Shown here: positions 1-47,284 of the stretch, piece after piece
Position numbering within the stretch: the first letter of the stretch is position 1
How the letters are laid out: each line of letters starts with the position of its first letter
Assembly: GCA_020846875.1 (NCBI GenBank)
Contig: JADLDB010000004.1
Span: forward strand, 1 to 47,284
DNA length: 47,284 nucleotides
Origin: Myxococcales bacterium
Lineage (GTDB): Bacteria > Myxococcota > Myxococcia > Myxococcales > Myxococcaceae
Reading direction: 5' to 3'
Position numbers and translations under genes: made by a program
Notes under the pieces: model-generated
The model's input: the letters and a program-made list of their open reading frames with translations, nothing else
Databases searched by the model: none
What the model was told of the DNA's origin: nothing

Positions 1-288
1 CGCTCCTGGGACGGCCGCGGCGACAAGCTGGCCGGCACCGCCTTCGCGGGCCTCAACATTCGCAAGCAGACCGCCTGGGCGACCGGCGTCGTCTACTACC
101 ACCGCATGGACTACTGGGACGAGTTCCCCAACCTGCTCAACCCCTTCTGGCGGGCCACGCTGGCCCCGTCCGACGTGGACGTCACCGCGACCGACGACGT
201 GAAGCGGGTGCTCAACCAGGGCGGCCACCGCTGGCAGCGTGACGCCTTCGATGCGCTGGTCCGCGCCGGCTACAAGGGGCTTCACTGA
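1..288 (+). CDS. 3' end of TadE/TadG-cluster protein (5' truncated)
   Basis: The first reading frame is open from base 1 and ends at TGA 286-288, so this is the C-terminal 95 residues of a gene that begins outside the window. The visible part is Trp/Tyr/Asp-rich and has no motif I can name. The next gene starts inside its stop codon (TGATG) and is a TadE-like pilin-type protein. The pair is therefore probably the end of a Tad/Flp-like cluster, in which several such membrane-anchored proteins are commonly encoded in a row. The family assignment rests on this context only. Confidence 0.6.
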   Translation, partial: RSWDGRGDKLAGTAFAGLNIRKQTAWATGVVYYHRMDYWDEFPNLLNPFWRATLAPSDVDVTATDDVKRVLNQGGHRWQRDAFDALVRAGYKGLH

Positions 289-1244
289 TGAAGCGCGCGC
301 GTGCCCCCTGGAGGCGTGGACGGCAGCCCTCGGGCCAGGCGGTAGTCGAGCTGGCCCTGGGCGCGGTGGTGCTCGTCACCGTGCTGCTGGTGGGCATTCA
401 CCTGGCCGAGGTGGCGATCCTCTCGCTCAAGGTCCAGGAAGCCCAGACGTACGCGGTGTGGCAGACCACTCAACGGCGCGTGCAGACGCGCGAGGCGTCG
501 GGGGCCAGCACCCTTTCACCCTTCAACGCGACGCTGGACAACACCAGCGGCGAGGAGGCCCGCGCCCAGCAGCGCTACCGCGACTTCAACGGGCTGGACT
601 CGGTGAACAGCGGCCCGGGCATCAGCCTGGCGCTCACCCGAGGCCGCGGGATGGACGTCGACTGCGAGCGCGACGGCCGCCTCCACTTCCGGCCCTCGGA
701 CACGCCGCAGAACGCGAACATCTACCTGGACGAAGGCGCCCTGCACTGCTCCGCGGAGGCGCGTCTGGACGCGATCCGCATCCCCAAGGCCTTCATGAAC
801 AAGGCCGACGGCAGTTGGTTTCGCGCCGAGCAGCTCCAGCGGGACTCCATCCGCGTGTGTGGCATGGGGCTGCCCCGCAACGGCAGCTGCCAGGGAAGAG
901 TCCTGGCGATCCTCACCAACGACTGGGGGCTGGCGGGCGATGAAACGGGCGAGTGCCGACTGCGCGGCTGCACCAACCAGAAGTACCGCGGCATGGTCCA
1001 GCGGATGTGGGTGGGCGACCTGGGCGCGCGCTCCATCGCCTTCGCCACCGCCTTCTCGGGCGCGGCCCCGGCCAGCGGCGCCGACTTCTGGTTCTCCTAT
1101 TCTGGCATCGAGTCGGGGCACGCCGAGTTCACCGGCGGCGAAGGGGCGGGCACCTACCTCACCGGCGGGCCCGCGGTGCCCGGCGGCATGGTCTACCAGT
1201 CGAAGACCGACGGAAAGTGCTTCCTGGGCCGGCGGTGCCCGTGA
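288..1244 (+). CDS. TadE-like pilin-type protein
   Basis: 318 residues. After a basic leader comes a type IV pilin-like segment: Gly-Gln-Ala-Val-Val-Glu at about residues 16-21, then a hydrophobic stretch to about residue 40. Glu falls at +5 if cleavage occurs after the Gly, as prepilin peptidases prefer. This matches the TadE-like domain (pseudopilins of Tad/Flp systems), followed by a long periplasmic or extracellular region with several Cys residues that could form disulfides. ATG 288 overlaps the preceding stop as TGATG, indicating coupled translation. The protein is longer than minimal TadE proteins, so it may be a TadG-like or specialised minor pilin. No Tad ATPase or secretin is in view. 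Confidence 0.72.
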   Translation: MKRARAPWRRGRQPSGQAVVELALGAVVLVTVLLVGIHLAEVAILSLKVQEAQTYAVWQTTQRRVQTREASGASTLSPFNATLDNTSGEEARAQQRYRDFNGLDSVNSGPGISLALTRGRGMDVDCERDGRLHFRPSDTPQNANIYLDEGALHCSAEARLDAIRIPKAFMNKADGSWFRAEQLQRDSIRVCGMGLPRNGSCQGRVLAILTNDWGLAGDETGECRLRGCTNQKYRGMVQRMWVGDLGARSIAFATAFSGAAPASGADFWFSYSGIESGHAEFTGGEGAGTYLTGGPAVPGGMVYQSKTDGKCFLGRRCP

Positions 1245-1927
1245 CGTCAGTGGTGGTGCTGGCCGCGCTGGCGGGCGCTCCCGACGCCGGCGTGCGCCGC
1301 CCCTTCGAGTGGAACGTGCCGCAGCAGGTGGCGATCGTCCCCGTCGGGCAGCGGCTGGAAGCCAACGGCCTGCCGCTGCAGATCTTCGCCGCGCGCTCGA
1401 AGGACAAGCTGGACAACCTGATCATCCACTACGCGCAGCGCTTCCTCGACGCGGGCTACTACCTGCCCTTCAAGCGCCTGGGGCCCTTCTCGGGGCGCAA
1501 CCTGCCGCGGGTGGTCGCGCTCGACCCGGACGCGATGATCTCCTACCTGGTGTACGGCTGGCCCGAGGGCGACGGCACCACCACGCTGATCCTCGGCGCG
1601 GCGGACCTAGGCGCCCGCACGCAGCGGCACAGCGGCACCTGGCCCACCTTCCCCGGCGCCACGCAGGTGACCAGCTTCCACCTGGAGTACGCCGAGGCCG
1701 TGTCCTTCACCGCGAAGGCCACCGAGGCGGAGGTGATCGACTACTACCGGAGCATCCTCCCCGCGGGCGGCTGGAAGGAGCGCGAGCCGGGCGTCTTCGT
1801 GAAGGGCGGCCGTGCGGTAAGAATCCTCGCCAGGCCCGACAAGGCGAAGGGCGTGCTGGGCGTGGTGGCGCTGGAGCAGGCCGACGAGCTGGACCTTGGG
1901 CTGCCCACCCAGCCCGATGGGAAGTAG
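1241..1927 (+). CDS. Secreted protein of unknown function, TadE neighbour
   Basis: 228 residues from GTG 1241, which overlaps the TadE-like stop as GTGA. The same frame is open further upstream, but only this start gives a short hydrophobic signal-like N-terminus (VVVLAALAGA) and fits the four-base overlap style of the neighbours. The mature part has no recognised domain. It contains an Asp-Tyr-Tyr-Arg-Ser segment near residue 167 that resembles the 'yYrs.l...Gw' pattern of small secreted proteins measuring stepwise residues, but this is weak. The overlap with the TadE-like gene suggests a role in the same envelope structure. Function unknown. Confidence 0.65.
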   Translation: MTSVVVLAALAGAPDAGVRRPFEWNVPQQVAIVPVGQRLEANGLPLQIFAARSKDKLDNLIIHYAQRFLDAGYYLPFKRLGPFSGRNLPRVVALDPDAMISYLVYGWPEGDGTTTLILGAADLGARTQRHSGTWPTFPGATQVTSFHLEYAEAVSFTAKATEAEVIDYYRSILPAGGWKEREPGVFVKGGRAVRILARPDKAKGVLGVVALEQADELDLGLPTQPDGK

Positions 1928-2017
1928 CCACCAGAGAAATGGCCTCGAAAATCTCCGGAAATCGTCAACCTTGTTGGCGAACGATCCGGGCGACCCAGGC
2001 GGTCCCTGTCCGATGAT

Positions 2018-2605
2018 GTGGGCGTGGCAACCGCACGCACAGCGGTCCTCGCCCTGCTGCTGACGGGGTGCATGGAGTCGACCTCCCCCCAAGTCGCCAC
2101 CAGCCGGCAGGACACCCTCGAGGAGGCGTCGACAGGGCAGGGCGAGCCTACCGCCGAGCTGTTCTACGAGCCGCAGAGCCGCTTCCGCATTCCACTGCCG
2201 GCGGGCGTGGGGGTCGACGTCAAGCACTTCGATCCGACGCTTCCGGCCTACAAGTTCCGCCACCTCGTCGAGCTGCACACCCCGCAGGGCGTCGCGGTCA
2301 TCATCGAGGTCTGGGACAACCCGACGAGGCAGCCGCTCGAGGGCTGGTTCTCCGAGAACATGGGCTTCCTCCTCGACGGCCACACGCGCGTCAGCCAGCG
2401 GGAGGTCACTACCTCCAGAGTCCAGGCCTTCCTGCTCGAGCAGCCGCGCTCACCCATGGCGATCTCCCTGGGCTTCGCCGTCTTTGCAGCCCAGGCGCGC
2501 GTGTACCGCGTCAGCGTCATCGACGCCGACGCCGAGCTGAGCCTCGCGCCGCGCGCGCTCTTCGAGGCGGTGCTCGACCGGATGGAGCTCGAGGTGGCGC
2601 CGTGA
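2018..2605 (+). CDS. Predicted lipoprotein
   Basis: 195 residues from GTG 2018. The N-terminus is a short signal ending in a lipobox (LLLTG-Cys, Cys at about 17), so the mature protein should be lipid-anchored. After a low-complexity Ser/Thr/Glu linker, the body carries a beta-rich pattern (YEPQSRFRIPLPAGV at about 50, then a 'VIIEVWD' strand) with no family I can name. An ATG at 2013 is out of frame and was not used. The gene overlaps the next by GTGA at 2602, so it is the first member of a three-gene surface-protein operon. Confidence 0.7.
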   Translation: MGVATARTAVLALLLTGCMESTSPQVATSRQDTLEEASTGQGEPTAELFYEPQSRFRIPLPAGVGVDVKHFDPTLPAYKFRHLVELHTPQGVAVIIEVWDNPTRQPLEGWFSENMGFLLDGHTRVSQREVTTSRVQAFLLEQPRSPMAISLGFAVFAAQARVYRVSVIDADAELSLAPRALFEAVLDRMELEVAP

Positions 2606-5340
2606 CCCGCTTGCGCGCGGCGGCCCTCGCTGGGCTGCTGGCGTGCTGGGGCGCGCCGGTCCAGGCCGCGGACTACTGCGGCGGCGTGTGGCACCAGAAC
2701 ACCTGCGGCCGCCCCACCAACATCTACCCCTGCTGCGACAACGGCGCGAACTGCACCTGGTGGGCCTGGGAGATGATGTGCCGCAACTGGGGCCTCGGGC
2801 CCAACAACTGGGGCAACGCGAACACCTGGGGAGGCAACGCCCGGCTCGATCCTCGCTTCGAGGTCGTAGGCCCGGTGTCCGGGGCCGTCGCGACCAGCAC
2901 CCAGGGTGGCTACGGGCACGTCGCCTGGACCATCGCGGCGGGCGGCGGCTCCGTGACGGTGACCGATCAGAACTGCTGCTCGACGTGCGCGGGGCGGGTG
3001 CTGACGCGCAGCTTCGGCGCCGGCTTCTTCAACAGTGGCTACGTCATTCCGCGCGGCTCCCTGTGCGCCTGTAGCCCCGGCCAGCAGGAGCGCCGATCCT
3101 GCGGTGACTGCGGCACCAGCCAGCGCGTGTGCGGCTCGAGCTGTCAGTGGGGCGGCTGGAGCCCCTGCGCCGGCCCGGATCCCGAGGGCGGCAACCAGGT
3201 CTGCGTGAATGGCCAGGTGGGAGTGTGCGCCGACGCGCGCCGGCGCTGCGAAGGCGGGACCCTGGCCTGCCGCCGATTGCTCGACCCCTCGGCCGAGCGC
3301 TGCGACGGCCTGGACAACGACTGCGACGGGGAGCTCGATGAGGGCAACCCCGTCGAAGGCGCCAGCCAGCGGGACTACGCCGCCACCCGCATCGACAGCT
3401 CCTTCCCGCGCGCGGCCGCTGCCGGGAGCAAGGCCACCCTCTGGGTCGAGTTCACCAACTCCGGCCGGAAGACCTGGGAGCGCGGTGACGTGTGGCTGGC
3501 AGCGCGCGGCGACGGGGCGGGAGTGAGCGCCTTCGCCAGCGACTCGTGGCCCGCGTACGATCTGCCGGCGGGCCTGACGAGCCCGGTCGCGCCGGGAGAG
3601 GTGGGTCGCTTCGCCTTCGAGATCACCCTGCCTGACACCCCCGGCGCGCGGCTCTCCGAGACGTTCCAGCTCGAGGGGCCCGGCCGATCCGCCATGAGGT
3701 GTCCCGATGGCGAGCTGAGCGTGTCGCTCCTGGTGCTCAACGCCGACGGCTCCGCCCCGGCGGCGCTGCAGGCGCAGGGAGGCGAGCCGCCGAAGGGCAG
3801 GGTGAACGTCCAGGGCCTCGGCTGCACGTCCACAGGCCGGGGGCCGACGGCGCTGCTGCTCCTCGCGGCGCTGTGGCTCTTGCGCGCGCGGCGGGCGCGG
3901 TTGGCCGGCGGCGCGGCGCTCGCCGTGTCGGGCTGTCTGGGAGACGCGCAGCTGGTCGCCGCCAACCGGCCGATGACCATCTACGGCGTGGCTCCTGCCT
4001 CCGTCAGCGCCCGCGGCGGGGAGGTGCTGACGCTCACCGGCTCAGGCTTCGTCGAAGAAAGCCTCGAGCTCCTGCTTGGCGGCCGCCGGCTGCAGGCCCA
4101 GTTCATCTCCGACGCCGAGCTTCGGGTGCGGACGCCGCCCCTGTTCGCCGGCCGGGAGCCGCTGGTGCTGGCGCCCGGGTCGCGCTGGAGGACGGAGCTG
4201 CTCGGGGGCCTCGAGGTGGTGCCTCTGGCGCTGCGCTTCGTGGAGGGGCCGCCGCACGCCCTCGCGCCCCGGGCCGGGACGGTGGACTCGTCCGGCCTCG
4301 CCGATCTCGACGCAGACGGAGATCTGGATCTGCTCACCTGCGGGACGCGCTGCGAGGTGCTCCTCAATGACGGGCGCGGAAACTTCCTTCCGGCCGTCGC
4401 CGACGCAGGCGCCACCGCCGACGGAGGGGCCGCCGGCTCGGCCGACGCGGGGCAGCCCCCGAGGCCGCTGCCCGCCGGGAAGCTGCTGGCACTCGGCGAT
4501 CTCGACGGCGACGCCTCCCCCGACGCGGTGCTGTTCTCCGAGGGGGTGGGCCGGGTGCACCTCAACGCCGGCGGCCACCTCGCCGGCGAGGCCTCCCTCG
4601 AGCTCCCGGGCCTGCAGGCGCTGACGGCAGGAGATCTGGACGGAGATGGACGCGTAGAGCTGGTGGTGGCTGCTGCGGGCGGGCTCGCGGTGCAGCCGCT
4701 CGCGTCCATGCTGCGTGTCGTTTCCGAGGCCGACGGCGGCGCCGGACAGCTCCCCATCCCGGCGGCGCGCGCGCTGACGCTGGCCGACCTCGACGGTGAT
4801 GGCGATGACGATCTCATCCTCAGCACCCAGGCCGCTCCTGGCGGAGTCTCCCTGCTGCTCTTCCTCAACGCCGCGGGCGTCCTGACGGAGGTGCCGGGGG
4901 GCCTGCCGGGCAGCCCGGTCCAGGTGGCCGCCGGCCTCGCGGCTGGCGACGTCGATCTCGATGGCGACGTGGATCTCGTGGTGGCGTGCTCCGGCCAGGA
5001 CCGGCTGTTGCTCAACGACGGCTCGGCCCACTTCTTCGACGCCACGCTGTCGCTCTTGCCCGTCGACAACTCGGAGGGCGTGTCCGTGGCCCTGGTGGAC
5101 CTCGATCGGGATCGCGCGCCCGATCTGCTGGTGGGCAACCGCGGCGCCGCGGCGCGCATGTATGTCAATGATGGACGTGGCCGCTTCGCGGACAAGACGA
5201 CCCTTCTCCCGGTCGTCACTCGGACGTTGGCCGGCGCGCACCCGGGCGATCTCGACGGCGACGGCGATGACGATCTGCTCCTGGTGGGAGCCTCGCCCGC
5301 CGACTCCCGCCTGTACCTCTCCGTGGAGCCGCGCCCATGA
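2602..5340 (+). CDS. CHAP / Ig-like / IPT-TIG / FG-GAP surface protein (apparent two-gene fusion)
   Basis: 912 residues from GTG 2602 (GTGA overlap with the upstream lipoprotein stop). The signal ends near residue 23 (PVQA-AD). A CHAP-like amidase/peptidase domain follows: catalytic Cys51 in NCTWWAWE and His106 in GYGHVAW, the usual CHAP pair. Next come a Cys-rich segment with DGLDNDCDG (about 235-245) and an Ig-like region (about 259-380). At Cys408 there is a MYXO-CTERM-like tail: Cys, then a Leu/Ala hydrophobic segment 414-427, then an Arg cluster 428-434. Translation continues through a second lipobox-like segment (Cys445), an IPT/TIG domain (about 458-545) and about seven FG-GAP/VCBS repeats rich in DLDGDGDxDL, likely Ca-binding. 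Seen directly: one uninterrupted frame. Inferred: ancestral fusion of a cell-wall hydrolase gene with an FG-GAP lipoprotein gene. Confidence 0.82.
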   Translation: MTRLRAAALAGLLACWGAPVQAADYCGGVWHQNTCGRPTNIYPCCDNGANCTWWAWEMMCRNWGLGPNNWGNANTWGGNARLDPRFEVVGPVSGAVATSTQGGYGHVAWTIAAGGGSVTVTDQNCCSTCAGRVLTRSFGAGFFNSGYVIPRGSLCACSPGQQERRSCGDCGTSQRVCGSSCQWGGWSPCAGPDPEGGNQVCVNGQVGVCADARRRCEGGTLACRRLLDPSAERCDGLDNDCDGELDEGNPVEGASQRDYAATRIDSSFPRAAAAGSKATLWVEFTNSGRKTWERGDVWLAARGDGAGVSAFASDSWPAYDLPAGLTSPVAPGEVGRFAFEITLPDTPGARLSETFQLEGPGRSAMRCPDGELSVSLLVLNADGSAPAALQAQGGEPPKGRVNVQGLGCTSTGRGPTALLLLAALWLLRARRARLAGGAALAVSGCLGDAQLVAANRPMTIYGVAPASVSARGGEVLTLTGSGFVEESLELLLGGRRLQAQFISDAELRVRTPPLFAGREPLVLAPGSRWRTELLGGLEVVPLALRFVEGPPHALAPRAGTVDSSGLADLDADGDLDLLTCGTRCEVLLNDGRGNFLPAVADAGATADGGAAGSADAGQPPRPLPAGKLLALGDLDGDASPDAVLFSEGVGRVHLNAGGHLAGEASLELPGLQALTAGDLDGDGRVELVVAAAGGLAVQPLASMLRVVSEADGGAGQLPIPAARALTLADLDGDGDDDLILSTQAAPGGVSLLLFLNAAGVLTEVPGGLPGSPVQVAAGLAAGDVDLDGDVDLVVACSGQDRLLLNDGSAHFFDATLSLLPVDNSEGVSVALVDLDRDRAPDLLVGNRGAAARMYVNDGRGRFADKTTLLPVVTRTLAGAHPGDLDGDGDDDLLLVGASPADSRLYLSVEPRP

Positions 5341-7319
5341 GCCGCGGCGCAAGCACGACGGGCGGCTGCGCCGCGCTCCTCCTGCTGCTGAGCCTGAGCA
5401 CCTGCGCACCGCCGCGGTCCACGCCCCCGGAGATCCACGCGCTCAATCCCCCGCGGGGCCCCGCGCGCGGCGGCCAGCCCGTGAGGGTGACGGGCGTGGG
5501 CTTCGACTCGTCGTCGAGGGTGTTGATGGGTGGCCGCGCGGCGCGCGTGACGGCACAACAGGGGGAGGAGTTATCGGTGCTGACGCCCGTCGGGATCGCT
5601 GGCCCGGTCACGGTGGAGGTGACGGCCGGCGACGAGCGCGCGGTGCTTGACGGCGGGTACACCTACGAGCGGATCCCCTTCCGGCTGTACGACGCCGCCG
5701 AGCTGAGGCTGGAGGCGGGCCCCCTGGAGGCCGGCCTGGGCGCGGTGGCCGACTACCAGGGCGACGGCGACGAAGACGTCTTCCAGGCAGCGCGACGGGA
5801 GGGGCTCTCGGTGCTGGTGAACGAGGGCGAGCGCGTCACGCAGCGCTTCCTGGGGCCCGCAGCGCCTGACGGCGGCTCGCCCCGCGACGTCTTCTCGGTG
5901 GCGGCGGCCGACTTCGACGGGGACGGCGTGGTGGACGTCTTCCTGGGCACCTCGGGCAAGACGCCCAGCGCGCTGCTCTTCGGCAGGCCCGATGGTCGCT
6001 TCGAGGAGGTGGAAGGAACGCTGCCCCTGCTGCTCGGCTCGGAGCAGCGCCCGGTAGTGCTGGACAGCGATCGCGACGGCGACCTGGATCTCCTCGTCAC
6101 CGCGTCGGCGCTGGCGGACGCAGACGCGCCGAGCGCCGTCCTCCTCACCAACGACGGGCACGGGCGCTTCACCGACGCGTCGTCGAAGCTGGCGGGGCCG
6201 AAGCTGGCGCCCAGGGCCCTGAGCGCCGGCGACTTCGACGGAGACGGCGACGTCGATCTCTTCTTCTCCATGGGCAGCGAGAGCTGCAGGCTCTTCCTCG
6301 GAGATGGACAGGGCGCCTTCCAGTTGGCGGCGCCCGACGCCTTGCCCCTCGACTCTCAGCCGCACGCCGGGGAGGCCGCGGTGGGGGATCTCGATCGCAA
6401 CGGCACGCTCGATCTCTACGTACCCACCGAGCGGCAGGATCAGGTGTGGCTCAACGACGGCACGGCGCACTTCGTGAACCTCACTGAGGTACACGTGAGC
6501 CCCGAGGTGCAGGCCGGGGACGCGGCGCGCTTCGTCGATCTCGACCTCGATGGGCACCTCGACGTGGTGGTGGTGGAACGGCCGGGCCGCCTGCGCTTCC
6601 TGCGCAACGACGGCCAGGGCCGCTTGTTCGACTACTCCTCGGCTGTCGCCGGGAATGACGCCGCCGCCCGCACCATGGACGCGCTCGTCGTCGACCTGGA
6701 GGGAGACGGCGCCCCGGAGGTGTTCGCCGGCCGCGCCGGCGTGGCCCGCCCGGCACTCTTCGTCACCACCCTCGACGGCAGCGACAGCGACGCGGACGGG
6801 TGGGTCGACTCGCTGGACGCGTGCCCGGCCTCGCCCGCCGCGGCCCAGGCCCACCGCGCGCCCTTCGGTTGCGCCTCGAGCGCAGCCTGCCAACAGAAGC
6901 TGGGCTGCCAGCTTCAGGTGTGGGGCGAAAGCGCCTACCTCTCGTGCGACGCGAAGGTGACGTACGAAGCGGGGCAGGCCTTCTGCACCGCCCAGGGCGG
7001 GGCGCTGGCCCGCATCGACGACGAGAAGGAGAACGCGGCGCTGGCCAAAGGGCTCCTCGAGGCAAGCTGGATCGCGCTCGACGATCTGGCGACGGAAGGC
7101 CAGTGGGCGGCGAACGGCGCTCCGCTGAGCTGGACGAGCTGGGGTGCGGCTCAACCCGACAACGCGGGCGCCGGGGAGGACTGCGGCTCGCTGCGCCCCG
7201 ACGGCACCTGGAACGATCTCCCGTGCGGCAGCGCGGCCCGGAGCCTGTGCGAGGCGCCGCGCTTCCCCGCTGCGTCGGCCCGCTGCCCCGTGGCCGGCCT
7301 GGATGGCGGGGGGCCCTGA
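5337..7319 (+). CDS. IPT/TIG-FG-GAP lipoprotein with C-terminal C-type lectin domain
   Basis: 660 residues; ATG 5337 overlaps the upstream stop (ATGA). The signal ends in a lipobox (LSLST-Cys at about 23). Then follow an IPT/TIG domain (about 33-110), seven or so FG-GAP/VCBS repeats with DFDGDGD-type Ca loops (about 130-480), an Asp-rich thrombospondin-3-like loop (SDSDADGWVDSLDACP, about 482-497), and a C-type lectin-like domain (about 522-640). The lectin domain keeps the calcium/sugar signature: Gln606-Pro607-Asp608 (galactose-type QPD in animal lectins) and Trp625-Asn626-Asp627, with flanking Cys pairs. The domain order resembles the second half of the preceding protein plus a lectin, so the two are probably paralogous. 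Likely a surface adhesin; the ligand is unknown. The gene ends 7 bp from the convergent gspN. Confidence 0.83.
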   Translation: MSRGASTTGGCAALLLLLSLSTCAPPRSTPPEIHALNPPRGPARGGQPVRVTGVGFDSSSRVLMGGRAARVTAQQGEELSVLTPVGIAGPVTVEVTAGDERAVLDGGYTYERIPFRLYDAAELRLEAGPLEAGLGAVADYQGDGDEDVFQAARREGLSVLVNEGERVTQRFLGPAAPDGGSPRDVFSVAAADFDGDGVVDVFLGTSGKTPSALLFGRPDGRFEEVEGTLPLLLGSEQRPVVLDSDRDGDLDLLVTASALADADAPSAVLLTNDGHGRFTDASSKLAGPKLAPRALSAGDFDGDGDVDLFFSMGSESCRLFLGDGQGAFQLAAPDALPLDSQPHAGEAAVGDLDRNGTLDLYVPTERQDQVWLNDGTAHFVNLTEVHVSPEVQAGDAARFVDLDLDGHLDVVVVERPGRLRFLRNDGQGRLFDYSSAVAGNDAAARTMDALVVDLEGDGAPEVFAGRAGVARPALFVTTLDGSDSDADGWVDSLDACPASPAAAQAHRAPFGCASSAACQQKLGCQLQVWGESAYLSCDAKVTYEAGQAFCTAQGGALARIDDEKENAALAKGLLEASWIALDDLATEGQWAANGAPLSWTSWGAAQPDNAGAGEDCGSLRPDGTWNDLPCGSAARSLCEAPRFPAASARCPVAGLDGGGP

Positions 7320-7326
7320 GCGGCGA

Positions 7327-8253
7327 TCAGCGGAACTGGGGCCGGCCCAGGTAACCGGTGAGGCGGCCGAGCCGCCATTGCGGATCCTTCGGATCCGGGC
7401 CCACGAAGCTGATCGCGCTCCCCAGCATGCCCAGCCGCTTCTGGAACTCCGGGTCCGGCTTGAGCCGCACCTCCAGGTTGGCCTCGCTGTAAGGCAACCG
7501 CTTCGCCAGCTTGAGTGTGCCGGTGACGTTGAGCTGGATGTCGGGGCTCACGTTCTTGAGCTCCTCCACGGTGGCCGCGCCCTTCTCGATCTTCACCTTC
7601 CCGCCCAGATCGCCCACGACGATCTTCGGCAGGTCGACCGGCGTGGGCTCTGGGCCGAACTGCGGGATGGGGATGTTCATCGAGCCGCCGTTGATCGCCA
7701 GGTTCCTGGTGCTGAGCGACAGCGTCCCGCTGGCCTGGGACAGATCCGGCTCGGCCGGGACCGGGCCCGCGGCCTGCCCCTTGGGCAGCGTGACGTCGAG
7801 GTGCGCGTCCACCACGCCCGAGAAGTCGATGCCCGAGAAGCCCTTCAGGTTGCCCTTCGACACGTCCACGTCCTCGGCGTCCAGCCGGAGGCGCACCGAC
7901 GAGAAGCCCGACACCACCGCGGTGATGGTGCCGTCGAAGCCCTTCACCTTCACCTTGAGGCCCGGCGGGAGCAGCGCCGGCCCCACGCTGACCGAGTCCA
8001 GCTTGAGGGGCTCGGGCGGAGGGTCGGTGTCGGCCTTCTTCGAGATCTGCACGTCGTTGGCGCGGATCGCGAACAGCCCCGGGCCCATCGAGCCGATCCG
8101 CACGAAGTAGCCGGCGGCGTCGGCTTCCAGGCGCACCCGATCCTTGAGCGCGTCGTAGGGGAAGGTGAGGAAGAAGGCGATCACCAGCGCGAACAGCGCG
8201 AACGTGGTGTACGCGAGGATCCGCTTCCACAGGCTGGTCTTCTTCTCGGCCAT
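7327..8253 (-). CDS. gspN: Type II secretion system protein GspN
   Basis: 308 residues, last gene of the gsp operon. A single N-terminal membrane segment (about residues 12-31) precedes a periplasmic beta-rich region of the GspN family with recurring strands such as VRLRLDAEDVDVSKGNLKG, like AsmA/LptC-type bilayer-associated proteins. GspN is an optional inner-membrane component found at the end of some gsp operons; its mechanism is poorly defined. It starts 4 bp after the gspM stop. The 3' end faces the C-type lectin gene across only 7 bp and no terminator hairpin is visible there, so convergent transcripts probably overlap. Confidence 0.88.
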   Translation of the reverse strand: MAEKKTSLWKRILAYTTFALFALVIAFFLTFPYDALKDRVRLEADAAGYFVRIGSMGPGLFAIRANDVQISKKADTDPPPEPLKLDSVSVGPALLPPGLKVKVKGFDGTITAVVSGFSSVRLRLDAEDVDVSKGNLKGFSGIDFSGVVDAHLDVTLPKGQAAGPVPAEPDLSQASGTLSLSTRNLAINGGSMNIPIPQFGPEPTPVDLPKIVVGDLGGKVKIEKGAATVEELKNVSPDIQLNVTGTLKLAKRLPYSEANLEVRLKPDPEFQKRLGMLGSAISFVGPDPKDPQWRLGRLTGYLGRPQFR

Positions 8254-8257
8254 GGGG

Positions 8258-8815
8258 TCAGTTCTTCAGGTGGTAGGTGGAGATGGTCAACCACGCGGTG
8301 ATCGTCTCGTTGGGCACGCGCGGCTCGAGGCGCATGTAGCGGACCTTCACGATCCCCGGGCCGGCCTCCACCAGGGTGAGGAACTCCACCAGGCGGTTCA
8401 GCTTCACGTCGGTCAAGGTCACCTCCACCGCGGACTCGACGATCTTCGTGCCTTCCAGCGCGACGTCCGCGCGGGGGTTGATGGTGGGCAGCTCGAGGCC
8501 CGTCTTCTGCGCCTTCTCTTCCAGGTAGCTGATCAGCCGCACGTTGGACGCGGCGAGCTGGCGCTCCATCGCCTCCTGGGCCGCCCTGGCCTGGCCGTAG
8601 CCCCCGGCGACCGTCTGCACCTCTTCCAGTTGCACGATCTTCTGCGCGGTGCGCTTGCGGATCGACTCGGCCTTGCTGCCGAAGGTGAAGGTGACGACGA
8701 AGAGCAGGAAGACGCCCAGCGCCACCGCGGCTACGGTGACCATGCGCCGCTCGCGCGCCGACAGGGTGGACAGCGACGTCTGCAGCGTGGCCTGGAACTC
8801 GGCGAACCCGGCCAT
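8258..8815 (-). CDS. gspM: Type II secretion system protein GspM
   Basis: 185 residues. A short cytoplasmic segment, one membrane helix (about 25-45, rich in Val/Leu/Phe), a coiled-coil-like region (about 48-100) and a small C-terminal ferredoxin-like domain match GspM, which dimerises with GspL in the inner-membrane platform. The C-terminal pattern EVTLTDVKLNRLVEFL...GIVKVRYMRLEPR is the usual GspM fold region. It lies between gspL (3 bp gap) and gspN (4 bp gap). PilO is the analogous type IV pilus protein, but the gsp context settles the assignment. Confidence 0.9.
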   Translation of the reverse strand: MAGFAEFQATLQTSLSTLSARERRMVTVAAVALGVFLLFVVTFTFGSKAESIRKRTAQKIVQLEEVQTVAGGYGQARAAQEAMERQLAASNVRLISYLEEKAQKTGLELPTINPRADVALEGTKIVESAVEVTLTDVKLNRLVEFLTLVEAGPGIVKVRYMRLEPRVPNETITAWLTISTYHLKN

Positions 8816-8818
8816 GGC

Positions 8819-10399
8819 TCAGCCCTCCCCCTTCGCGGCGTCGTCCGGGCACTCCACCTGGATGTCGAGGCGGAAGGTCACCTTCGCGCCGTCCTTGCTC
8901 TTCTCGACGCGGCCTTCCTTGATCTCCTTGAAGCACTTGTACTGCTTCAGCGTGGCGATCAGATCCTCCATGTTCTTGGAGGTGTTGGCTTCGCAGCGCA
9001 CCGAGATGCGATCGAGGTCGATCACGATCTGCTCCAGCTTCACGGGTGAGTCGTCGGGGATTCGCTGGGTCAGCTCCGCCAGCAGGGTGGTGGCCGAGCG
9101 CTTCGGAATGCCGGCCGCGGGGCTCTCCTGGCCCTGGAGCAGGTTGAGAGCGCGGGCGTAGTCTTTCTCGCACTTGCCGAGGATGCGCTGGGTGACGTCG
9201 CAGAGCACCGCGTCCACCTGCTTCTCGCGGCGCTCCAGCACCGTGTTGCGGACGACGCCGCTGGCGATCAGCAGCACCAGCAGCACCGCGGCGAAGGCGA
9301 TCAGCTGCCCCGCCTTGTCCTTCATCACGTCGAGGTCGCTCTTGAACGCGAACTCCCCCCGGCGCAGGTTGAAGCGGGGCACCTTCGCGCCGGTCGCCGC
9401 GCCTCTGAGCGCCAGCGCGCCGGCCTGCATCGCCTCCACCTGGTCGGGCGCCAGCGGCCCGCGCGCCTCGGGGGGCAGCTCGATCAACCTCACCGGAAGG
9501 CCCAGGTCCTTCTGCAGCTGCCCTGCGATCCCCTTGAGCTTCGCGGAGCCTCCGCACAGCAGCACCTGGCCGATGGGGCGCCTGGTGTGGGCGGTGTAGG
9601 CCTTGAAGGTGGGCCGCAGCTCCCGCAGCACCGGCACCAACGCGCGCACGAAGGCGCCTGCGGCCCGCTCGGCGTCCGGGCCCACCACCTCGTCGCCCAC
9701 CGCGCCGTGCGTCTCTTTCCACGACGCCGCCTCTTCGAGGCCGATCTGGAACTCCTTCGCCAGGGCCTTCGTCAGGGCCAGGCCGCCACCGGCGAAGGTG
9801 CGGGCGTGCTCCACCGCGCCGCCGGGCCGGCCGATGGCCACCGAGACGCGCTCGTGGCCCAGATCCACCACCGCCACCGCGGCGCCGGGATCGAGGTAGG
9901 ACGGCGGCAGGTTGGCGATCGCGTTCTGGTAGACCAGCCCGGAGTGGGTGACGATCCGCGGGTCGAGCTTCGCCTCCTTGAGCAGCTCCAGCACCGGCTT
10001 GAGCTCGGTCTTCTTCATCACGCCCACCAGCAGGCTGGCGCCGCCGGTCTCGCTGGTGGTGAGCTGGTGATCGTAGGCGGCGTCGTCCAGATCGTACGGG
10101 AGCTGAGCCTCCACCTCACCGGACAGGGCGAGCTCGACCTTCTTCGGATCGCTGAAGGGCAGGGTGATGGGGTGGGTGGCGAGCGAGGTGCCAGGCATGG
10201 CCACCACCACCTGGTCGGCGAGGAACGGACCCTTGGCCGACAAGGCCGCCAGGCCGGCCTTCAGGCGGTCGAGGCGCTCCCCTTCGGCGGGCACCGGCGC
10301 GGACAGGTACTGCTTCACCGCCACGCCGCGCATGGAGGTCTCGGCGATCACCGCCTTCACCGTGTAGCTGCCCAGATCCAGGCCGAGCACGCGGGCCAT
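8819..10399 (-). CDS. gspL: GspL-type platform protein with PilM-like actin fold
   Basis: 526 residues. The cytoplasmic part (about 1-350) has a complete-looking actin/PilM-like fold: phosphate-1 motif LGLDLGSYTVKAV at 5-17, phosphate-2-like VAVVDLGHERVSVAIG near 175-190, and adenosine-type VLLCGGSAKLKGI near 285. A membrane helix (about 365-385) is followed by a periplasmic PilN/GspL-like domain. Canonical GspL recruits the GspE ATPase and pairs with GspM. Retention of nucleotide-binding-like motifs makes this protein look like a PilM-PilN fusion. It starts 3 bp after the gspK stop. Confidence 0.88.
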   Translation of the reverse strand: MARVLGLDLGSYTVKAVIAETSMRGVAVKQYLSAPVPAEGERLDRLKAGLAALSAKGPFLADQVVVAMPGTSLATHPITLPFSDPKKVELALSGEVEAQLPYDLDDAAYDHQLTTSETGGASLLVGVMKKTELKPVLELLKEAKLDPRIVTHSGLVYQNAIANLPPSYLDPGAAVAVVDLGHERVSVAIGRPGGAVEHARTFAGGGLALTKALAKEFQIGLEEAASWKETHGAVGDEVVGPDAERAAGAFVRALVPVLRELRPTFKAYTAHTRRPIGQVLLCGGSAKLKGIAGQLQKDLGLPVRLIELPPEARGPLAPDQVEAMQAGALALRGAATGAKVPRFNLRRGEFAFKSDLDVMKDKAGQLIAFAAVLLVLLIASGVVRNTVLERREKQVDAVLCDVTQRILGKCEKDYARALNLLQGQESPAAGIPKRSATTLLAELTQRIPDDSPVKLEQIVIDLDRISVRCEANTSKNMEDLIATLKQYKCFKEIKEGRVEKSKDGAKVTFRLDIQVECPDDAAKGEG

Positions 10400-10401
10400 G
10401 G

Positions 10402-11874
10402 CTACTCCTCCTTCCAGTAGACGAGGCGCCCCAGGCCGTCGTCGAGGCGGATCACCGCGGTGATGGTGCGGGTCACGTCGCCCGCCTCGCCCGTCACGCT
10501 CAACCGGAAGGTCGAGCTCTTGTCGCCGATGAAGCGCTGGTTCTGCACGTTGTTGATGATGGTGGGGTTCACCGCCACGCCGCTGGCGGCCACCAGGTTG
10601 ACGAAGTCGAGCGCGCTCATCCCGAAGAGGGCGAACATGCGGGCGGCGCGGATCTTCTGGATCAGCGTGTCGATGAAGACCGGATCGGAGAGGCGCGGAT
10701 CGGGCCGGGCCGGGTCCGCCACCGTGCGGATCGCCAGCTCGAGCAGCATGGGATCGTCGGTGTTGATGTTGAGGCGCGAGTTGACGTTCGGGTACACGGT
10801 CAGCTTGTCCTTGAAGGCTGCCATGAAGCGGTCGTTGACGCCGTGGACCAGGTAGAGCTCGTCCAGGCTGTCGAAGCGCGCGTTCTTCGCCCGGTACGAC
10901 GGATCGTACTTCACGTAGTTGCCGTTCTCGTCCGAGAAGCCCTTCATGAAGGGGTCGCCCTGGCCGGAGAAGTTCAGCGTGGAGCCGGTCTCGTCTTCGT
11001 CGATCCAGTCGCGCATGGCGATGATCGTGTCGGTGGGCGTCACCTTGACCCGGTTGGAGTCTTCCTTCTCGAAGAGGAACTCGTACTTCTTGTCGCCCAA
11101 GGACGCGACCAACTGGGTGAGCAGCACCTGGGCGGAGAGCTGCGGCGCGTCCAGCTTGTTCAGGTTGATCCGCTCCTCCTCGTCGGTGATCACCGTGTCG
11201 AAGCAGCCGGTGAAGGAGCCGAAGCGCTTGGCCTTCTGCTCCTTCGCCAGCTCGGGGTTCTCGTCGTCGAAGTCGAACTTCTCGTCCTTCGAGGTGAGCT
11301 GGATCGCTTGGCCCTTCTCGTCGATCTCCGGGACCATCAGCTCCAGCATGTGGCAGTCGATCTTCGCCATGCGCCAGAGCTGAATGCTCATCGAGGAAGG
11401 CGCGCCGGCCCCCGCCCCCGGGGCGCCGCCTGCTCCTCCGGCGGCGCCGGCGAGCTGCCCCAGCATGGCTGGGTTGAGCCCCAGGCCCGCCAGCATCGCG
11501 GGGTTGACGCCGGGGGGCAGCCCGCCCCCGCCGCCCGCGCCGCCCAAGAACTGCTGCAGCATGCCGCCCAGGTTGGGGATCTGAATGTTGTCCATCTGCT
11601 TCTGGAAGCGCAGGAGTAGCCGCGACAGCCCGACGCCCGACTTGGCGAGGAAGTGGGCCCGCAGCTCGTCGCGCTGGTTGGTGGCCAGGCGCAGCTCGAC
11701 GACGGAGTTGTACTGCACCTCGTTGGCCACCAGGCCCAGCACGGCCAGGCCCACCAGCACCAGCAGCATGGCCACGCCGCGGCGGGGCTTGAGCGCGGCC
11801 GGACGGGTACCTTCGGCGCGGGGCGCGGGCTGCAGGGGGCCGCGGGCGCGGCGAATGAAGCGCGTGCGGCTCAC
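10402..11874 (-). CDS. gspK: Minor pseudopilin GspK, enlarged by a Gly/Ala-rich insertion
   Basis: 490 residues from GTG 11874, which overlaps the gspJ stop (GTGA) and has GAGG just upstream; the longer upstream frame is a shadow of gspJ. A basic leader ends in Arg-Arg-Gly, followed by VAMLLVLVGLAVLGLVANEV, the pseudopilin hydrophobic helix. Glu at +5 is absent, as expected for GspK at the pseudopilus tip. The body carries the GspK alpha domain (e.g. NINTDDPMLLELAIR). Between about residues 93 and 145 there is a Gly/Ala/Pro-rich low-complexity insertion. GspK proteins are usually near 320 residues, so this one is long. It caps the I-J-K tip complex. Confidence 0.92.
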   Translation of the reverse strand: MSRTRFIRRARGPLQPAPRAEGTRPAALKPRRGVAMLLVLVGLAVLGLVANEVQYNSVVELRLATNQRDELRAHFLAKSGVGLSRLLLRFQKQMDNIQIPNLGGMLQQFLGGAGGGGGLPPGVNPAMLAGLGLNPAMLGQLAGAAGGAGGAPGAGAGAPSSMSIQLWRMAKIDCHMLELMVPEIDEKGQAIQLTSKDEKFDFDDENPELAKEQKAKRFGSFTGCFDTVITDEEERINLNKLDAPQLSAQVLLTQLVASLGDKKYEFLFEKEDSNRVKVTPTDTIIAMRDWIDEDETGSTLNFSGQGDPFMKGFSDENGNYVKYDPSYRAKNARFDSLDELYLVHGVNDRFMAAFKDKLTVYPNVNSRLNINTDDPMLLELAIRTVADPARPDPRLSDPVFIDTLIQKIRAARMFALFGMSALDFVNLVAASGVAVNPTIINNVQNQRFIGDKSSTFRLSVTGEAGDVTRTITAVIRLDDGLGRLVYWKEE

Positions 11875-12539
11875 TCGAACCTCGGGAACTCGGTGTTGAG
11901 CATGATCCGCGTCTGGGTCGAGTAGCGGACCTCCTTGCCCGACTCGTCCACCGCGAAGAGGGTGATCTTCACCCGCGTGGGGAGGACGGACTTCCGCTCG
12001 GTGCGGCGGGTGTCCCACTCGTCCTCCCACTGCTTCTTGTCGCTGTTCCAGTACTGGAACTCGATCTTCTTGGCGCCCTCGAACAGCACGTCCTCGGTGC
12101 CGCCGCGGTCCATGCGCTCCTCGAGCTGCGCGCGCTCCCGGCGGACCAGGTCGCTGCGACCCTTCGCCTTCGGATCCGGCGAGGACTTCACCTGGTACTC
12201 CACCACCATCTGATCCGACTCCTTGGCGTCGGCGTACAGGCGCTGGTGGGACAGGGACGTGAAGAGCAGCTTGTCCCGGGCGCCGACGAAGTTGGTGGGG
12301 CGATCGAAGGCGTCGCGGTAGCGCTTGGAGTCGTAGCGATCGCTGACGTAGGCGGCGCCGATCTCCCGCACCATGCGGTTCATCGCGGTGCGCAGCATGC
12401 GGTAGTGCTCGGCCTGCGACTCGATGATCTCCTTGTTGTTGATGGTGGTGTTGAAGGTGACGCCCAGCACTACGCCGATGAAGGCCGTGATGGCGACGGC
12501 GATCACCACCTCCATCAGGGTGAAGCCCCGGCGGCTCAT
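11871..12539 (-). CDS. gspJ: Minor pseudopilin GspJ
   Basis: 222 residues. It begins MSRRG then FTLMEVVIAVAI, a canonical prepilin cleavage site with Gly at -1, Phe at +1 and Glu at +5. The soluble domain is beta-rich and charged, about the usual family length. ATG 12539 overlaps the gspI stop (ATGA) and is preceded by GGGAGG with good spacing. GspJ binds GspI and GspK to form the pseudopilus tip at the inner membrane. Confidence 0.93.
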   Translation of the reverse strand: MSRRGFTLMEVVIAVAITAFIGVVLGVTFNTTINNKEIIESQAEHYRMLRTAMNRMVREIGAAYVSDRYDSKRYRDAFDRPTNFVGARDKLLFTSLSHQRLYADAKESDQMVVEYQVKSSPDPKAKGRSDLVRRERAQLEERMDRGGTEDVLFEGAKKIEFQYWNSDKKQWEDEWDTRRTERKSVLPTRVKITLFAVDESGKEVRYSTQTRIMLNTEFPRFE

Positions 12540-13480
12540 CGGAAGCCTCCCTGGGGCTTGAGCACGCTGCCGGTGCCGGGCGTCTGCATGCGGCCGGCCG
12601 GTCCGAAGACGTTCTTCAGGCCGGCCCCCATCTCGGGGAGGAGCTGCGCGGGGCTGGACAGGCCGCGCTGGCTGGCGGTCATCAGCGGAGTCCCGTCGTC
12701 GTCCACCATGCCGACGCCGGTGGGCGCGGGGCGGGGGCTGCGCGCCGGCGTGCCGTCGGGTCGCACCCAGGTGTCGCCGGCCGAAGCGCTGGCCACGCCC
12801 GCCGCGCCCGCCGCGCCGCCGTTGCGATCGCTGCCCGGCCCCAGGGACACCACGTGGGTGACCAGATCGAAGCTCTCGGTCAGCTTCCCTTCCTTCCAGG
12901 TGACGGTGAGGTGCACCTCGCGGACCGACTTCTGAAGCTGATCGACCATCTGAGTGAACTGCGCCTGGGCCACCCCCGCCATCGGCCCCAGCGCCCCCAA
13001 GAGGCCCGCCGCGCCGCCCTGTCCTCCGGGCTGGGTGCCGGGGGGCAGCCCCGCCGCCGCCGCGGGATCACCCTTGCCCCCGGCGCCGAAGAGCGCGCCC
13101 AGCAGCCCGGCCGCGCCGCCCGCGCCGTCTGCGCCGGTCCCGCCCAGCGGCAGGTTGAAGAGCGCCCCGAAGAGCTGCTCGGGGGACAGGCCGTTCGTCT
13201 TGGGCACGATGATCTTCGCGCGCCACTTGTAGGACGGCCAGCCTTCGTCGCTGAAGTCGCCTGCGTCCTCGTCGTCCTCGGCGTTGAGGCCTTCGTCGTA
13301 CAGCTTCTGCTCGAGGTCGATCATCTTCCCGCGCGCCAGCAGCGTCGCGACGGTCAGCTTCTTGGCGTACACGTGCGAGTAGACGGCGTTGGAGTTGATG
13401 TCGAGGACAGCCATCAGCGACACGGCGAGGATCGCCAGCGCCACCACGACTTCCAGGAGGGTGAAGGCGCGGCGGCTCAT
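12536..13480 (-). CDS. gspI: Minor pseudopilin GspI, with long low-complexity extension
   Basis: 314 residues from ATG 13480 (ATGA overlap with gspH; GGAGG 10 bases upstream). The N-terminus is MSRRA then FTLLEVVVALAILAVSLMA: a prepilin signal with Ala instead of Gly at -1 and Glu at +5. The typical GspI is only about 120-130 residues. Here the pseudopilin core is interrupted by a Gly/Ala/Leu-rich stretch with two GLLGAL copies (about 115-170) and followed by a Gly/Ala/Pro-rich tail (about 225-314). The core strands (YKWRAKIIVPK; VREVHLTVTWKEGK; SFDLVTHVVSL) are still recognisable. Role: nucleates the pseudopilus tip with GspJ and GspK. Confidence 0.9.
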   Translation of the reverse strand: MSRRAFTLLEVVVALAILAVSLMAVLDINSNAVYSHVYAKKLTVATLLARGKMIDLEQKLYDEGLNAEDDEDAGDFSDEGWPSYKWRAKIIVPKTNGLSPEQLFGALFNLPLGGTGADGAGGAAGLLGALFGAGGKGDPAAAAGLPPGTQPGGQGGAAGLLGALGPMAGVAQAQFTQMVDQLQKSVREVHLTVTWKEGKLTESFDLVTHVVSLGPGSDRNGGAAGAAGVASASAGDTWVRPDGTPARSPRPAPTGVGMVDDDGTPLMTASQRGLSSPAQLLPEMGAGLKNVFGPAGRMQTPGTGSVLKPQGGFR

Positions 13481-14175
13481 GTGCGCGGCACCTCCAGATC
13501 CTCGTTGTGGATCACCGTCTTCCCGGTGAGGGAGGAGATGGTCAGGGTCCAGGTGTTGTCGCCCTGGCGCACCCACACCTGGGCCTTCTCCGTGTAGCCC
13601 TGGGGGAAGAAGTACAGGTACGCGGTGCCGTGCTTCACCGGCTGGCGCTGCTTCTGGGTCCACACCTCGACGGTGACGTTGGACGGCAGCGACTTCTCCA
13701 CCACGTCCTCGCTGGAGAAGGACGAGAACTTCGCCGCTTCCTCCACCCGGTGCTGCTCGCGGGCCTGCAGCTCCTGCACGGTGGGGGCGCTGTCCGACGC
13801 CAGCGGCTTGAAGCGGTCGTCTTCCCGCTCGCGCTCCCCGTCCCGCTTCTCCTTCGAGTTGGCCAGGCGCAGCTCGTCGTCGCGCTTGGCCCCCGCGGTG
13901 ACGCCGCCCTTCGCGCACTCCGCCCGCCAGGTGACGTGCCCGTCTTCCTCGCGCTCCTCGGGCAGCTCGAAGACCAGCCGGCAGGTGCGGCCGGACAGCG
14001 CCGCCGAGTCGTACAGCGCGCGGATGGTGCCGGCCAGCTCGGCCGCCGACTCCTTCGCCTTCGCGCCGGTGAGCGCGCCCACGCTGAACACCACCGCGGC
14101 GAACAGCAGCACGATGATGCCCAGGGCGACGGTGATCTCGATCAGGGTGAGCCCCCTGGGCGCGCGGCGCTTCAC
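13477..14175 (-). CDS. gspH: Minor pseudopilin GspH
   Basis: 232 residues from GTG 14175. This start is supported by GGAGG five bases upstream and by a GTGA overlap with the preceding microprotein stop. The leader KRRAPRG is followed by LTLIEITVALGIIVLLFAAV (Gly -1, Glu +5). The soluble domain holds a highly charged, probably coiled insertion at about residues 105-170 rich in Glu/Arg/Lys, then beta strands typical of GspH (YLYFFPQGYTEKAQVWV). GspH links the tip complex to the GspG fibre. Its stop overlaps the gspI start. Confidence 0.9.
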   Translation of the reverse strand: MKRRAPRGLTLIEITVALGIIVLLFAAVVFSVGALTGAKAKESAAELAGTIRALYDSAALSGRTCRLVFELPEEREEDGHVTWRAECAKGGVTAGAKRDDELRLANSKEKRDGEREREDDRFKPLASDSAPTVQELQAREQHRVEEAAKFSSFSSEDVVEKSLPSNVTVEVWTQKQRQPVKHGTAYLYFFPQGYTEKAQVWVRQGDNTWTLTISSLTGKTVIHNEDLEVPRT

Positions 14176-14285
14176 AGTAGCCTCCGCAGCAGATCGACGA
14201 CCAGCCACACCGCGGCGCTCGCGCCCAGCGCGATCCCGAAGGTGAGGGGCGAGAGGCCCTGGCTCTTGTCGTCGGTCTTCTTCAT
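14172..14285 (-). CDS. 37-residue single-pass membrane microprotein between gspG and gspH
   Basis: An ATG at 14285 lies 4 bases after the gspG stop, and the TGA at 14174-14172 overlaps the gspH GTG start (GTGA). The product is 37 residues: a charged N-terminus (MKKTDDKSQG), one predicted membrane helix (about 14-31, TFGIALGASAAVWLVV) and a basic end (RRLL). The gspH ribosome-binding sequence GGAGG sits inside this ORF. Third codon positions are almost all G or C. The position between essential genes, exact coupling and codon bias support translation. I recognise no family. It could instead be a leader that only serves to couple gspG and gspH translation. No Shine-Dalgarno is visible, so re-initiation is likely. 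Confidence 0.68.
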   Translation of the reverse strand: MKKTDDKSQGLSPLTFGIALGASAAVWLVVDLLRRLL

Positions 14286-14289
14286 CGGC

Positions 14290-14715
14290 TCACTGCTTGG
14301 GGCTGGCGGAGTCCTTGCTGGAGAGATCGGTGTCGTACTCGCTGCCCCCGGGGGCGCCGTCCTTGCCGTAGGACATGATCACCGGCTTGCCGCCCTCGTT
14401 GAGGTACACGTACTCGTGATCCCAGGGATCGACCGGCATCTTCTCGAGGATCTGCGCGTCGACGAGCGCCTTGAGGCCTGCGCCCGTGTCCGGGTAGTTC
14501 CCCTTCTTCGCGTAGTAGGTCTTGAGCGCGTTGCCGATGTTGGCGATGTCCATCTTCGCGCGGTCCACCTTGGCCTCTTCGAGGCGGGGGATGACGGCCA
14601 CGCCCACCGCGGCCATCAGCAGCGAGAGGATGGTGATCACGACGATGATCTCGATCAGCGTCATGCCGCGCGGGCCTGCGCGGCGGCGGGCGAGCTGTCG
14701 GGGGAAGGACTTCAT
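14290..14715 (-). CDS. gspG: Major pseudopilin GspG
   Basis: 141 residues from ATG 14715, which is preceded by AAAGGA about 10 bases upstream. GTG 14742 (150 residues), overlapping the preceding microprotein stop as GTGA, is the alternative start. A basic leader ends ARRRAGPRG, followed by MTLIEIIVVITILSLLMAAV (Gly -1, Glu +5). The body holds the highly conserved GspG pattern: IGNALKTYYAKKGNYPDT, then VDPWDHEYVY and the Ca-binding C-terminal loop region ending DTDLSSKD. GspG polymerises into the periplasmic pseudopilus that acts as a piston. The full signature makes this one of the surest calls in the window. Confidence 0.96.
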   Translation of the reverse strand: MKSFPRQLARRRAGPRGMTLIEIIVVITILSLLMAAVGVAVIPRLEEAKVDRAKMDIANIGNALKTYYAKKGNYPDTGAGLKALVDAQILEKMPVDPWDHEYVYLNEGGKPVIMSYGKDGAPGGSEYDTDLSSKDSASPKQ

Positions 14716-14738
14716 GGCGTTCGGTTCCTTTCGGTTCG

Positions 14739-14852
14739 TCACAGGTAGAGCAGCACGCCCACGCAGACCAGCGAGGCGGCCAGGGCCAGGAGGGTGGTGG
14801 TGACGGCGCGTTGGATCAGCTGGTCGCGCCGGGAGAGGACGGTGGGGCTCAT
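14739..14852 (-). CDS. 37-residue single-pass membrane microprotein between gspF and gspG
   Basis: ATG 14852 overlaps the gspF stop by one base (TGATG), and TGA 14741-14739 overlaps the alternative gspG GTG start. The product is exactly 37 residues: a basic N-terminal segment (VLSRRDQLIQR), then a hydrophobic helix from about residue 17 to the end (AVTTTLLALAASLVCVGVLL). The positive-inside rule predicts a cytoplasmic N-terminus with the C-terminus at or beyond the periplasmic face. GC3 bias is strong. There is no sequence similarity beyond composition with the other 37-residue ORF. I know no named family; it is a candidate platform-associated T2SS microprotein or a translation-coupling peptide. 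Confidence 0.68.
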   Translation of the reverse strand: MSPTVLSRRDQLIQRAVTTTLLALAASLVCVGVLLYL

Positions 14853-16123
14853 CAGTGCACCATGGAGTTCATCTGGAGAATGGGCATCAGGATGGAGAAG
14901 GCGACGAAAGAGATGACCGCCCCCATCAGCACGATCATCATCGGCTCGAGCAGGGCGGTGAGCGCGCCGATCCGCACGTTGACCGACGACTCGTAGCTCT
15001 CGGCGACGTTGAGCAGCATGTCCTCCAGTTGGCCGGACCGCTCGCCGATCGCCACCATGTGGAAGACCAGCGGAGGAAACTCCCCGGACTTCTTGAGCGG
15101 GTTGGCGATCGACTCGCCTTCGCGAATGGCGTCGCGCGCGGTGTCGATCACCGCCGACATCACCGAGTTGGTGATCACGTTCTTCACGATGTCGAGCGCG
15201 GTGAGCAGCGGCACGCCGGACTTGAGCAGCGTGGCCAGGGTGCGCGCGAAGCGGGCCACCGCCAACTGGCGGACCAGGGGACCGAAGACGGGGATCTTCA
15301 GCACCACCCGGTCCCACTTCGGCTTGCCCGACTCCGAGCGCGACCAGCGCAGGAAGGCGACCGCCCCGCCGATCAACATCGGCACCACGATGAACCAGTA
15401 GTCCTGCAGGAACTTCGAGCTGAAGATCAGCAGCTTGGTCGTCCAGGGCAGGGTGACCTTCATGTCGTCGAAGATCTTGGTCACCTTGGGCACCACCACC
15501 GTCATCAGCATGATCAACACGCCGCCGCCGATAACCATCATGATCACCGGGTAGATCATGGTGCCGACGATCTTCTGACGGAGCCGCGCCTGGCCTTCGG
15601 TGAACTCCGCCAGCCGCAGCAGCACCGAGTCCAGCGCGCCCGAGCTCTCACCCGCGCGGATCATGTTGATGAACAGCGGCCCGAAGGTCTTCACGTGGTG
15701 CCCCAGCGCGTCGGCCAGGCTGGATCCCTCGTTCACCCGCTGCTTCACGTCCGAGAGGATGCGCTTGAGCTGCTCCTTCTCCACCTGGTCCACCATGGCG
15801 GTGAGCGCTTCCACCAGCGTCACGCCCGCCTTGAGCAGCGTCGCCAGTTGCCGGGTCATCACCGCGATGTCGTCGGTGTTGACGCCTCCGCGGGCCAGGC
15901 GGCGCAGGTTGATGTCCTGCGCCAGCACCGAGCCGGCCGCCTTCGCCGCCCCCTTCGCCGTCTTGCCGGGCTTGAGCGAGCCTTCCGCCTCGGCCACCAC
16001 GTCGGTGACGAAGATCCCGTCCTTCTTGAGCACCGCGCGCAGGCTCCTCGGCGAGTCGGCCTCCTTGAGGCCGGTCACCGACTTCCCCGCGGCGTTGAGC
16101 CCTTTGTACTCGAAGACGGCCAT
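14852..16123 (-). CDS. gspF: Type II secretion inner-membrane platform protein GspF
   Basis: 423 residues. N-terminal MAVFEYKGLNAAGKSVTG is the classic start of the GspF/PilC family. Two homologous T2SSF cytoplasmic domains follow (about 85-205 and 285-405), each with the GESSGALDSVLLRLAE / GERSGQLEDMLLNVAE pattern, and three membrane segments (about 185-207, 235-252, 395-415). A Lys/Ala-rich linker at about 45-70 separates the N-terminal helix. GspF is the polytopic platform protein that couples GspE ATP hydrolysis to pseudopilus assembly. It starts 6 bases after the gspE stop. Confidence 0.96.
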   Translation of the reverse strand: MAVFEYKGLNAAGKSVTGLKEADSPRSLRAVLKKDGIFVTDVVAEAEGSLKPGKTAKGAAKAAGSVLAQDINLRRLARGGVNTDDIAVMTRQLATLLKAGVTLVEALTAMVDQVEKEQLKRILSDVKQRVNEGSSLADALGHHVKTFGPLFINMIRAGESSGALDSVLLRLAEFTEGQARLRQKIVGTMIYPVIMMVIGGGVLIMLMTVVVPKVTKIFDDMKVTLPWTTKLLIFSSKFLQDYWFIVVPMLIGGAVAFLRWSRSESGKPKWDRVVLKIPVFGPLVRQLAVARFARTLATLLKSGVPLLTALDIVKNVITNSVMSAVIDTARDAIREGESIANPLKKSGEFPPLVFHMVAIGERSGQLEDMLLNVAESYESSVNVRIGALTALLEPMMIVLMGAVISFVAFSILMPILQMNSMVH

Positions 16124-16129
16124 GGCGGC

Positions 16130-17917
16130 TTAGAGGTCCTCCTGCGTCACCGACAACACCTCGGCGATGGTGGTCTGCCCCTGCGCGACCTTGAGCGCGC
16201 CGTCGTCGAGCAGCGTGAGCATGCCCTTCTCCATCGCCTTCTTCTTGATGGTGCCGGAGTCGACGTTCTTGAGGATCAACTGCCGGACGTCGTCGTCGAC
16301 GATGAGCAGCTCGTAGATGCCGGTGCGCCCCCGGTAGCCGGCGCGCCCGCAGGCGGGGCAGCCCCTGGCCCGGTACGTGGTCTCGCCGCCCAGGGCGCGG
16401 AAGCGGTCGCGGCTCATGCCCAGCTTGGAGAGCTCTTCGTCGGTGGGCTCGTGCGGCTCGCGGCACTCCATGCACACCCGGCGCACCAGGCGCTGCGCCA
16501 TCACCGCCATCAGCGACGACGACACCAGGAACGGCTCTACCCCCATCTCCACCAGGCGGGTGACGGCGCCGGCCGCGTCGTTGGTGTGCACCGTGGAGAA
16601 CACCAGGTGGCCGGTGAGCGACGCCTCGATGGCGATGTTCGCCGTCTCCTTGTCGCGGATCTCCCCGACCATGATGATGTCCGGGTCCTGCCGGAGGAAG
16701 CTGCGCAGCCCCGACGCGAAGGTCAGCCCGATCTTCGGGTTGATCGGCATCTGGTTGATGCCCTTGAGCTGGTACTCCACCGGATCCTCGACGGTGAGGA
16801 TCTTCACCTCCGGCGTGTTGATCCGCGTGAGCGCGCCGTACAGGGTGGTGGTCTTCCCCGAGCCGGTGGGGCCGGTGACCAGGACGATCCCGTGGCTGCG
16901 GCGGATCAGCTCGTCGATCTCTTTGAGGATCCCCGGGTTCATCCCGATCTCGGCCAGGTCGAGCAGGGTGGCGCTCTTGTCGAGCAGCCGCATGACGATC
17001 GACTCCCCGTGCACGGTGGGGATGGTGGACACGCGAATGTCGATGTCTCGGCCGGCCAGCTTGATCTTGATGCGGCCGTCCTGGGGCAGACGCTTCTCGG
17101 CGATGTTCAGCTGCGCCATGATCTTCACGCGGCTGATGATCGAGTTCTGGTAGCGCTTGGGCGGCTTGATGATGTTGTGCAGCACGCCGTCGATCCGGAA
17201 GCGCACCGCCAGGTCGCGCTCCATCGGCTCTATGTGAATGTCGCTGGCCCGCTCCTTCGCCGCGCGGAAGAGCAGGGAGTTGACCAGGCGGATGATCGGC
17301 GCCTCGTCGCCCGAGTCCAGCAGGTCCTGCGCTTCCTCCAGCACCTGCTCGGCGGCGTCGAGGTCCTGCGCCTCCATCTCGCCCACCACCTGCTCCGCTT
17401 CGTTCAGGCTGCGGTCGTAGACGGAGTTGATGGCGTCGATGATCGTGCTGCCGCGCGACACCCGGGGCTCCACCTCGCAGCCCAACAGCATGCGCGCGTG
17501 ATCGAGCAGCGCCGTGTCCAGTGGATCGGCCACCGCCACCGCCACGAAGTCGCCCACCCGCTTCAGGGGGATGAACTTGGCCTGCTTGGCGAAGTTGATC
17601 GGCACCTGCTTCACCAGCTCGGGATCGACGTCGTCCACCGAGATGAAGGCCAGGTACTCGAGGTCGAGCTGGGCACCCAGGGCCCGGCTCACGTCCTCCT
17701 CGCTGACGGCCTTGAGGCCCACCAGCACCTCACCCAGCCGGCCGCCCTTCTCCTGCTGCGCCGCCAGCCCCTCCTCCAGCTTCTCGCGGGGCAGGCCAAA
17801 GCTCTCCACCAGGATCTCGCCCAGCGGGCGCCCGAAGAGGTACGCGGGGCCGTGCGTCACGACGTGCGTGCGCTCGGTCCGCGGCTCCTCCCGGACGTTG
17901 TCGGGCGACTCGCTCAT
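16130..17917 (-). CDS. gspE: Type II secretion ATPase GspE
   Basis: 595 residues from ATG 17917 (TGATG with the gspD stop; GTG 17920 is an equally coupled alternative). N1E/MshEN-like domains (about 20-200, with LFGRPLGEILV and LGEVLVGLKAV) precede the secretion ATPase core. The Walker A motif GPTGSGKT is at 349-356; Asp-box TVEDPVEY and Walker B-like IIMVGEIRD follow, then the His-box region LVFSTVHTNDA. A tetracysteine zinc motif is present: Cys482-x2-Cys485 ... Cys520-x2-Cys523, typical of GspE. It is a cytoplasmic hexamer that drives pseudopilus assembly and docks on GspL and GspF. Confidence 0.96.
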   Translation of the reverse strand: MSESPDNVREEPRTERTHVVTHGPAYLFGRPLGEILVESFGLPREKLEEGLAAQQEKGGRLGEVLVGLKAVSEEDVSRALGAQLDLEYLAFISVDDVDPELVKQVPINFAKQAKFIPLKRVGDFVAVAVADPLDTALLDHARMLLGCEVEPRVSRGSTIIDAINSVYDRSLNEAEQVVGEMEAQDLDAAEQVLEEAQDLLDSGDEAPIIRLVNSLLFRAAKERASDIHIEPMERDLAVRFRIDGVLHNIIKPPKRYQNSIISRVKIMAQLNIAEKRLPQDGRIKIKLAGRDIDIRVSTIPTVHGESIVMRLLDKSATLLDLAEIGMNPGILKEIDELIRRSHGIVLVTGPTGSGKTTTLYGALTRINTPEVKILTVEDPVEYQLKGINQMPINPKIGLTFASGLRSFLRQDPDIIMVGEIRDKETANIAIEASLTGHLVFSTVHTNDAAGAVTRLVEMGVEPFLVSSSLMAVMAQRLVRRVCMECREPHEPTDEELSKLGMSRDRFRALGGETTYRARGCPACGRAGYRGRTGIYELLIVDDDVRQLILKNVDSGTIKKKAMEKGMLTLLDDGALKVAQGQTTIAEVLSVTQEDL

Positions 17918-20409
17918 CACTCGAGCTCCGGCTGGACCTTCAGCGTCTCGGGGTTGGGCTCCTGCACCGGCACCGGCGGCGGCGCGGGGGTGCCTTCGGG
18001 GGCGATCATCGGCGTGGGCGCGGGCGGCGCCTCGCTGTCCGGTGGCGAGCTGGACGGGTTCGACGGAGGCCCCTGGGGGGTGATGACGCGCTCGCCCTCG
18101 CCGCCTGGCCCGCCGTTCTCCACCTTCCGCAGCTCCTTGTTGAGCAGCTGCCCCATGCGCGCCAGCGGGCCAGGCTTGCGCGCGAAGTCGATGGCCACGT
18201 CGTAGGTGGTGGTGGCCCCGTAGAACTGCTCCACGAATTGCTGCCGCTCCTTCATCTTCCGCTCGAAGATCCGCCGGAAGTCCGACGAGTCGCGGATGAT
18301 GTAGGGCGTCAGGAAGAGCAGCAGGTTGGTCTTGATCTTCTGCCGCGTCTGGCTGCGGAAGAGGTGCCCCAGCACCGGAATGTCGCCCAGCAGCGGCACC
18401 TTGGACACGCTCTCCACCAGGCGGTCCTGCATGATCCCGCCGATCACCACCGTCTCCTGGTCCTTCGCCACCACCGTGGTCTTCGCGGTGCGCTTGGAGG
18501 TGGTGGGCCCGAGGATCGGATCCTTGGAGGCGATCTCTTCGATCTGCTCGGTGATCACCAGGCGCACGTAGTCGCTCTCGTTGATCTGCGGCTTCACCGA
18601 CAGCTTCAGGTCCACGTTCTGCCGCTGGATGGAGCCGAAGGGGATGCCCGAGAAGCCCGCGGTGTTCAGGCCGGAGGTGCCGGTGGCGCCCCCCAGCCCG
18701 GGGATCCCGCTGAAGCCGCCGGTCGAGAAGCCGGACTGAAACGGCACGTTCTGGCCCACGGTGATCTCCGCCTCCTCGTTGTCGGTGGTGAGGATGTGCG
18801 GGGTGGACAGCACGTTCACGTCGCTGGACGTCTGCAGCGCGTTGATCACGATGCCGAAGGACGGGATCTCGATCCCCCCGATGTTGAGGCCGGGGATGGT
18901 GGGGCCCTGCAGGCCGGCCAGGAAGCCGCCCATGCTGACCAGGTTGGCCACGCTGATCGACGGCGGCAGCCCGGCGCCCTTGGTGTACTTGGTGCCGACG
19001 AAGGCCGGCACCGTGCCCTGCTCGGTCTGCACAGGGATGCCGGTGTGCACGTTGACGCCGAGCTCGGCCGAGCGGTCCAGGTTGACCTCCATGATCACCG
19101 CCTCGACGAAGACCTGGCGGCGCATGATGTCCAGCTTCTCGATCACCCGGAGGATGCTCCGGTAGTCCGTCTGGCTGGCGATGATCACCAGCGAGTTGGT
19201 GGACTTGTCGGCGCTGATCTTCACCTCGCCCTGGAACAGCTCGGCCGCGCCACCGGGCGCGCGGGCTCCACCGGGCGGAGGCGGGGGGGCCTTGGGCTTG
19301 TTGGCGGTGCCCTGGGCCAGCGTCTGCAGCGTCGACGCCACGTCCTCCGCGTTGGCGTTCTCCAGGTACAACACGTTGATCCGCCCCTCGCCGGAGATGG
19401 GAATGTCGATCTCGCGGATCAGCGCGTCGATGCGGTCCATCGCGGCCGGGCTGGCGATGACGATCAGCTTGTTGGTGCGCTCGTCGGGGATCAGCTGCGA
19501 CAGCGTGGCGGCCCCACCCCCGCCCTCGGCCTCTCCGTGCGGCGCGCTGGGCGGCGGCGGCGCTCCCGGCACCGGCGGAGGCGCCATCACCTTTGCTTGC
19601 CCCGGCCGCTGCCCCGGCCGGTTGGCCTTGGTCTCGAACAGCTTCTGCACCTTGTCCGCGATCTCCTGCGCCGTCGCGTACTTGATCTGGATGACGCGGA
19701 TCGAGTCGGACGCCGAGCTCGAGTCGAGCTGCTCGACGATCTTCTCCAGGCGGTGCATGTTCGAGCCCAGATCGTTGACCAGGATCGTGTCCGGCTGGAA
19801 GGGGATGGTGTCGCCCGACGGCGTGACCAACTGCTGCAGCACGCCGCGGAGCTGCTCGATCTCCACGTGCTTCACCTTGAAGATGCGCGTCACCATCTGC
19901 TCGTTGGTGGTGTAGACCTCGCTGGGATCGGTGATGGTCGGGATCGGGAACTGCTTGGCCCGCTGCTTGTCCACGATCTTCATGAACTTGCCGTGCTCGT
20001 AGGCAGCCAGGCTGTTCGCATCGAGCGCGGCGAGGAAGGCGGCGTAGAACTGGTCGGCGTTGACCTCCACCTTCCCGTTCTCTGGGCCGATGATGGAGAT
20101 CTTCCCGCGGATGTTCTCTGGCAGGATGAACGTCTTGCAGGTGACGTCCGAGACGGTCTGCACCAGCTTCTCGATCTCTACCTTGTCGAAGTAGATGTTG
20201 TAGCGGCCCTTGCGGCGCTGCTCCTCGCAGGACGGACGCTTGGGCGCGATGGTGGCCTCACCGGCGGCGGGCGCAGCGCCAGCGGGCGCAGGCGCGGGCA
20301 GAGCGGGCGCACGAGGCCCGGGTGGGCGCGGGCCGGGGGGCGGCGGAGCAGCGGGCTGGGCCAGCGCGACCAGGGACCAGCAGAGCGCGACGAGGGACAG
20401 GCGTTTCAT
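17917..20409 (-). CDS. gspD: Type II secretion outer-membrane secretin GspD
   Basis: 830 residues. A signal peptide (about 1-17, cleaved near SLVALA) is followed by a Pro/Ala-rich linker (to about 50), then N0 (YNIYFDKVEIEKLVQTVSD) and three KH-like N domains. A Gly/Pro-rich loop (about 270-300) and a second one (about 385-395) interrupt the N domains. The secretin barrel region holds EAVIMEVNLDRSAELGVN and the signature VPLLGDIPVLGHLFRSQ at about 690. The C-terminus is Pro/Glu-rich. No pilotin or S-domain match can be judged by eye. It forms the outer-membrane channel. Confidence 0.96.
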   Translation of the reverse strand: MKRLSLVALCWSLVALAQPAAPPPPGPRPPGPRAPALPAPAPAGAAPAAGEATIAPKRPSCEEQRRKGRYNIYFDKVEIEKLVQTVSDVTCKTFILPENIRGKISIIGPENGKVEVNADQFYAAFLAALDANSLAAYEHGKFMKIVDKQRAKQFPIPTITDPSEVYTTNEQMVTRIFKVKHVEIEQLRGVLQQLVTPSGDTIPFQPDTILVNDLGSNMHRLEKIVEQLDSSSASDSIRVIQIKYATAQEIADKVQKLFETKANRPGQRPGQAKVMAPPPVPGAPPPPSAPHGEAEGGGGAATLSQLIPDERTNKLIVIASPAAMDRIDALIREIDIPISGEGRINVLYLENANAEDVASTLQTLAQGTANKPKAPPPPPGGARAPGGAAELFQGEVKISADKSTNSLVIIASQTDYRSILRVIEKLDIMRRQVFVEAVIMEVNLDRSAELGVNVHTGIPVQTEQGTVPAFVGTKYTKGAGLPPSISVANLVSMGGFLAGLQGPTIPGLNIGGIEIPSFGIVINALQTSSDVNVLSTPHILTTDNEEAEITVGQNVPFQSGFSTGGFSGIPGLGGATGTSGLNTAGFSGIPFGSIQRQNVDLKLSVKPQINESDYVRLVITEQIEEIASKDPILGPTTSKRTAKTTVVAKDQETVVIGGIMQDRLVESVSKVPLLGDIPVLGHLFRSQTRQKIKTNLLLFLTPYIIRDSSDFRRIFERKMKERQQFVEQFYGATTTYDVAIDFARKPGPLARMGQLLNKELRKVENGGPGGEGERVITPQGPPSNPSSSPPDSEAPPAPTPMIAPEGTPAPPPVPVQEPNPETLKVQPELE

Positions 20410-20424
20410 GGCAGGGAGAGCTCG

Positions 20425-21357
20425 TTAGCGGACGTTGTAGGTCTTCCGGACGGTGGAGCCGTTGCGCTCGACCTCGATGTCGATGCGCGAGGCCTCTTTC
20501 AGCTTGGAGTAGATCTCCAGCGCCTTCTCCGGGCTGTTCAGGTCGTACCCGTTGATGCGCTTGATCACGTCGCCGTTCTGAATCCCGATCTTCGTGTAGA
20601 TGGAGTCGGGGCGGATCGAGAACAGCTTGAAGCCCTGGGCCACGCCGTCCTTGAAGGCGGGCACGATGCGCGCCTGCATCGCCACGTCGTTCAGGTTGGA
20701 CAGCGTCTTGTCGATCTCCGCGCGGGGGATCTCGTAGTCGTTGTCCGACAGCTGCTTGACGCCGGCGCCCAGTCCCTTGGAGTCCGGCGGCGCCTCGGCC
20801 CTCACCGGAGCGGCGGCGATCACCGGGCTGGGCGGTGGCGCCACGGCGATGGCCTCGCCTCCACCCGGGGTGGCGTCGATGAACTCGCGGCGGTTGTTGT
20901 TGATGATGATCACCCGCAACCGCTCGATCTCGACGATCTCTGCGCCCTGCACCCGGTCACCGATCATGTACGTGTTGGTCTTCAGGGTGACGACGTCCTG
21001 GATCGACGCCACCGACCACTCCGGGAAGGCGTCCGACACCAGGGTGCCCAGCAGCTTGAGCCGCAGCGTGGTGTGCACCGGCGCGGAGTTGAGATCCACC
21101 GACGGCTCGGTCGGCTCGACCACCTCGGGCTCGGGCTTGGGTACGGGCAGGCCAGTCACCCTCGCGACCGTGTCCACGTTGAGTTGTGCCAGCGGCTCTA
21201 CCCTCGGCGCGACCGCTACCGTCCGCGCCTGGCCCGTCGGCAGCGGCAGCAGCGATACCTCGATGAAGGCATTCACCGTCCTCGAGACGAGGAACATCAC
21301 CCCGAACAGGAACAGGAGGTGGACGATCCAGAAATGGCGCTTGAACAGCAGTTCCAC
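20425..21357 (-). CDS. gspC: Type II secretion protein GspC with PDZ domain
   Basis: 310 residues, first gene of the operon. A short cytoplasmic N-terminus and one membrane helix (about 9-29) precede a Pro/Glu linker and the HR domain (about 95-150: LKLLGTLVSDAFPEWSVASI ... YMIGDRVQGAEIVEIE), the usual contact to the GspD N0 domain. A PDZ domain ends the protein (about 235-305: GFKLFSIRPDSIYTKIGIQNGD). GspC links the inner-membrane platform to the secretin and contributes to substrate choice. gspD starts 15 bp downstream. The region upstream carries a TGACAAATTGTCA palindrome 83 bp before the start. Confidence 0.94.
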   Translation of the reverse strand: MELLFKRHFWIVHLLFLFGVMFLVSRTVNAFIEVSLLPLPTGQARTVAVAPRVEPLAQLNVDTVARVTGLPVPKPEPEVVEPTEPSVDLNSAPVHTTLRLKLLGTLVSDAFPEWSVASIQDVVTLKTNTYMIGDRVQGAEIVEIERLRVIIINNNRREFIDATPGGGEAIAVAPPPSPVIAAAPVRAEAPPDSKGLGAGVKQLSDNDYEIPRAEIDKTLSNLNDVAMQARIVPAFKDGVAQGFKLFSIRPDSIYTKIGIQNGDVIKRINGYDLNSPEKALEIYSKLKEASRIDIEVERNGSTVRKTYNVR

Positions 21358-21439
21358 AGGTGGGGGGTTGGGAGCAAGCCCAGTGCCAGAATTTCCTGAA
21401 GAACATCCATGGGTTGGGACGCAATTCAGGACTCCCGGG

Positions 21440-21452
21440 TGACAAATTGTCA
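21440..21452. promoter_or_regulatory. 13 bp palindrome upstream of gspC
   Basis: TGACAA-A-TTGTCA is a perfect inverted repeat around one central base. It lies 83-95 bp upstream of the gspC start, between that gene and a hairpin at 21454-21474. Two related sequences occur elsewhere in the window (21664-21678 and 43890-43904), also intergenic. It could be an operator for the gsp operon. No regulator is identified. Confidence 0.4.
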
Positions 21453-21453
21453 G

Positions 21454-21474
21454 GGCCCCGGAGGGAGCGGGGCC
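21454..21474 (-). terminator. Candidate terminator hairpin
   Basis: GGCCCCG (21454-21460) pairs with CGGGGCC (21468-21474) across a 7-base loop. On the minus strand it follows 6 bases after the stop of a candidate 40-residue ORF. The U-tract is poor (AATTT a few bases later), so termination strength is uncertain. It would insulate gspC from minus-strand transcription arriving from the DUF6285 operon. Confidence 0.4.
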
Positions 21475-21480
21475 ATTGCG

Positions 21481-21603
21481 TCATTTCAGGGTGATGGCGT
21501 GGCGCAGGGGGACGCCCTGACGGGTGAGCTCGACGCGCTGGAGGGTGGCGAGCTGCGTCAGCAGTGGGAAGAGCTGGTCGGGACGGGAGGGCCCCAAGCA
21601 CAT
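21481..21603 (-). CDS. Candidate 40-residue small ORF upstream of gspC
   Basis: ATG 21603 to TGA 21483-21481 encodes 40 residues, beginning MCLGPSRPDQLFPLLTQL and ending LRHAITLK. About 36 of 40 codons end in G or C, close to the bias of real genes here, and a hairpin follows the stop at the distance expected of a terminator. Against it: no visible Shine-Dalgarno, and no recognised family. The frame stays open upstream of the ATG to about base 21675, so it could also be the remnant of a longer gene. The region 21358-21689 otherwise holds only the hairpin and short motifs. Confidence 0.42.
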   Translation of the reverse strand: MCLGPSRPDQLFPLLTQLATLQRVELTRQGVPLRHAITLK

Positions 21604-21663
21604 GAGAAGGCGGGAAAGAGGCTGGGCCCAAAGTGACGGGCTGTGCCGTGTTGGCTGCGCGCG

Positions 21664-21678
21664 CCTGCCAGTTCGTCA
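21664..21678 (-). promoter_or_regulatory. Recurring intergenic motif TGACGAACTGGCAGG
   Basis: Read on the minus strand this 15-mer matches TGACAAATTGGCAGG (43904-43890, also minus strand, upstream of a lipoprotein gene) at 13 of 15 positions and resembles the palindrome at 21440-21452. It lies about 60 bp upstream of the candidate 40-residue ORF. A sigma-54 promoter was considered, but the -12 element does not fit. Confidence 0.3.
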
Positions 21679-21689
21679 GGGTGGCTCGC

Positions 21690-22073
21690 TCAGTCGTCGA
21701 GCTCGAAGCGCGGGTTGGTGACGGCCAGGGTCTCCTTCGCGGTGGCGAGGAGGTGGTCGAGCGTCTGGGTGAAGGCCTCGCCGTCAGCCGGCCCGGTGCG
21801 GATCCGCTCGACGAGCGCGCGGTTGAGGGCGTCGAGCGAGGCCTGGTCCACGGTCGCCCCGGGGCGAGCGAGCAGCGCCTTCAAGCGGCCCGCCTCGGCG
21901 GACAGCCGCGCGTCGTGGGTACGCAGCTCTCCGGCGACGATGGTGGCGAGGTTGGCGGCGATGAGGACGCGGAACTGCAGGGCCTTGTCGCCCTCCAGTC
22001 CGGGGCAGACCTCTCCAAGGAGGAATTCAGCGACGGCGTCGAGCAGCGTGGGGTGATCAGGCCGGTTCTGCAT
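21690..22073 (-). CDS. DUF6285-type protein
   Basis: 127 residues, mostly alpha-helical, with the pattern PDHPTLLDAVAEFL at 6-19 and KALQFRVLIAANLATIVAGEL near 30-50 that I associate with DUF6285 proteins. In other genomes these are small partners encoded beside aminoglycoside-phosphotransferase-like proteins and acyl-CoA dehydrogenases. The ATG overlaps the stop of the phosphotransferase gene by one base, so the two are co-translated. Function unknown. Confidence 0.75.
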   Translation of the reverse strand: MQNRPDHPTLLDAVAEFLLGEVCPGLEGDKALQFRVLIAANLATIVAGELRTHDARLSAEAGRLKALLARPGATVDQASLDALNRALVERIRTGPADGEAFTQTLDHLLATAKETLAVTNPRFELDD

Positions 22074-23065
22074 CAGAGGCCCCCTCGGCGGATGAGGCGC
22101 AGGGCTTCGAACTCCATCTCCACGCCGCGGCGGGCGATGGCGATCAGCTCCAGGTCATTCTGGTCCCCCGACAGGTAGCGCTCGCCCTGGTACACGCTGC
22201 CCACCGCCCAGCGCAGGTTGCCGCAGATCTCCCACCACAGGACCTGCTGAAGATCGACGGTGCGGCCGCTGGCCTCCTCGTAGGCGGCGTAGAAGGGCGC
22301 GCGCCGGGCGAAGCCGCCGATCGGCTGGTCGAGCCGGCCGAAGCGCCAGTCGCGAACGGAGATCCACGCCAGGTCTTCCCAGGGGGAGCCCCAGCGGGCG
22401 AACTCCCAGTCGAGGATCGCCGAGAGGCCTTCGGGGACGACCAGGAAGTTCCCGGTGCGGAAGTCGCCGTGCACCAGCACCGTCTCTTCGCTGGTGGGCT
22501 GATGGGCCTCGAGCCACCTCAGCGCCAGCTCTACCGCGGGGTACAGCCCCGGCATCGAGTCGAGCTGCCTGCGGAGCTCGTCCAGGGCGAAGCGCGCCGG
22601 GCCCGCCTCGGGGAGCTTCAGCGGCAGCCCCGGCTCCTTCGGGGGCGTGACGGCGTGCAGCCTGGCCAGGTTCTCTGCCAGCACGGAGGGCAGCGCCTTT
22701 CGCGCCCGCGCGAGCTCGGGGTTGCGCACCACACGGCGGCCCAGCGCCTCGCCGTCGACCCAGTCGAGGAAGTACGCGTCGGACCCTTCACGAATGAGCC
22801 CGGAGGTGAGCCAGCGGGCAGCGGGCGTCCTCACTCCGGCGCGCACCGCGGCCTCGATGACGGCGAACTCGTCCTTCCGGCGAATACTCCCGGGGAGCGA
22901 GGTGGGCGCATCGCTGCGCAGCGCGAGGCGGGTGGGCAGGCCGCCCAGCGTCGCGTCCACCCGGAAGTTCTCCTGGCAGGCGCCCCCGTGGAGGGCCTTC
23001 ACCTCGACGAGCTGGGCGCCTCGGACCTCCAGCGCGGCGCGGATGCGTTCGACGGGGCCGTCCAT
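22073..23065 (-). CDS. APH-family phosphotransferase
   Basis: 330 residues with the aminoglycoside phosphotransferase / choline kinase-like fold. His199-Gly200-Asp201 in VLVHGDFRTGN is the catalytic loop (Asp201 base, Asn206 metal ligand), and Asp219 in ILDWEFARWG is the second metal ligand. This APH branch resembles the N-terminal kinase domain of ACAD10/11 and often sits near acyl-CoA metabolism genes, so a hydroxyacyl-CoA or similar lipid substrate is more likely than an antibiotic. It is followed by a DUF6285 gene in the same operon. It is divergent from the AbiEi-like gene, with a large palindrome between them. Confidence 0.88.
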   Translation of the reverse strand: MDGPVERIRAALEVRGAQLVEVKALHGGACQENFRVDATLGGLPTRLALRSDAPTSLPGSIRRKDEFAVIEAAVRAGVRTPAARWLTSGLIREGSDAYFLDWVDGEALGRRVVRNPELARARKALPSVLAENLARLHAVTPPKEPGLPLKLPEAGPARFALDELRRQLDSMPGLYPAVELALRWLEAHQPTSEETVLVHGDFRTGNFLVVPEGLSAILDWEFARWGSPWEDLAWISVRDWRFGRLDQPIGGFARRAPFYAAYEEASGRTVDLQQVLWWEICGNLRWAVGSVYQGERYLSGDQNDLELIAIARRGVEMEFEALRLIRRGGL

Positions 23066-23107
23066 GGCGTCGTCTTAGCGCGCCGGGGCCTCTGCTGGAG
23101 TTGGTTA

Positions 23108-23140
23108 TGTCGAAGGAGGCATTAAATGCCTCTTTCGACA
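23108..23140. promoter_or_regulatory. 33 bp near-perfect palindrome in divergent promoter region
   Basis: Left arm TGTCGAAGGAGGCATT (23108-23123), one central A, right arm AATGCCTCTTTCGACA (23125-23140): 15 of 16 pairs match and the odd one is G-T. It sits 43 bp from the phosphotransferase start and 62 bp before the AbiEi-like start. No T-tract follows on either strand, so it is not an ordinary terminator. It is most simply an operator. AbiEi-type antitoxins are known to autoregulate by binding inverted repeats, and the adjacent gene encodes an AbiEi-like N-terminus. Confidence 0.7.
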
Positions 23141-23202
23141 AAACGAATGTCAGACCCGGGTGCTATGGCGGGCAGGCATTGAGAGGAAGGGAGGCGGCGG
23201 CG

Positions 23203-24150
23203 GTGGCGGAGAGACCGGAATTGAGGGTGTTACGGCTGGCGGCGAGGCAGCACGGCGTCCTCCAGCGCGTGCAGGCCGCGGAGGCCGGGCTGACGCGGTG
23301 GCAGATCCGCCACCGCCTGCGGATCGGGCGCTGGGAAGAGCTGTTCCCCGATGTCTTCCGCGTGGAGGGGACGCCTCGCGCCTGGCTGCAGCAGCTCAAG
23401 GCCGCGACGTTGTGGGCCGCGCGGGGAGCCGCCGTCTCGCACCGGGCCGCCGCGGCGCTGCACGGCTTCGATCGCTACCGGCCCGGGCCCGTCGAGCTCA
23501 CGGTGTCCCGGGTACTGAGGCCTCCCAACGACGTCGTGCTCCACGTCACCCAGGCGCTCCCCTGGCGCGAGCTGACGGCGGTCCGAGGCATCTGCATCAC
23601 CTCGGTGACCCGGACGCTCGTCGATCTCGCGGCGGAGGACCCGGAGCCGGACGTGCGGGCGGCCGTCGACCAGGCGCTGCACCGGCAGTGGACGACCCTC
23701 GACAAGCTGGAGGTGGCCACCCAGCGCGCGGCTCGCCGCCCGGGCGTTGGCTTCTTGCGCGCGTTGCTCTCGCTGTACCGGGGTGGCGAGGGCCCGTCCG
23801 AGTCGGAGCTCGAGGCGCGCGTGCTGGAGCTGCTCGAGAGCGCGGGACTGCCTCGCCCCGAGCGCCAGCGCGTGATCCACGTCGGAGGGAGGCTGCGGCG
23901 GATCGACTTCCACGTGCCGGGGACCCCCATCCTCATCGAGGCGGACGGGTACGCGCACCACGCCGGCCTCGCCGCCTTCGAGAAGGATCGACAGCGCAAC
24001 AACGCGCTCACCGCGCGCGGTTACCGGGTCCTGCACTGGACGTGGGCCGCGCTGCGCGATCGCTCCGACGAGCTCCTGGTTCAGCTCTGGGAGATGCTGG
24101 CGCGATCGGCGTCGCCTCGGCTGGAACACGGCGCTATGTCACCTGCATGA
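23203..24150 (+). CDS. AbiEi-like winged-helix / DUF559 (Vsr-like) protein
   Basis: 315 residues from GTG 23203, chosen because GGAAGGGAGG lies just upstream; the frame is open further up only through the palindrome. The N-terminal region (about 8-60: LAARQHGVLQRVQAAEAG...RHRLRIGRWEELFPDVFRV) matches the AbiEi-type antitoxin winged-helix start, and the middle resembles the AbiEi C-terminal domain. The end is a DUF559/Vsr-like nuclease-fold domain: Asp235 in RIDFHV, Glu246 and Asp248 in LIEADGYAHH, then RDRQRNNALTARGYRVL-type pattern. Such fused proteins are common orphans without an AbiEii toxin. Function unknown. It overlaps the crotonase gene by ATGA. Confidence 0.8.
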   Translation: MAERPELRVLRLAARQHGVLQRVQAAEAGLTRWQIRHRLRIGRWEELFPDVFRVEGTPRAWLQQLKAATLWAARGAAVSHRAAAALHGFDRYRPGPVELTVSRVLRPPNDVVLHVTQALPWRELTAVRGICITSVTRTLVDLAAEDPEPDVRAAVDQALHRQWTTLDKLEVATQRAARRPGVGFLRALLSLYRGGEGPSESELEARVLELLESAGLPRPERQRVIHVGGRLRRIDFHVPGTPILIEADGYAHHAGLAAFEKDRQRNNALTARGYRVLHWTWAALRDRSDELLVQLWEMLARSASPRLEHGAMSPA

Positions 24151-24932
24151 GCGTTCGCGTCGAGCGCGCAGGCCCCGTCTTCACCGTCATCCTCCACCGT
24201 CCCGAGGCGCGGAACGCCGTCGACGCGCCCACCGCCCAAGCCTTGATCGACGCCTTCAACGCCTTCGAGGCCGACGCCGACGCGTTGGTCGCGGTGCTGT
24301 GGGGGCAGGGCGGCGTCTTCTGCGCGGGCGCGGACTTGAAGAGCATCGGCACCGGGCGGCAGAACCGGGTCGAGCCCTGCGGCGGCGGTCCCATGGGCCC
24401 CTCCCGCATGCTGCTGTCCAAGCCGGTGATCGCCGCGGTGGCCGGACACGCGGTGGCGGGGGGCCTGGAGCTGGCCTCCTGGTGCGATCTGCGCGTGGCC
24501 GAGGAGGACGCGGTCTTCGGCGTCTTCTGCCGTCGCTGGGGCGTCCCGCTCATCGACGGCGGAACGGTGCGCCTCCCGCGGCTCATCGGCCTCTCGCGCG
24601 CGCTCGATCTCATCCTCACCGGCCGGCCAGTGAAGGCCGACGAAGCCCTGGCGATGGGGCTGGTCAACCGGGTGGTGAAGAAGGGCGAGTCGCGCGCCGC
24701 CGCCGAGGCGCTCGCCCGGGAACTCGCCTCCTTCCCGCAGCGCTGCCTGCGCGCGGATCGAGCCAGCGCATTTTCCCAGTTCGACTACCCGCTGCCGGAG
24801 GCGATCCTCCGCGAGTTCCAGGGCGGCCTCGACGCCCTGATGCGGGAAGGCGTCGGGGGTGCGCAGCGCTTTGCTTCTGGGGCCGGCCGGCACGGCTCAT
24901 TCTCGGATCACCAGGAGGAGAAGACGTCATGA
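24147..24932 (+). CDS. Crotonase / enoyl-CoA hydratase-isomerase family protein
   Basis: 261 residues. The oxyanion-hole motif GGVFCAGADLKSIG is at about 52-65, and AGHAVAGGLELASWCDLRVA at about 98-117 supplies the second backbone NH and one acidic residue at the Glu144 position of rat hydratase. The second catalytic Glu (Glu164 of rat enzyme) appears to be replaced: the aligned segment reads FGVFCRRWGVPLIDGG. This argues for an isomerase or other crotonase activity rather than classic hydration. ATG 24147 overlaps the upstream stop (ATGA), and its own stop overlaps the next ATG. The last 25 residues (after GGAQRF) look like a non-conserved tail. Confidence 0.88.
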   Translation: MSVRVERAGPVFTVILHRPEARNAVDAPTAQALIDAFNAFEADADALVAVLWGQGGVFCAGADLKSIGTGRQNRVEPCGGGPMGPSRMLLSKPVIAAVAGHAVAGGLELASWCDLRVAEEDAVFGVFCRRWGVPLIDGGTVRLPRLIGLSRALDLILTGRPVKADEALAMGLVNRVVKKGESRAAAEALARELASFPQRCLRADRASAFSQFDYPLPEAILREFQGGLDALMREGVGGAQRFASGAGRHGSFSDHQEEKTS

Positions 24933-27427
24933 CGCACGTACTGCTGCTGCCGCTGGCGCTGCTTGCCACCACTCCCATCGACGAGGAGCAGGACTGGCCG
25001 CGCACCTTCACCACCGAGAAGGGCACGGCCTCGGTCTACACGCCGCAGCTCGAGCTGCTCAAAGGCGACCAACTCACCGCCCGGGCGGCCGTCTCATGGG
25101 AGCCGAGCTCGGGTGGAGACTCAGTGTTTGGGGTGGCCTTCTTCACGGCCGCCATCGACGTGGACCGGGACGAGCGCCTGGTCACCGTCCGCTCGGTGAA
25201 GGTGACGAAGCTGCGCTTCCCCAACGTGACGCCGGAGAAGGAGACGAAGTACTCCGAGCTGCTCGGCGCCGAGATGTCGAAGTGGGATCTGTCCTTCTCT
25301 CTCGACACCATGCTGGCCAGCCTCGAGGTGGCCGAGCGCGAGCGCAGCACTCCCGGCATCAAGTCGACGCCGCCGAAGATCCTCATCGCCACCGAGCCCA
25401 CGGTGCTGGTCACCATCGACGGCGAGCCGAAGCTGACGAAGGTGGAAGGTACGTCTCTCGAGCGGGTGATCAACACCCAGTTCCTCCTCGTCCACGATCC
25501 GGACGACAAGCGCTTCTTCATTACCAGCGGTGCGGCCTGGTTCGCGGCGAGCGCCGTCAAGGGGCCGTGGGCGCCCGTCGACGCGCCGAGCAAGGCAGTC
25601 CTGGAGTGGTACTCGAAGAACCCGCCGCCGCCCCCGCCCGAGGACGAGCCGCCCGCCACGCCACCCGTCTTCGTCGTGGCCACCGAGCCGACCGAGCTGC
25701 TCCAATTCGACGGAAAGCCTGCCTGGACGCCGATCGTCGGAGTGGGGCTGCTGGCGGCGAGCAACACCGACAGCGACGTCTTCATCGAACTCTCGTCGCA
25801 GAAGGTCTACCTGCTGCTCGCCGGGCGCTGGTTCACCGCGAAGAAGCTGGAGGGCCCATGGACGGTGGTGGGCAACGACAAGCTGCCCAGAGACTTCGCC
25901 AACATTCCCGCGGACTCGGGCGAGGGGCATGTGCTGGCCTTCGTCGCGGGCACGCCGCAGGCGAAGGACGCGCTGGCCGACACGCAGGTCCCCACCACCT
26001 CCACCGTGCGCAAGGACGCGGGGAAGGACCTCGTCGTCACCTGGGACGGCGAGCCGAAGTTCAAGGCCATCGAGGGGACGAAGCTGTCCTACGGCGTCAA
26101 CACCAAATTCTCCGTGCTGCTCGTCGAGGGGAAGTACTGGGTCTGCCACCAGGCCGTCTGGTACCTGGGCCCGTCGCCGAAGGGCCCGTGGACGGTGGCG
26201 GAGTCGCGGCCGCCCGGGCTGGACGCGCTACCTGCGAGCGCGCCCGTCTACAACGTGAGGTACGTCTACGTGTACGACGTGCAGCCGGACGTGGTGGTGG
26301 TGGGCTACTTGCCGGGCTACGTGGGCGTGTACCCGTACCACGGGTGCGTGGTGTACGGGACGGGCTGGTACTACCCGCCATACGTCACGCCGTACTACTA
26401 CGCGCCCCGGCCGCCGACGTGGGGCGTGCACGTGACGTGGAACCCGTGGATGGGGTTTGGCGTGGGCATCTCCTACGGCACGCCGTACTTCCGCATCGGC
26501 ATCCACTTCGGGGGGTACCCCGGGTACTGGGGCCCTGTCGGGTACCGGCCGATTCCTCCGCCCTACTACCGGCCGGGCTATCCGCCGCCCGGGCATCGCC
26601 CAGTGCCGGGCTACCCGCCGGGACATCGGCCCGCGACGGGAACGCCGCGTCCTCCGTCCGGCGGAGTCCCTCCGGGGGGGTGGGGCGGCATGGGCGGTGC
26701 GCGTCCGTCACAGCCGATCGCCGGCCAGCCCGGCGCAGGCGGTCCACGTCCGTCGCAGCCGATCGCCGGCCAGCCGGGCGCGGGCGGGCCGCGTCCGTCA
26801 CAGCCCATCGCCGGGCAGCCGGGCGCGGGCGGGCCGCGTCCCTCGCAGCCGATCGCCGGACAGCCAGGAGGCGGCCCGAGTGCGTCGCAGCCGATCGCGG
26901 GACAGCCGGGCGCAGGCGGCGCACGCCCGGGGCAGCAGCCTGGGACAGGTGGGCCGGGAGCTTCGCAGCCGATCGCCGGGCAACAACCGGGCGCGGGCGG
27001 CGCGCGTCCAGGGCAGCAGCCCGGAGCGGGCGCCCCGGGGGCGTCGCAACCGATCGCGGGTCAGCCCGGCGGCGGCTTCAGTGGCGCGAGCCCCGGCCAG
27101 CAGCCGTCGAACATCTACCAGCGCGGGGACAACGCCAGCCGGAACGCGTCCCGGCCGGCCCAGCAGCCAGTCGCGCCCTCCAGCGTGGGCGGCCGCCCCA
27201 ACGACGTGTACGGCGGCGCCAACGGCGACGTGTACCGCAAGGGAAACCAGGGCTGGGAGCAACGGCAGGGCGGAGGCTGGTCCTCCCCCTCGCAGCAGCC
27301 GGCGGCGCGTCCGTCTTCGCCCGCGCCCTCGCAGAACCTCAACCGCGACTACTCCGCCCGCCAGCGTGGCGGGGGCTCCTACGGGGGCGGTGGGATGCGC
27401 GGCGGTGGCGGCGGCCGGCGCCGCTGA
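24929..27427 (+). CDS. Secreted CBM-like, Gly/Tyr-rich and SQPIAGQ-repeat surface protein
   Basis: 832 residues from ATG 24929, with AGGAGGAG upstream and an ATGA overlap with the crotonase gene. A short signal peptide (MTHVLLLPLALLATT) is followed by a charged domain, then three repeats of about 85-100 residues (starting near 150, 250 and 365), each with a DGxP segment and a 'W(F/Y)xxxxxxGPW' element (AAWFAASAVKGPW; GRWFTAKKLEGPW; AVWYLGPSPKGPW). Then come a Tyr/Gly/Pro-rich stretch (about 440-560), seven SQPIAGQ repeats, and a Gly/Arg tail. Similar proteins are sometimes labelled carbohydrate-binding family V/XII. I infer a cell-surface or matrix protein. Function and ligand are unknown. 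Confidence 0.78.
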   Translation: MTHVLLLPLALLATTPIDEEQDWPRTFTTEKGTASVYTPQLELLKGDQLTARAAVSWEPSSGGDSVFGVAFFTAAIDVDRDERLVTVRSVKVTKLRFPNVTPEKETKYSELLGAEMSKWDLSFSLDTMLASLEVAERERSTPGIKSTPPKILIATEPTVLVTIDGEPKLTKVEGTSLERVINTQFLLVHDPDDKRFFITSGAAWFAASAVKGPWAPVDAPSKAVLEWYSKNPPPPPPEDEPPATPPVFVVATEPTELLQFDGKPAWTPIVGVGLLAASNTDSDVFIELSSQKVYLLLAGRWFTAKKLEGPWTVVGNDKLPRDFANIPADSGEGHVLAFVAGTPQAKDALADTQVPTTSTVRKDAGKDLVVTWDGEPKFKAIEGTKLSYGVNTKFSVLLVEGKYWVCHQAVWYLGPSPKGPWTVAESRPPGLDALPASAPVYNVRYVYVYDVQPDVVVVGYLPGYVGVYPYHGCVVYGTGWYYPPYVTPYYYAPRPPTWGVHVTWNPWMGFGVGISYGTPYFRIGIHFGGYPGYWGPVGYRPIPPPYYRPGYPPPGHRPVPGYPPGHRPATGTPRPPSGGVPPGGWGGMGGARPSQPIAGQPGAGGPRPSQPIAGQPGAGGPRPSQPIAGQPGAGGPRPSQPIAGQPGGGPSASQPIAGQPGAGGARPGQQPGTGGPGASQPIAGQQPGAGGARPGQQPGAGAPGASQPIAGQPGGGFSGASPGQQPSNIYQRGDNASRNASRPAQQPVAPSSVGGRPNDVYGGANGDVYRKGNQGWEQRQGGGWSSPSQQPAARPSSPAPSQNLNRDYSARQRGGGSYGGGGMRGGGGGRRR
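26698..27085 (+). repeat. Tandem repeat encoding SQPIAGQPGAGGxRP units
   Basis: Within the surface-protein gene, the unit SQPIAGQ recurs seven times. The first four copies have a 45-base period at the DNA level with only silent or minor changes; later copies are spaced by an extra GGARPGQQPG block. The protein repeat is Pro/Gly/Gln-rich, probably disordered or collagen-like. Recent duplication is suggested by the near-identical DNA of the first three copies. Confidence 0.9.
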
Positions 27428-27544
27428 CGGGCGACCTTCGAGGACGTAGCCGCACCGTTGCTCACCGACACGGTCGCGTGAGGAGCACTCGATGGCAGGC
27501 TTCGCGCTTTGCGGCGGCGGAAAGCCGTGCTTTCTGTCGCGCCC

Positions 27545-28420
27545 ATGACGGATCGCGTGGACAAGCAGTGGAAGGACAAGGGCCTGGCCGGCTACTCGAC
27601 GGAGGCGATCCTCGGGACCCTGGGCCACTACGGCGTGGCGCTGGACGAGGCGGGCTTCAGGACGGCGGCGCAGTCACGCTTCCCCATGGAGCTCGCCCTC
27701 TCGTGGAAGGCGAAGTGGAAGGGCACGGGGCAGTTCGCCGCGTTCCCCTTCGCGGCCGCCAGCGAGCTGTATGGGCGGCTGGTGCCCGACGCCGTGCCCC
27801 CCGCGAAGGTCGCCACGAAGCTGCTCGAGGTGATCGCCACCGGCCTGGGCAGCCTGGCCGGCAAGCCGTCCGATCTCCCCGCGGCGCTCACGGGGCTGGA
27901 GGAACTCCTGTCGAAGCTGCCCGCGCGCGGCGAGCGCCGGGACAGCTTCCTTTCCGAGTTCGTCGGCTACGTCCAGGCCTGGGCGAAGCCGTTCAACGAG
28001 CTGCCGTCGCAGCTGGCCGCCGCCGGCCGAAAGGACGAGGCGCTGCGGGTGGCGAAGGTGAACGAAGGCCTCTTCCCCGATCGCGAGGGCTGCGTCACCG
28101 CGCTGGTGCGCGCGGCGACGGGCGAGCGCGACGCGGTGGTGGCGGACCTGAAGGCGCGCGTGGGCGACCCGGCGAAGGACGTGTTCGCCCGCTACGCCGC
28201 GCTCGACGCGCTCTTCACCCTCGAGGAGCACGACGCCGTGAAGCAGCAGGGCCTGCACCTCTTCGACGCCGCGGCCGCCGCCCAGAAGTGGGGCCTGGCC
28301 GACACCGTCGCGCACCTCCTCGGCCACCTCGTGCAGGAGGTCGGCGCTGACGGCGCGTACGTGCGCGAGGTGCAGTCGCGCCTCGAGCTCGCCCACCACC
28401 ACGGCGGCGGCCACCACTGA
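27545..28420 (+). CDS. Protein of unknown function, first of a tandem paralogous pair
   Basis: 291 residues from ATG 27545 (a TTG 36 bases upstream is possible but less likely). No signal peptide and mostly helical, with no domain I recognise. It shares the N-terminal pattern GYSTEAILGTLGHYGVALDE (about 14-33), W-K-GTGQF (about 58-64) and helical repeats with the next gene, so the two arose by tandem duplication. The C-terminus ends in His-rich AHHHGGGHH, which could bind metal and is absent from the second copy. The 117 bases before it (27428-27544) hold only a small hairpin (27520-27534). Confidence 0.75.
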   Translation: MTDRVDKQWKDKGLAGYSTEAILGTLGHYGVALDEAGFRTAAQSRFPMELALSWKAKWKGTGQFAAFPFAAASELYGRLVPDAVPPAKVATKLLEVIATGLGSLAGKPSDLPAALTGLEELLSKLPARGERRDSFLSEFVGYVQAWAKPFNELPSQLAAAGRKDEALRVAKVNEGLFPDREGCVTALVRAATGERDAVVADLKARVGDPAKDVFARYAALDALFTLEEHDAVKQQGLHLFDAAAAAQKWGLADTVAHLLGHLVQEVGADGAYVREVQSRLELAHHHGGGHH

Positions 28421-28421
28421 C

Positions 28422-29306
28422 GTGGCCGAGCGCGTCGACAAGGGCTGGCAGGCGAGGGGTATCGAGGCCTACTCGACTGAGGCGATCCTCGGCACCCTGT
28501 CCCACTACGGCGTCGCGCTGGACGAGGCGGGCTTCAAAGAGCTCGCCGCCCAGGACTTCCCGCTCGCCATCGCGCAGCTCTGGCACCAGCGCTGGAAGGG
28601 CACCGGCCAGTTCAGCCGCTTCCCCGCGGCCGCCGCGGAGGAGCTGTGGCGCCGGCTCTGCGGCGGGGCGGTGGCTCCGACGGATCTCACGCTCGCGCTC
28701 ATCAGGCTGCTGGGCGCGCTCAACGCCGCCATGGAAGGCAAGCCCGACGACGGCACCCGCGACACCCGCTTCAAGGTGGTGGAGGCCTTCCTGGAGAAGC
28801 TGCCTGGCGCCGAGCTGCGCCGCGACAGGTTCATCGCCGAGATGACGGCGGCCCTGGGGGACGAGCTGGGCGAGGCCGTCGATCACCTCGCCGAGGCCCT
28901 GGCGCGAAGGGGACAGCCCGAGCTGGCCGAGCGCTTCGTGGCCATCGAAGAGAAGCTCTTCCCCGTGCGGGCCGGCTCCGCGCGCGCGATGGTGAAGGCC
29001 GCTGCCGGAGACGCGGAGGGCGCGGCGAAGGAGCTGACGGCGCTCGCGCAAGACGGCTCGAGGGATGCGTTCGCCCGGCTGTCCGCCCTCGACGGGCTCA
29101 TCGAGCTGGACCGGCTGGAGGTGGCGAAGGCCGTCGCGCTCGAGCTGGTGGAGCGGGCCGAGGAGGAGAGAGATCTCGAGCTGGGCACCCAGGTCGTCTA
29201 CCGGCTCACCCGGCTGCTCAAGGCCGATCCGAACTCGAGGGATCGTGAGGCCTTGAGGAAGCGCGTGGAGGCGCTGGCGGCGGCCCTGGGGCCGGGCGGC
29301 GAGTGA
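28422..29306 (+). CDS. Protein of unknown function, second of a tandem paralogous pair
   Basis: 294 residues from GTG 28422, one base after the upstream stop. It is paralogous to the preceding protein: the N-terminal 60 residues are nearly superposable (AYSTEAILGTLSHYGVALDE, RWKGTGQFSRFP), and the second half is a string of amphipathic helices suggestive of an ARM/TPR-like solenoid. No catalytic motif is visible. The pair is convergent with the response-regulator gene 13 bp away, with no hairpin between. Function unknown. Confidence 0.75.
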   Translation: MAERVDKGWQARGIEAYSTEAILGTLSHYGVALDEAGFKELAAQDFPLAIAQLWHQRWKGTGQFSRFPAAAAEELWRRLCGGAVAPTDLTLALIRLLGALNAAMEGKPDDGTRDTRFKVVEAFLEKLPGAELRRDRFIAEMTAALGDELGEAVDHLAEALARRGQPELAERFVAIEEKLFPVRAGSARAMVKAAAGDAEGAAKELTALAQDGSRDAFARLSALDGLIELDRLEVAKAVALELVERAEEERDLELGTQVVYRLTRLLKADPNSRDREALRKRVEALAAALGPGGE

Positions 29307-29319
29307 TTCGAGGCAACGG

Positions 29320-30687
<1,368 letters not shown>

Positions 30688-30697
30688 GAAGGCCTTC

Positions 30698-32383
30698 CTA
30701 GTCGCAAGTGCCGAGGAAGCAGCTGCCCGAACAGCAGTCGCTGTTCGCGCTGCAGAGCGATCCCGTTGGCAGGCACATGCACACGTAGCTGGAGCTGCCC
30801 GAGCTGGTCTGCCAGCAGTGGTAGTTCTGCGACTGCCGGCACTGGCCGCTCGAGGAGCAGGACTGGTAGCAGTACCCGTAGTTGTCCCCGTAGGAGGGGT
30901 TGTATTCGCACCAGCCCTGCGGCCCGCAGTTCTTCGTGTCGCCCCGGCACGGCCCCGAGCAGTAGCCGCCCGGGCTCGAGGCGCCGGTGAAGCAGATGCC
31001 CGACTCGCATTGGGCGCCGGCCGTGCAGGCGGCCCCGTACTTCCCCAGCCCCCGATCCAGGTTGCCGCAGCGCTTGCGCCATGCGTTGCACCCGTAACCG
31101 GATCCTCCGCCGGCGCATTCCGAGCTGGAGCTGCACAGGGGAATGCAGCCGTTGTTGTTGTTGGAGGTGTTGAAGTCGGGATCGAAGCAGACGAAGCCCG
31201 CGCGGCAGGCCCCCGTCCCGCTGATGCCGGTGCCGGTGCATGGGGCCACGCAGGTGTTGAAGGTCGAGCCCTGGAAGCAGCGGCCCCCGTTGCAGCCCGC
31301 GTTGGAGCCGACGGTGCAACTGGTGACGTTGCTGCACATGCCGTTGGGGGTGCCGGTGGTGGCCTCGTCGAGGCACTCGCCCCCGGCGCACTGGCCGTCC
31401 ATCAGGCAGGGCTTGCCGTCCTGCAGGCCGGCGCAGGCCGCGTTGCCGGTGCACTTCGAGTCGCCGCAGTCGATGGCGCGATCGCAGGTGTTGTCGAGGC
31501 CGTCGTCGCAGACCTCGGTGCCCGCGCCCTGGCAGTCGGTGTCGTTGCAGTCGGACTGGGAGTCGCCGTCGTTGTCCGCGCCGTCGGTGCAGTTGACTTC
31601 CTTCTTCGCCAGGTTGACGCAGGTGCAGCCGGTGCCGCACGTCACGCCGGCGCAGTCGACGTCCTCGCAGTCCGTCTGGTTGTCGGTGTCGTTGTCGATG
31701 TTGTCGGAGCAGAGGACCTCGGTCTTCACGCCGCCGGTGCACACGCAGCCGGCGCCGCAGCCGACGCAACCACCGCCGGAGCCACCGCCCGCGCCGCCGC
31801 CGCCCGCACCGCCACCGCCCGCACCGCCACCGCCCGCACCGCCACCGCCCGTGCCGCCACCGCCCGTGCCGCCACCGCCCGTGCCGCCACCGCCCGTGCC
31901 GCCACCGCCCGTGCCGCCACCGGAGCCGCCGCCCGCGCCGCCACCGGAGCCACCGCCCGCGCCGCCACCGGAGCCACCGCCTGAGCCGCCACCGGAGCCA
32001 CCGCCGCCTGAGCCGCCACCGGAGCCCCCGCCTGAGCCGCCACCGGAGCCACCGCCTGCGCCGCCCCCGACGCCGCGCACCTTCATCCCGTTGAGGCAGG
32101 TGCAGTCGAAGCCGCACTCCAGACCCGCGCAGCTCGGATCCGCGCAGTCGGTGAGGCCGTCGGCGTTGTCGTCGGTGTCGTTGGAGCAGTTCTCCGCCAC
32201 CACCGCGCAGTGGGGATCGGAGAAGCACTTTGGATCCAGACAGTCGGACTTGCCGTCGCCGTTGTCGTCCTTGCCGTTGTCGCAGGTCTCCGGCCCCGGG
32301 GTGGTGTCAGGGGGAGGGCCGCTGCAGGACAGCCCCAGGAGCGCGAGCGCCGCGAAGAGAATCCAGGTTGTCCGAACCGACAT
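30698..32383 (-). CDS. Cys/Asp-rich lipoprotein with Gly-Ser linker
   Basis: 561 residues from ATG 32383. The signal ends in a lipobox (LLGLS-Cys). Two DNxxDGxxDC modules (CDNGKDDNGDGKSDC, CSNDTDDNADGLTDC) precede an approximately 100-residue linker made almost only of Gly and Ser. Three more modules follow (e.g. CSDNIDNDTDNQTDC), then a long Cys-rich region with many likely disulfides and a DUF-like pattern of C-x-G spacing. The Asp/Asn loops resemble Ca-binding repeats of MopE-like and myxobacterial surface proteins. Probably an outer-surface lipoprotein held away from the membrane by the flexible linker. Function unknown. Confidence 0.82.
   Translation of the reverse strand: MSVRTTWILFAALALLGLSCSGPPPDTTPGPETCDNGKDDNGDGKSDCLDPKCFSDPHCAVVAENCSNDTDDNADGLTDCADPSCAGLECGFDCTCLNGMKVRGVGGGAGGGSGGGSGGGSGGGSGGGGSGGGSGGGSGGGAGGGSGGGAGGGSGGGTGGGGTGGGGTGGGGTGGGGTGGGGAGGGGAGGGGAGGGGAGGGSGGGCVGCGAGCVCTGGVKTEVLCSDNIDNDTDNQTDCEDVDCAGVTCGTGCTCVNLAKKEVNCTDGADNDGDSQSDCNDTDCQGAGTEVCDDGLDNTCDRAIDCGDSKCTGNAACAGLQDGKPCLMDGQCAGGECLDEATTGTPNGMCSNVTSCTVGSNAGCNGGRCFQGSTFNTCVAPCTGTGISGTGACRAGFVCFDPDFNTSNNNNGCIPLCSSSSECAGGGSGYGCNAWRKRCGNLDRGLGKYGAACTAGAQCESGICFTGASSPGGYCSGPCRGDTKNCGPQGWCEYNPSYGDNYGYCYQSCSSSGQCRQSQNYHCWQTSSGSSSYVCMCLPTGSLCSANSDCCSGSCFLGTCD
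31770..32066 (-). repeat. Low-complexity repeat encoding Gly-Gly-Gly-Ser linker
   Basis: Tandem units of 12-15 bases (such as CCGCCACCGCCCGTG and variants with GAGCCACCGCC on the plus strand) encode the glycine-rich linker of the lipoprotein on the minus strand. Several adjacent units are identical, which makes slippage and length variation between strains likely. This is not a CRISPR array: there are no spacers and the frame is kept throughout. Confidence 0.9.
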
Positions 32384-32428
32384 CACGCTTCCCGAGTCAG
32401 GCCCCAATCTCTTCGAGGTGTACCACAG

Positions 32429-32450
32429 CCCCCGGAAGGGTGCCCGGGGG
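32429..32450 (-). terminator. Weak hairpin after the ParB-like gene
   Basis: CCCCCGG (32429-32435) pairs with CCGGGGG (32444-32450), beginning 4 bases past the stop of the ParB-like gene on the minus strand. No U-tract follows, so intrinsic termination is doubtful. The hairpin lies 46 bp upstream of the Cys-rich lipoprotein start. Confidence 0.3.
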
Positions 32451-32453
32451 GTG

Positions 32454-33425
32454 TCACTCGTCGGTGCTCTCCGCCGGGGCGCCGCCCATTCTCGCCAGAT
32501 CCTCCTTGTTGACCTTGGCGGCGTCGATCTTCTGGGTGGCGGCCAGCATCTTCCGGACGGTGTCGTCGAAGTCGAGGCCGGAGGTGTCCTTCTTGAAGCG
32601 CAGGAAGTTCACCCGGGCCACCACGTAGTTCTTCAGGTACGGGGACTGGAGGCCCTTCGCCTTGAGCGCGTCGACCACCTTCACCACCTCGTCGTCCCAC
32701 TTGAGGAGCAGGTCAGCCCGCGCCTCGCGCACCTGGAGCGCGTCTTCGATGGGCTCGTCGAGGAAGGCCTCGAGCCGCTTCACCACCGGGGCGTAGGCAC
32801 CCGCCGAGTACCGCGGCCGCTTCTCGTAGGCTGCGCCGATGGTGGCGAAGTGCGGCTCTTCCAGGAAGGCGATGTAGTCGCTCTCTTTGCCGGCCCTCGC
32901 GCCCACCAGGCCGCGCACCATGCGGATCACCTCCAGCGAGCGCTCCTTCAGGTTGTGGGCCTTCTCGGTGTTGAGGGCGAGGATCTGGTAGGCGACGTCT
33001 TCGTCGGGCAGCACCAGCGCGACGATCGTCTTCATCCCCAACAGCTTCGCGGCGCCGAGGCGGTGGTTGCCGTTGGGGGTCCAGTACCTCCCGTCGCGCC
33101 GCACCGCGATGATCGGATCGAGGAAGCGCTTCACCCGCTCGATGGCGCTGGCCAGCTTCTTGAGGTGCGTCTCGCTGCGGTCGCGCTGGTAGGGCGTGGG
33201 CTCCACCAGATCGATGGGCAGCGCCGCCATCACCACCCCAGAGCCGCCGAAGGGATCGCGGTAGGTGCCGATCACCGAGCCGCCGTCGTCGACGATCATC
33301 CCCGACAGCTTCGTGCCCTCCTCGGTGGCGTGGGCGACCTCGGTGGGGCCCAGGCCCTGCGACTTCGCTTCCACCTTCTTGCGGCGGGGCTTCTTCGGCT
33401 TCGGGACGGTCTTCTTCGCGGCCAT
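32454..33425 (-). CDS. ParB/Srx-fold N-terminal domain protein
   Basis: 323 residues. A Lys/Pro-rich N-terminus (KKTVPKPKKPRRKK) may bind nucleic acid or be a flexible tail. The ParB/sulfiredoxin-like core is at about 70-140: LVEPTPYQRDRSETHLKKLA, then PNGNHRLGAAKLLGMKTI in place of the usual GERRxRA box, the CTP-binding/nuclease motif region of ParB-like proteins. A helical C-terminus follows. No ParA partner or parS site is seen, so a chromosome-partition role is unlikely. It lies 6 bp downstream of the tldE-like gene in the same operon. Confidence 0.82.
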   Translation of the reverse strand: MAAKKTVPKPKKPRRKKVEAKSQGLGPTEVAHATEEGTKLSGMIVDDGGSVIGTYRDPFGGSGVVMAALPIDLVEPTPYQRDRSETHLKKLASAIERVKRFLDPIIAVRRDGRYWTPNGNHRLGAAKLLGMKTIVALVLPDEDVAYQILALNTEKAHNLKERSLEVIRMVRGLVGARAGKESDYIAFLEEPHFATIGAAYEKRPRYSAGAYAPVVKRLEAFLDEPIEDALQVREARADLLLKWDDEVVKVVDALKAKGLQSPYLKNYVVARVNFLRFKKDTSGLDFDDTVRKMLAATQKIDAAKVNKEDLARMGGAPAESTDE

Positions 33426-33431
33426 GTGGTG

Positions 33432-34778
33432 TCACTCCCCTGAGACGGTGAGCTCCTTGAAGCGGATGGTGGGCGCCCCGGTGGAGCCGTGGAAGGTGAG
33501 ATCGCTGCCCACCGCGTCCAACTGCATCAACATCTCGGTGAGGTTGCCGGCCACGGTCACCTCCTGCACCGGCCTGGTCAGCTCGCCGTTCTCGATCCAC
33601 AGCCCGTTCGCGCCGCGCGAGTACTCGCCGGTGACGGTGTTGGCCCCGTGGCCGAGCATGGCGGTGACGTAGAAGCCGTTGGGCACCTCTTGGATCAGCT
33701 GCTCCGGCGCCTTCGTGCCTGGCTCCAGGTACAGGTTGTTGGTGCCGATGTGGGGCAGGCTGCGGTAGCCGCGTGACGCGTTGCCGGTGGATCGGGTCTT
33801 CGCCTTTCGCGCCGTGAAGGCGTCGTAGAGGAAGTGCTGGAGTACGCCCTTCTCCACGATCGCGGTGCGGCGGGTCGGCACGCCTTCTCCGTCGAAGGGC
33901 GAGGTGCCCAGGCCCCGGGGCTTGAGCCCGTCGTCGACGATGGTGATCCACTCCGGCGCGATCCGCTGGTCCAGCTTCGCCGCGAGGAAGGACGCCTTCT
34001 TGTACACGGAGTCGCCGTTGGCCGCGCCGGCGATGGATGCGACGAAGCCCGCCGCCATGGTCGGGTCGAGGATCACCGGCACCTTCTGGGACTTCACCTT
34101 CTTCGCCCCGAGCAGCCGCACCGCCCGCTGCGCCGCCTTCTTCGCCACCACCTCCGGCGCCTCGAGATCGGCGAAGAAGCGCTGCGCGTCGTACCAGTAG
34201 CTGGTCTGGAGCTGCTGTCCGTCGGTGGCCACCGGGGAGGCGTAGAGGTACACGCTGGTGCCCTGCGAGCTGCCGTGCACGCCGGCGGAGTTGGCCAGGT
34301 ACACCTCGTGGACGTTCTCGCCCGCGCCCACGCTGTCGATCGTCTTGATCCGCGTGTCGAAGGCCCGGACGATCTTCTCCATCTCCACCGAGGCCTGGAT
34401 CTTCCAGTCCGGCGGAAGGCTGGCCACCTCGGGATCGAACAGGGGACCGACGTCCGGGAAGCGCCCGAGGTCCGCCTCGTCCGGCAGGCCGTTCAAGCGA
34501 TTGGGGGCGCTCGACTCCGCCAGGGCGACGGCGCGATCGACGAAGGCGTCGAGGGTGGAGGGATCGAAGTCGCTCGTCCACGCGAAGCCCAGGCGCCCCT
34601 TCACGAAGACGCGCAGCCCCGCGCCCTTGGAGGTGGCCTGGGTGAGATCCTCGATCTCCCCGTCGCGCACGCGCACGTCCGCCTGGCGCCCCACCTGCAG
34701 GAAGGCCTCGGCCTGCTTCGCGCCGCGCTTGACGGCCCGCTGCACCAGCTTCTTCGCCAACGCCTCGTAGCCGCTCAT
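33432..34778 (-). CDS. TldE/PmbA-type metallopeptidase subunit
   Basis: 448 residues from ATG 34778, which overlaps the tldD stop (ATGA). It matches the TldE/PmbA branch: N-terminal domain with GAGLRVFVKGRLGFAWTSD, core KVPVILDPTMAAGFVASI, and a C-terminal TGEYSRGANGLWIENGEL segment. The HExxxH zinc motif of TldD is absent, as is normal for TldE. TldD and TldE form a heterodimer that degrades or matures unfolded peptides such as microcin and RiPP leaders or the CcdA antitoxin. No RiPP precursor is evident nearby. Confidence 0.92.
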   Translation of the reverse strand: MSGYEALAKKLVQRAVKRGAKQAEAFLQVGRQADVRVRDGEIEDLTQATSKGAGLRVFVKGRLGFAWTSDFDPSTLDAFVDRAVALAESSAPNRLNGLPDEADLGRFPDVGPLFDPEVASLPPDWKIQASVEMEKIVRAFDTRIKTIDSVGAGENVHEVYLANSAGVHGSSQGTSVYLYASPVATDGQQLQTSYWYDAQRFFADLEAPEVVAKKAAQRAVRLLGAKKVKSQKVPVILDPTMAAGFVASIAGAANGDSVYKKASFLAAKLDQRIAPEWITIVDDGLKPRGLGTSPFDGEGVPTRRTAIVEKGVLQHFLYDAFTARKAKTRSTGNASRGYRSLPHIGTNNLYLEPGTKAPEQLIQEVPNGFYVTAMLGHGANTVTGEYSRGANGLWIENGELTRPVQEVTVAGNLTEMLMQLDAVGSDLTFHGSTGAPTIRFKELTVSGE

Positions 34779-36229
34779 CGCCGCGCCCCCACCTTCGTGC
34801 CGCCTACCGTCATGTGATCGATCCGCACCGTGGGAAGCCCGACGCCCACCGGCACGCTCTGGCCGTCCTTGCCGCACGTGCCCATGCCCGGATCCGGCAT
34901 GGGATCGTTCCCCACGCGGGTCACGTTCTTGAGCGCCTCGGGGCCCACGCCGATCAGCGTCACCCCCTTCAAGGGTCGGCCCAGCTTGCCCTTCTTGATC
35001 TCGTACGCCTCGGACACCTCGAAGACGAAGTTGCCGTTGGTGATGTCCACCTGGCCGCCGCCGAAGTTGGCGCAGTACACGCCCTTGTCGACGCTCTTCA
35101 CGATGTCCTCGGGGGTGTCCTCGCCGGGCGCCAGGTAGGTGTTGGTCATCCGCGGCAGGGGGAGGTGCTTGAAGGACTCGCGCCGTCCGCTGCCGGTGGT
35201 GGCGCCGCCCATCAACTGCGCGTTGAGCGAGTCGCTCATGTAGCCCTTGAGCACCCCGCGCTCGATCAGCACCTTGAACTGCGTGGGCTGGCCCTCGTCG
35301 TCCACGTTGAGCGAGCCGCGCGCGTTGGCCATGGTGCCGTCGTCGATCACCGTGACCAGCTCGCTGGCCACCTTCTGGCCCAGCTTGCCGGCGAAGAGCG
35401 AGGTGCCCTTGCGAATGAAGTCCGCCTCCAGGCCGTGGCCGACGGCCTCGTGCAGGAGGATCCCGCTCCAGCCCGGCGCCAGCACCACCGTCTGCTGGCC
35501 GGCCTCCGCCTCCGCCGCGCCCATCGAGGCCAGGGCCTGCCGCGCCGCCTCCCGCGCCACCACCTCCGGGGTGAAGGTGTCGAAGTGGCTGAAGGGCACC
35601 CGCCCGCCGCCGCCGAAGAAGCCCTGGCGCCGCTCGCCGCCCTTGCCCTCGGCCACCACCATCGCGGACAGCCGGCAGAGATCCTGCGTGTCCTCCGCGA
35701 GGTGCCCGCGGGTGTTGGCCACCAGGATCCGCTTGGTGGAGTCGGCGTACGTCGCCATCACCTGCTTGATGCGCTTGTCGAAGGCGTGCGCCGCCTTGTT
35801 GACCCGTACCACCAGCTCGCGCTTGTCGCCCACCGCCACGTCGGCGAGGTGCTGCTCCAGCCGGTAGAAGCTCGGCAGCGGCGTGCGGGCCACGGAGAAG
35901 GGCCGCTCGCTGCCGCTCCCGTGCGCGATGAAGGCCGCGGTGCGCGCCGCGCGGAACAGGGCTTCGTCGTCCAGGTCGTCCGAGTACGCGTAGCCCACCC
36001 GCCCGCCGGCGATCACCCGCACCCCCACGCCCTGCGACAGGCCGGCCTGGGCGCTCTTCACCTGCTTCTCCTCGAGGGTGACGGCGGTGGTCTCGTTGCG
36101 CTCGACGTACACCTCGGCGAAGTCCGCGCCGCGCTCCATCGCCGCCGACAGCAGGCGCTCCACGAGGCCGTGGGGCAACAGCACGCGCTGCCGCTGCGGC
36201 GCCTGCGCGTTCGACTGGGTCTTTGCCAT
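34775..36229 (-). CDS. tldD: TldD metallopeptidase subunit
   Basis: 484 residues from ATG 36229; the longer upstream frame lies over the divergent FHA gene and is a shadow. The catalytic zinc motif HEAVGHGLEAD is intact (His260, Glu261, His265), followed by VIDDGTMANARGS and the C-terminal FGGGQVDITNGNFVFEV and MGTCGKDGQSVPVGVG blocks of the TldD family. It acts with the TldE-like neighbour as a narrow-tunnel heterodimeric zinc peptidase for unfolded peptides in the cytoplasm. The 56-base gap to the divergent FHA gene must hold both promoters. Confidence 0.94.
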   Translation of the reverse strand: MAKTQSNAQAPQRQRVLLPHGLVERLLSAAMERGADFAEVYVERNETTAVTLEEKQVKSAQAGLSQGVGVRVIAGGRVGYAYSDDLDDEALFRAARTAAFIAHGSGSERPFSVARTPLPSFYRLEQHLADVAVGDKRELVVRVNKAAHAFDKRIKQVMATYADSTKRILVANTRGHLAEDTQDLCRLSAMVVAEGKGGERRQGFFGGGGRVPFSHFDTFTPEVVAREAARQALASMGAAEAEAGQQTVVLAPGWSGILLHEAVGHGLEADFIRKGTSLFAGKLGQKVASELVTVIDDGTMANARGSLNVDDEGQPTQFKVLIERGVLKGYMSDSLNAQLMGGATTGSGRRESFKHLPLPRMTNTYLAPGEDTPEDIVKSVDKGVYCANFGGGQVDITNGNFVFEVSEAYEIKKGKLGRPLKGVTLIGVGPEALKNVTRVGNDPMPDPGMGTCGKDGQSVPVGVGLPTVRIDHMTVGGTKVGARR

Positions 36230-36285
36230 GGGCGAAGAGTAACCACGAGAAGGGGCCCGACCTGCTACACTTTTCGCCAGGTCGC

Positions 36286-38580
36286 ATGGCCCCTCCCAAG
36301 AAAGTGTCCCGCGGAACGGGGGACGTCGAGAACGATCCGGAGCGCGCGTCGAAGACGATGGCGCGGGCGCCGCACCCGCCTCCCGAGGAGGACCCGGAGC
36401 GCGCCAACGCGACCCAGGCCAAGGTACCAAACCCCCTGTCCCGCAGCATGAAGGCGGCGAAGGGCGGCGGGGATCCAGAGCGCGACGCGAAGACGCAGGC
36501 CCGCGCGCCCCGGCCGAAGAGGAAGGGCGGCGACGACGACGCGGAGTACCGCACCGGCAGCGACTACGGGCTCGACGGCGAGGCCAGCGACTACCACACC
36601 GGCCAATCCTTCCAGCAGATGGAGGAGGGCGAAGGCCTGGCCGGCTCCGGCAGCCTGGAGGGCGACGGGCTGGACGCGCTCGACCCGGAGGTGGGCTCGC
36701 ACACCAAGGCGCTGCCGGCGCTGGAGCGCGACGAGCAGGTCGGGGGCGGCGACGAGGAGGAAGGCGCCGACGACGCCAACGCCACCCACGCCGGGCCGCC
36801 GATCAAGCTCGAGATCATCGCCGGCCCCGACGCGGGCAAGAAGCGCCGCTTCAAGGGCGTGCGGATGATCGTCGGGCGCACCCCGGGCGTGGACCTGCAG
36901 CTGTCCGATCAGTCCGTGTCCCGCCGCCACATCGAGCTCATCCACGGCGACGACGGCGTGGTGATGCGCGACCTCGGCAGCGGCAACGGCACCAAGGTGA
37001 ACGGCGCGCGGATCGCCGAGAAGAAGCTGGACCACGGCGATGAGATCGCCATCGGCAAGACGGTGATCCGCTTCGTCGACGAGGTGGCTGCCTTCAAGAA
37101 GGCTCGCGAGGAGCAGGAGCAGAAGGAAGCCGAAGCGAAGGCCAAAGCGAAGGCGCCGGCCGCGGGGAAGAACGGCGAGGCGAAGACGGAGGCGGGCGGC
37201 GAGGGTGGCGAGGGTGGCGAGGGTGACGGCGCCGAGCTGGCCGCCGACGCTCCCGAAGAGGGTGGCGGGAAGAAGCCCCGGGCCACGCGCGATCGGATCC
37301 ACACCTCGCGCTCCCGCGGAGACGCGCCGCAGGGCCTGGTCGGAAAGCTCAAGGCGCTCAACCCGAAGCTCAAGCTGGCCATCGCGCTGGGCGTGGGCTT
37401 CCTCTTCTTGGTGATCGTGCTGGGCCTCGCTTCGCGGCCCCCGCCGGCGCCGCTGGTCGACCCCAACAAGGTCCTGGCCGATCAGAAGATGCAGGAGGCC
37501 CGCAACGCCGTCCGCGAAGGCAACTACGAGAGCGCGGTCGCCCTGGTGGAGGAGGCGGAGAAGCTCGTCCCGGGCATCGACAAGACGCGCCTGGGCAACA
37601 CCTCGCGCGAAGAGCTGGCCTACGTCCGCACCCTCGACGAGGCCCGCGCTTTTCTGGAGAACAGGCGCTTCGAGGACGCGCGCAAGGCCCTGGCGAAGGC
37701 CGAGAAGGGCTCGGGGAAGAGCCAGGAGCTCAAGGCGAAGCTGGCCGCCGAGCTGGACGTCGCCGAGGTCGCCTACAAGAAGGAGAAGCTGCAGGAGTTC
37801 CTGAACGCCGGCGAGGTCGACTCCGCCAAGGCGCTGCTCGCCGAGCTCCCCGTGGAAGAGCAGGCCGCCCCCGCCGAGCAGATCCGCGCCTTCGAAGAGA
37901 CCCTGGCCCAGCAGGAGAAGGAAGACGCGCTCGACGAGAAGAAGCGGGCCGCCAACGCCGCCGCCGCCTCCAGGGCCCGGCGCGAGGAAGAAATCGCCGA
38001 AGCCTTCCGCGTGGTGGAGCGCAAGTTCGCGGGCGGTGAGTGGGATCGCGCCGGCAGCGAGTGCGCCAGGGTGATCGACGCCTACCCGGGCGACAAGGAC
38101 GTCTACAAGCGCGCCAAGATGCTGCAGGGCGCGATCCCCAACTTCGGGCGCAACTACGAGGAGGGGATGAAGAAGTTCAAGCAGGGCGCGATCGCCCAGG
38201 CGTCGAAGCCCCTGCGGCTCGCCCACCAGCTCTACCGGCAGATCGATCTCAAGGCGAACAAGTACGGCCAGGAGCTGGAGGAGAAGCTGGGGGCCGCGTC
38301 CATCGCCGCCGGGCGCGAGGCGCTCTTGCGCAACGATCTCGTCACCGCCTGGCAGAACTTCCGCGACGCCGCGAAGTTCGATCCCGGCGACGCCAAGGCC
38401 CGCGACGGGCTGGATCAGGTGAGCGCGAAGGCCGAGGATCTGTTTCAGATGGCGTACGTGGAGCGGGATCGCGATCCGCGCGAGGCGCTGCGCAAGTTCA
38501 AGGTGGTGGTGCAGGTGACCGATCCCGGCTCCACGGTGCACGAGAAGGCGAAGAACCAGATCGCGGCCATGCAGCCCTGA
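36286..38580 (+). CDS. FHA-domain single-pass membrane protein with Thr-containing N-terminal repeats
   Basis: 764 residues from ATG 36286; a start further up would overlap tldD. Residues 17-77 hold three copies of a DPERxxxT(M/Q)A(R/K)xPxP motif with Thr24, Thr43 and Thr70. A long acidic/Gly-rich linker leads to an FHA domain (about 173-266) with the phosphothreonine-binding residues Gly197-Arg198, Ser212-xx-His215 and Gly231-Ser-Gly-Asn-Gly-Thr236...Asn239. A membrane helix lies at about 364-384. The rest is TPR-like helical repeats, probably periplasmic. The Thr motifs look like kinase targets the FHA could bind within or between molecules. Myxobacteria have many Hanks-type kinases, but none is in view. 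Confidence 0.87.
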   Translation: MAPPKKVSRGTGDVENDPERASKTMARAPHPPPEEDPERANATQAKVPNPLSRSMKAAKGGGDPERDAKTQARAPRPKRKGGDDDAEYRTGSDYGLDGEASDYHTGQSFQQMEEGEGLAGSGSLEGDGLDALDPEVGSHTKALPALERDEQVGGGDEEEGADDANATHAGPPIKLEIIAGPDAGKKRRFKGVRMIVGRTPGVDLQLSDQSVSRRHIELIHGDDGVVMRDLGSGNGTKVNGARIAEKKLDHGDEIAIGKTVIRFVDEVAAFKKAREEQEQKEAEAKAKAKAPAAGKNGEAKTEAGGEGGEGGEGDGAELAADAPEEGGGKKPRATRDRIHTSRSRGDAPQGLVGKLKALNPKLKLAIALGVGFLFLVIVLGLASRPPPAPLVDPNKVLADQKMQEARNAVREGNYESAVALVEEAEKLVPGIDKTRLGNTSREELAYVRTLDEARAFLENRRFEDARKALAKAEKGSGKSQELKAKLAAELDVAEVAYKKEKLQEFLNAGEVDSAKALLAELPVEEQAAPAEQIRAFEETLAQQEKEDALDEKKRAANAAAASRARREEEIAEAFRVVERKFAGGEWDRAGSECARVIDAYPGDKDVYKRAKMLQGAIPNFGRNYEEGMKKFKQGAIAQASKPLRLAHQLYRQIDLKANKYGQELEEKLGAASIAAGREALLRNDLVTAWQNFRDAAKFDPGDAKARDGLDQVSAKAEDLFQMAYVERDRDPREALRKFKVVVQVTDPGSTVHEKAKNQIAAMQP

Positions 38581-38643
38581 CGGAGCACCTCTTTTGAGGC
38601 TCTTGGCTGCAGGGCAGGCGAAAAGGGGAGAGGACGAGCGGAC

Positions 38644-39966
38644 ATGAGCGGGTCGCTGCGGGAGCTGGGCTACGACTTCGTGGCGGAAGCAAATTGGGAG
38701 CGAGCCCTGGCGGTGTTCGCCGAGGCGGTGCGCCGGCAGCCGAACGATCACCGCTCGCGCATGCAGGCCGCCCGCTGCTACGGCAAGCTGGGGGAAATCG
38801 AGCGCGCGGTGACGGTGCTGCACGCCTGCGCCGAGGGCCTCGCCCGGCGGGACTACCTGTTGTCGGCGATCGCGGCCTGCCGGCTGGCGATGACGCAGGC
38901 CCCCCGGGAGAAGCGGATCCGCGAGACGTTGGCGCGCATCCATTCCCGCGCGGCGCGGGTGGTGGGGGGGCGGGCCGCGGTGCCGCCGCCGTTGCCGCCC
39001 GAGCACCTCTACGACGGGAAGGTGGCGACCGACCTGATGACCCTGCAGGGCAGCGAGCTGTCCGATCAGGCCATCTCGGTGCTGGCCGCGCCGGACACCG
39101 GAGGCCAGGCGGATCCCGCCGCACGTCCGCCGCTGCCGCTGTTCGCTGATCTCCAGTTGGACGCCTTCCTCGAGCTGACCGAGCTGATGGAGTACCGCGA
39201 GCTCAAGGAAGGCGAGGTGATCTGCAGGGAAGGGGAGGGCGGCGATCGGATCTACGTGTTGGTGGCCGGAAAGGCCGAGGTGACGCGGATCGTCGAGGGG
39301 AACGCCAAGACGTTGGCCTTCCTCGGCGGCGGGGCGATCTTCGGAGAGATCAGCCTGCTCACCGGCGCGCCGCCCACCTCCACCGTGACGGCGATCACCG
39401 ACTGCGACGTGCTGGAGATCGAGCGCGGGGACCTGAACGTGCTGGCCCGCACCTTCCCCTCGGTGCCGCAGGTGCTGGCCACCTTCGCGCAGCAGCGCAT
39501 GGCGCGGAACCTGGTGGCCACCTCGCCGCTGTTCGGCCCGGTGCCCGAGGCGGAGCGGACCGGGCTGCTCTCGCGCTTCACCTTCCGGGGCCTGGCGCCC
39601 GGCGAGAAGGTCATCGGCGAAGGCGAGCCGGTGCAGGCGCTGGTGCTGGTGCTGGCGGGCGAGCTGGTGGTGCAGAAGGAGGATCCGGCCGGCGGCGTGG
39701 TGAGCCTCTCCATCCTCCGCGAGGGCGACATCGCCGGTGAGATCGCGCTGCTCAAGGGCCTGCGCGCCACGGCCACGGTGGCGGCGTCGCGCAAGACGGC
39801 GATCGCCACGCTCGACCGCGCCCAGTTCGAGCAGCTGATCGCCCAGTACCCGGGCATCCGCGACTACCTGGACGGCCTGTCCGAGCGCCGCCTCAAGATG
39901 ATCGGCGAGGCGATGCGGCCGGCGGAGATCCTCGACGCCGACGAGCTGGTGGTGGACGGGCCGTGA
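38644..39966 (+). CDS. TPR protein with two cyclic-nucleotide-binding domains
   Basis: 440 residues; ATG 38644 with GGGGAG upstream. TPR-like helices (about 1-100) precede two CNMP-binding domains (about 165-285 and 298-420). In the first, the phosphate-binding cassette reads FGEISLLTGAPPTSTV: Glu is kept but the Arg is replaced. In the second, AGEIALLKGLRATATV keeps both. There is no DNA-binding or kinase domain, so it is not a CRP-type regulator; a scaffold or signalling role is more likely. It lies 63 bp after the FHA gene and overlaps the next gene by GTGA. Confidence 0.86.
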   Translation: MSGSLRELGYDFVAEANWERALAVFAEAVRRQPNDHRSRMQAARCYGKLGEIERAVTVLHACAEGLARRDYLLSAIAACRLAMTQAPREKRIRETLARIHSRAARVVGGRAAVPPPLPPEHLYDGKVATDLMTLQGSELSDQAISVLAAPDTGGQADPAARPPLPLFADLQLDAFLELTELMEYRELKEGEVICREGEGGDRIYVLVAGKAEVTRIVEGNAKTLAFLGGGAIFGEISLLTGAPPTSTVTAITDCDVLEIERGDLNVLARTFPSVPQVLATFAQQRMARNLVATSPLFGPVPEAERTGLLSRFTFRGLAPGEKVIGEGEPVQALVLVLAGELVVQKEDPAGGVVSLSILREGDIAGEIALLKGLRATATVAASRKTAIATLDRAQFEQLIAQYPGIRDYLDGLSERRLKMIGEAMRPAEILDADELVVDGP

Positions 39967-40421
39967 GGGGCAACCGGTTGATGGGCCTCCTCCTGGCGCT
40001 GGGCGTGGGGGCGGCCGTCTTCTTCCTCTGGCCAAAGCCGAAGCGCACCCCGGAAGAAGAGGTGCGCGAGCTGGTGGCCAGGGCGGTGGACGCGGCCCAG
40101 AAGCGCGACGCAGCCGGCGTCACCGAGAGCCTGGCCGACACCTTCCATGGCCCCTCCGGCACCTCGGCGCAGGAGGTGAAGCGGCTGCTCGTCGGCCACC
40201 TCTTCCGCAACCAGAACGCGCTGGTGGTGCTCAACCCGGTGCTGGACGTCACCGTCACCTCCCCCACGGCGGCGTCCTTCAAGGGCACCTTCATCTTCGC
40301 CCGCGGGCAGGTGGCGGACTGGCAGCAACCAGGCGACGGGGCCAGCCGCTACGACATCACCGCCGAGCTGGAGAAGCAGGGCGGCGACTGGAAGATCACC
40401 ACCGCGGCCTGGGCCCAGTGA
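39963..40421 (+). CDS. Small membrane-anchored NTF2/SnoaL-like protein
   Basis: 152 residues from GTG 39963, overlapping the upstream stop. One N-terminal membrane segment (about 6-23, GLLLALGVGAAVFFLW) is followed by a domain with the helix-strand layout of NTF2-like folds (VRELVARAVDAAQKRDAAGVTESLADTFHG ... DWKITTAAW). No catalytic residues can be assigned. Co-translated with the cNMP-binding protein, so it may be its membrane partner. Confidence 0.7.
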   Translation: MRGNRLMGLLLALGVGAAVFFLWPKPKRTPEEEVRELVARAVDAAQKRDAAGVTESLADTFHGPSGTSAQEVKRLLVGHLFRNQNALVVLNPVLDVTVTSPTAASFKGTFIFARGQVADWQQPGDGASRYDITAELEKQGGDWKITTAAWAQ

Positions 40422-40429
40422 GGCTCTTT

Positions 40430-40587
40430 GAGCGCCGATCAGGTTGGCGGACCGAGTGACGTCGGTGAGTTGCGAGCAGACCAAGGCGCGACGAGGGAAG
40501 CTGCTGGTGGGCAGCTGACCGAGGAGCAACGACGGGATGCGCCGCAAATCGCCGATGTCACGACGGGAGCTAACCTGTTCGGCGCTC
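40430..40587. repeat. 158 bp imperfectly palindromic interspersed repeat, copy 1
   Basis: The element begins GAGCGCCGATCAGGTT and ends AACCTGTTCGGCGCTC, 16-base terminal inverted repeats with one mismatch. The similarity between the two arms continues inward for about 45 bases (second matching block GTGACGTCGG / CCGATGTCAC), and the centre holds GCTGC-TGGTGG-GCAGC. It has no ORF of its own. A second copy (47155-47284) is 129/130 identical over the visible part. It resembles ERIC- or MITE-type elements in form. It sits between convergent genes and its right edge overlaps the TAG stop of the next gene. Confidence 0.9.
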
Positions 40588-40979
40588 TAGCCGCCGTCGC
40601 GCAGGCCCAGCCGGTCCTCGCATAGCACGCGCCCCGAGGGGTACTGCGAGAGCCGCTGCACGCGCACCCGGCCGGTCCCCCCGTCGAGGAAGGGCGTCAC
40701 CGTGGGGTGAAGCGCCGCGCAGGCCGGCGCTGCGGCTTCCGGCGCGTCCGGCACCACGCAGGTGATCACGTAGTCGGGGCCCTCGAAGGTGCCGTAGGCC
40801 TTCCAGCAGCCCGCGTCGCGGGCCACGTCTGTCCCCTCCGAGGCGGCGCGGGCGTCCAGCGTCTGCAGGGTGCTGCGTAGGTAGAGGAAGGTGGCGCCGC
40901 TGCAGAAGAGCCCGGAGATGAGCAGGCCCAGCGCGATCTGCGCGTAGAGCGACGGCGCCCGGTCTTTGGGTTCCTTCAC
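40587..40979 (-). CDS. Small single-pass membrane protein of unknown function
   Basis: 130 residues. A basic N-terminus and one membrane helix (about 13-33, YAQIALGLLISGLFCSGATF) are followed by a Cys-containing periplasmic domain with no known motif. Its last codons read Gly-Gly-TAG, and that TAG begins at the outer edge of the interspersed repeat (CTAG then AGCGCC), so the C-terminus may have been set by insertion of that element. It starts 9 bp after the stop of the TPR membrane protein. Confidence 0.7.
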   Translation of the reverse strand: MKEPKDRAPSLYAQIALGLLISGLFCSGATFLYLRSTLQTLDARAASEGTDVARDAGCWKAYGTFEGPDYVITCVVPDAPEAAAPACAALHPTVTPFLDGGTGRVRVQRLSQYPSGRVLCEDRLGLRDGG

Positions 40980-40988
40980 GGGCGCCGG

Positions 40989-42575
40989 CTACTGGATGAG
41001 CGGCTTGGCCTCTTCCATCCAGAGCTTGGCGATCTCGCGCTGGTTGGCGGCCTTCAGCTTCTTCTCCACGTCCGTCAGCACCTCGTTCAGCTTCTCGCGG
41101 GGGGCCTGGGTCGTCTTCAGCTTGGCCAGCGCGAAGGCGTAGTTCTGGCAGCCCGGGCCCCACTCCTTCTTGTTGAAGAGGATCTCGCCCATGGCCAGGT
41201 AGGCCTCGGCCAGCTGCCCGGTGCCGTCCGGTGGGGTGATGTCCACCAGGATCTGCCCGGCCGCGTCGTACTCCTTCTTCTCCAGCAGCAGCGAGCCCTT
41301 GGCGAAGGTGGCGCGGGTGATGTTCACGTTCTTCGCGGCGATCGCCTTGTCGTAGGCCACCATGGCGTCGTCCAGCTTACCGGCCGCGCGCAGCACGTCG
41401 CCGCGGGCCAGGTAGTAGCGATCGTCGCGATCGAGGTACGCCTCTTCCTTCCCGTCGGCGGTCTGGTTCTTCACGTTCTTGAAGAAGGACTCGTACCTGG
41501 CCAGCACGGCCAGCGCCTGGTCCAGCATGCCGGCCTTCTGCAGGTCGCTGGCGCCCTCGAAGTAGAAGATCGGGGCGGACGGCGCCCGGGCGATCAGCGT
41601 GTCCACGGCGCCGGCCGCGGCGGGATCCTTCTTCTGAGCCAGGGCGCTGGCCTTCACGTGCATCGCCCAGGGATCGTCGGGGTTGATCCCCAGCGCCTGA
41701 TCGGCCAGGGCGATCGCTTGATCCGGCTGCTCCTGGATCAACGCGATTTGCCCCTGCACCGCCTTCACCCGGGCCTTCTCGGCGGGGCTCAGCTTGGCTT
41801 CGTGCGCGGACAACTCCTTGAGGATCGACTCGGCGTCACCCACCCGATCGCCCTTCTGCACGCGGGCCAGGGCCAGGTCGAGGCGGCCGCGGAACAGCTC
41901 CGGGTTCTGCCCGGTGGCCTTGTTGAAGGCGTCGACGGCCCCCGGTACGCCCTCGAGGAGGATCGCCTCGCCGTACGCGCAGGCCAGGTTCACGTCCTTC
42001 CACTGCTTCTCCATGGCCGCCTTGAAGCTCTGCCGGGCCAGCTTCAGGTTGCCTTGCTTCTGCAGCGCCACCGCCTGGGCGTAGAAGAGCCGCGCGCCCG
42101 AGCCGCCCTTCTGCCGCAGCGCCTCCACGAAGGCGTCAGCGCCCTTCAGATCGCCCGCCGCCACCAACTGCAGGGCTTCGGTGCCGAACCGCTCGTCGGT
42201 CTGCGCGTCGGCCTTCTTCGCCTTGTCCAGGAACTCCTTGGCCTTCGCCTCCGCCCCCGGCTCGCGGTGGATGAGCCAGAGATCGGTGTACAGGGCCGCC
42301 TCGAAGGCCAGCGCGTCAGGGGAAGACGAGTCCTTGGCCAGCGCCTTGTCGGCGATCTCGATCGCCTGCTTCAGATCGGCCGCGTTCCCCTTCATCGACG
42401 CGGCGCGCGCCTCCTTCATCAGCTCCGAAAGCTCCTTCTTGTTGGTGCCGCGCTTGTAGACGAGGAACACCGCCCCGAGGAGGAGCGCGGCGACGATCAC
42501 GATCTGCACCAGCGCAGAGCCGAAGCTCTCGCGCTTCTTCCATTCGCCGGCCTTGGGGGTGGTCTCGGTGGTCAT
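40989..42575 (-). CDS. Membrane-anchored TPR protein
   Basis: 528 residues from ATG 42575 (the longer upstream frame covers the GST gene and is a shadow). One membrane helix (about 21-42, VQIVIVAALLLGAVFLVY) is followed by at least eight TPR-like helical repeats through to the C-terminus, including ALGINPDDPWAMHVKASALA, rich in Ala/Leu/Lys. Likely an assembly scaffold on the periplasmic face; partners are unknown. The small membrane protein downstream is probably co-transcribed. Confidence 0.82.
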   Translation of the reverse strand: MTTETTPKAGEWKKRESFGSALVQIVIVAALLLGAVFLVYKRGTNKKELSELMKEARAASMKGNAADLKQAIEIADKALAKDSSSPDALAFEAALYTDLWLIHREPGAEAKAKEFLDKAKKADAQTDERFGTEALQLVAAGDLKGADAFVEALRQKGGSGARLFYAQAVALQKQGNLKLARQSFKAAMEKQWKDVNLACAYGEAILLEGVPGAVDAFNKATGQNPELFRGRLDLALARVQKGDRVGDAESILKELSAHEAKLSPAEKARVKAVQGQIALIQEQPDQAIALADQALGINPDDPWAMHVKASALAQKKDPAAAGAVDTLIARAPSAPIFYFEGASDLQKAGMLDQALAVLARYESFFKNVKNQTADGKEEAYLDRDDRYYLARGDVLRAAGKLDDAMVAYDKAIAAKNVNITRATFAKGSLLLEKKEYDAAGQILVDITPPDGTGQLAEAYLAMGEILFNKKEWGPGCQNYAFALAKLKTTQAPREKLNEVLTDVEKKLKAANQREIAKLWMEEAKPLIQ

Positions 42576-42678
42576 CGAATGCCTCGTCGCTCGCGGTGAA
42601 GACCTTCTGAAAGCGCGGCGATATAGCGGCCACGTTTCCGGAGTGTCAACGAGTGATTCCCCGAGCTTCAGGAGGGCT

Positions 42679-43320
42679 TCAGTAGGGCGTGTAGTCGCTG
42701 CGGGGCTGGGCCAGCCAGCGGGCCACCGAGGGGCGCTTCCACTGGGCGGCGGCGTAGTCGGCCAGGTGCCGTGGCAGCTCGTCGCCATTGCTGGCGAGAC
42801 GCTGCAGCATGAGGGCGAGATCGGTGTCGGCCAGGCACCAGTGGGCGAAGAGCGTCGGCTGGCCGGGCTTGATCAGCGCTTCACAGGCGGCGACGAGGCG
42901 GCGCACGCAGTGGCGGGCGTGCTCTGACAGCGGGCGGCTGACGCTCTGGATGAAGACGCTGGTGGTGGGGCGCTCCTCGCGAAGCGGCATCAGATCCGAG
43001 CGGATCCACGCCATCACCTCACGAGCGATGGCGCGCTCCCGCACCGCCTCGGGGAAGAGGCGTGGGTGGGAGGGCCCGGGGAAGGCGTCTTCCAGGTACT
43101 CGGCGATGGCGCTGGACTCGGCCAGCACGAAGTCGCCGTGCTGCAGCGCGGGCACCCGGCCGGTGCGGGCCTTGTAGGAAGGCAGCTTGTGCTCGCCGGC
43201 GTGCAGCCCCACCTTCACCAACTGGTAGGCCAGCCCCTTCTCTTCCAGCGCCACGAAGCAGCTCATGGCGTAGGGGCTGATGGAGAAGGCGTCGCTGAAG
43301 AGCGTGAGGGGCTGGGGCAT
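42679..43320 (-). CDS. Glutathione S-transferase family protein (YfcF-like)
   Basis: 213 residues. Thioredoxin-like N-terminal domain with SPYAMSCFVALEEKGLAY (about 15-32), cis-Pro in GRVPAL (about 55-60), and ESSAIAEYLED (about 69-79), the glutathione-binding Glu-Ser pair. An all-helical C-terminal domain follows. The pattern best fits YfcF-like GSTs. The Cys at the start of helix 1 could support Cys-type chemistry. Its start is 27 bp from the stop of the lipoprotein gene. The 103 bases downstream (42576-42678) show no clear signal. Confidence 0.88.
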   Translation of the reverse strand: MPQPLTLFSDAFSISPYAMSCFVALEEKGLAYQLVKVGLHAGEHKLPSYKARTGRVPALQHGDFVLAESSAIAEYLEDAFPGPSHPRLFPEAVRERAIAREVMAWIRSDLMPLREERPTTSVFIQSVSRPLSEHARHCVRRLVAACEALIKPGQPTLFAHWCLADTDLALMLQRLASNGDELPRHLADYAAAQWKRPSVARWLAQPRSDYTPY

Positions 43321-43347
43321 GGCGCCCCCTGTAGCACCTTTGAAGCG

Positions 43348-43857
43348 TCAGATGCCGGAGGTGATCTTCCACATCTTGTCGGGGCCTCGCTTGAGCGTCA
43401 TCTGCTTCAAGTCCGTCTCGCTCTGGCCGCGGCTGCTGTACTTCGGCATCCGGAAGGTGAGGGTGTAGCTGTAGGTGACTCGGGCGGCGCTGGCGTCCTC
43501 GCTGATCTCGATCTTCCGGATCGCCATCTCGAGGCGCACGTCCTGGACACGGGAGAAGCGCGCCGGCAGCTCCTCGGACAGCGAGGCGAACACCAGGTCG
43601 TCTTCCGGGCTTGCCGAGCCGGCGTCGTCAGAGAAGGACTCGTCGCACAGGCGCACCACCGCCTGGGCGTCGCGGGCCTCGACCGCTCGGCGGTACTCTT
43701 GGAACAGCGCCATCACCGCGCGGGTGTCGTCGTTGTCGTCGATCTCGGTGCCCGGGATCTTCTTGGGCGCGCAGCCAGTGAGGCCCAATAGCCAGGCCGC
43801 GGCGAGGGCCAGCGTGGCGCTCGTACGGAGCGACGGCATCGAGGGGGTGCTCCTCAT
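43348..43857 (-). CDS. NTF2-like lipoprotein
   Basis: 169 residues from ATG 43857; ATG 43839 is an alternative. The signal ends in a lipobox (LLGLTG-Cys). The mature part reads as an NTF2/SnoaL-like fold: helix with ALFQEYRRAVEARDAQAVVRLCDESF, then paired strands ending MWKITSG. No catalytic residues can be named. The recurring motif TGACAAATTGGCAGG (43904-43890) lies 33 bp before the start. Probably co-transcribed with the GST gene. Confidence 0.74.
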   Translation of the reverse strand: MRSTPSMPSLRTSATLALAAAWLLGLTGCAPKKIPGTEIDDNDDTRAVMALFQEYRRAVEARDAQAVVRLCDESFSDDAGSASPEDDLVFASLSEELPARFSRVQDVRLEMAIRKIEISEDASAARVTYSYTLTFRMPKYSSRGQSETDLKQMTLKRGPDKMWKITSGI

Positions 43858-43889
43858 GCTGACGGTTTTGCACGGCGCCCAGGTCTGTG

Positions 43890-43904
43890 CCTGCCAATTT
43901 GTCA
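43890..43904 (-). promoter_or_regulatory. Recurring intergenic motif TGACAAATTGGCAGG
   Basis: This 15-mer, on the minus strand, lies 33 bp upstream of the lipoprotein start and is the best-formed member of a set that includes 21664-21678 and the palindrome at 21440-21452. It may be an operator or part of an unusual promoter. The regulator is unknown. The rest of 43858-43978 holds nothing I can name. Confidence 0.32.
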
Positions 43905-43978
43905 CGCGCGAAGGACCTACCTCTTGGAGAGTTGGGACCACGAGGGGCGCGTCACTGCACGGTGCATGCCGTGTGGAG

Positions 43979-46195
43979 TCAGCGGACTTGATCGCGGTCG
44001 AAGCGGCAGCGCTCCAACCAGTCCAGGGCCCGGGCGGCGAAGGCGGAGCCGAAGTGGCTGTCGTGGGCCAGCGCCTCCACGCGCGCGCACTGGTGAGCGC
44101 CGTAGGCGGCCTCGAGGGCGAGGCGGGTGGTTTCCTCGGCGAGGGGCTCGGGCAGCGGTGCGGCGAGGGCGACCTCCAGCCAGCGCAGGCCCTCGGAGGA
44201 CTCGCCGGCCTGGGTGAGGCGGCGACCGAGCAGGTAGGCGAGGTACGGCTGGTCCGGCGTCTCGAGGAGGCCTTCGCGCAGCAGGTACAGGCGGGTCGCG
44301 TCGTCCCCGTCTGCGAAGTAGGCGGCCGCGGCGGCGCGGCCCTTCGGCGGGAGCTCCAGGGTGGCGAGGCGGACGCGGGCGGTGCGAAGGGCGGCCGGGC
44401 TGACCTGCAGCTCGGTGAGGGTGGTGAGGAGGCGGCGGGCGGTGACCTCGTCGTCGGCCTCGAGCGCGAGCTGTACCCGGGGGAGCGCGGCGTCTGCGAA
44501 GAGGGAGGGCTCGTCCTTGAAGCGCTCGAGCTGGCCGTCGAGCAGCGCGGCGGCCTGTTGCGCGCGTCCGAGGCGCTGAAGCTGGCGGGCCTCGGCGAGG
44601 ACGTGGCTGGGCTCGTCGGGCTGGAGCGCCCGGCAGCGGGAGACGAGTAGGAGGGCGCGGGGCGGATCAGAGCCGCTCTGGGCGGAGGCCTGGGCCAGGA
44701 GGCGGGCCACCTCTCGGGCGCAGGGGCGGTCGAAGAGGGAGCCGGCGCGAAAACGGGCGAAGGCGAGGTTCTCCCCGCGCGCGTCGACCTTCACGGTGTC
44801 GAGGAAGGCCTCCCACTCGTCAGCGAGGGCGGGCAGGGGCTGGCCATAGACCTCCTGGAAGTCGCCGTGGCGGTAGAGCTCGCGCAGCTTGTCCTTTCCC
44901 TTCGTGTCGGCGAGCCAACGGATGAAGGAGCCGGCGGTGGTGTACGCGCGCGACGCCGGCGCGCTGTAGAAGCCCCTGAGGCCGAGCAGGGTGCGCACGT
45001 CGGGCAGCAGGCCGCGCTTCTTCATCGCGGCGGTCCACTCGTGGAGCGTCAGCTCGTCGGCGCGGTTGTCTGCGGCCACGGCGAAGCCTTCGATGACGCC
45101 GACGTTGGGGACGAGCCCGAAGACGCGGGCGGTGGCGCCGAAGGGAGGCGCGCCCCAGGGCCCGGCCAGCGCGTGGGCGAATTCGTGCTTGAGGACGGGG
45201 TGGGGGAAGCCCAGGGCGTTGACGTGCACCTCGCGGCGCCAGGGCTTGGCGAACTGGGTGCGATCGGCGCCGACGAGGGCTTGCTTCTTGGCGCTCGAGC
45301 GGTACCACCAGACGCGTACCTTGCCGGGGGGCAGCGCGCCGAAGAAGTCGTTCAACTGGCGGTGGCGGAAGCGGACGTCCTCGATGATCCGATCCACCTC
45401 GGCCTTTGGGAGGCCGGCGGGGTAGTGCAGCTCGAGCTGCTCGTTCTCCCAGAGGCCGCCGAGGCGCTCCGCCAGCGTCTCGTCATTCATGCGGAAGCCG
45501 AGGGCGACGCCGTTCCACTCGACGACGGCGAACAGGGCGAGCGCGGTGACGAAGAGCGCCGGCCTTCCTCTCGCGAGCGCGACGAACGCCAGGCCCAGGC
45601 CGATCGACCCCAGCCGAAACCACGCCAGCGACGCGGGCACCCGAAGCTCCTCGTCGTACAGCGGCCCGGGGAGGAACCCGGCGAGGTGGTTGTAGGCGAA
45701 CACCTGGGGCCCGAAGGCGATGGGCCACAGCGTGTGGACGGCGGAGAGCACCACGAGGCCGATCCACAGCAAGGCCGCGGTCCACCACCGCTTCGTCACC
45801 GTGCCCATCAGCACGCCGGCGGACGCCGCGAGGAAGCCCGACGGTAGGGTCAGCAAGGGGAAGAAGCCCACCGTTGCGAAGGGATCGCAGGGTGAGAACA
45901 GCCAGGTGCGCAGCGTCGCCAACAGGAAGGGCGGGACGAGGGCGGCCCAGAGGCAGGCGGTGGCGGCGGCGATGGCGAGGGGGGCACAGACGCTTTCCCT
46001 GCGGCCAAAGGCGATGCCCACCACGCCGCCCAACAGCCCGTGCAGGAGCGACAGGCCGGCGGCGAGCTCGTACCCGGGCAGGCCCAGGAGCGGAAGCCCG
46101 GTCAGGGCGCAGCCGGCGAGGACGAGCAGTCCAAAAAAGACGGCGAAGGGCCGGAAGGCCAGGGCGTCCTTCACGCGAGAGGCGACTTCGCGCAT
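43979..46195 (-). CDS. Polytopic membrane gluzincin-type metallopeptidase with TPR tail
   Basis: 738 residues from ATG 46195 (ATG 46222 would overlap the divergent PilZ gene). About eight or nine membrane segments fill residues 8-250. A peptidase domain follows with the zinc motif His337-Glu338-Phe-Ala-His341 and a downstream Glu369 in VIEGFAVAADN, the gluzincin third-ligand arrangement (Peptidase_MA-like). The last 250 residues are TPR-like helical repeats (ARQLQRLGRAQQAAALLDGQL and others). Fusion of a membrane bundle, a zinc peptidase and TPRs suggests a membrane-tethered protease with a docking tail, active site probably outside the cytoplasm. The substrate is unknown. Only 25 bp separate it from the divergent PilZ gene. 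Confidence 0.82.
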   Translation of the reverse strand: MREVASRVKDALAFRPFAVFFGLLVLAGCALTGLPLLGLPGYELAAGLSLLHGLLGGVVGIAFGRRESVCAPLAIAAATACLWAALVPPFLLATLRTWLFSPCDPFATVGFFPLLTLPSGFLAASAGVLMGTVTKRWWTAALLWIGLVVLSAVHTLWPIAFGPQVFAYNHLAGFLPGPLYDEELRVPASLAWFRLGSIGLGLAFVALARGRPALFVTALALFAVVEWNGVALGFRMNDETLAERLGGLWENEQLELHYPAGLPKAEVDRIIEDVRFRHRQLNDFFGALPPGKVRVWWYRSSAKKQALVGADRTQFAKPWRREVHVNALGFPHPVLKHEFAHALAGPWGAPPFGATARVFGLVPNVGVIEGFAVAADNRADELTLHEWTAAMKKRGLLPDVRTLLGLRGFYSAPASRAYTTAGSFIRWLADTKGKDKLRELYRHGDFQEVYGQPLPALADEWEAFLDTVKVDARGENLAFARFRAGSLFDRPCAREVARLLAQASAQSGSDPPRALLLVSRCRALQPDEPSHVLAEARQLQRLGRAQQAAALLDGQLERFKDEPSLFADAALPRVQLALEADDEVTARRLLTTLTELQVSPAALRTARVRLATLELPPKGRAAAAAYFADGDDATRLYLLREGLLETPDQPYLAYLLGRRLTQAGESSEGLRWLEVALAAPLPEPLAEETTRLALEAAYGAHQCARVEALAHDSHFGSAFAARALDWLERCRFDRDQVR

Positions 46196-46220
46196 CACCT
46201 GACCGTATACTGGGCGCCGC

Positions 46221-46616
46221 ATGCCAGGGGACCAGAAAGCCGGAGTCGAGGGGCGACAGCACGCGCGGGCGCCCATCGAGCTCAAGGTCGACTACAAGAA
46301 GCTCAACTCCTTCTTCGCGGACTACACGAAGAACATCAGCAAGGGCGGCACCTTCATCAAGACGAAGAAGCCGCTGCCGCTGGGGACGCGCTTCCTCTTC
46401 AAGTTGTCGGTGCCGCAGAAGAGCGATCCCTTCGAGCTGCTGGGCGAGGTGGTGTGGTCGACGGTGGAAGGGGAAGAGCCGGGCATGGGGATCAAGTTCG
46501 TCTACTCGGATGATCGCCAGCGCTCGGACTTCGAGGGTGTGGTGGAGCAGCTGATGGCGGACAGCCTGGGGACGGATCTCGCCGGACGGCTGCTGAACAA
46601 GACGCTGAAGACGTGA
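46221..46616 (+). CDS. PilZ-domain protein (TIGR02266 type)
   Basis: 131 residues. RAPIELKVDYKKLNSFFADY then TKNISKGGTFIKT matches the deltaproteobacterial PilZ subfamily TIGR02266, with the (D/N)xSxxG-type motif NISKGG at about 39-44. The canonical RxxxR c-di-GMP motif is not clear: only a single Arg (Arg16) precedes APIE. It may bind a partner rather than c-di-GMP. It overlaps the next gene (GTGA) and is divergent from the metallopeptidase gene. Confidence 0.88.
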   Translation: MPGDQKAGVEGRQHARAPIELKVDYKKLNSFFADYTKNISKGGTFIKTKKPLPLGTRFLFKLSVPQKSDPFELLGEVVWSTVEGEEPGMGIKFVYSDDRQRSDFEGVVEQLMADSLGTDLAGRLLNKTLKT

Positions 46617-47155
46617 GATCGCTCGCTGCGGCGCTGCTGCTGGCCCTGGTCCTGAGCGCGTGCCGCTCGGAGGGTGGGGCGCCTCCTCCCGTCGCGCCTC
46701 CGCCCACGCCGAGGCCGGTCGTCACCGACGTGACGGCGCATGACTACGAGATGCCGGCGCTGCCGAAGGCGCGGGTGATCCTCACGGACGCCTTCGGGGG
46801 GAAGCACCCGGTGGACAGCGAGGTGGCGGCGACGCCCAACGCGCGCACCCGGGGACTGATGTGGCGCACCGCGCTGGCGGAAGGCACGGGCATGCTCTTC
46901 ATCTTCCCGCAGCAATACGGGCTGACCTTCTGGATGAAGAACACGCTCATCCCGCTGGACATGATCTTCTTCGACGAGTCGCTCGCCATCGTGGGCATCG
47001 TCGAGCGCGCGGAGCCGAAGTCGCTCGAGTCGCGGGGGCCCGGCAGGCCGGCGAAGTACGTGCTCGAGGTGCCGGGCGGGTGGAGCGAGAAGATCGGCCT
47101 GAAGGCCGGGCTGAAGGTGGAGCTGCAGGGCGTGGCCGACGTGCTGGTGCGCTAG
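46613..47155 (+). CDS. DUF192 lipoprotein
   Basis: 180 residues from GTG 46613 (GTGA overlap with the PilZ gene). The signal ends in a lipobox (LVLSA-Cys), followed by a Pro-rich linker. The DUF192 fold is at about 55-175, with ARTRGLMWRTAL, GMLFIFPQQYGLTFWMKNT and PLDMIFFD, all family hallmarks. Function of the family is unknown; archaeal members were solved as beta-barrel proteins. The stop codon TAG is immediately followed by the palindromic repeat (CTAG then AGCGCC). Confidence 0.9.
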   Translation: MRSLAAALLLALVLSACRSEGGAPPPVAPPPTPRPVVTDVTAHDYEMPALPKARVILTDAFGGKHPVDSEVAATPNARTRGLMWRTALAEGTGMLFIFPQQYGLTFWMKNTLIPLDMIFFDESLAIVGIVERAEPKSLESRGPGRPAKYVLEVPGGWSEKIGLKAGLKVELQGVADVLVR

Positions 47156-47284
47156 AGCGCCGATCAGGTTGGCGGACCGAGTGACGTCGGTGAGTTGCGA
47201 GCAGACCAAGGCGCGACGAGGGAAGCTGCTGGTGGGCAGCTGACCGAGGAGCAACGACGGGATGCGACGCAAATCGCCGATGTC
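47155..47284. repeat. Interspersed palindromic repeat, copy 2 (truncated by window end)
   Basis: 130 bases, 129 identical to copy 1 (40430-40559); the single difference is GCGACGCAA versus GCGCCGCAA. It starts at the last base of the TAG stop of the DUF192 gene. The right-hand terminal inverted repeat should lie just beyond the window. Confidence 0.92.

Follow-up and report, generated by a model that had tools for sequence, protein, structure and literature searches.

The type II secretion system (T2SS) is a well-studied machine, the parts list of which is usually taken as closed. In other membrane complexes, small proteins have been described alongside the large subunits. CydX, a single-helix microprotein of 37 aa encoded in the cytochrome bd oxidase operon, has few conserved residues and a clade-limited distribution and is proven to be required, while cydAB operons of other types encode further small proteins, CydY and CydZ (PMC4325964). 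AcrZ is a small membrane protein bound to AcrB (PMC7267776). Here, two short membrane peptides, p1 and p2, encoded on either side of the major pseudopilin gene of a myxobacterial T2SS operon, were examined, with emphasis on p2.

The window, the whole stretch of DNA that was analysed, comprises 47,284 nucleotides. Its minus strand carries a type II secretion operon in the order gspC, an ORF at the gspD position, gspE, gspF, p1, gspG, p2, gspH, a pseudopilin gene at the gspI position, gspJ, gspK and gspL, with gspN further on. The features are as follows:

20425..21357, minus strand: gspC (GspC_delta)
17917..20409, minus strand: gspD by position only, an 830-aa ORF with gspC on one side and gspE on the other
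16130..17920, minus strand: gspE, ATPase (T2SSE, MshEN)
14852..16123, minus strand: gspF, inner-membrane platform protein, its stop overlapping the p1 start by 1 nt (TGATG)
14739..14852, minus strand: p1, the second 37-aa membrane peptide, in the gspF-gspG slot, not related to p2 and far more widely conserved
14290..14715, minus strand: gspG, major pseudopilin (T2SSG domain, prepilin motif GMTLIE)
14172..14285, minus strand: p2 microprotein gene, 37 aa, predicted single-pass membrane helix, own Shine-Dalgarno (SD) absent, start 4 nt past the gspG stop
14181..14185, minus strand: GGAGG, SD of gspH, inside the Arg-Arg codons of p2 and 5 nt ahead of the gspH GTG
14172..14175, minus strand: GTGA, in which the p2 stop (TGA) and the gspH start (GTG) share 4 nt, an overlap of 1 or 4 nt in 18/18 homologues
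13477..14175, minus strand: gspH, minor pseudopilin (N-terminal prepilin motif GLTLIE)
12536..13480, minus strand: pseudopilin at the gspI position (N_methyl motif)
11871..12539, minus strand: gspJ (family-library match)
10402..12030, minus strand: gspK (coordinates are the ORF extent)
8819..10399, minus strand: gspL, with PilM and PilN regions within one protein
7327..8253, minus strand: gspN (family-library match)

The gspL of the window is a fusion of the PilM-PilN type and not a classical GspL match. A second, distant gspG-like gene with 45% identity is present elsewhere in the same genome (L002, G000:C117:43116-43505), with no gspF within the 3.4 kb around it.

The p2 ORF (minus strand, 14285-14172) has an ATG start, 37 codons and a TGA stop at 14174-14172, the gspH GTG beginning at 14175, and its product is MKKTDDKSQGLSPLTFGIALGASAAVWLVVDLLRRLL. 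Its hydrophobic stretch has a Kyte-Doolittle mean of 2.08 over 17 residues, and the AlphaFold2 model consists of one helix spanning residues 13-36, with pLDDT values of 94-95 for residues 21-37. The ORF coordinates, hydrophobicity and predicted helix agree with the sequence-only reading, in which a 37-residue single-pass membrane microprotein had been placed between gspG and gspH. No significant match to p2 was obtained in Pfam or NCBIfam, the known T2SS families included, and comparison with solved structures returned nothing meaningful. The prepilin-peptidase motif (G[FLM]TLIE) is absent from p2 and from all its homologues and p2 gave no N_methyl match; lacking this N-terminal motif, p2 does not qualify as a pseudopilin (GspG/H/I/J/K). 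No paper describing p1 or p2 was found in a literature dominated by open access.

The distribution of p2 was examined by searching gspG through the family and the order and then reading each gspF-gspG and gspG-gspH spacer; many of the p2-bearing genomes, among them the ones retrieved by name, were assembled from metagenomes. Homologues of p2 occupy the same slot, always directly after gspG, in 18 myxobacterial genomes of 8 genera, all with profile E-values <= 7e-14, and at E <= 1e-4 the profile recovers exactly these 18 carriers and none elsewhere among 195 sampled genomes of the phylum. When the whole order was searched at E <= 0.05, the match ranking just below the true homologues had an E-value of 1.4e-3. 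The weak matches inspected (E-values of 1e-3 to 0.05) lay in unrelated membrane segments or non-specific frames. In two genomes the match fell on the membrane segment of a 417-aa ORF that has no relation to p2 and resembles a ring lipoprotein of the T3SS type; in G036 it fell on the N-terminus of gspH, and in G048 on a long frame without specificity. The homologues are 36-48 aa long; L11 and P13 are invariant, G10 is present in 17/18, the position of W27 is aromatic in 18/18 and that of D31 is D or E in 17/18. Absence of p2 from several family members (L020, L012, L051, L053, L054, L091, L093, L106 and L119) indicates that it is dispensable.

Between close pairs, dN/dS is 0.33 for p2, 0.14 for gspG, 0.22 for gspH and 0.40 for p1. 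The p2 core outside the ribosome-binding (RBS) region has a pN/pS of 0.455 as against a mean of 1.09 +/- 0.16 in neutral simulations, none of the 300 being as low, and a stop codon was gained in 266 of the 300 simulations of p2 and in none of the observed homologues. The sequence-only reading had asked for a survey of the gspG-gspH spacers for a conserved short helix, a survey that here yielded the p2 homologues of the 18 genomes, and had allowed that the peptide might be absent from close relatives or that only the RNA (GGAGG) might be conserved. Neither is the case, p2 being present in close relatives and constrained outside the RBS region. This conservation marks p2 as a genuine gene, maintained in one branch of the myxobacteria.

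The p2 stop overlaps the gspH start in all 18 genomes, either by 4 nt (ATGA/GTGA) or by 1 nt (TGATG), and in most of them the gspH SD (GAGG/GGAG/GGAGG-type) lies inside the last p2 codons. An SD of its own is mostly missing for p2, the start of which is found -4 to +16 nt from the gspG stop. That p2 is coupled to gspH by GTGA and contains the ribosome-binding sequence of gspH had been noted from the window, where the overlap is 4 nt and GGAGG stands at 14185-14181; this linkage at the level of translation is kept in all 18 carriers. Short overlaps are typical for subunits of heteromeric complexes, and reinitiation requires very short distances, termination-reinitiation dropping sharply beyond about 20 nt (PMC10666635). 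Since the spacings here are short, a hand-over of ribosomes from gspG to p2 and from p2 to gspH would be implied. RNA folding of the p2 spacer gave no signal beyond composition (z = 0.01 in the window, mean z of -0.89 over 18 oriented spacers), and thus no indication of a structured RNA element or leader. The constraint on the peptide and the overlap with gspH in all 18 genomes together mean, therefore, that peptide and coupling are both conserved.

A finding beyond the earlier reading is a GspG-like protein in the same slot of the sister clade. In 62 of the 92 family genomes (L021 and 61 others), the gspG-gspH slot encodes a protein of 143-167 aa with an N-terminal helix and a T2SSG pseudopilin domain but without the prepilin motif; all 10 members tested match PF08334 (Pfam T2SSG), and the protein is probably an uncleaved pseudopilin-like component. 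L100 carries a helix-less version. The two slot occupants are mutually exclusive (18 and 62 genomes, none with both). In a GspF+GspG tree, each of the two family clades has its own occupant: p2 in the one, where L093, L012 and the small-genome group L051/L053/L054 have lost it, and the GspG-like protein in the other, where L020, L091, L106 and L119 are without it; support for the split of the clades is weak (68-76%). Lineages without p2 (L093, L119, L051) have gspH placed a few nt past gspG. The small-genome relatives L051, L053 and L054 (2.1-2.7 Mb) still have the T2SS genes and p1, but p2 is gone and the gap between gspG and gspH has closed. Profile comparison of p2 with the anchor of the GspG-like protein detected no similarity (hhalign probability 1.5%), and the mean net charge of the N-terminal flank is +2.7, strongly basic, in the GspG-like protein and 0.0 in p2. 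The slot is, therefore, filled by different predicted membrane proteins in the sister clades.

The other peptide, p1, is a single-helix microprotein with the family core DRWIQRV..LLALAA.L..VG..LY, which nearly all genomes of the family carry once, beside gspG, and which extends to some other families of the order. It matches no Pfam or NCBIfam family, and small genes such as p1 and p2, neither of which belongs to such a family, are easily overlooked in annotation. The p1 homologues are 30-87 aa long, their lengths varying independently of those of p2, and in the sister clade (loci L021-L123) they bear a C-terminal tail of roughly 10-25 residues. Both p1 and p2 are 37 aa long in the window, as had been remarked, and this equality is a coincidence of the window genome, because the homologues span such different ranges. 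Flanking charges hint weakly that p1 and p2 would tend to insert in opposite orientations.

Taken together, we consider it rather probable that p2 is a translated single-pass inner-membrane microprotein serving as a small accessory subunit of the T2SS apparatus, in which it would most likely pack against helices of the pseudopilins or of the platform as the pseudopilus is assembled; in more general terms, p2 is probably a small subunit of the secretion machine, or a helper to it, that has escaped recognition. Ribosomes terminating at gspG would reinitiate on p2, given the absence of its own SD and the start at -4 to +16 nt, and would be passed on to gspH at p2 termination by way of the 1- or 4-nt overlap and the SD inside p2. 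The peptide would insert in the inner membrane, where specific helix-helix contacts may be made by a face of small residues (GASAG/A), by the near-invariant aromatic and by the D/E with which the helix ends, and such packing could affect pseudopilus assembly. Partial rate correlation of p2 is strongest with gspH (r = 0.58), as against r = 0.35 with p1 and 0.09 with gspG. These values, which are confounded by lineage rates, weakly favour GspH and the minor pseudopilins over GspG as partner. GspF, the trimeric platform driving pseudopilus assembly (PMC10790770), is another possible partner. A dN/dS higher for p2 than for the large gsp genes and the absence of p2 from several family members count against a role as accessory subunit.

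Several other explanations were weighed against this role. A chance ORF without function is hardly credible: short ORFs are common in this GC-rich sequence, and an ORF of at least 30 aa arose at the p2 position in 6% of 20,000 dinucleotide shuffles of the spacer, but the ORF was TM-like in 0/20,000. Since the shuffles give no such ORF and the peptide is under purifying selection, with homologues in 8 genera, p2 is beyond chance, and its conservation already refutes this explanation. The p2 ORF could also act mainly as a translation bridge, which links gspG translation to that of gspH and sets the ratio of minor to major pseudopilin, the peptide being a by-product. The invariable stop/start overlap, the gspH SD embedded in most homologues and the lack of an SD for p2 in most genomes, coupling requiring less than about 20 nt (PMC10666635), are all in keeping with such a bridge. 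It is nevertheless unlikely, as the part of the p2 core that precedes the RBS region shows amino-acid constraint, with the P, the aromatic and the acid/basic pattern conserved, as the lineages L093, L119 and L051 manage by simply placing gspH shortly after gspG, and as RNA structure is wanting both in the window and over the 18 spacers.

Still less probable is that p2 is a remnant, the truncated membrane anchor of the uncleavable GspG-like protein of the sister clade, even though the two share the slot, a polar N-terminus followed by one helix and the lack of a prepilin motif, have a strictly exclusive distribution and belong to clades that are sisters in the GspF+GspG tree. Their profiles show no detectable similarity, the orientation of p2 may be opposite to that of the GspG-like protein because the N-terminal flank is strongly basic only in the latter, and p2 is not decaying, because it is under selection. 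A comparably low probability is assigned to the proposal, made in the sequence-only reading, that p1 and p2 flank GspG symmetrically and act on it together. Both are single-pass and encoded in one operon, both are missing in G013 (L012 / L167), a genome of a p2-bearing genus in which the gspF-gspG spacer is shortened to 53 nt, and their partial rate correlation (r = 0.35, permutation p = 0.001) is modest and a hint only, weaker than that between p2 and gspH. The symmetric pair is not supported, however, since p1 is family-wide and p2 clade-limited, p1 is retained without p2 in L020, L051, L091, L093, L106 and the whole sister clade, and lengths vary independently; profile comparison detected no homology (hhalign probability 0.6%), and the two are rejected as one family.

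The role as an accessory subunit can be extended, tentatively and with clearly less confidence, to the slot as a whole, which may encode a clade-specific bitopic regulator of pseudopilus assembly. One clade would use a microprotein of 37-48 aa and its sister an uncleavable pseudopilin-like protein, solutions that are not homologous but would serve a single task, such as capping, priming or limiting the pseudopilus; the family-wide p1 would stand beside them. The translation-coupled p2 and its exclusive pseudopilin-like replacement suggest an extra component at pseudopilus assembly. Since complete genomes exist for some genera of the sister clade, cultured strains should allow p1 and the GspG-like protein to be tested.

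In comparison with known systems, p2 shows two features of operon-embedded small accessory membrane proteins: a single helix, predicted for the window peptide, with a length under about 50 aa in the window and in all homologues, and a conserved linkage to one complex, lying directly after gspG and overlapping gspH in 18/18. Like the T2SS components (GspC-GspO, GspA/B, GspS), it is encoded in the gsp operon and predicted to be membrane-embedded, but it is far smaller and has neither a prepilin motif nor a family match. With the GspG-like protein of the sister clade it shares the place, the single N-terminal helix and the lack of a prepilin-peptidase motif, the two being mutually exclusive; that protein, however, is of 143-167 aa with a periplasmic-type pseudopilin domain and no detectable sequence relation to p2. 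AcrZ, likewise a small transmembrane protein, binds the membrane part of a large envelope machine and so tunes it. It is not known to be encoded in the operon of its own pump, unlike p2, which sits within the operon of its putative machine, and the two are not homologous. The closest parallel is CydX, another single helix whose gene sits among those of a membrane complex, and which likewise conserves few residues and is confined to certain clades. The complexes differ, CydX is proven to be required whereas p2 is a putative subunit, and no sequence relation is claimed; should p2 work like CydX, the resemblance would be one in kind and not of membership or homology. As in the operons encoding CydX, CydY and CydZ, the gspG-gspH slot has different occupants in different clades.

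Follow-up and report, generated by a model that had tools for sequence, protein, structure and literature searches.

KdpF is an operon-encoded accessory subunit that consists of a single helix. CydX, a 37-aa subunit of the E. coli cytochrome bd oxidase, is encoded in the oxidase operon, has few conserved residues and is patchily distributed, according to a published account (PMC4325964). For the type II secretion system (T2SS), excerpts of one description place GspF at the centre of the assembly platform with the single-pass proteins GspC, GspL and GspM around it, and report a contact between GspF and GspG (PMC8134430); excerpts of another describe GspN as a platform part that occurs in some T2SS only (PMC10128026). 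Described here is a T2SS with one extra small protein, which we call MP1, found in a stretch of 47,284 nucleotides from a Myxococcales bacterium (contig JADLDB010000004.1; hereafter ‘the window’). We are nearly certain that MP1 is a conserved T2SS-linked protein, and we give about even chances to a role as a small inner-membrane accessory to the assembly platform, a subunit of much the same kind as CydX and KdpF. The features of the locus that bear on these readings are as follows.

14739..14852, minus strand: MP1, a 37-aa single-helix microprotein whose gene shares 1 nt with the gspF stop
14742..14825, minus strand: residues 10-37 of MP1, which take in the conserved core (10-36), made up of a basic/polar interface, the helix and the terminal LY
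14852..16123, minus strand: gspF, assembly platform protein (TIGR02120, 496.9 bits against a cut-off of 424)
16130..17920, minus strand: gspE ATPase (TIGR02533, 749.5 bits against a cut-off of 630.25)
14290..14715, minus strand: gspG, major pseudopilin, with its ATG start at 14715 (TIGR01710, 89.8 bits against a cut-off of 88.85)
14172..14285, minus strand: MP2, another 37-aa microprotein with a single helix, lying between gspG and gspH
13477..14175, minus strand: gspH-like pseudopilin, whose GTG start overlaps the MP2 stop

The gene order on the minus strand is thus gspE, gspF, MP1, gspG, MP2 (14285-14172) and gspH. GspC, D, E, F, G, J and N of the window, the last a large protein (TIGR04411), scored above NCBIfam or Pfam cut-offs, GspH, I, K and L were under the NCBIfam cut-offs and were recognised from profile and place, and GspM was assigned from position only. 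With the canonical Gsp genes from C to N present (GspM by position only), MP1 is therefore presumably no stand-in for a missing one. The MP1 product, read from 14852 to 14739, is MSPTVLSRRDQLIQRAVTTTLLALAASLVCVGVLLYL (37 aa). The A of the MP1 ATG is at once the last letter of the gspF stop (TGATG), and the MP1 TGA overlaps an alternative gspG GTG at 14742; the ATG at 14715, with AAAGGA upstream, is the likelier gspG start. A reading made from the sequence alone (hereafter ‘the sequence-only reading’) had described an ORF that encodes a membrane helix, overlaps the gspF stop by a single base and ends inside the alternative gspG start, and had seen the codon bias of a real gene in it. We found that ORF at 14852-14739 on the minus strand, and its GC content by codon position (0.68/0.47/0.95) does resemble that of its neighbours gspF (0.61/0.39/0.96) and gspG (0.61/0.42/0.94). 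The Shine-Dalgarno sequence before the MP1 start in the window is weak, with a run of 2, and translation of MP1 there therefore probably relies on coupling to gspF.

A GspF search gave matches in 186 of 193 Myxococcota genomes, at approximately 150 places or more among the matches listed, from which we picked 149 different loci for inspection of the gspF-gspG junction, leaving out L100 as a duplicate of L004. The window’s own family (f1) has Myxococcus, Corallococcus, Archangium, Pyxidicoccus, Hyalangium and Citreicoccus as named members, from which we infer that it is the Myxococcaceae. Here an MP1 orthologue lies between gspF and gspG at 92 of 93 loci, including that of M. xanthus AM003 (L184); 91 were called by an ORF rule, and the remaining one, L119, is cut by a contig end and was missed by that rule, and is counted as positive on an HMM match adjoining gspF. 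At L013, the sole f1 locus without MP1, the GspG pilin motif follows 53 nt past the gspF stop; this genome (G190) is 79% complete, MP2 was also not found in it by the rule used, and the absence of MP1 is possibly an assembly fault of an incomplete genome. Hydrophobic small ORFs occupy the gap at all 12 loci of f7 (1/1), f9 (4/4), f6 (2/2), f4 (3/3) and f10 (2/2). An HMM built from 85 distinct f1 sequences only, run on 2049 stop-to-stop frames from 56 other loci, recovered gap ORFs in these five further families of the class above all other frames: its top 11 matches are all gap ORFs (E 9e-8 to 0.14), and the next match, which lies elsewhere, has an E of 1.1. The single f4, f6 and f10 matches are weak, and the claim of homology rests on this ranking; the f10 gap ORF at L087 was not recovered.

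MP1 was not found at the compact gspF-gspG junctions of f2 (0/20), f3 (0/8) and f8 (0/1), at any of 14 loci of other classes, or in f5 (0/1), where the gap holds a different ORF. That ORF (L096), of 92 aa, passed the hydrophobicity rule and was excluded from the MP1 count, with no MP1 HMM match in its genome and no Pfam match. Two large sister groups lack MP1, which is therefore not universally required and does not, as a core subunit would, occur wherever the T2SS does. On a tree of the GspF C-terminus and GspG (106 of 148 rows after thinning to five per genus, L013 being thinned away and L119 excluded), the presence of MP1 changed at least twice, by gain or loss. Two side observations came from the same junctions. 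Four loci of family f13 (L084, L086, L088 and L092) carry a signal peptidase II-like gene in the gspF-gspG gap, and the one tested, at L086, matched PF01252 with 97.3 bits. The record BNCN01000003.1 (L173), titled Comamonas sp. KCTC 72670, holds a myxobacterial T2SS junction, and its name is probably wrong.

In consensus, the conserved core of MP1 runs D-R-W-I-Q-R, a stretch of some 20 apolar residues, then L-Y, and the tail beyond it is short or missing in the window’s relatives and longer and variable elsewhere. By the positive-inside rule, the basic flank of a membrane helix faces the cytoplasm. The basic residues of MP1 lie on the N side of its helix, which by this rule points to an N-in/C-out topology. 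Within the helix, L28 is invariant in f1, and the residues of lowest entropy (L21, A25, L28, G32 and L35) are spaced 4-3-4-3, with a marginal conservation moment (p 0.03). This conserved stripe suggests that one face of the helix may pack against a partner. We propose that MP1 would be translated as a single-pass inner-membrane microprotein and inserted N-in/C-out, with its D-x-W-I-Q-R segment at the cytoplasmic membrane surface and one helix face packed on a partner helix, most likely that of GspF, although GspG, GspL or GspM could equally serve, and that it would tune or stabilise the platform at the GspG loading site.

A protein that is no more than a helix and is made between GspF and GspG suits the role of a small platform accessory. 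The sequence-only reading had offered MP1 as a platform-associated T2SS component. The T2SS membrane microprotein in this claim is upheld by its conserved place, purifying selection, ribosome sites and single copy beside gspF, while association with the platform is plausible from linkage, topology and the conserved helix face. Against a platform subunit stand the absence of MP1 from 20/20 f2, 8/8 f3 and 1/1 f8 loci and from L013, a constraint that is below that on gspF and weak in the tail, and the marginal helix-face signal.

MP2, which lies on the far side of gspG, was overlooked in the sequence-only reading. It has a charged N-terminus, then G-L-S-P, then a helix, and was found in 18 of 193 genomes, all in f1 and with one match each; its dN/dS is 0.30-0.38 in genera g13 and g14. 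A profile comparison of MP1 with MP2 gave a probability below 1% that the two are related, in a test that is weak for single helices. At MP2’s place between gspG and gspH, 64 f1 loci instead encode a protein some 140-160 aa long that carries a T2SSG domain (PF08334; 3/3 proteins tested scored 47-59 bits, the cut-off being 21), seen in Myxococcus, Corallococcus, Archangium and their allies (e.g. L026, L038 and L044). This GspG-like protein has an N-terminal hydrophobic stretch, a predicted membrane helix, and no prepilin motif; judging by its sequence, it cannot be a normal pseudopilin. Ten further f1 loci have neither MP2 nor the GspG-like protein by a rule that may miss some. With MP1 before it and MP2 or the GspG-like protein after it, GspG in f1 therefore often has lineage-specific membrane proteins on both sides.

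This arrangement, in which MP1 is directly upstream of gspG and another lineage-specific membrane protein follows GspG in much of f1, would also fit a GspG-specific membrane helper, one that binds pre-GspG or GspG at the hydrophobic helix ahead of loading and is no subunit of the platform. MP1, however, is also present in lineages that lack both MP2 and the GspG-like protein, and we consider such a helper unlikely.

Over 43 disjoint pairs of f1 loci, the MP1 core (residues 10-36) has a pN/pS of 0.40 (p 1.6e-21), and over the 34 closer pairs it has one of 0.33, compared with 1.0-1.1 and 2.8-3.6 for the same DNA in the +1 and +2 frames. Constraint is stronger on gspF (0.11-0.17) than on MP1, and is weak in the MP1 N-extension (0.50-0.80) and tail (0.65-0.77). 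By genus, core dN/dS is 0.15-0.40 in six genera, with g14 unscored because the motif missed it and g13 represented by five of seven rows; whole-ORF values of 0.37-0.71 include doubtful starts and tails. MP1 therefore shows the purifying selection in its reading frame that marks a translated gene. The best MP1 starts are preceded by a Shine-Dalgarno run of at least 4 in 75 of 91 cases, as opposed to 19% in a matched null. The sequence-only reading had expected a real protein to be conserved between gspF and gspG in relatives and to be under purifying selection, with a dN/dS not near 1, and the 92/93 f1 loci, the 12/12 gap ORFs and the core pN/pS of 0.33-0.40 (shifted frames 1.0-3.6) bear out both expectations.

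These data also bear on the idea that the chief role of the ORF is to couple or pace translation between gspF and gspG, its peptide being of little importance. In the window, MP1 starts on the last base of the gspF stop and ends near the gspG start, which would suit that role, as would the weakly constrained tail and N-extension. It is nonetheless improbable given the clear purifying selection on the core and a helix that is recognisable across families, and most relatives have a Shine-Dalgarno sequence of MP1’s own and a highly variable spacing to gspG.

A T2SS subunit, which we favour, should keep to its operon. We searched the 193 Myxococcota genomes with a profile (A1) of 40 sequences from f1 and other families, and 116 genomes had matches at E<=0.01. 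The best 103 of the 111 top matches (at about E<=0.001, down to about E 4e-4) lie directly downstream of gspF on the same strand, with no MP1 copy away from gspF among them, and the remaining eight are weaker and not beside gspF. Some of the detected sequences are in A1 and are found by construction, which does not apply to the lack of strong copies elsewhere. The weakest f1 member, in G032 (E 0.0013), falls under the 111-match cut and is L046, where MP1 was called in the gap; the f1 genomes G174 and G178 have no MP1 match and also no good GspF match. The HMM found no relocated copy in the lineages without MP1, where weak matches lie mostly inside long frames. MP1 thus has the conserved operon place of a T2SS component and, in its best 103 matches, occurs with the T2SS and not apart from it, with eight weaker matches elsewhere.

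Single-helix microproteins of the size of MP1 often regulate membrane proteins. MgtR is one example (PMC6813294). MP1 might by that precedent act in the membrane as a regulator that is not part of the platform, for instance a protease adaptor or part of energy sensing, and be merely co-expressed with the T2SS, but none of the best 103 matches is anywhere but next to gspF, which makes this quite improbable. That MP1 is a spurious ORF or a decayed gene, as its mere 37 codons and its absence from L013, f2, f3 and f8 might suggest, is contradicted by frame-specific selection, start sites and cross-family HMM detection and is extremely improbable: MP1 is more than a chance ORF because it is at 92 of 93 family loci and its helix core is under frame-specific purifying selection.

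Neither MP1 nor MP2 reached the cut-off of any Pfam or NCBIfam family, 40 MP1 members gave scattered weak matches only against Pfam, and the best match in a PDB profile search with MP1 was an acetylcholine receptor chain (E 0.069), which we judged to be due to chance. As a detached helix of GspM, GspL, GspC, GspF or GspG, MP1 was rejected on profile comparisons (<1% probability, in a test that is weak for single helices). It was rejected as a pseudopilin since the window’s MP1 and the 39 other A1 members have no N_methyl match and hence lack the motif for prepilin cleavage and N-methylation, and as a CydX-family homologue since no such Pfam match was found among 40 members at E<=0.1. No description of such a protein was found in searches of the open-licence PMC literature; subscription papers could still hold one. 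The claim that MP1 is outside the standard T2SS parts list survives comparison with Pfam, NCBIfam, PDB and that literature.

In its fullest form, our reading makes MP1 an unrecognised T2SS subunit that is present in a large part of the class, M. xanthus among them. It would be a platform protein that is all helix and joins GspF, and of the lineage-specific membrane additions around GspG, at least two in number, it would be the older, the other being MP2 or the membrane-anchored, non-pilin GspG-like protein. To this we assign somewhat less than even chances. How GspF anchors the motor and how pseudopilins are loaded are poorly resolved, and a conserved helix-only neighbour of GspF in a genetically tractable predator, M. 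xanthus, would open a new way into the platform. Such a protein also suggests that subunits below the length that gene finders pick up can be missing from T2SS parts lists, and the related families, some with MP1 and some lacking it, provide a testable contrast.

Compared with known systems, MP1 resembles KdpF as an operon-encoded single helix and differs from it in its complex, with no sequence relation found in Pfam. It shares with GspC, GspL and GspM one transmembrane segment, the same operon and the same membrane, as these are described in PMC8134430 and PMC10128026; those proteins carry large soluble domains, whereas MP1 is a helix only (profile probabilities <1%). Like GspN, MP1 would be a lineage-restricted extra platform protein, putatively so in its case, although GspN is large and already present in the window. 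CydX belongs to another complex and has no Pfam link to MP1, whose association with the T2SS is putative. It is nevertheless like MP1 in being 37 aa long, in its place within the operon of a large complex, in its few conserved residues and patchy distribution, and in that further small proteins are encoded in sister operons.
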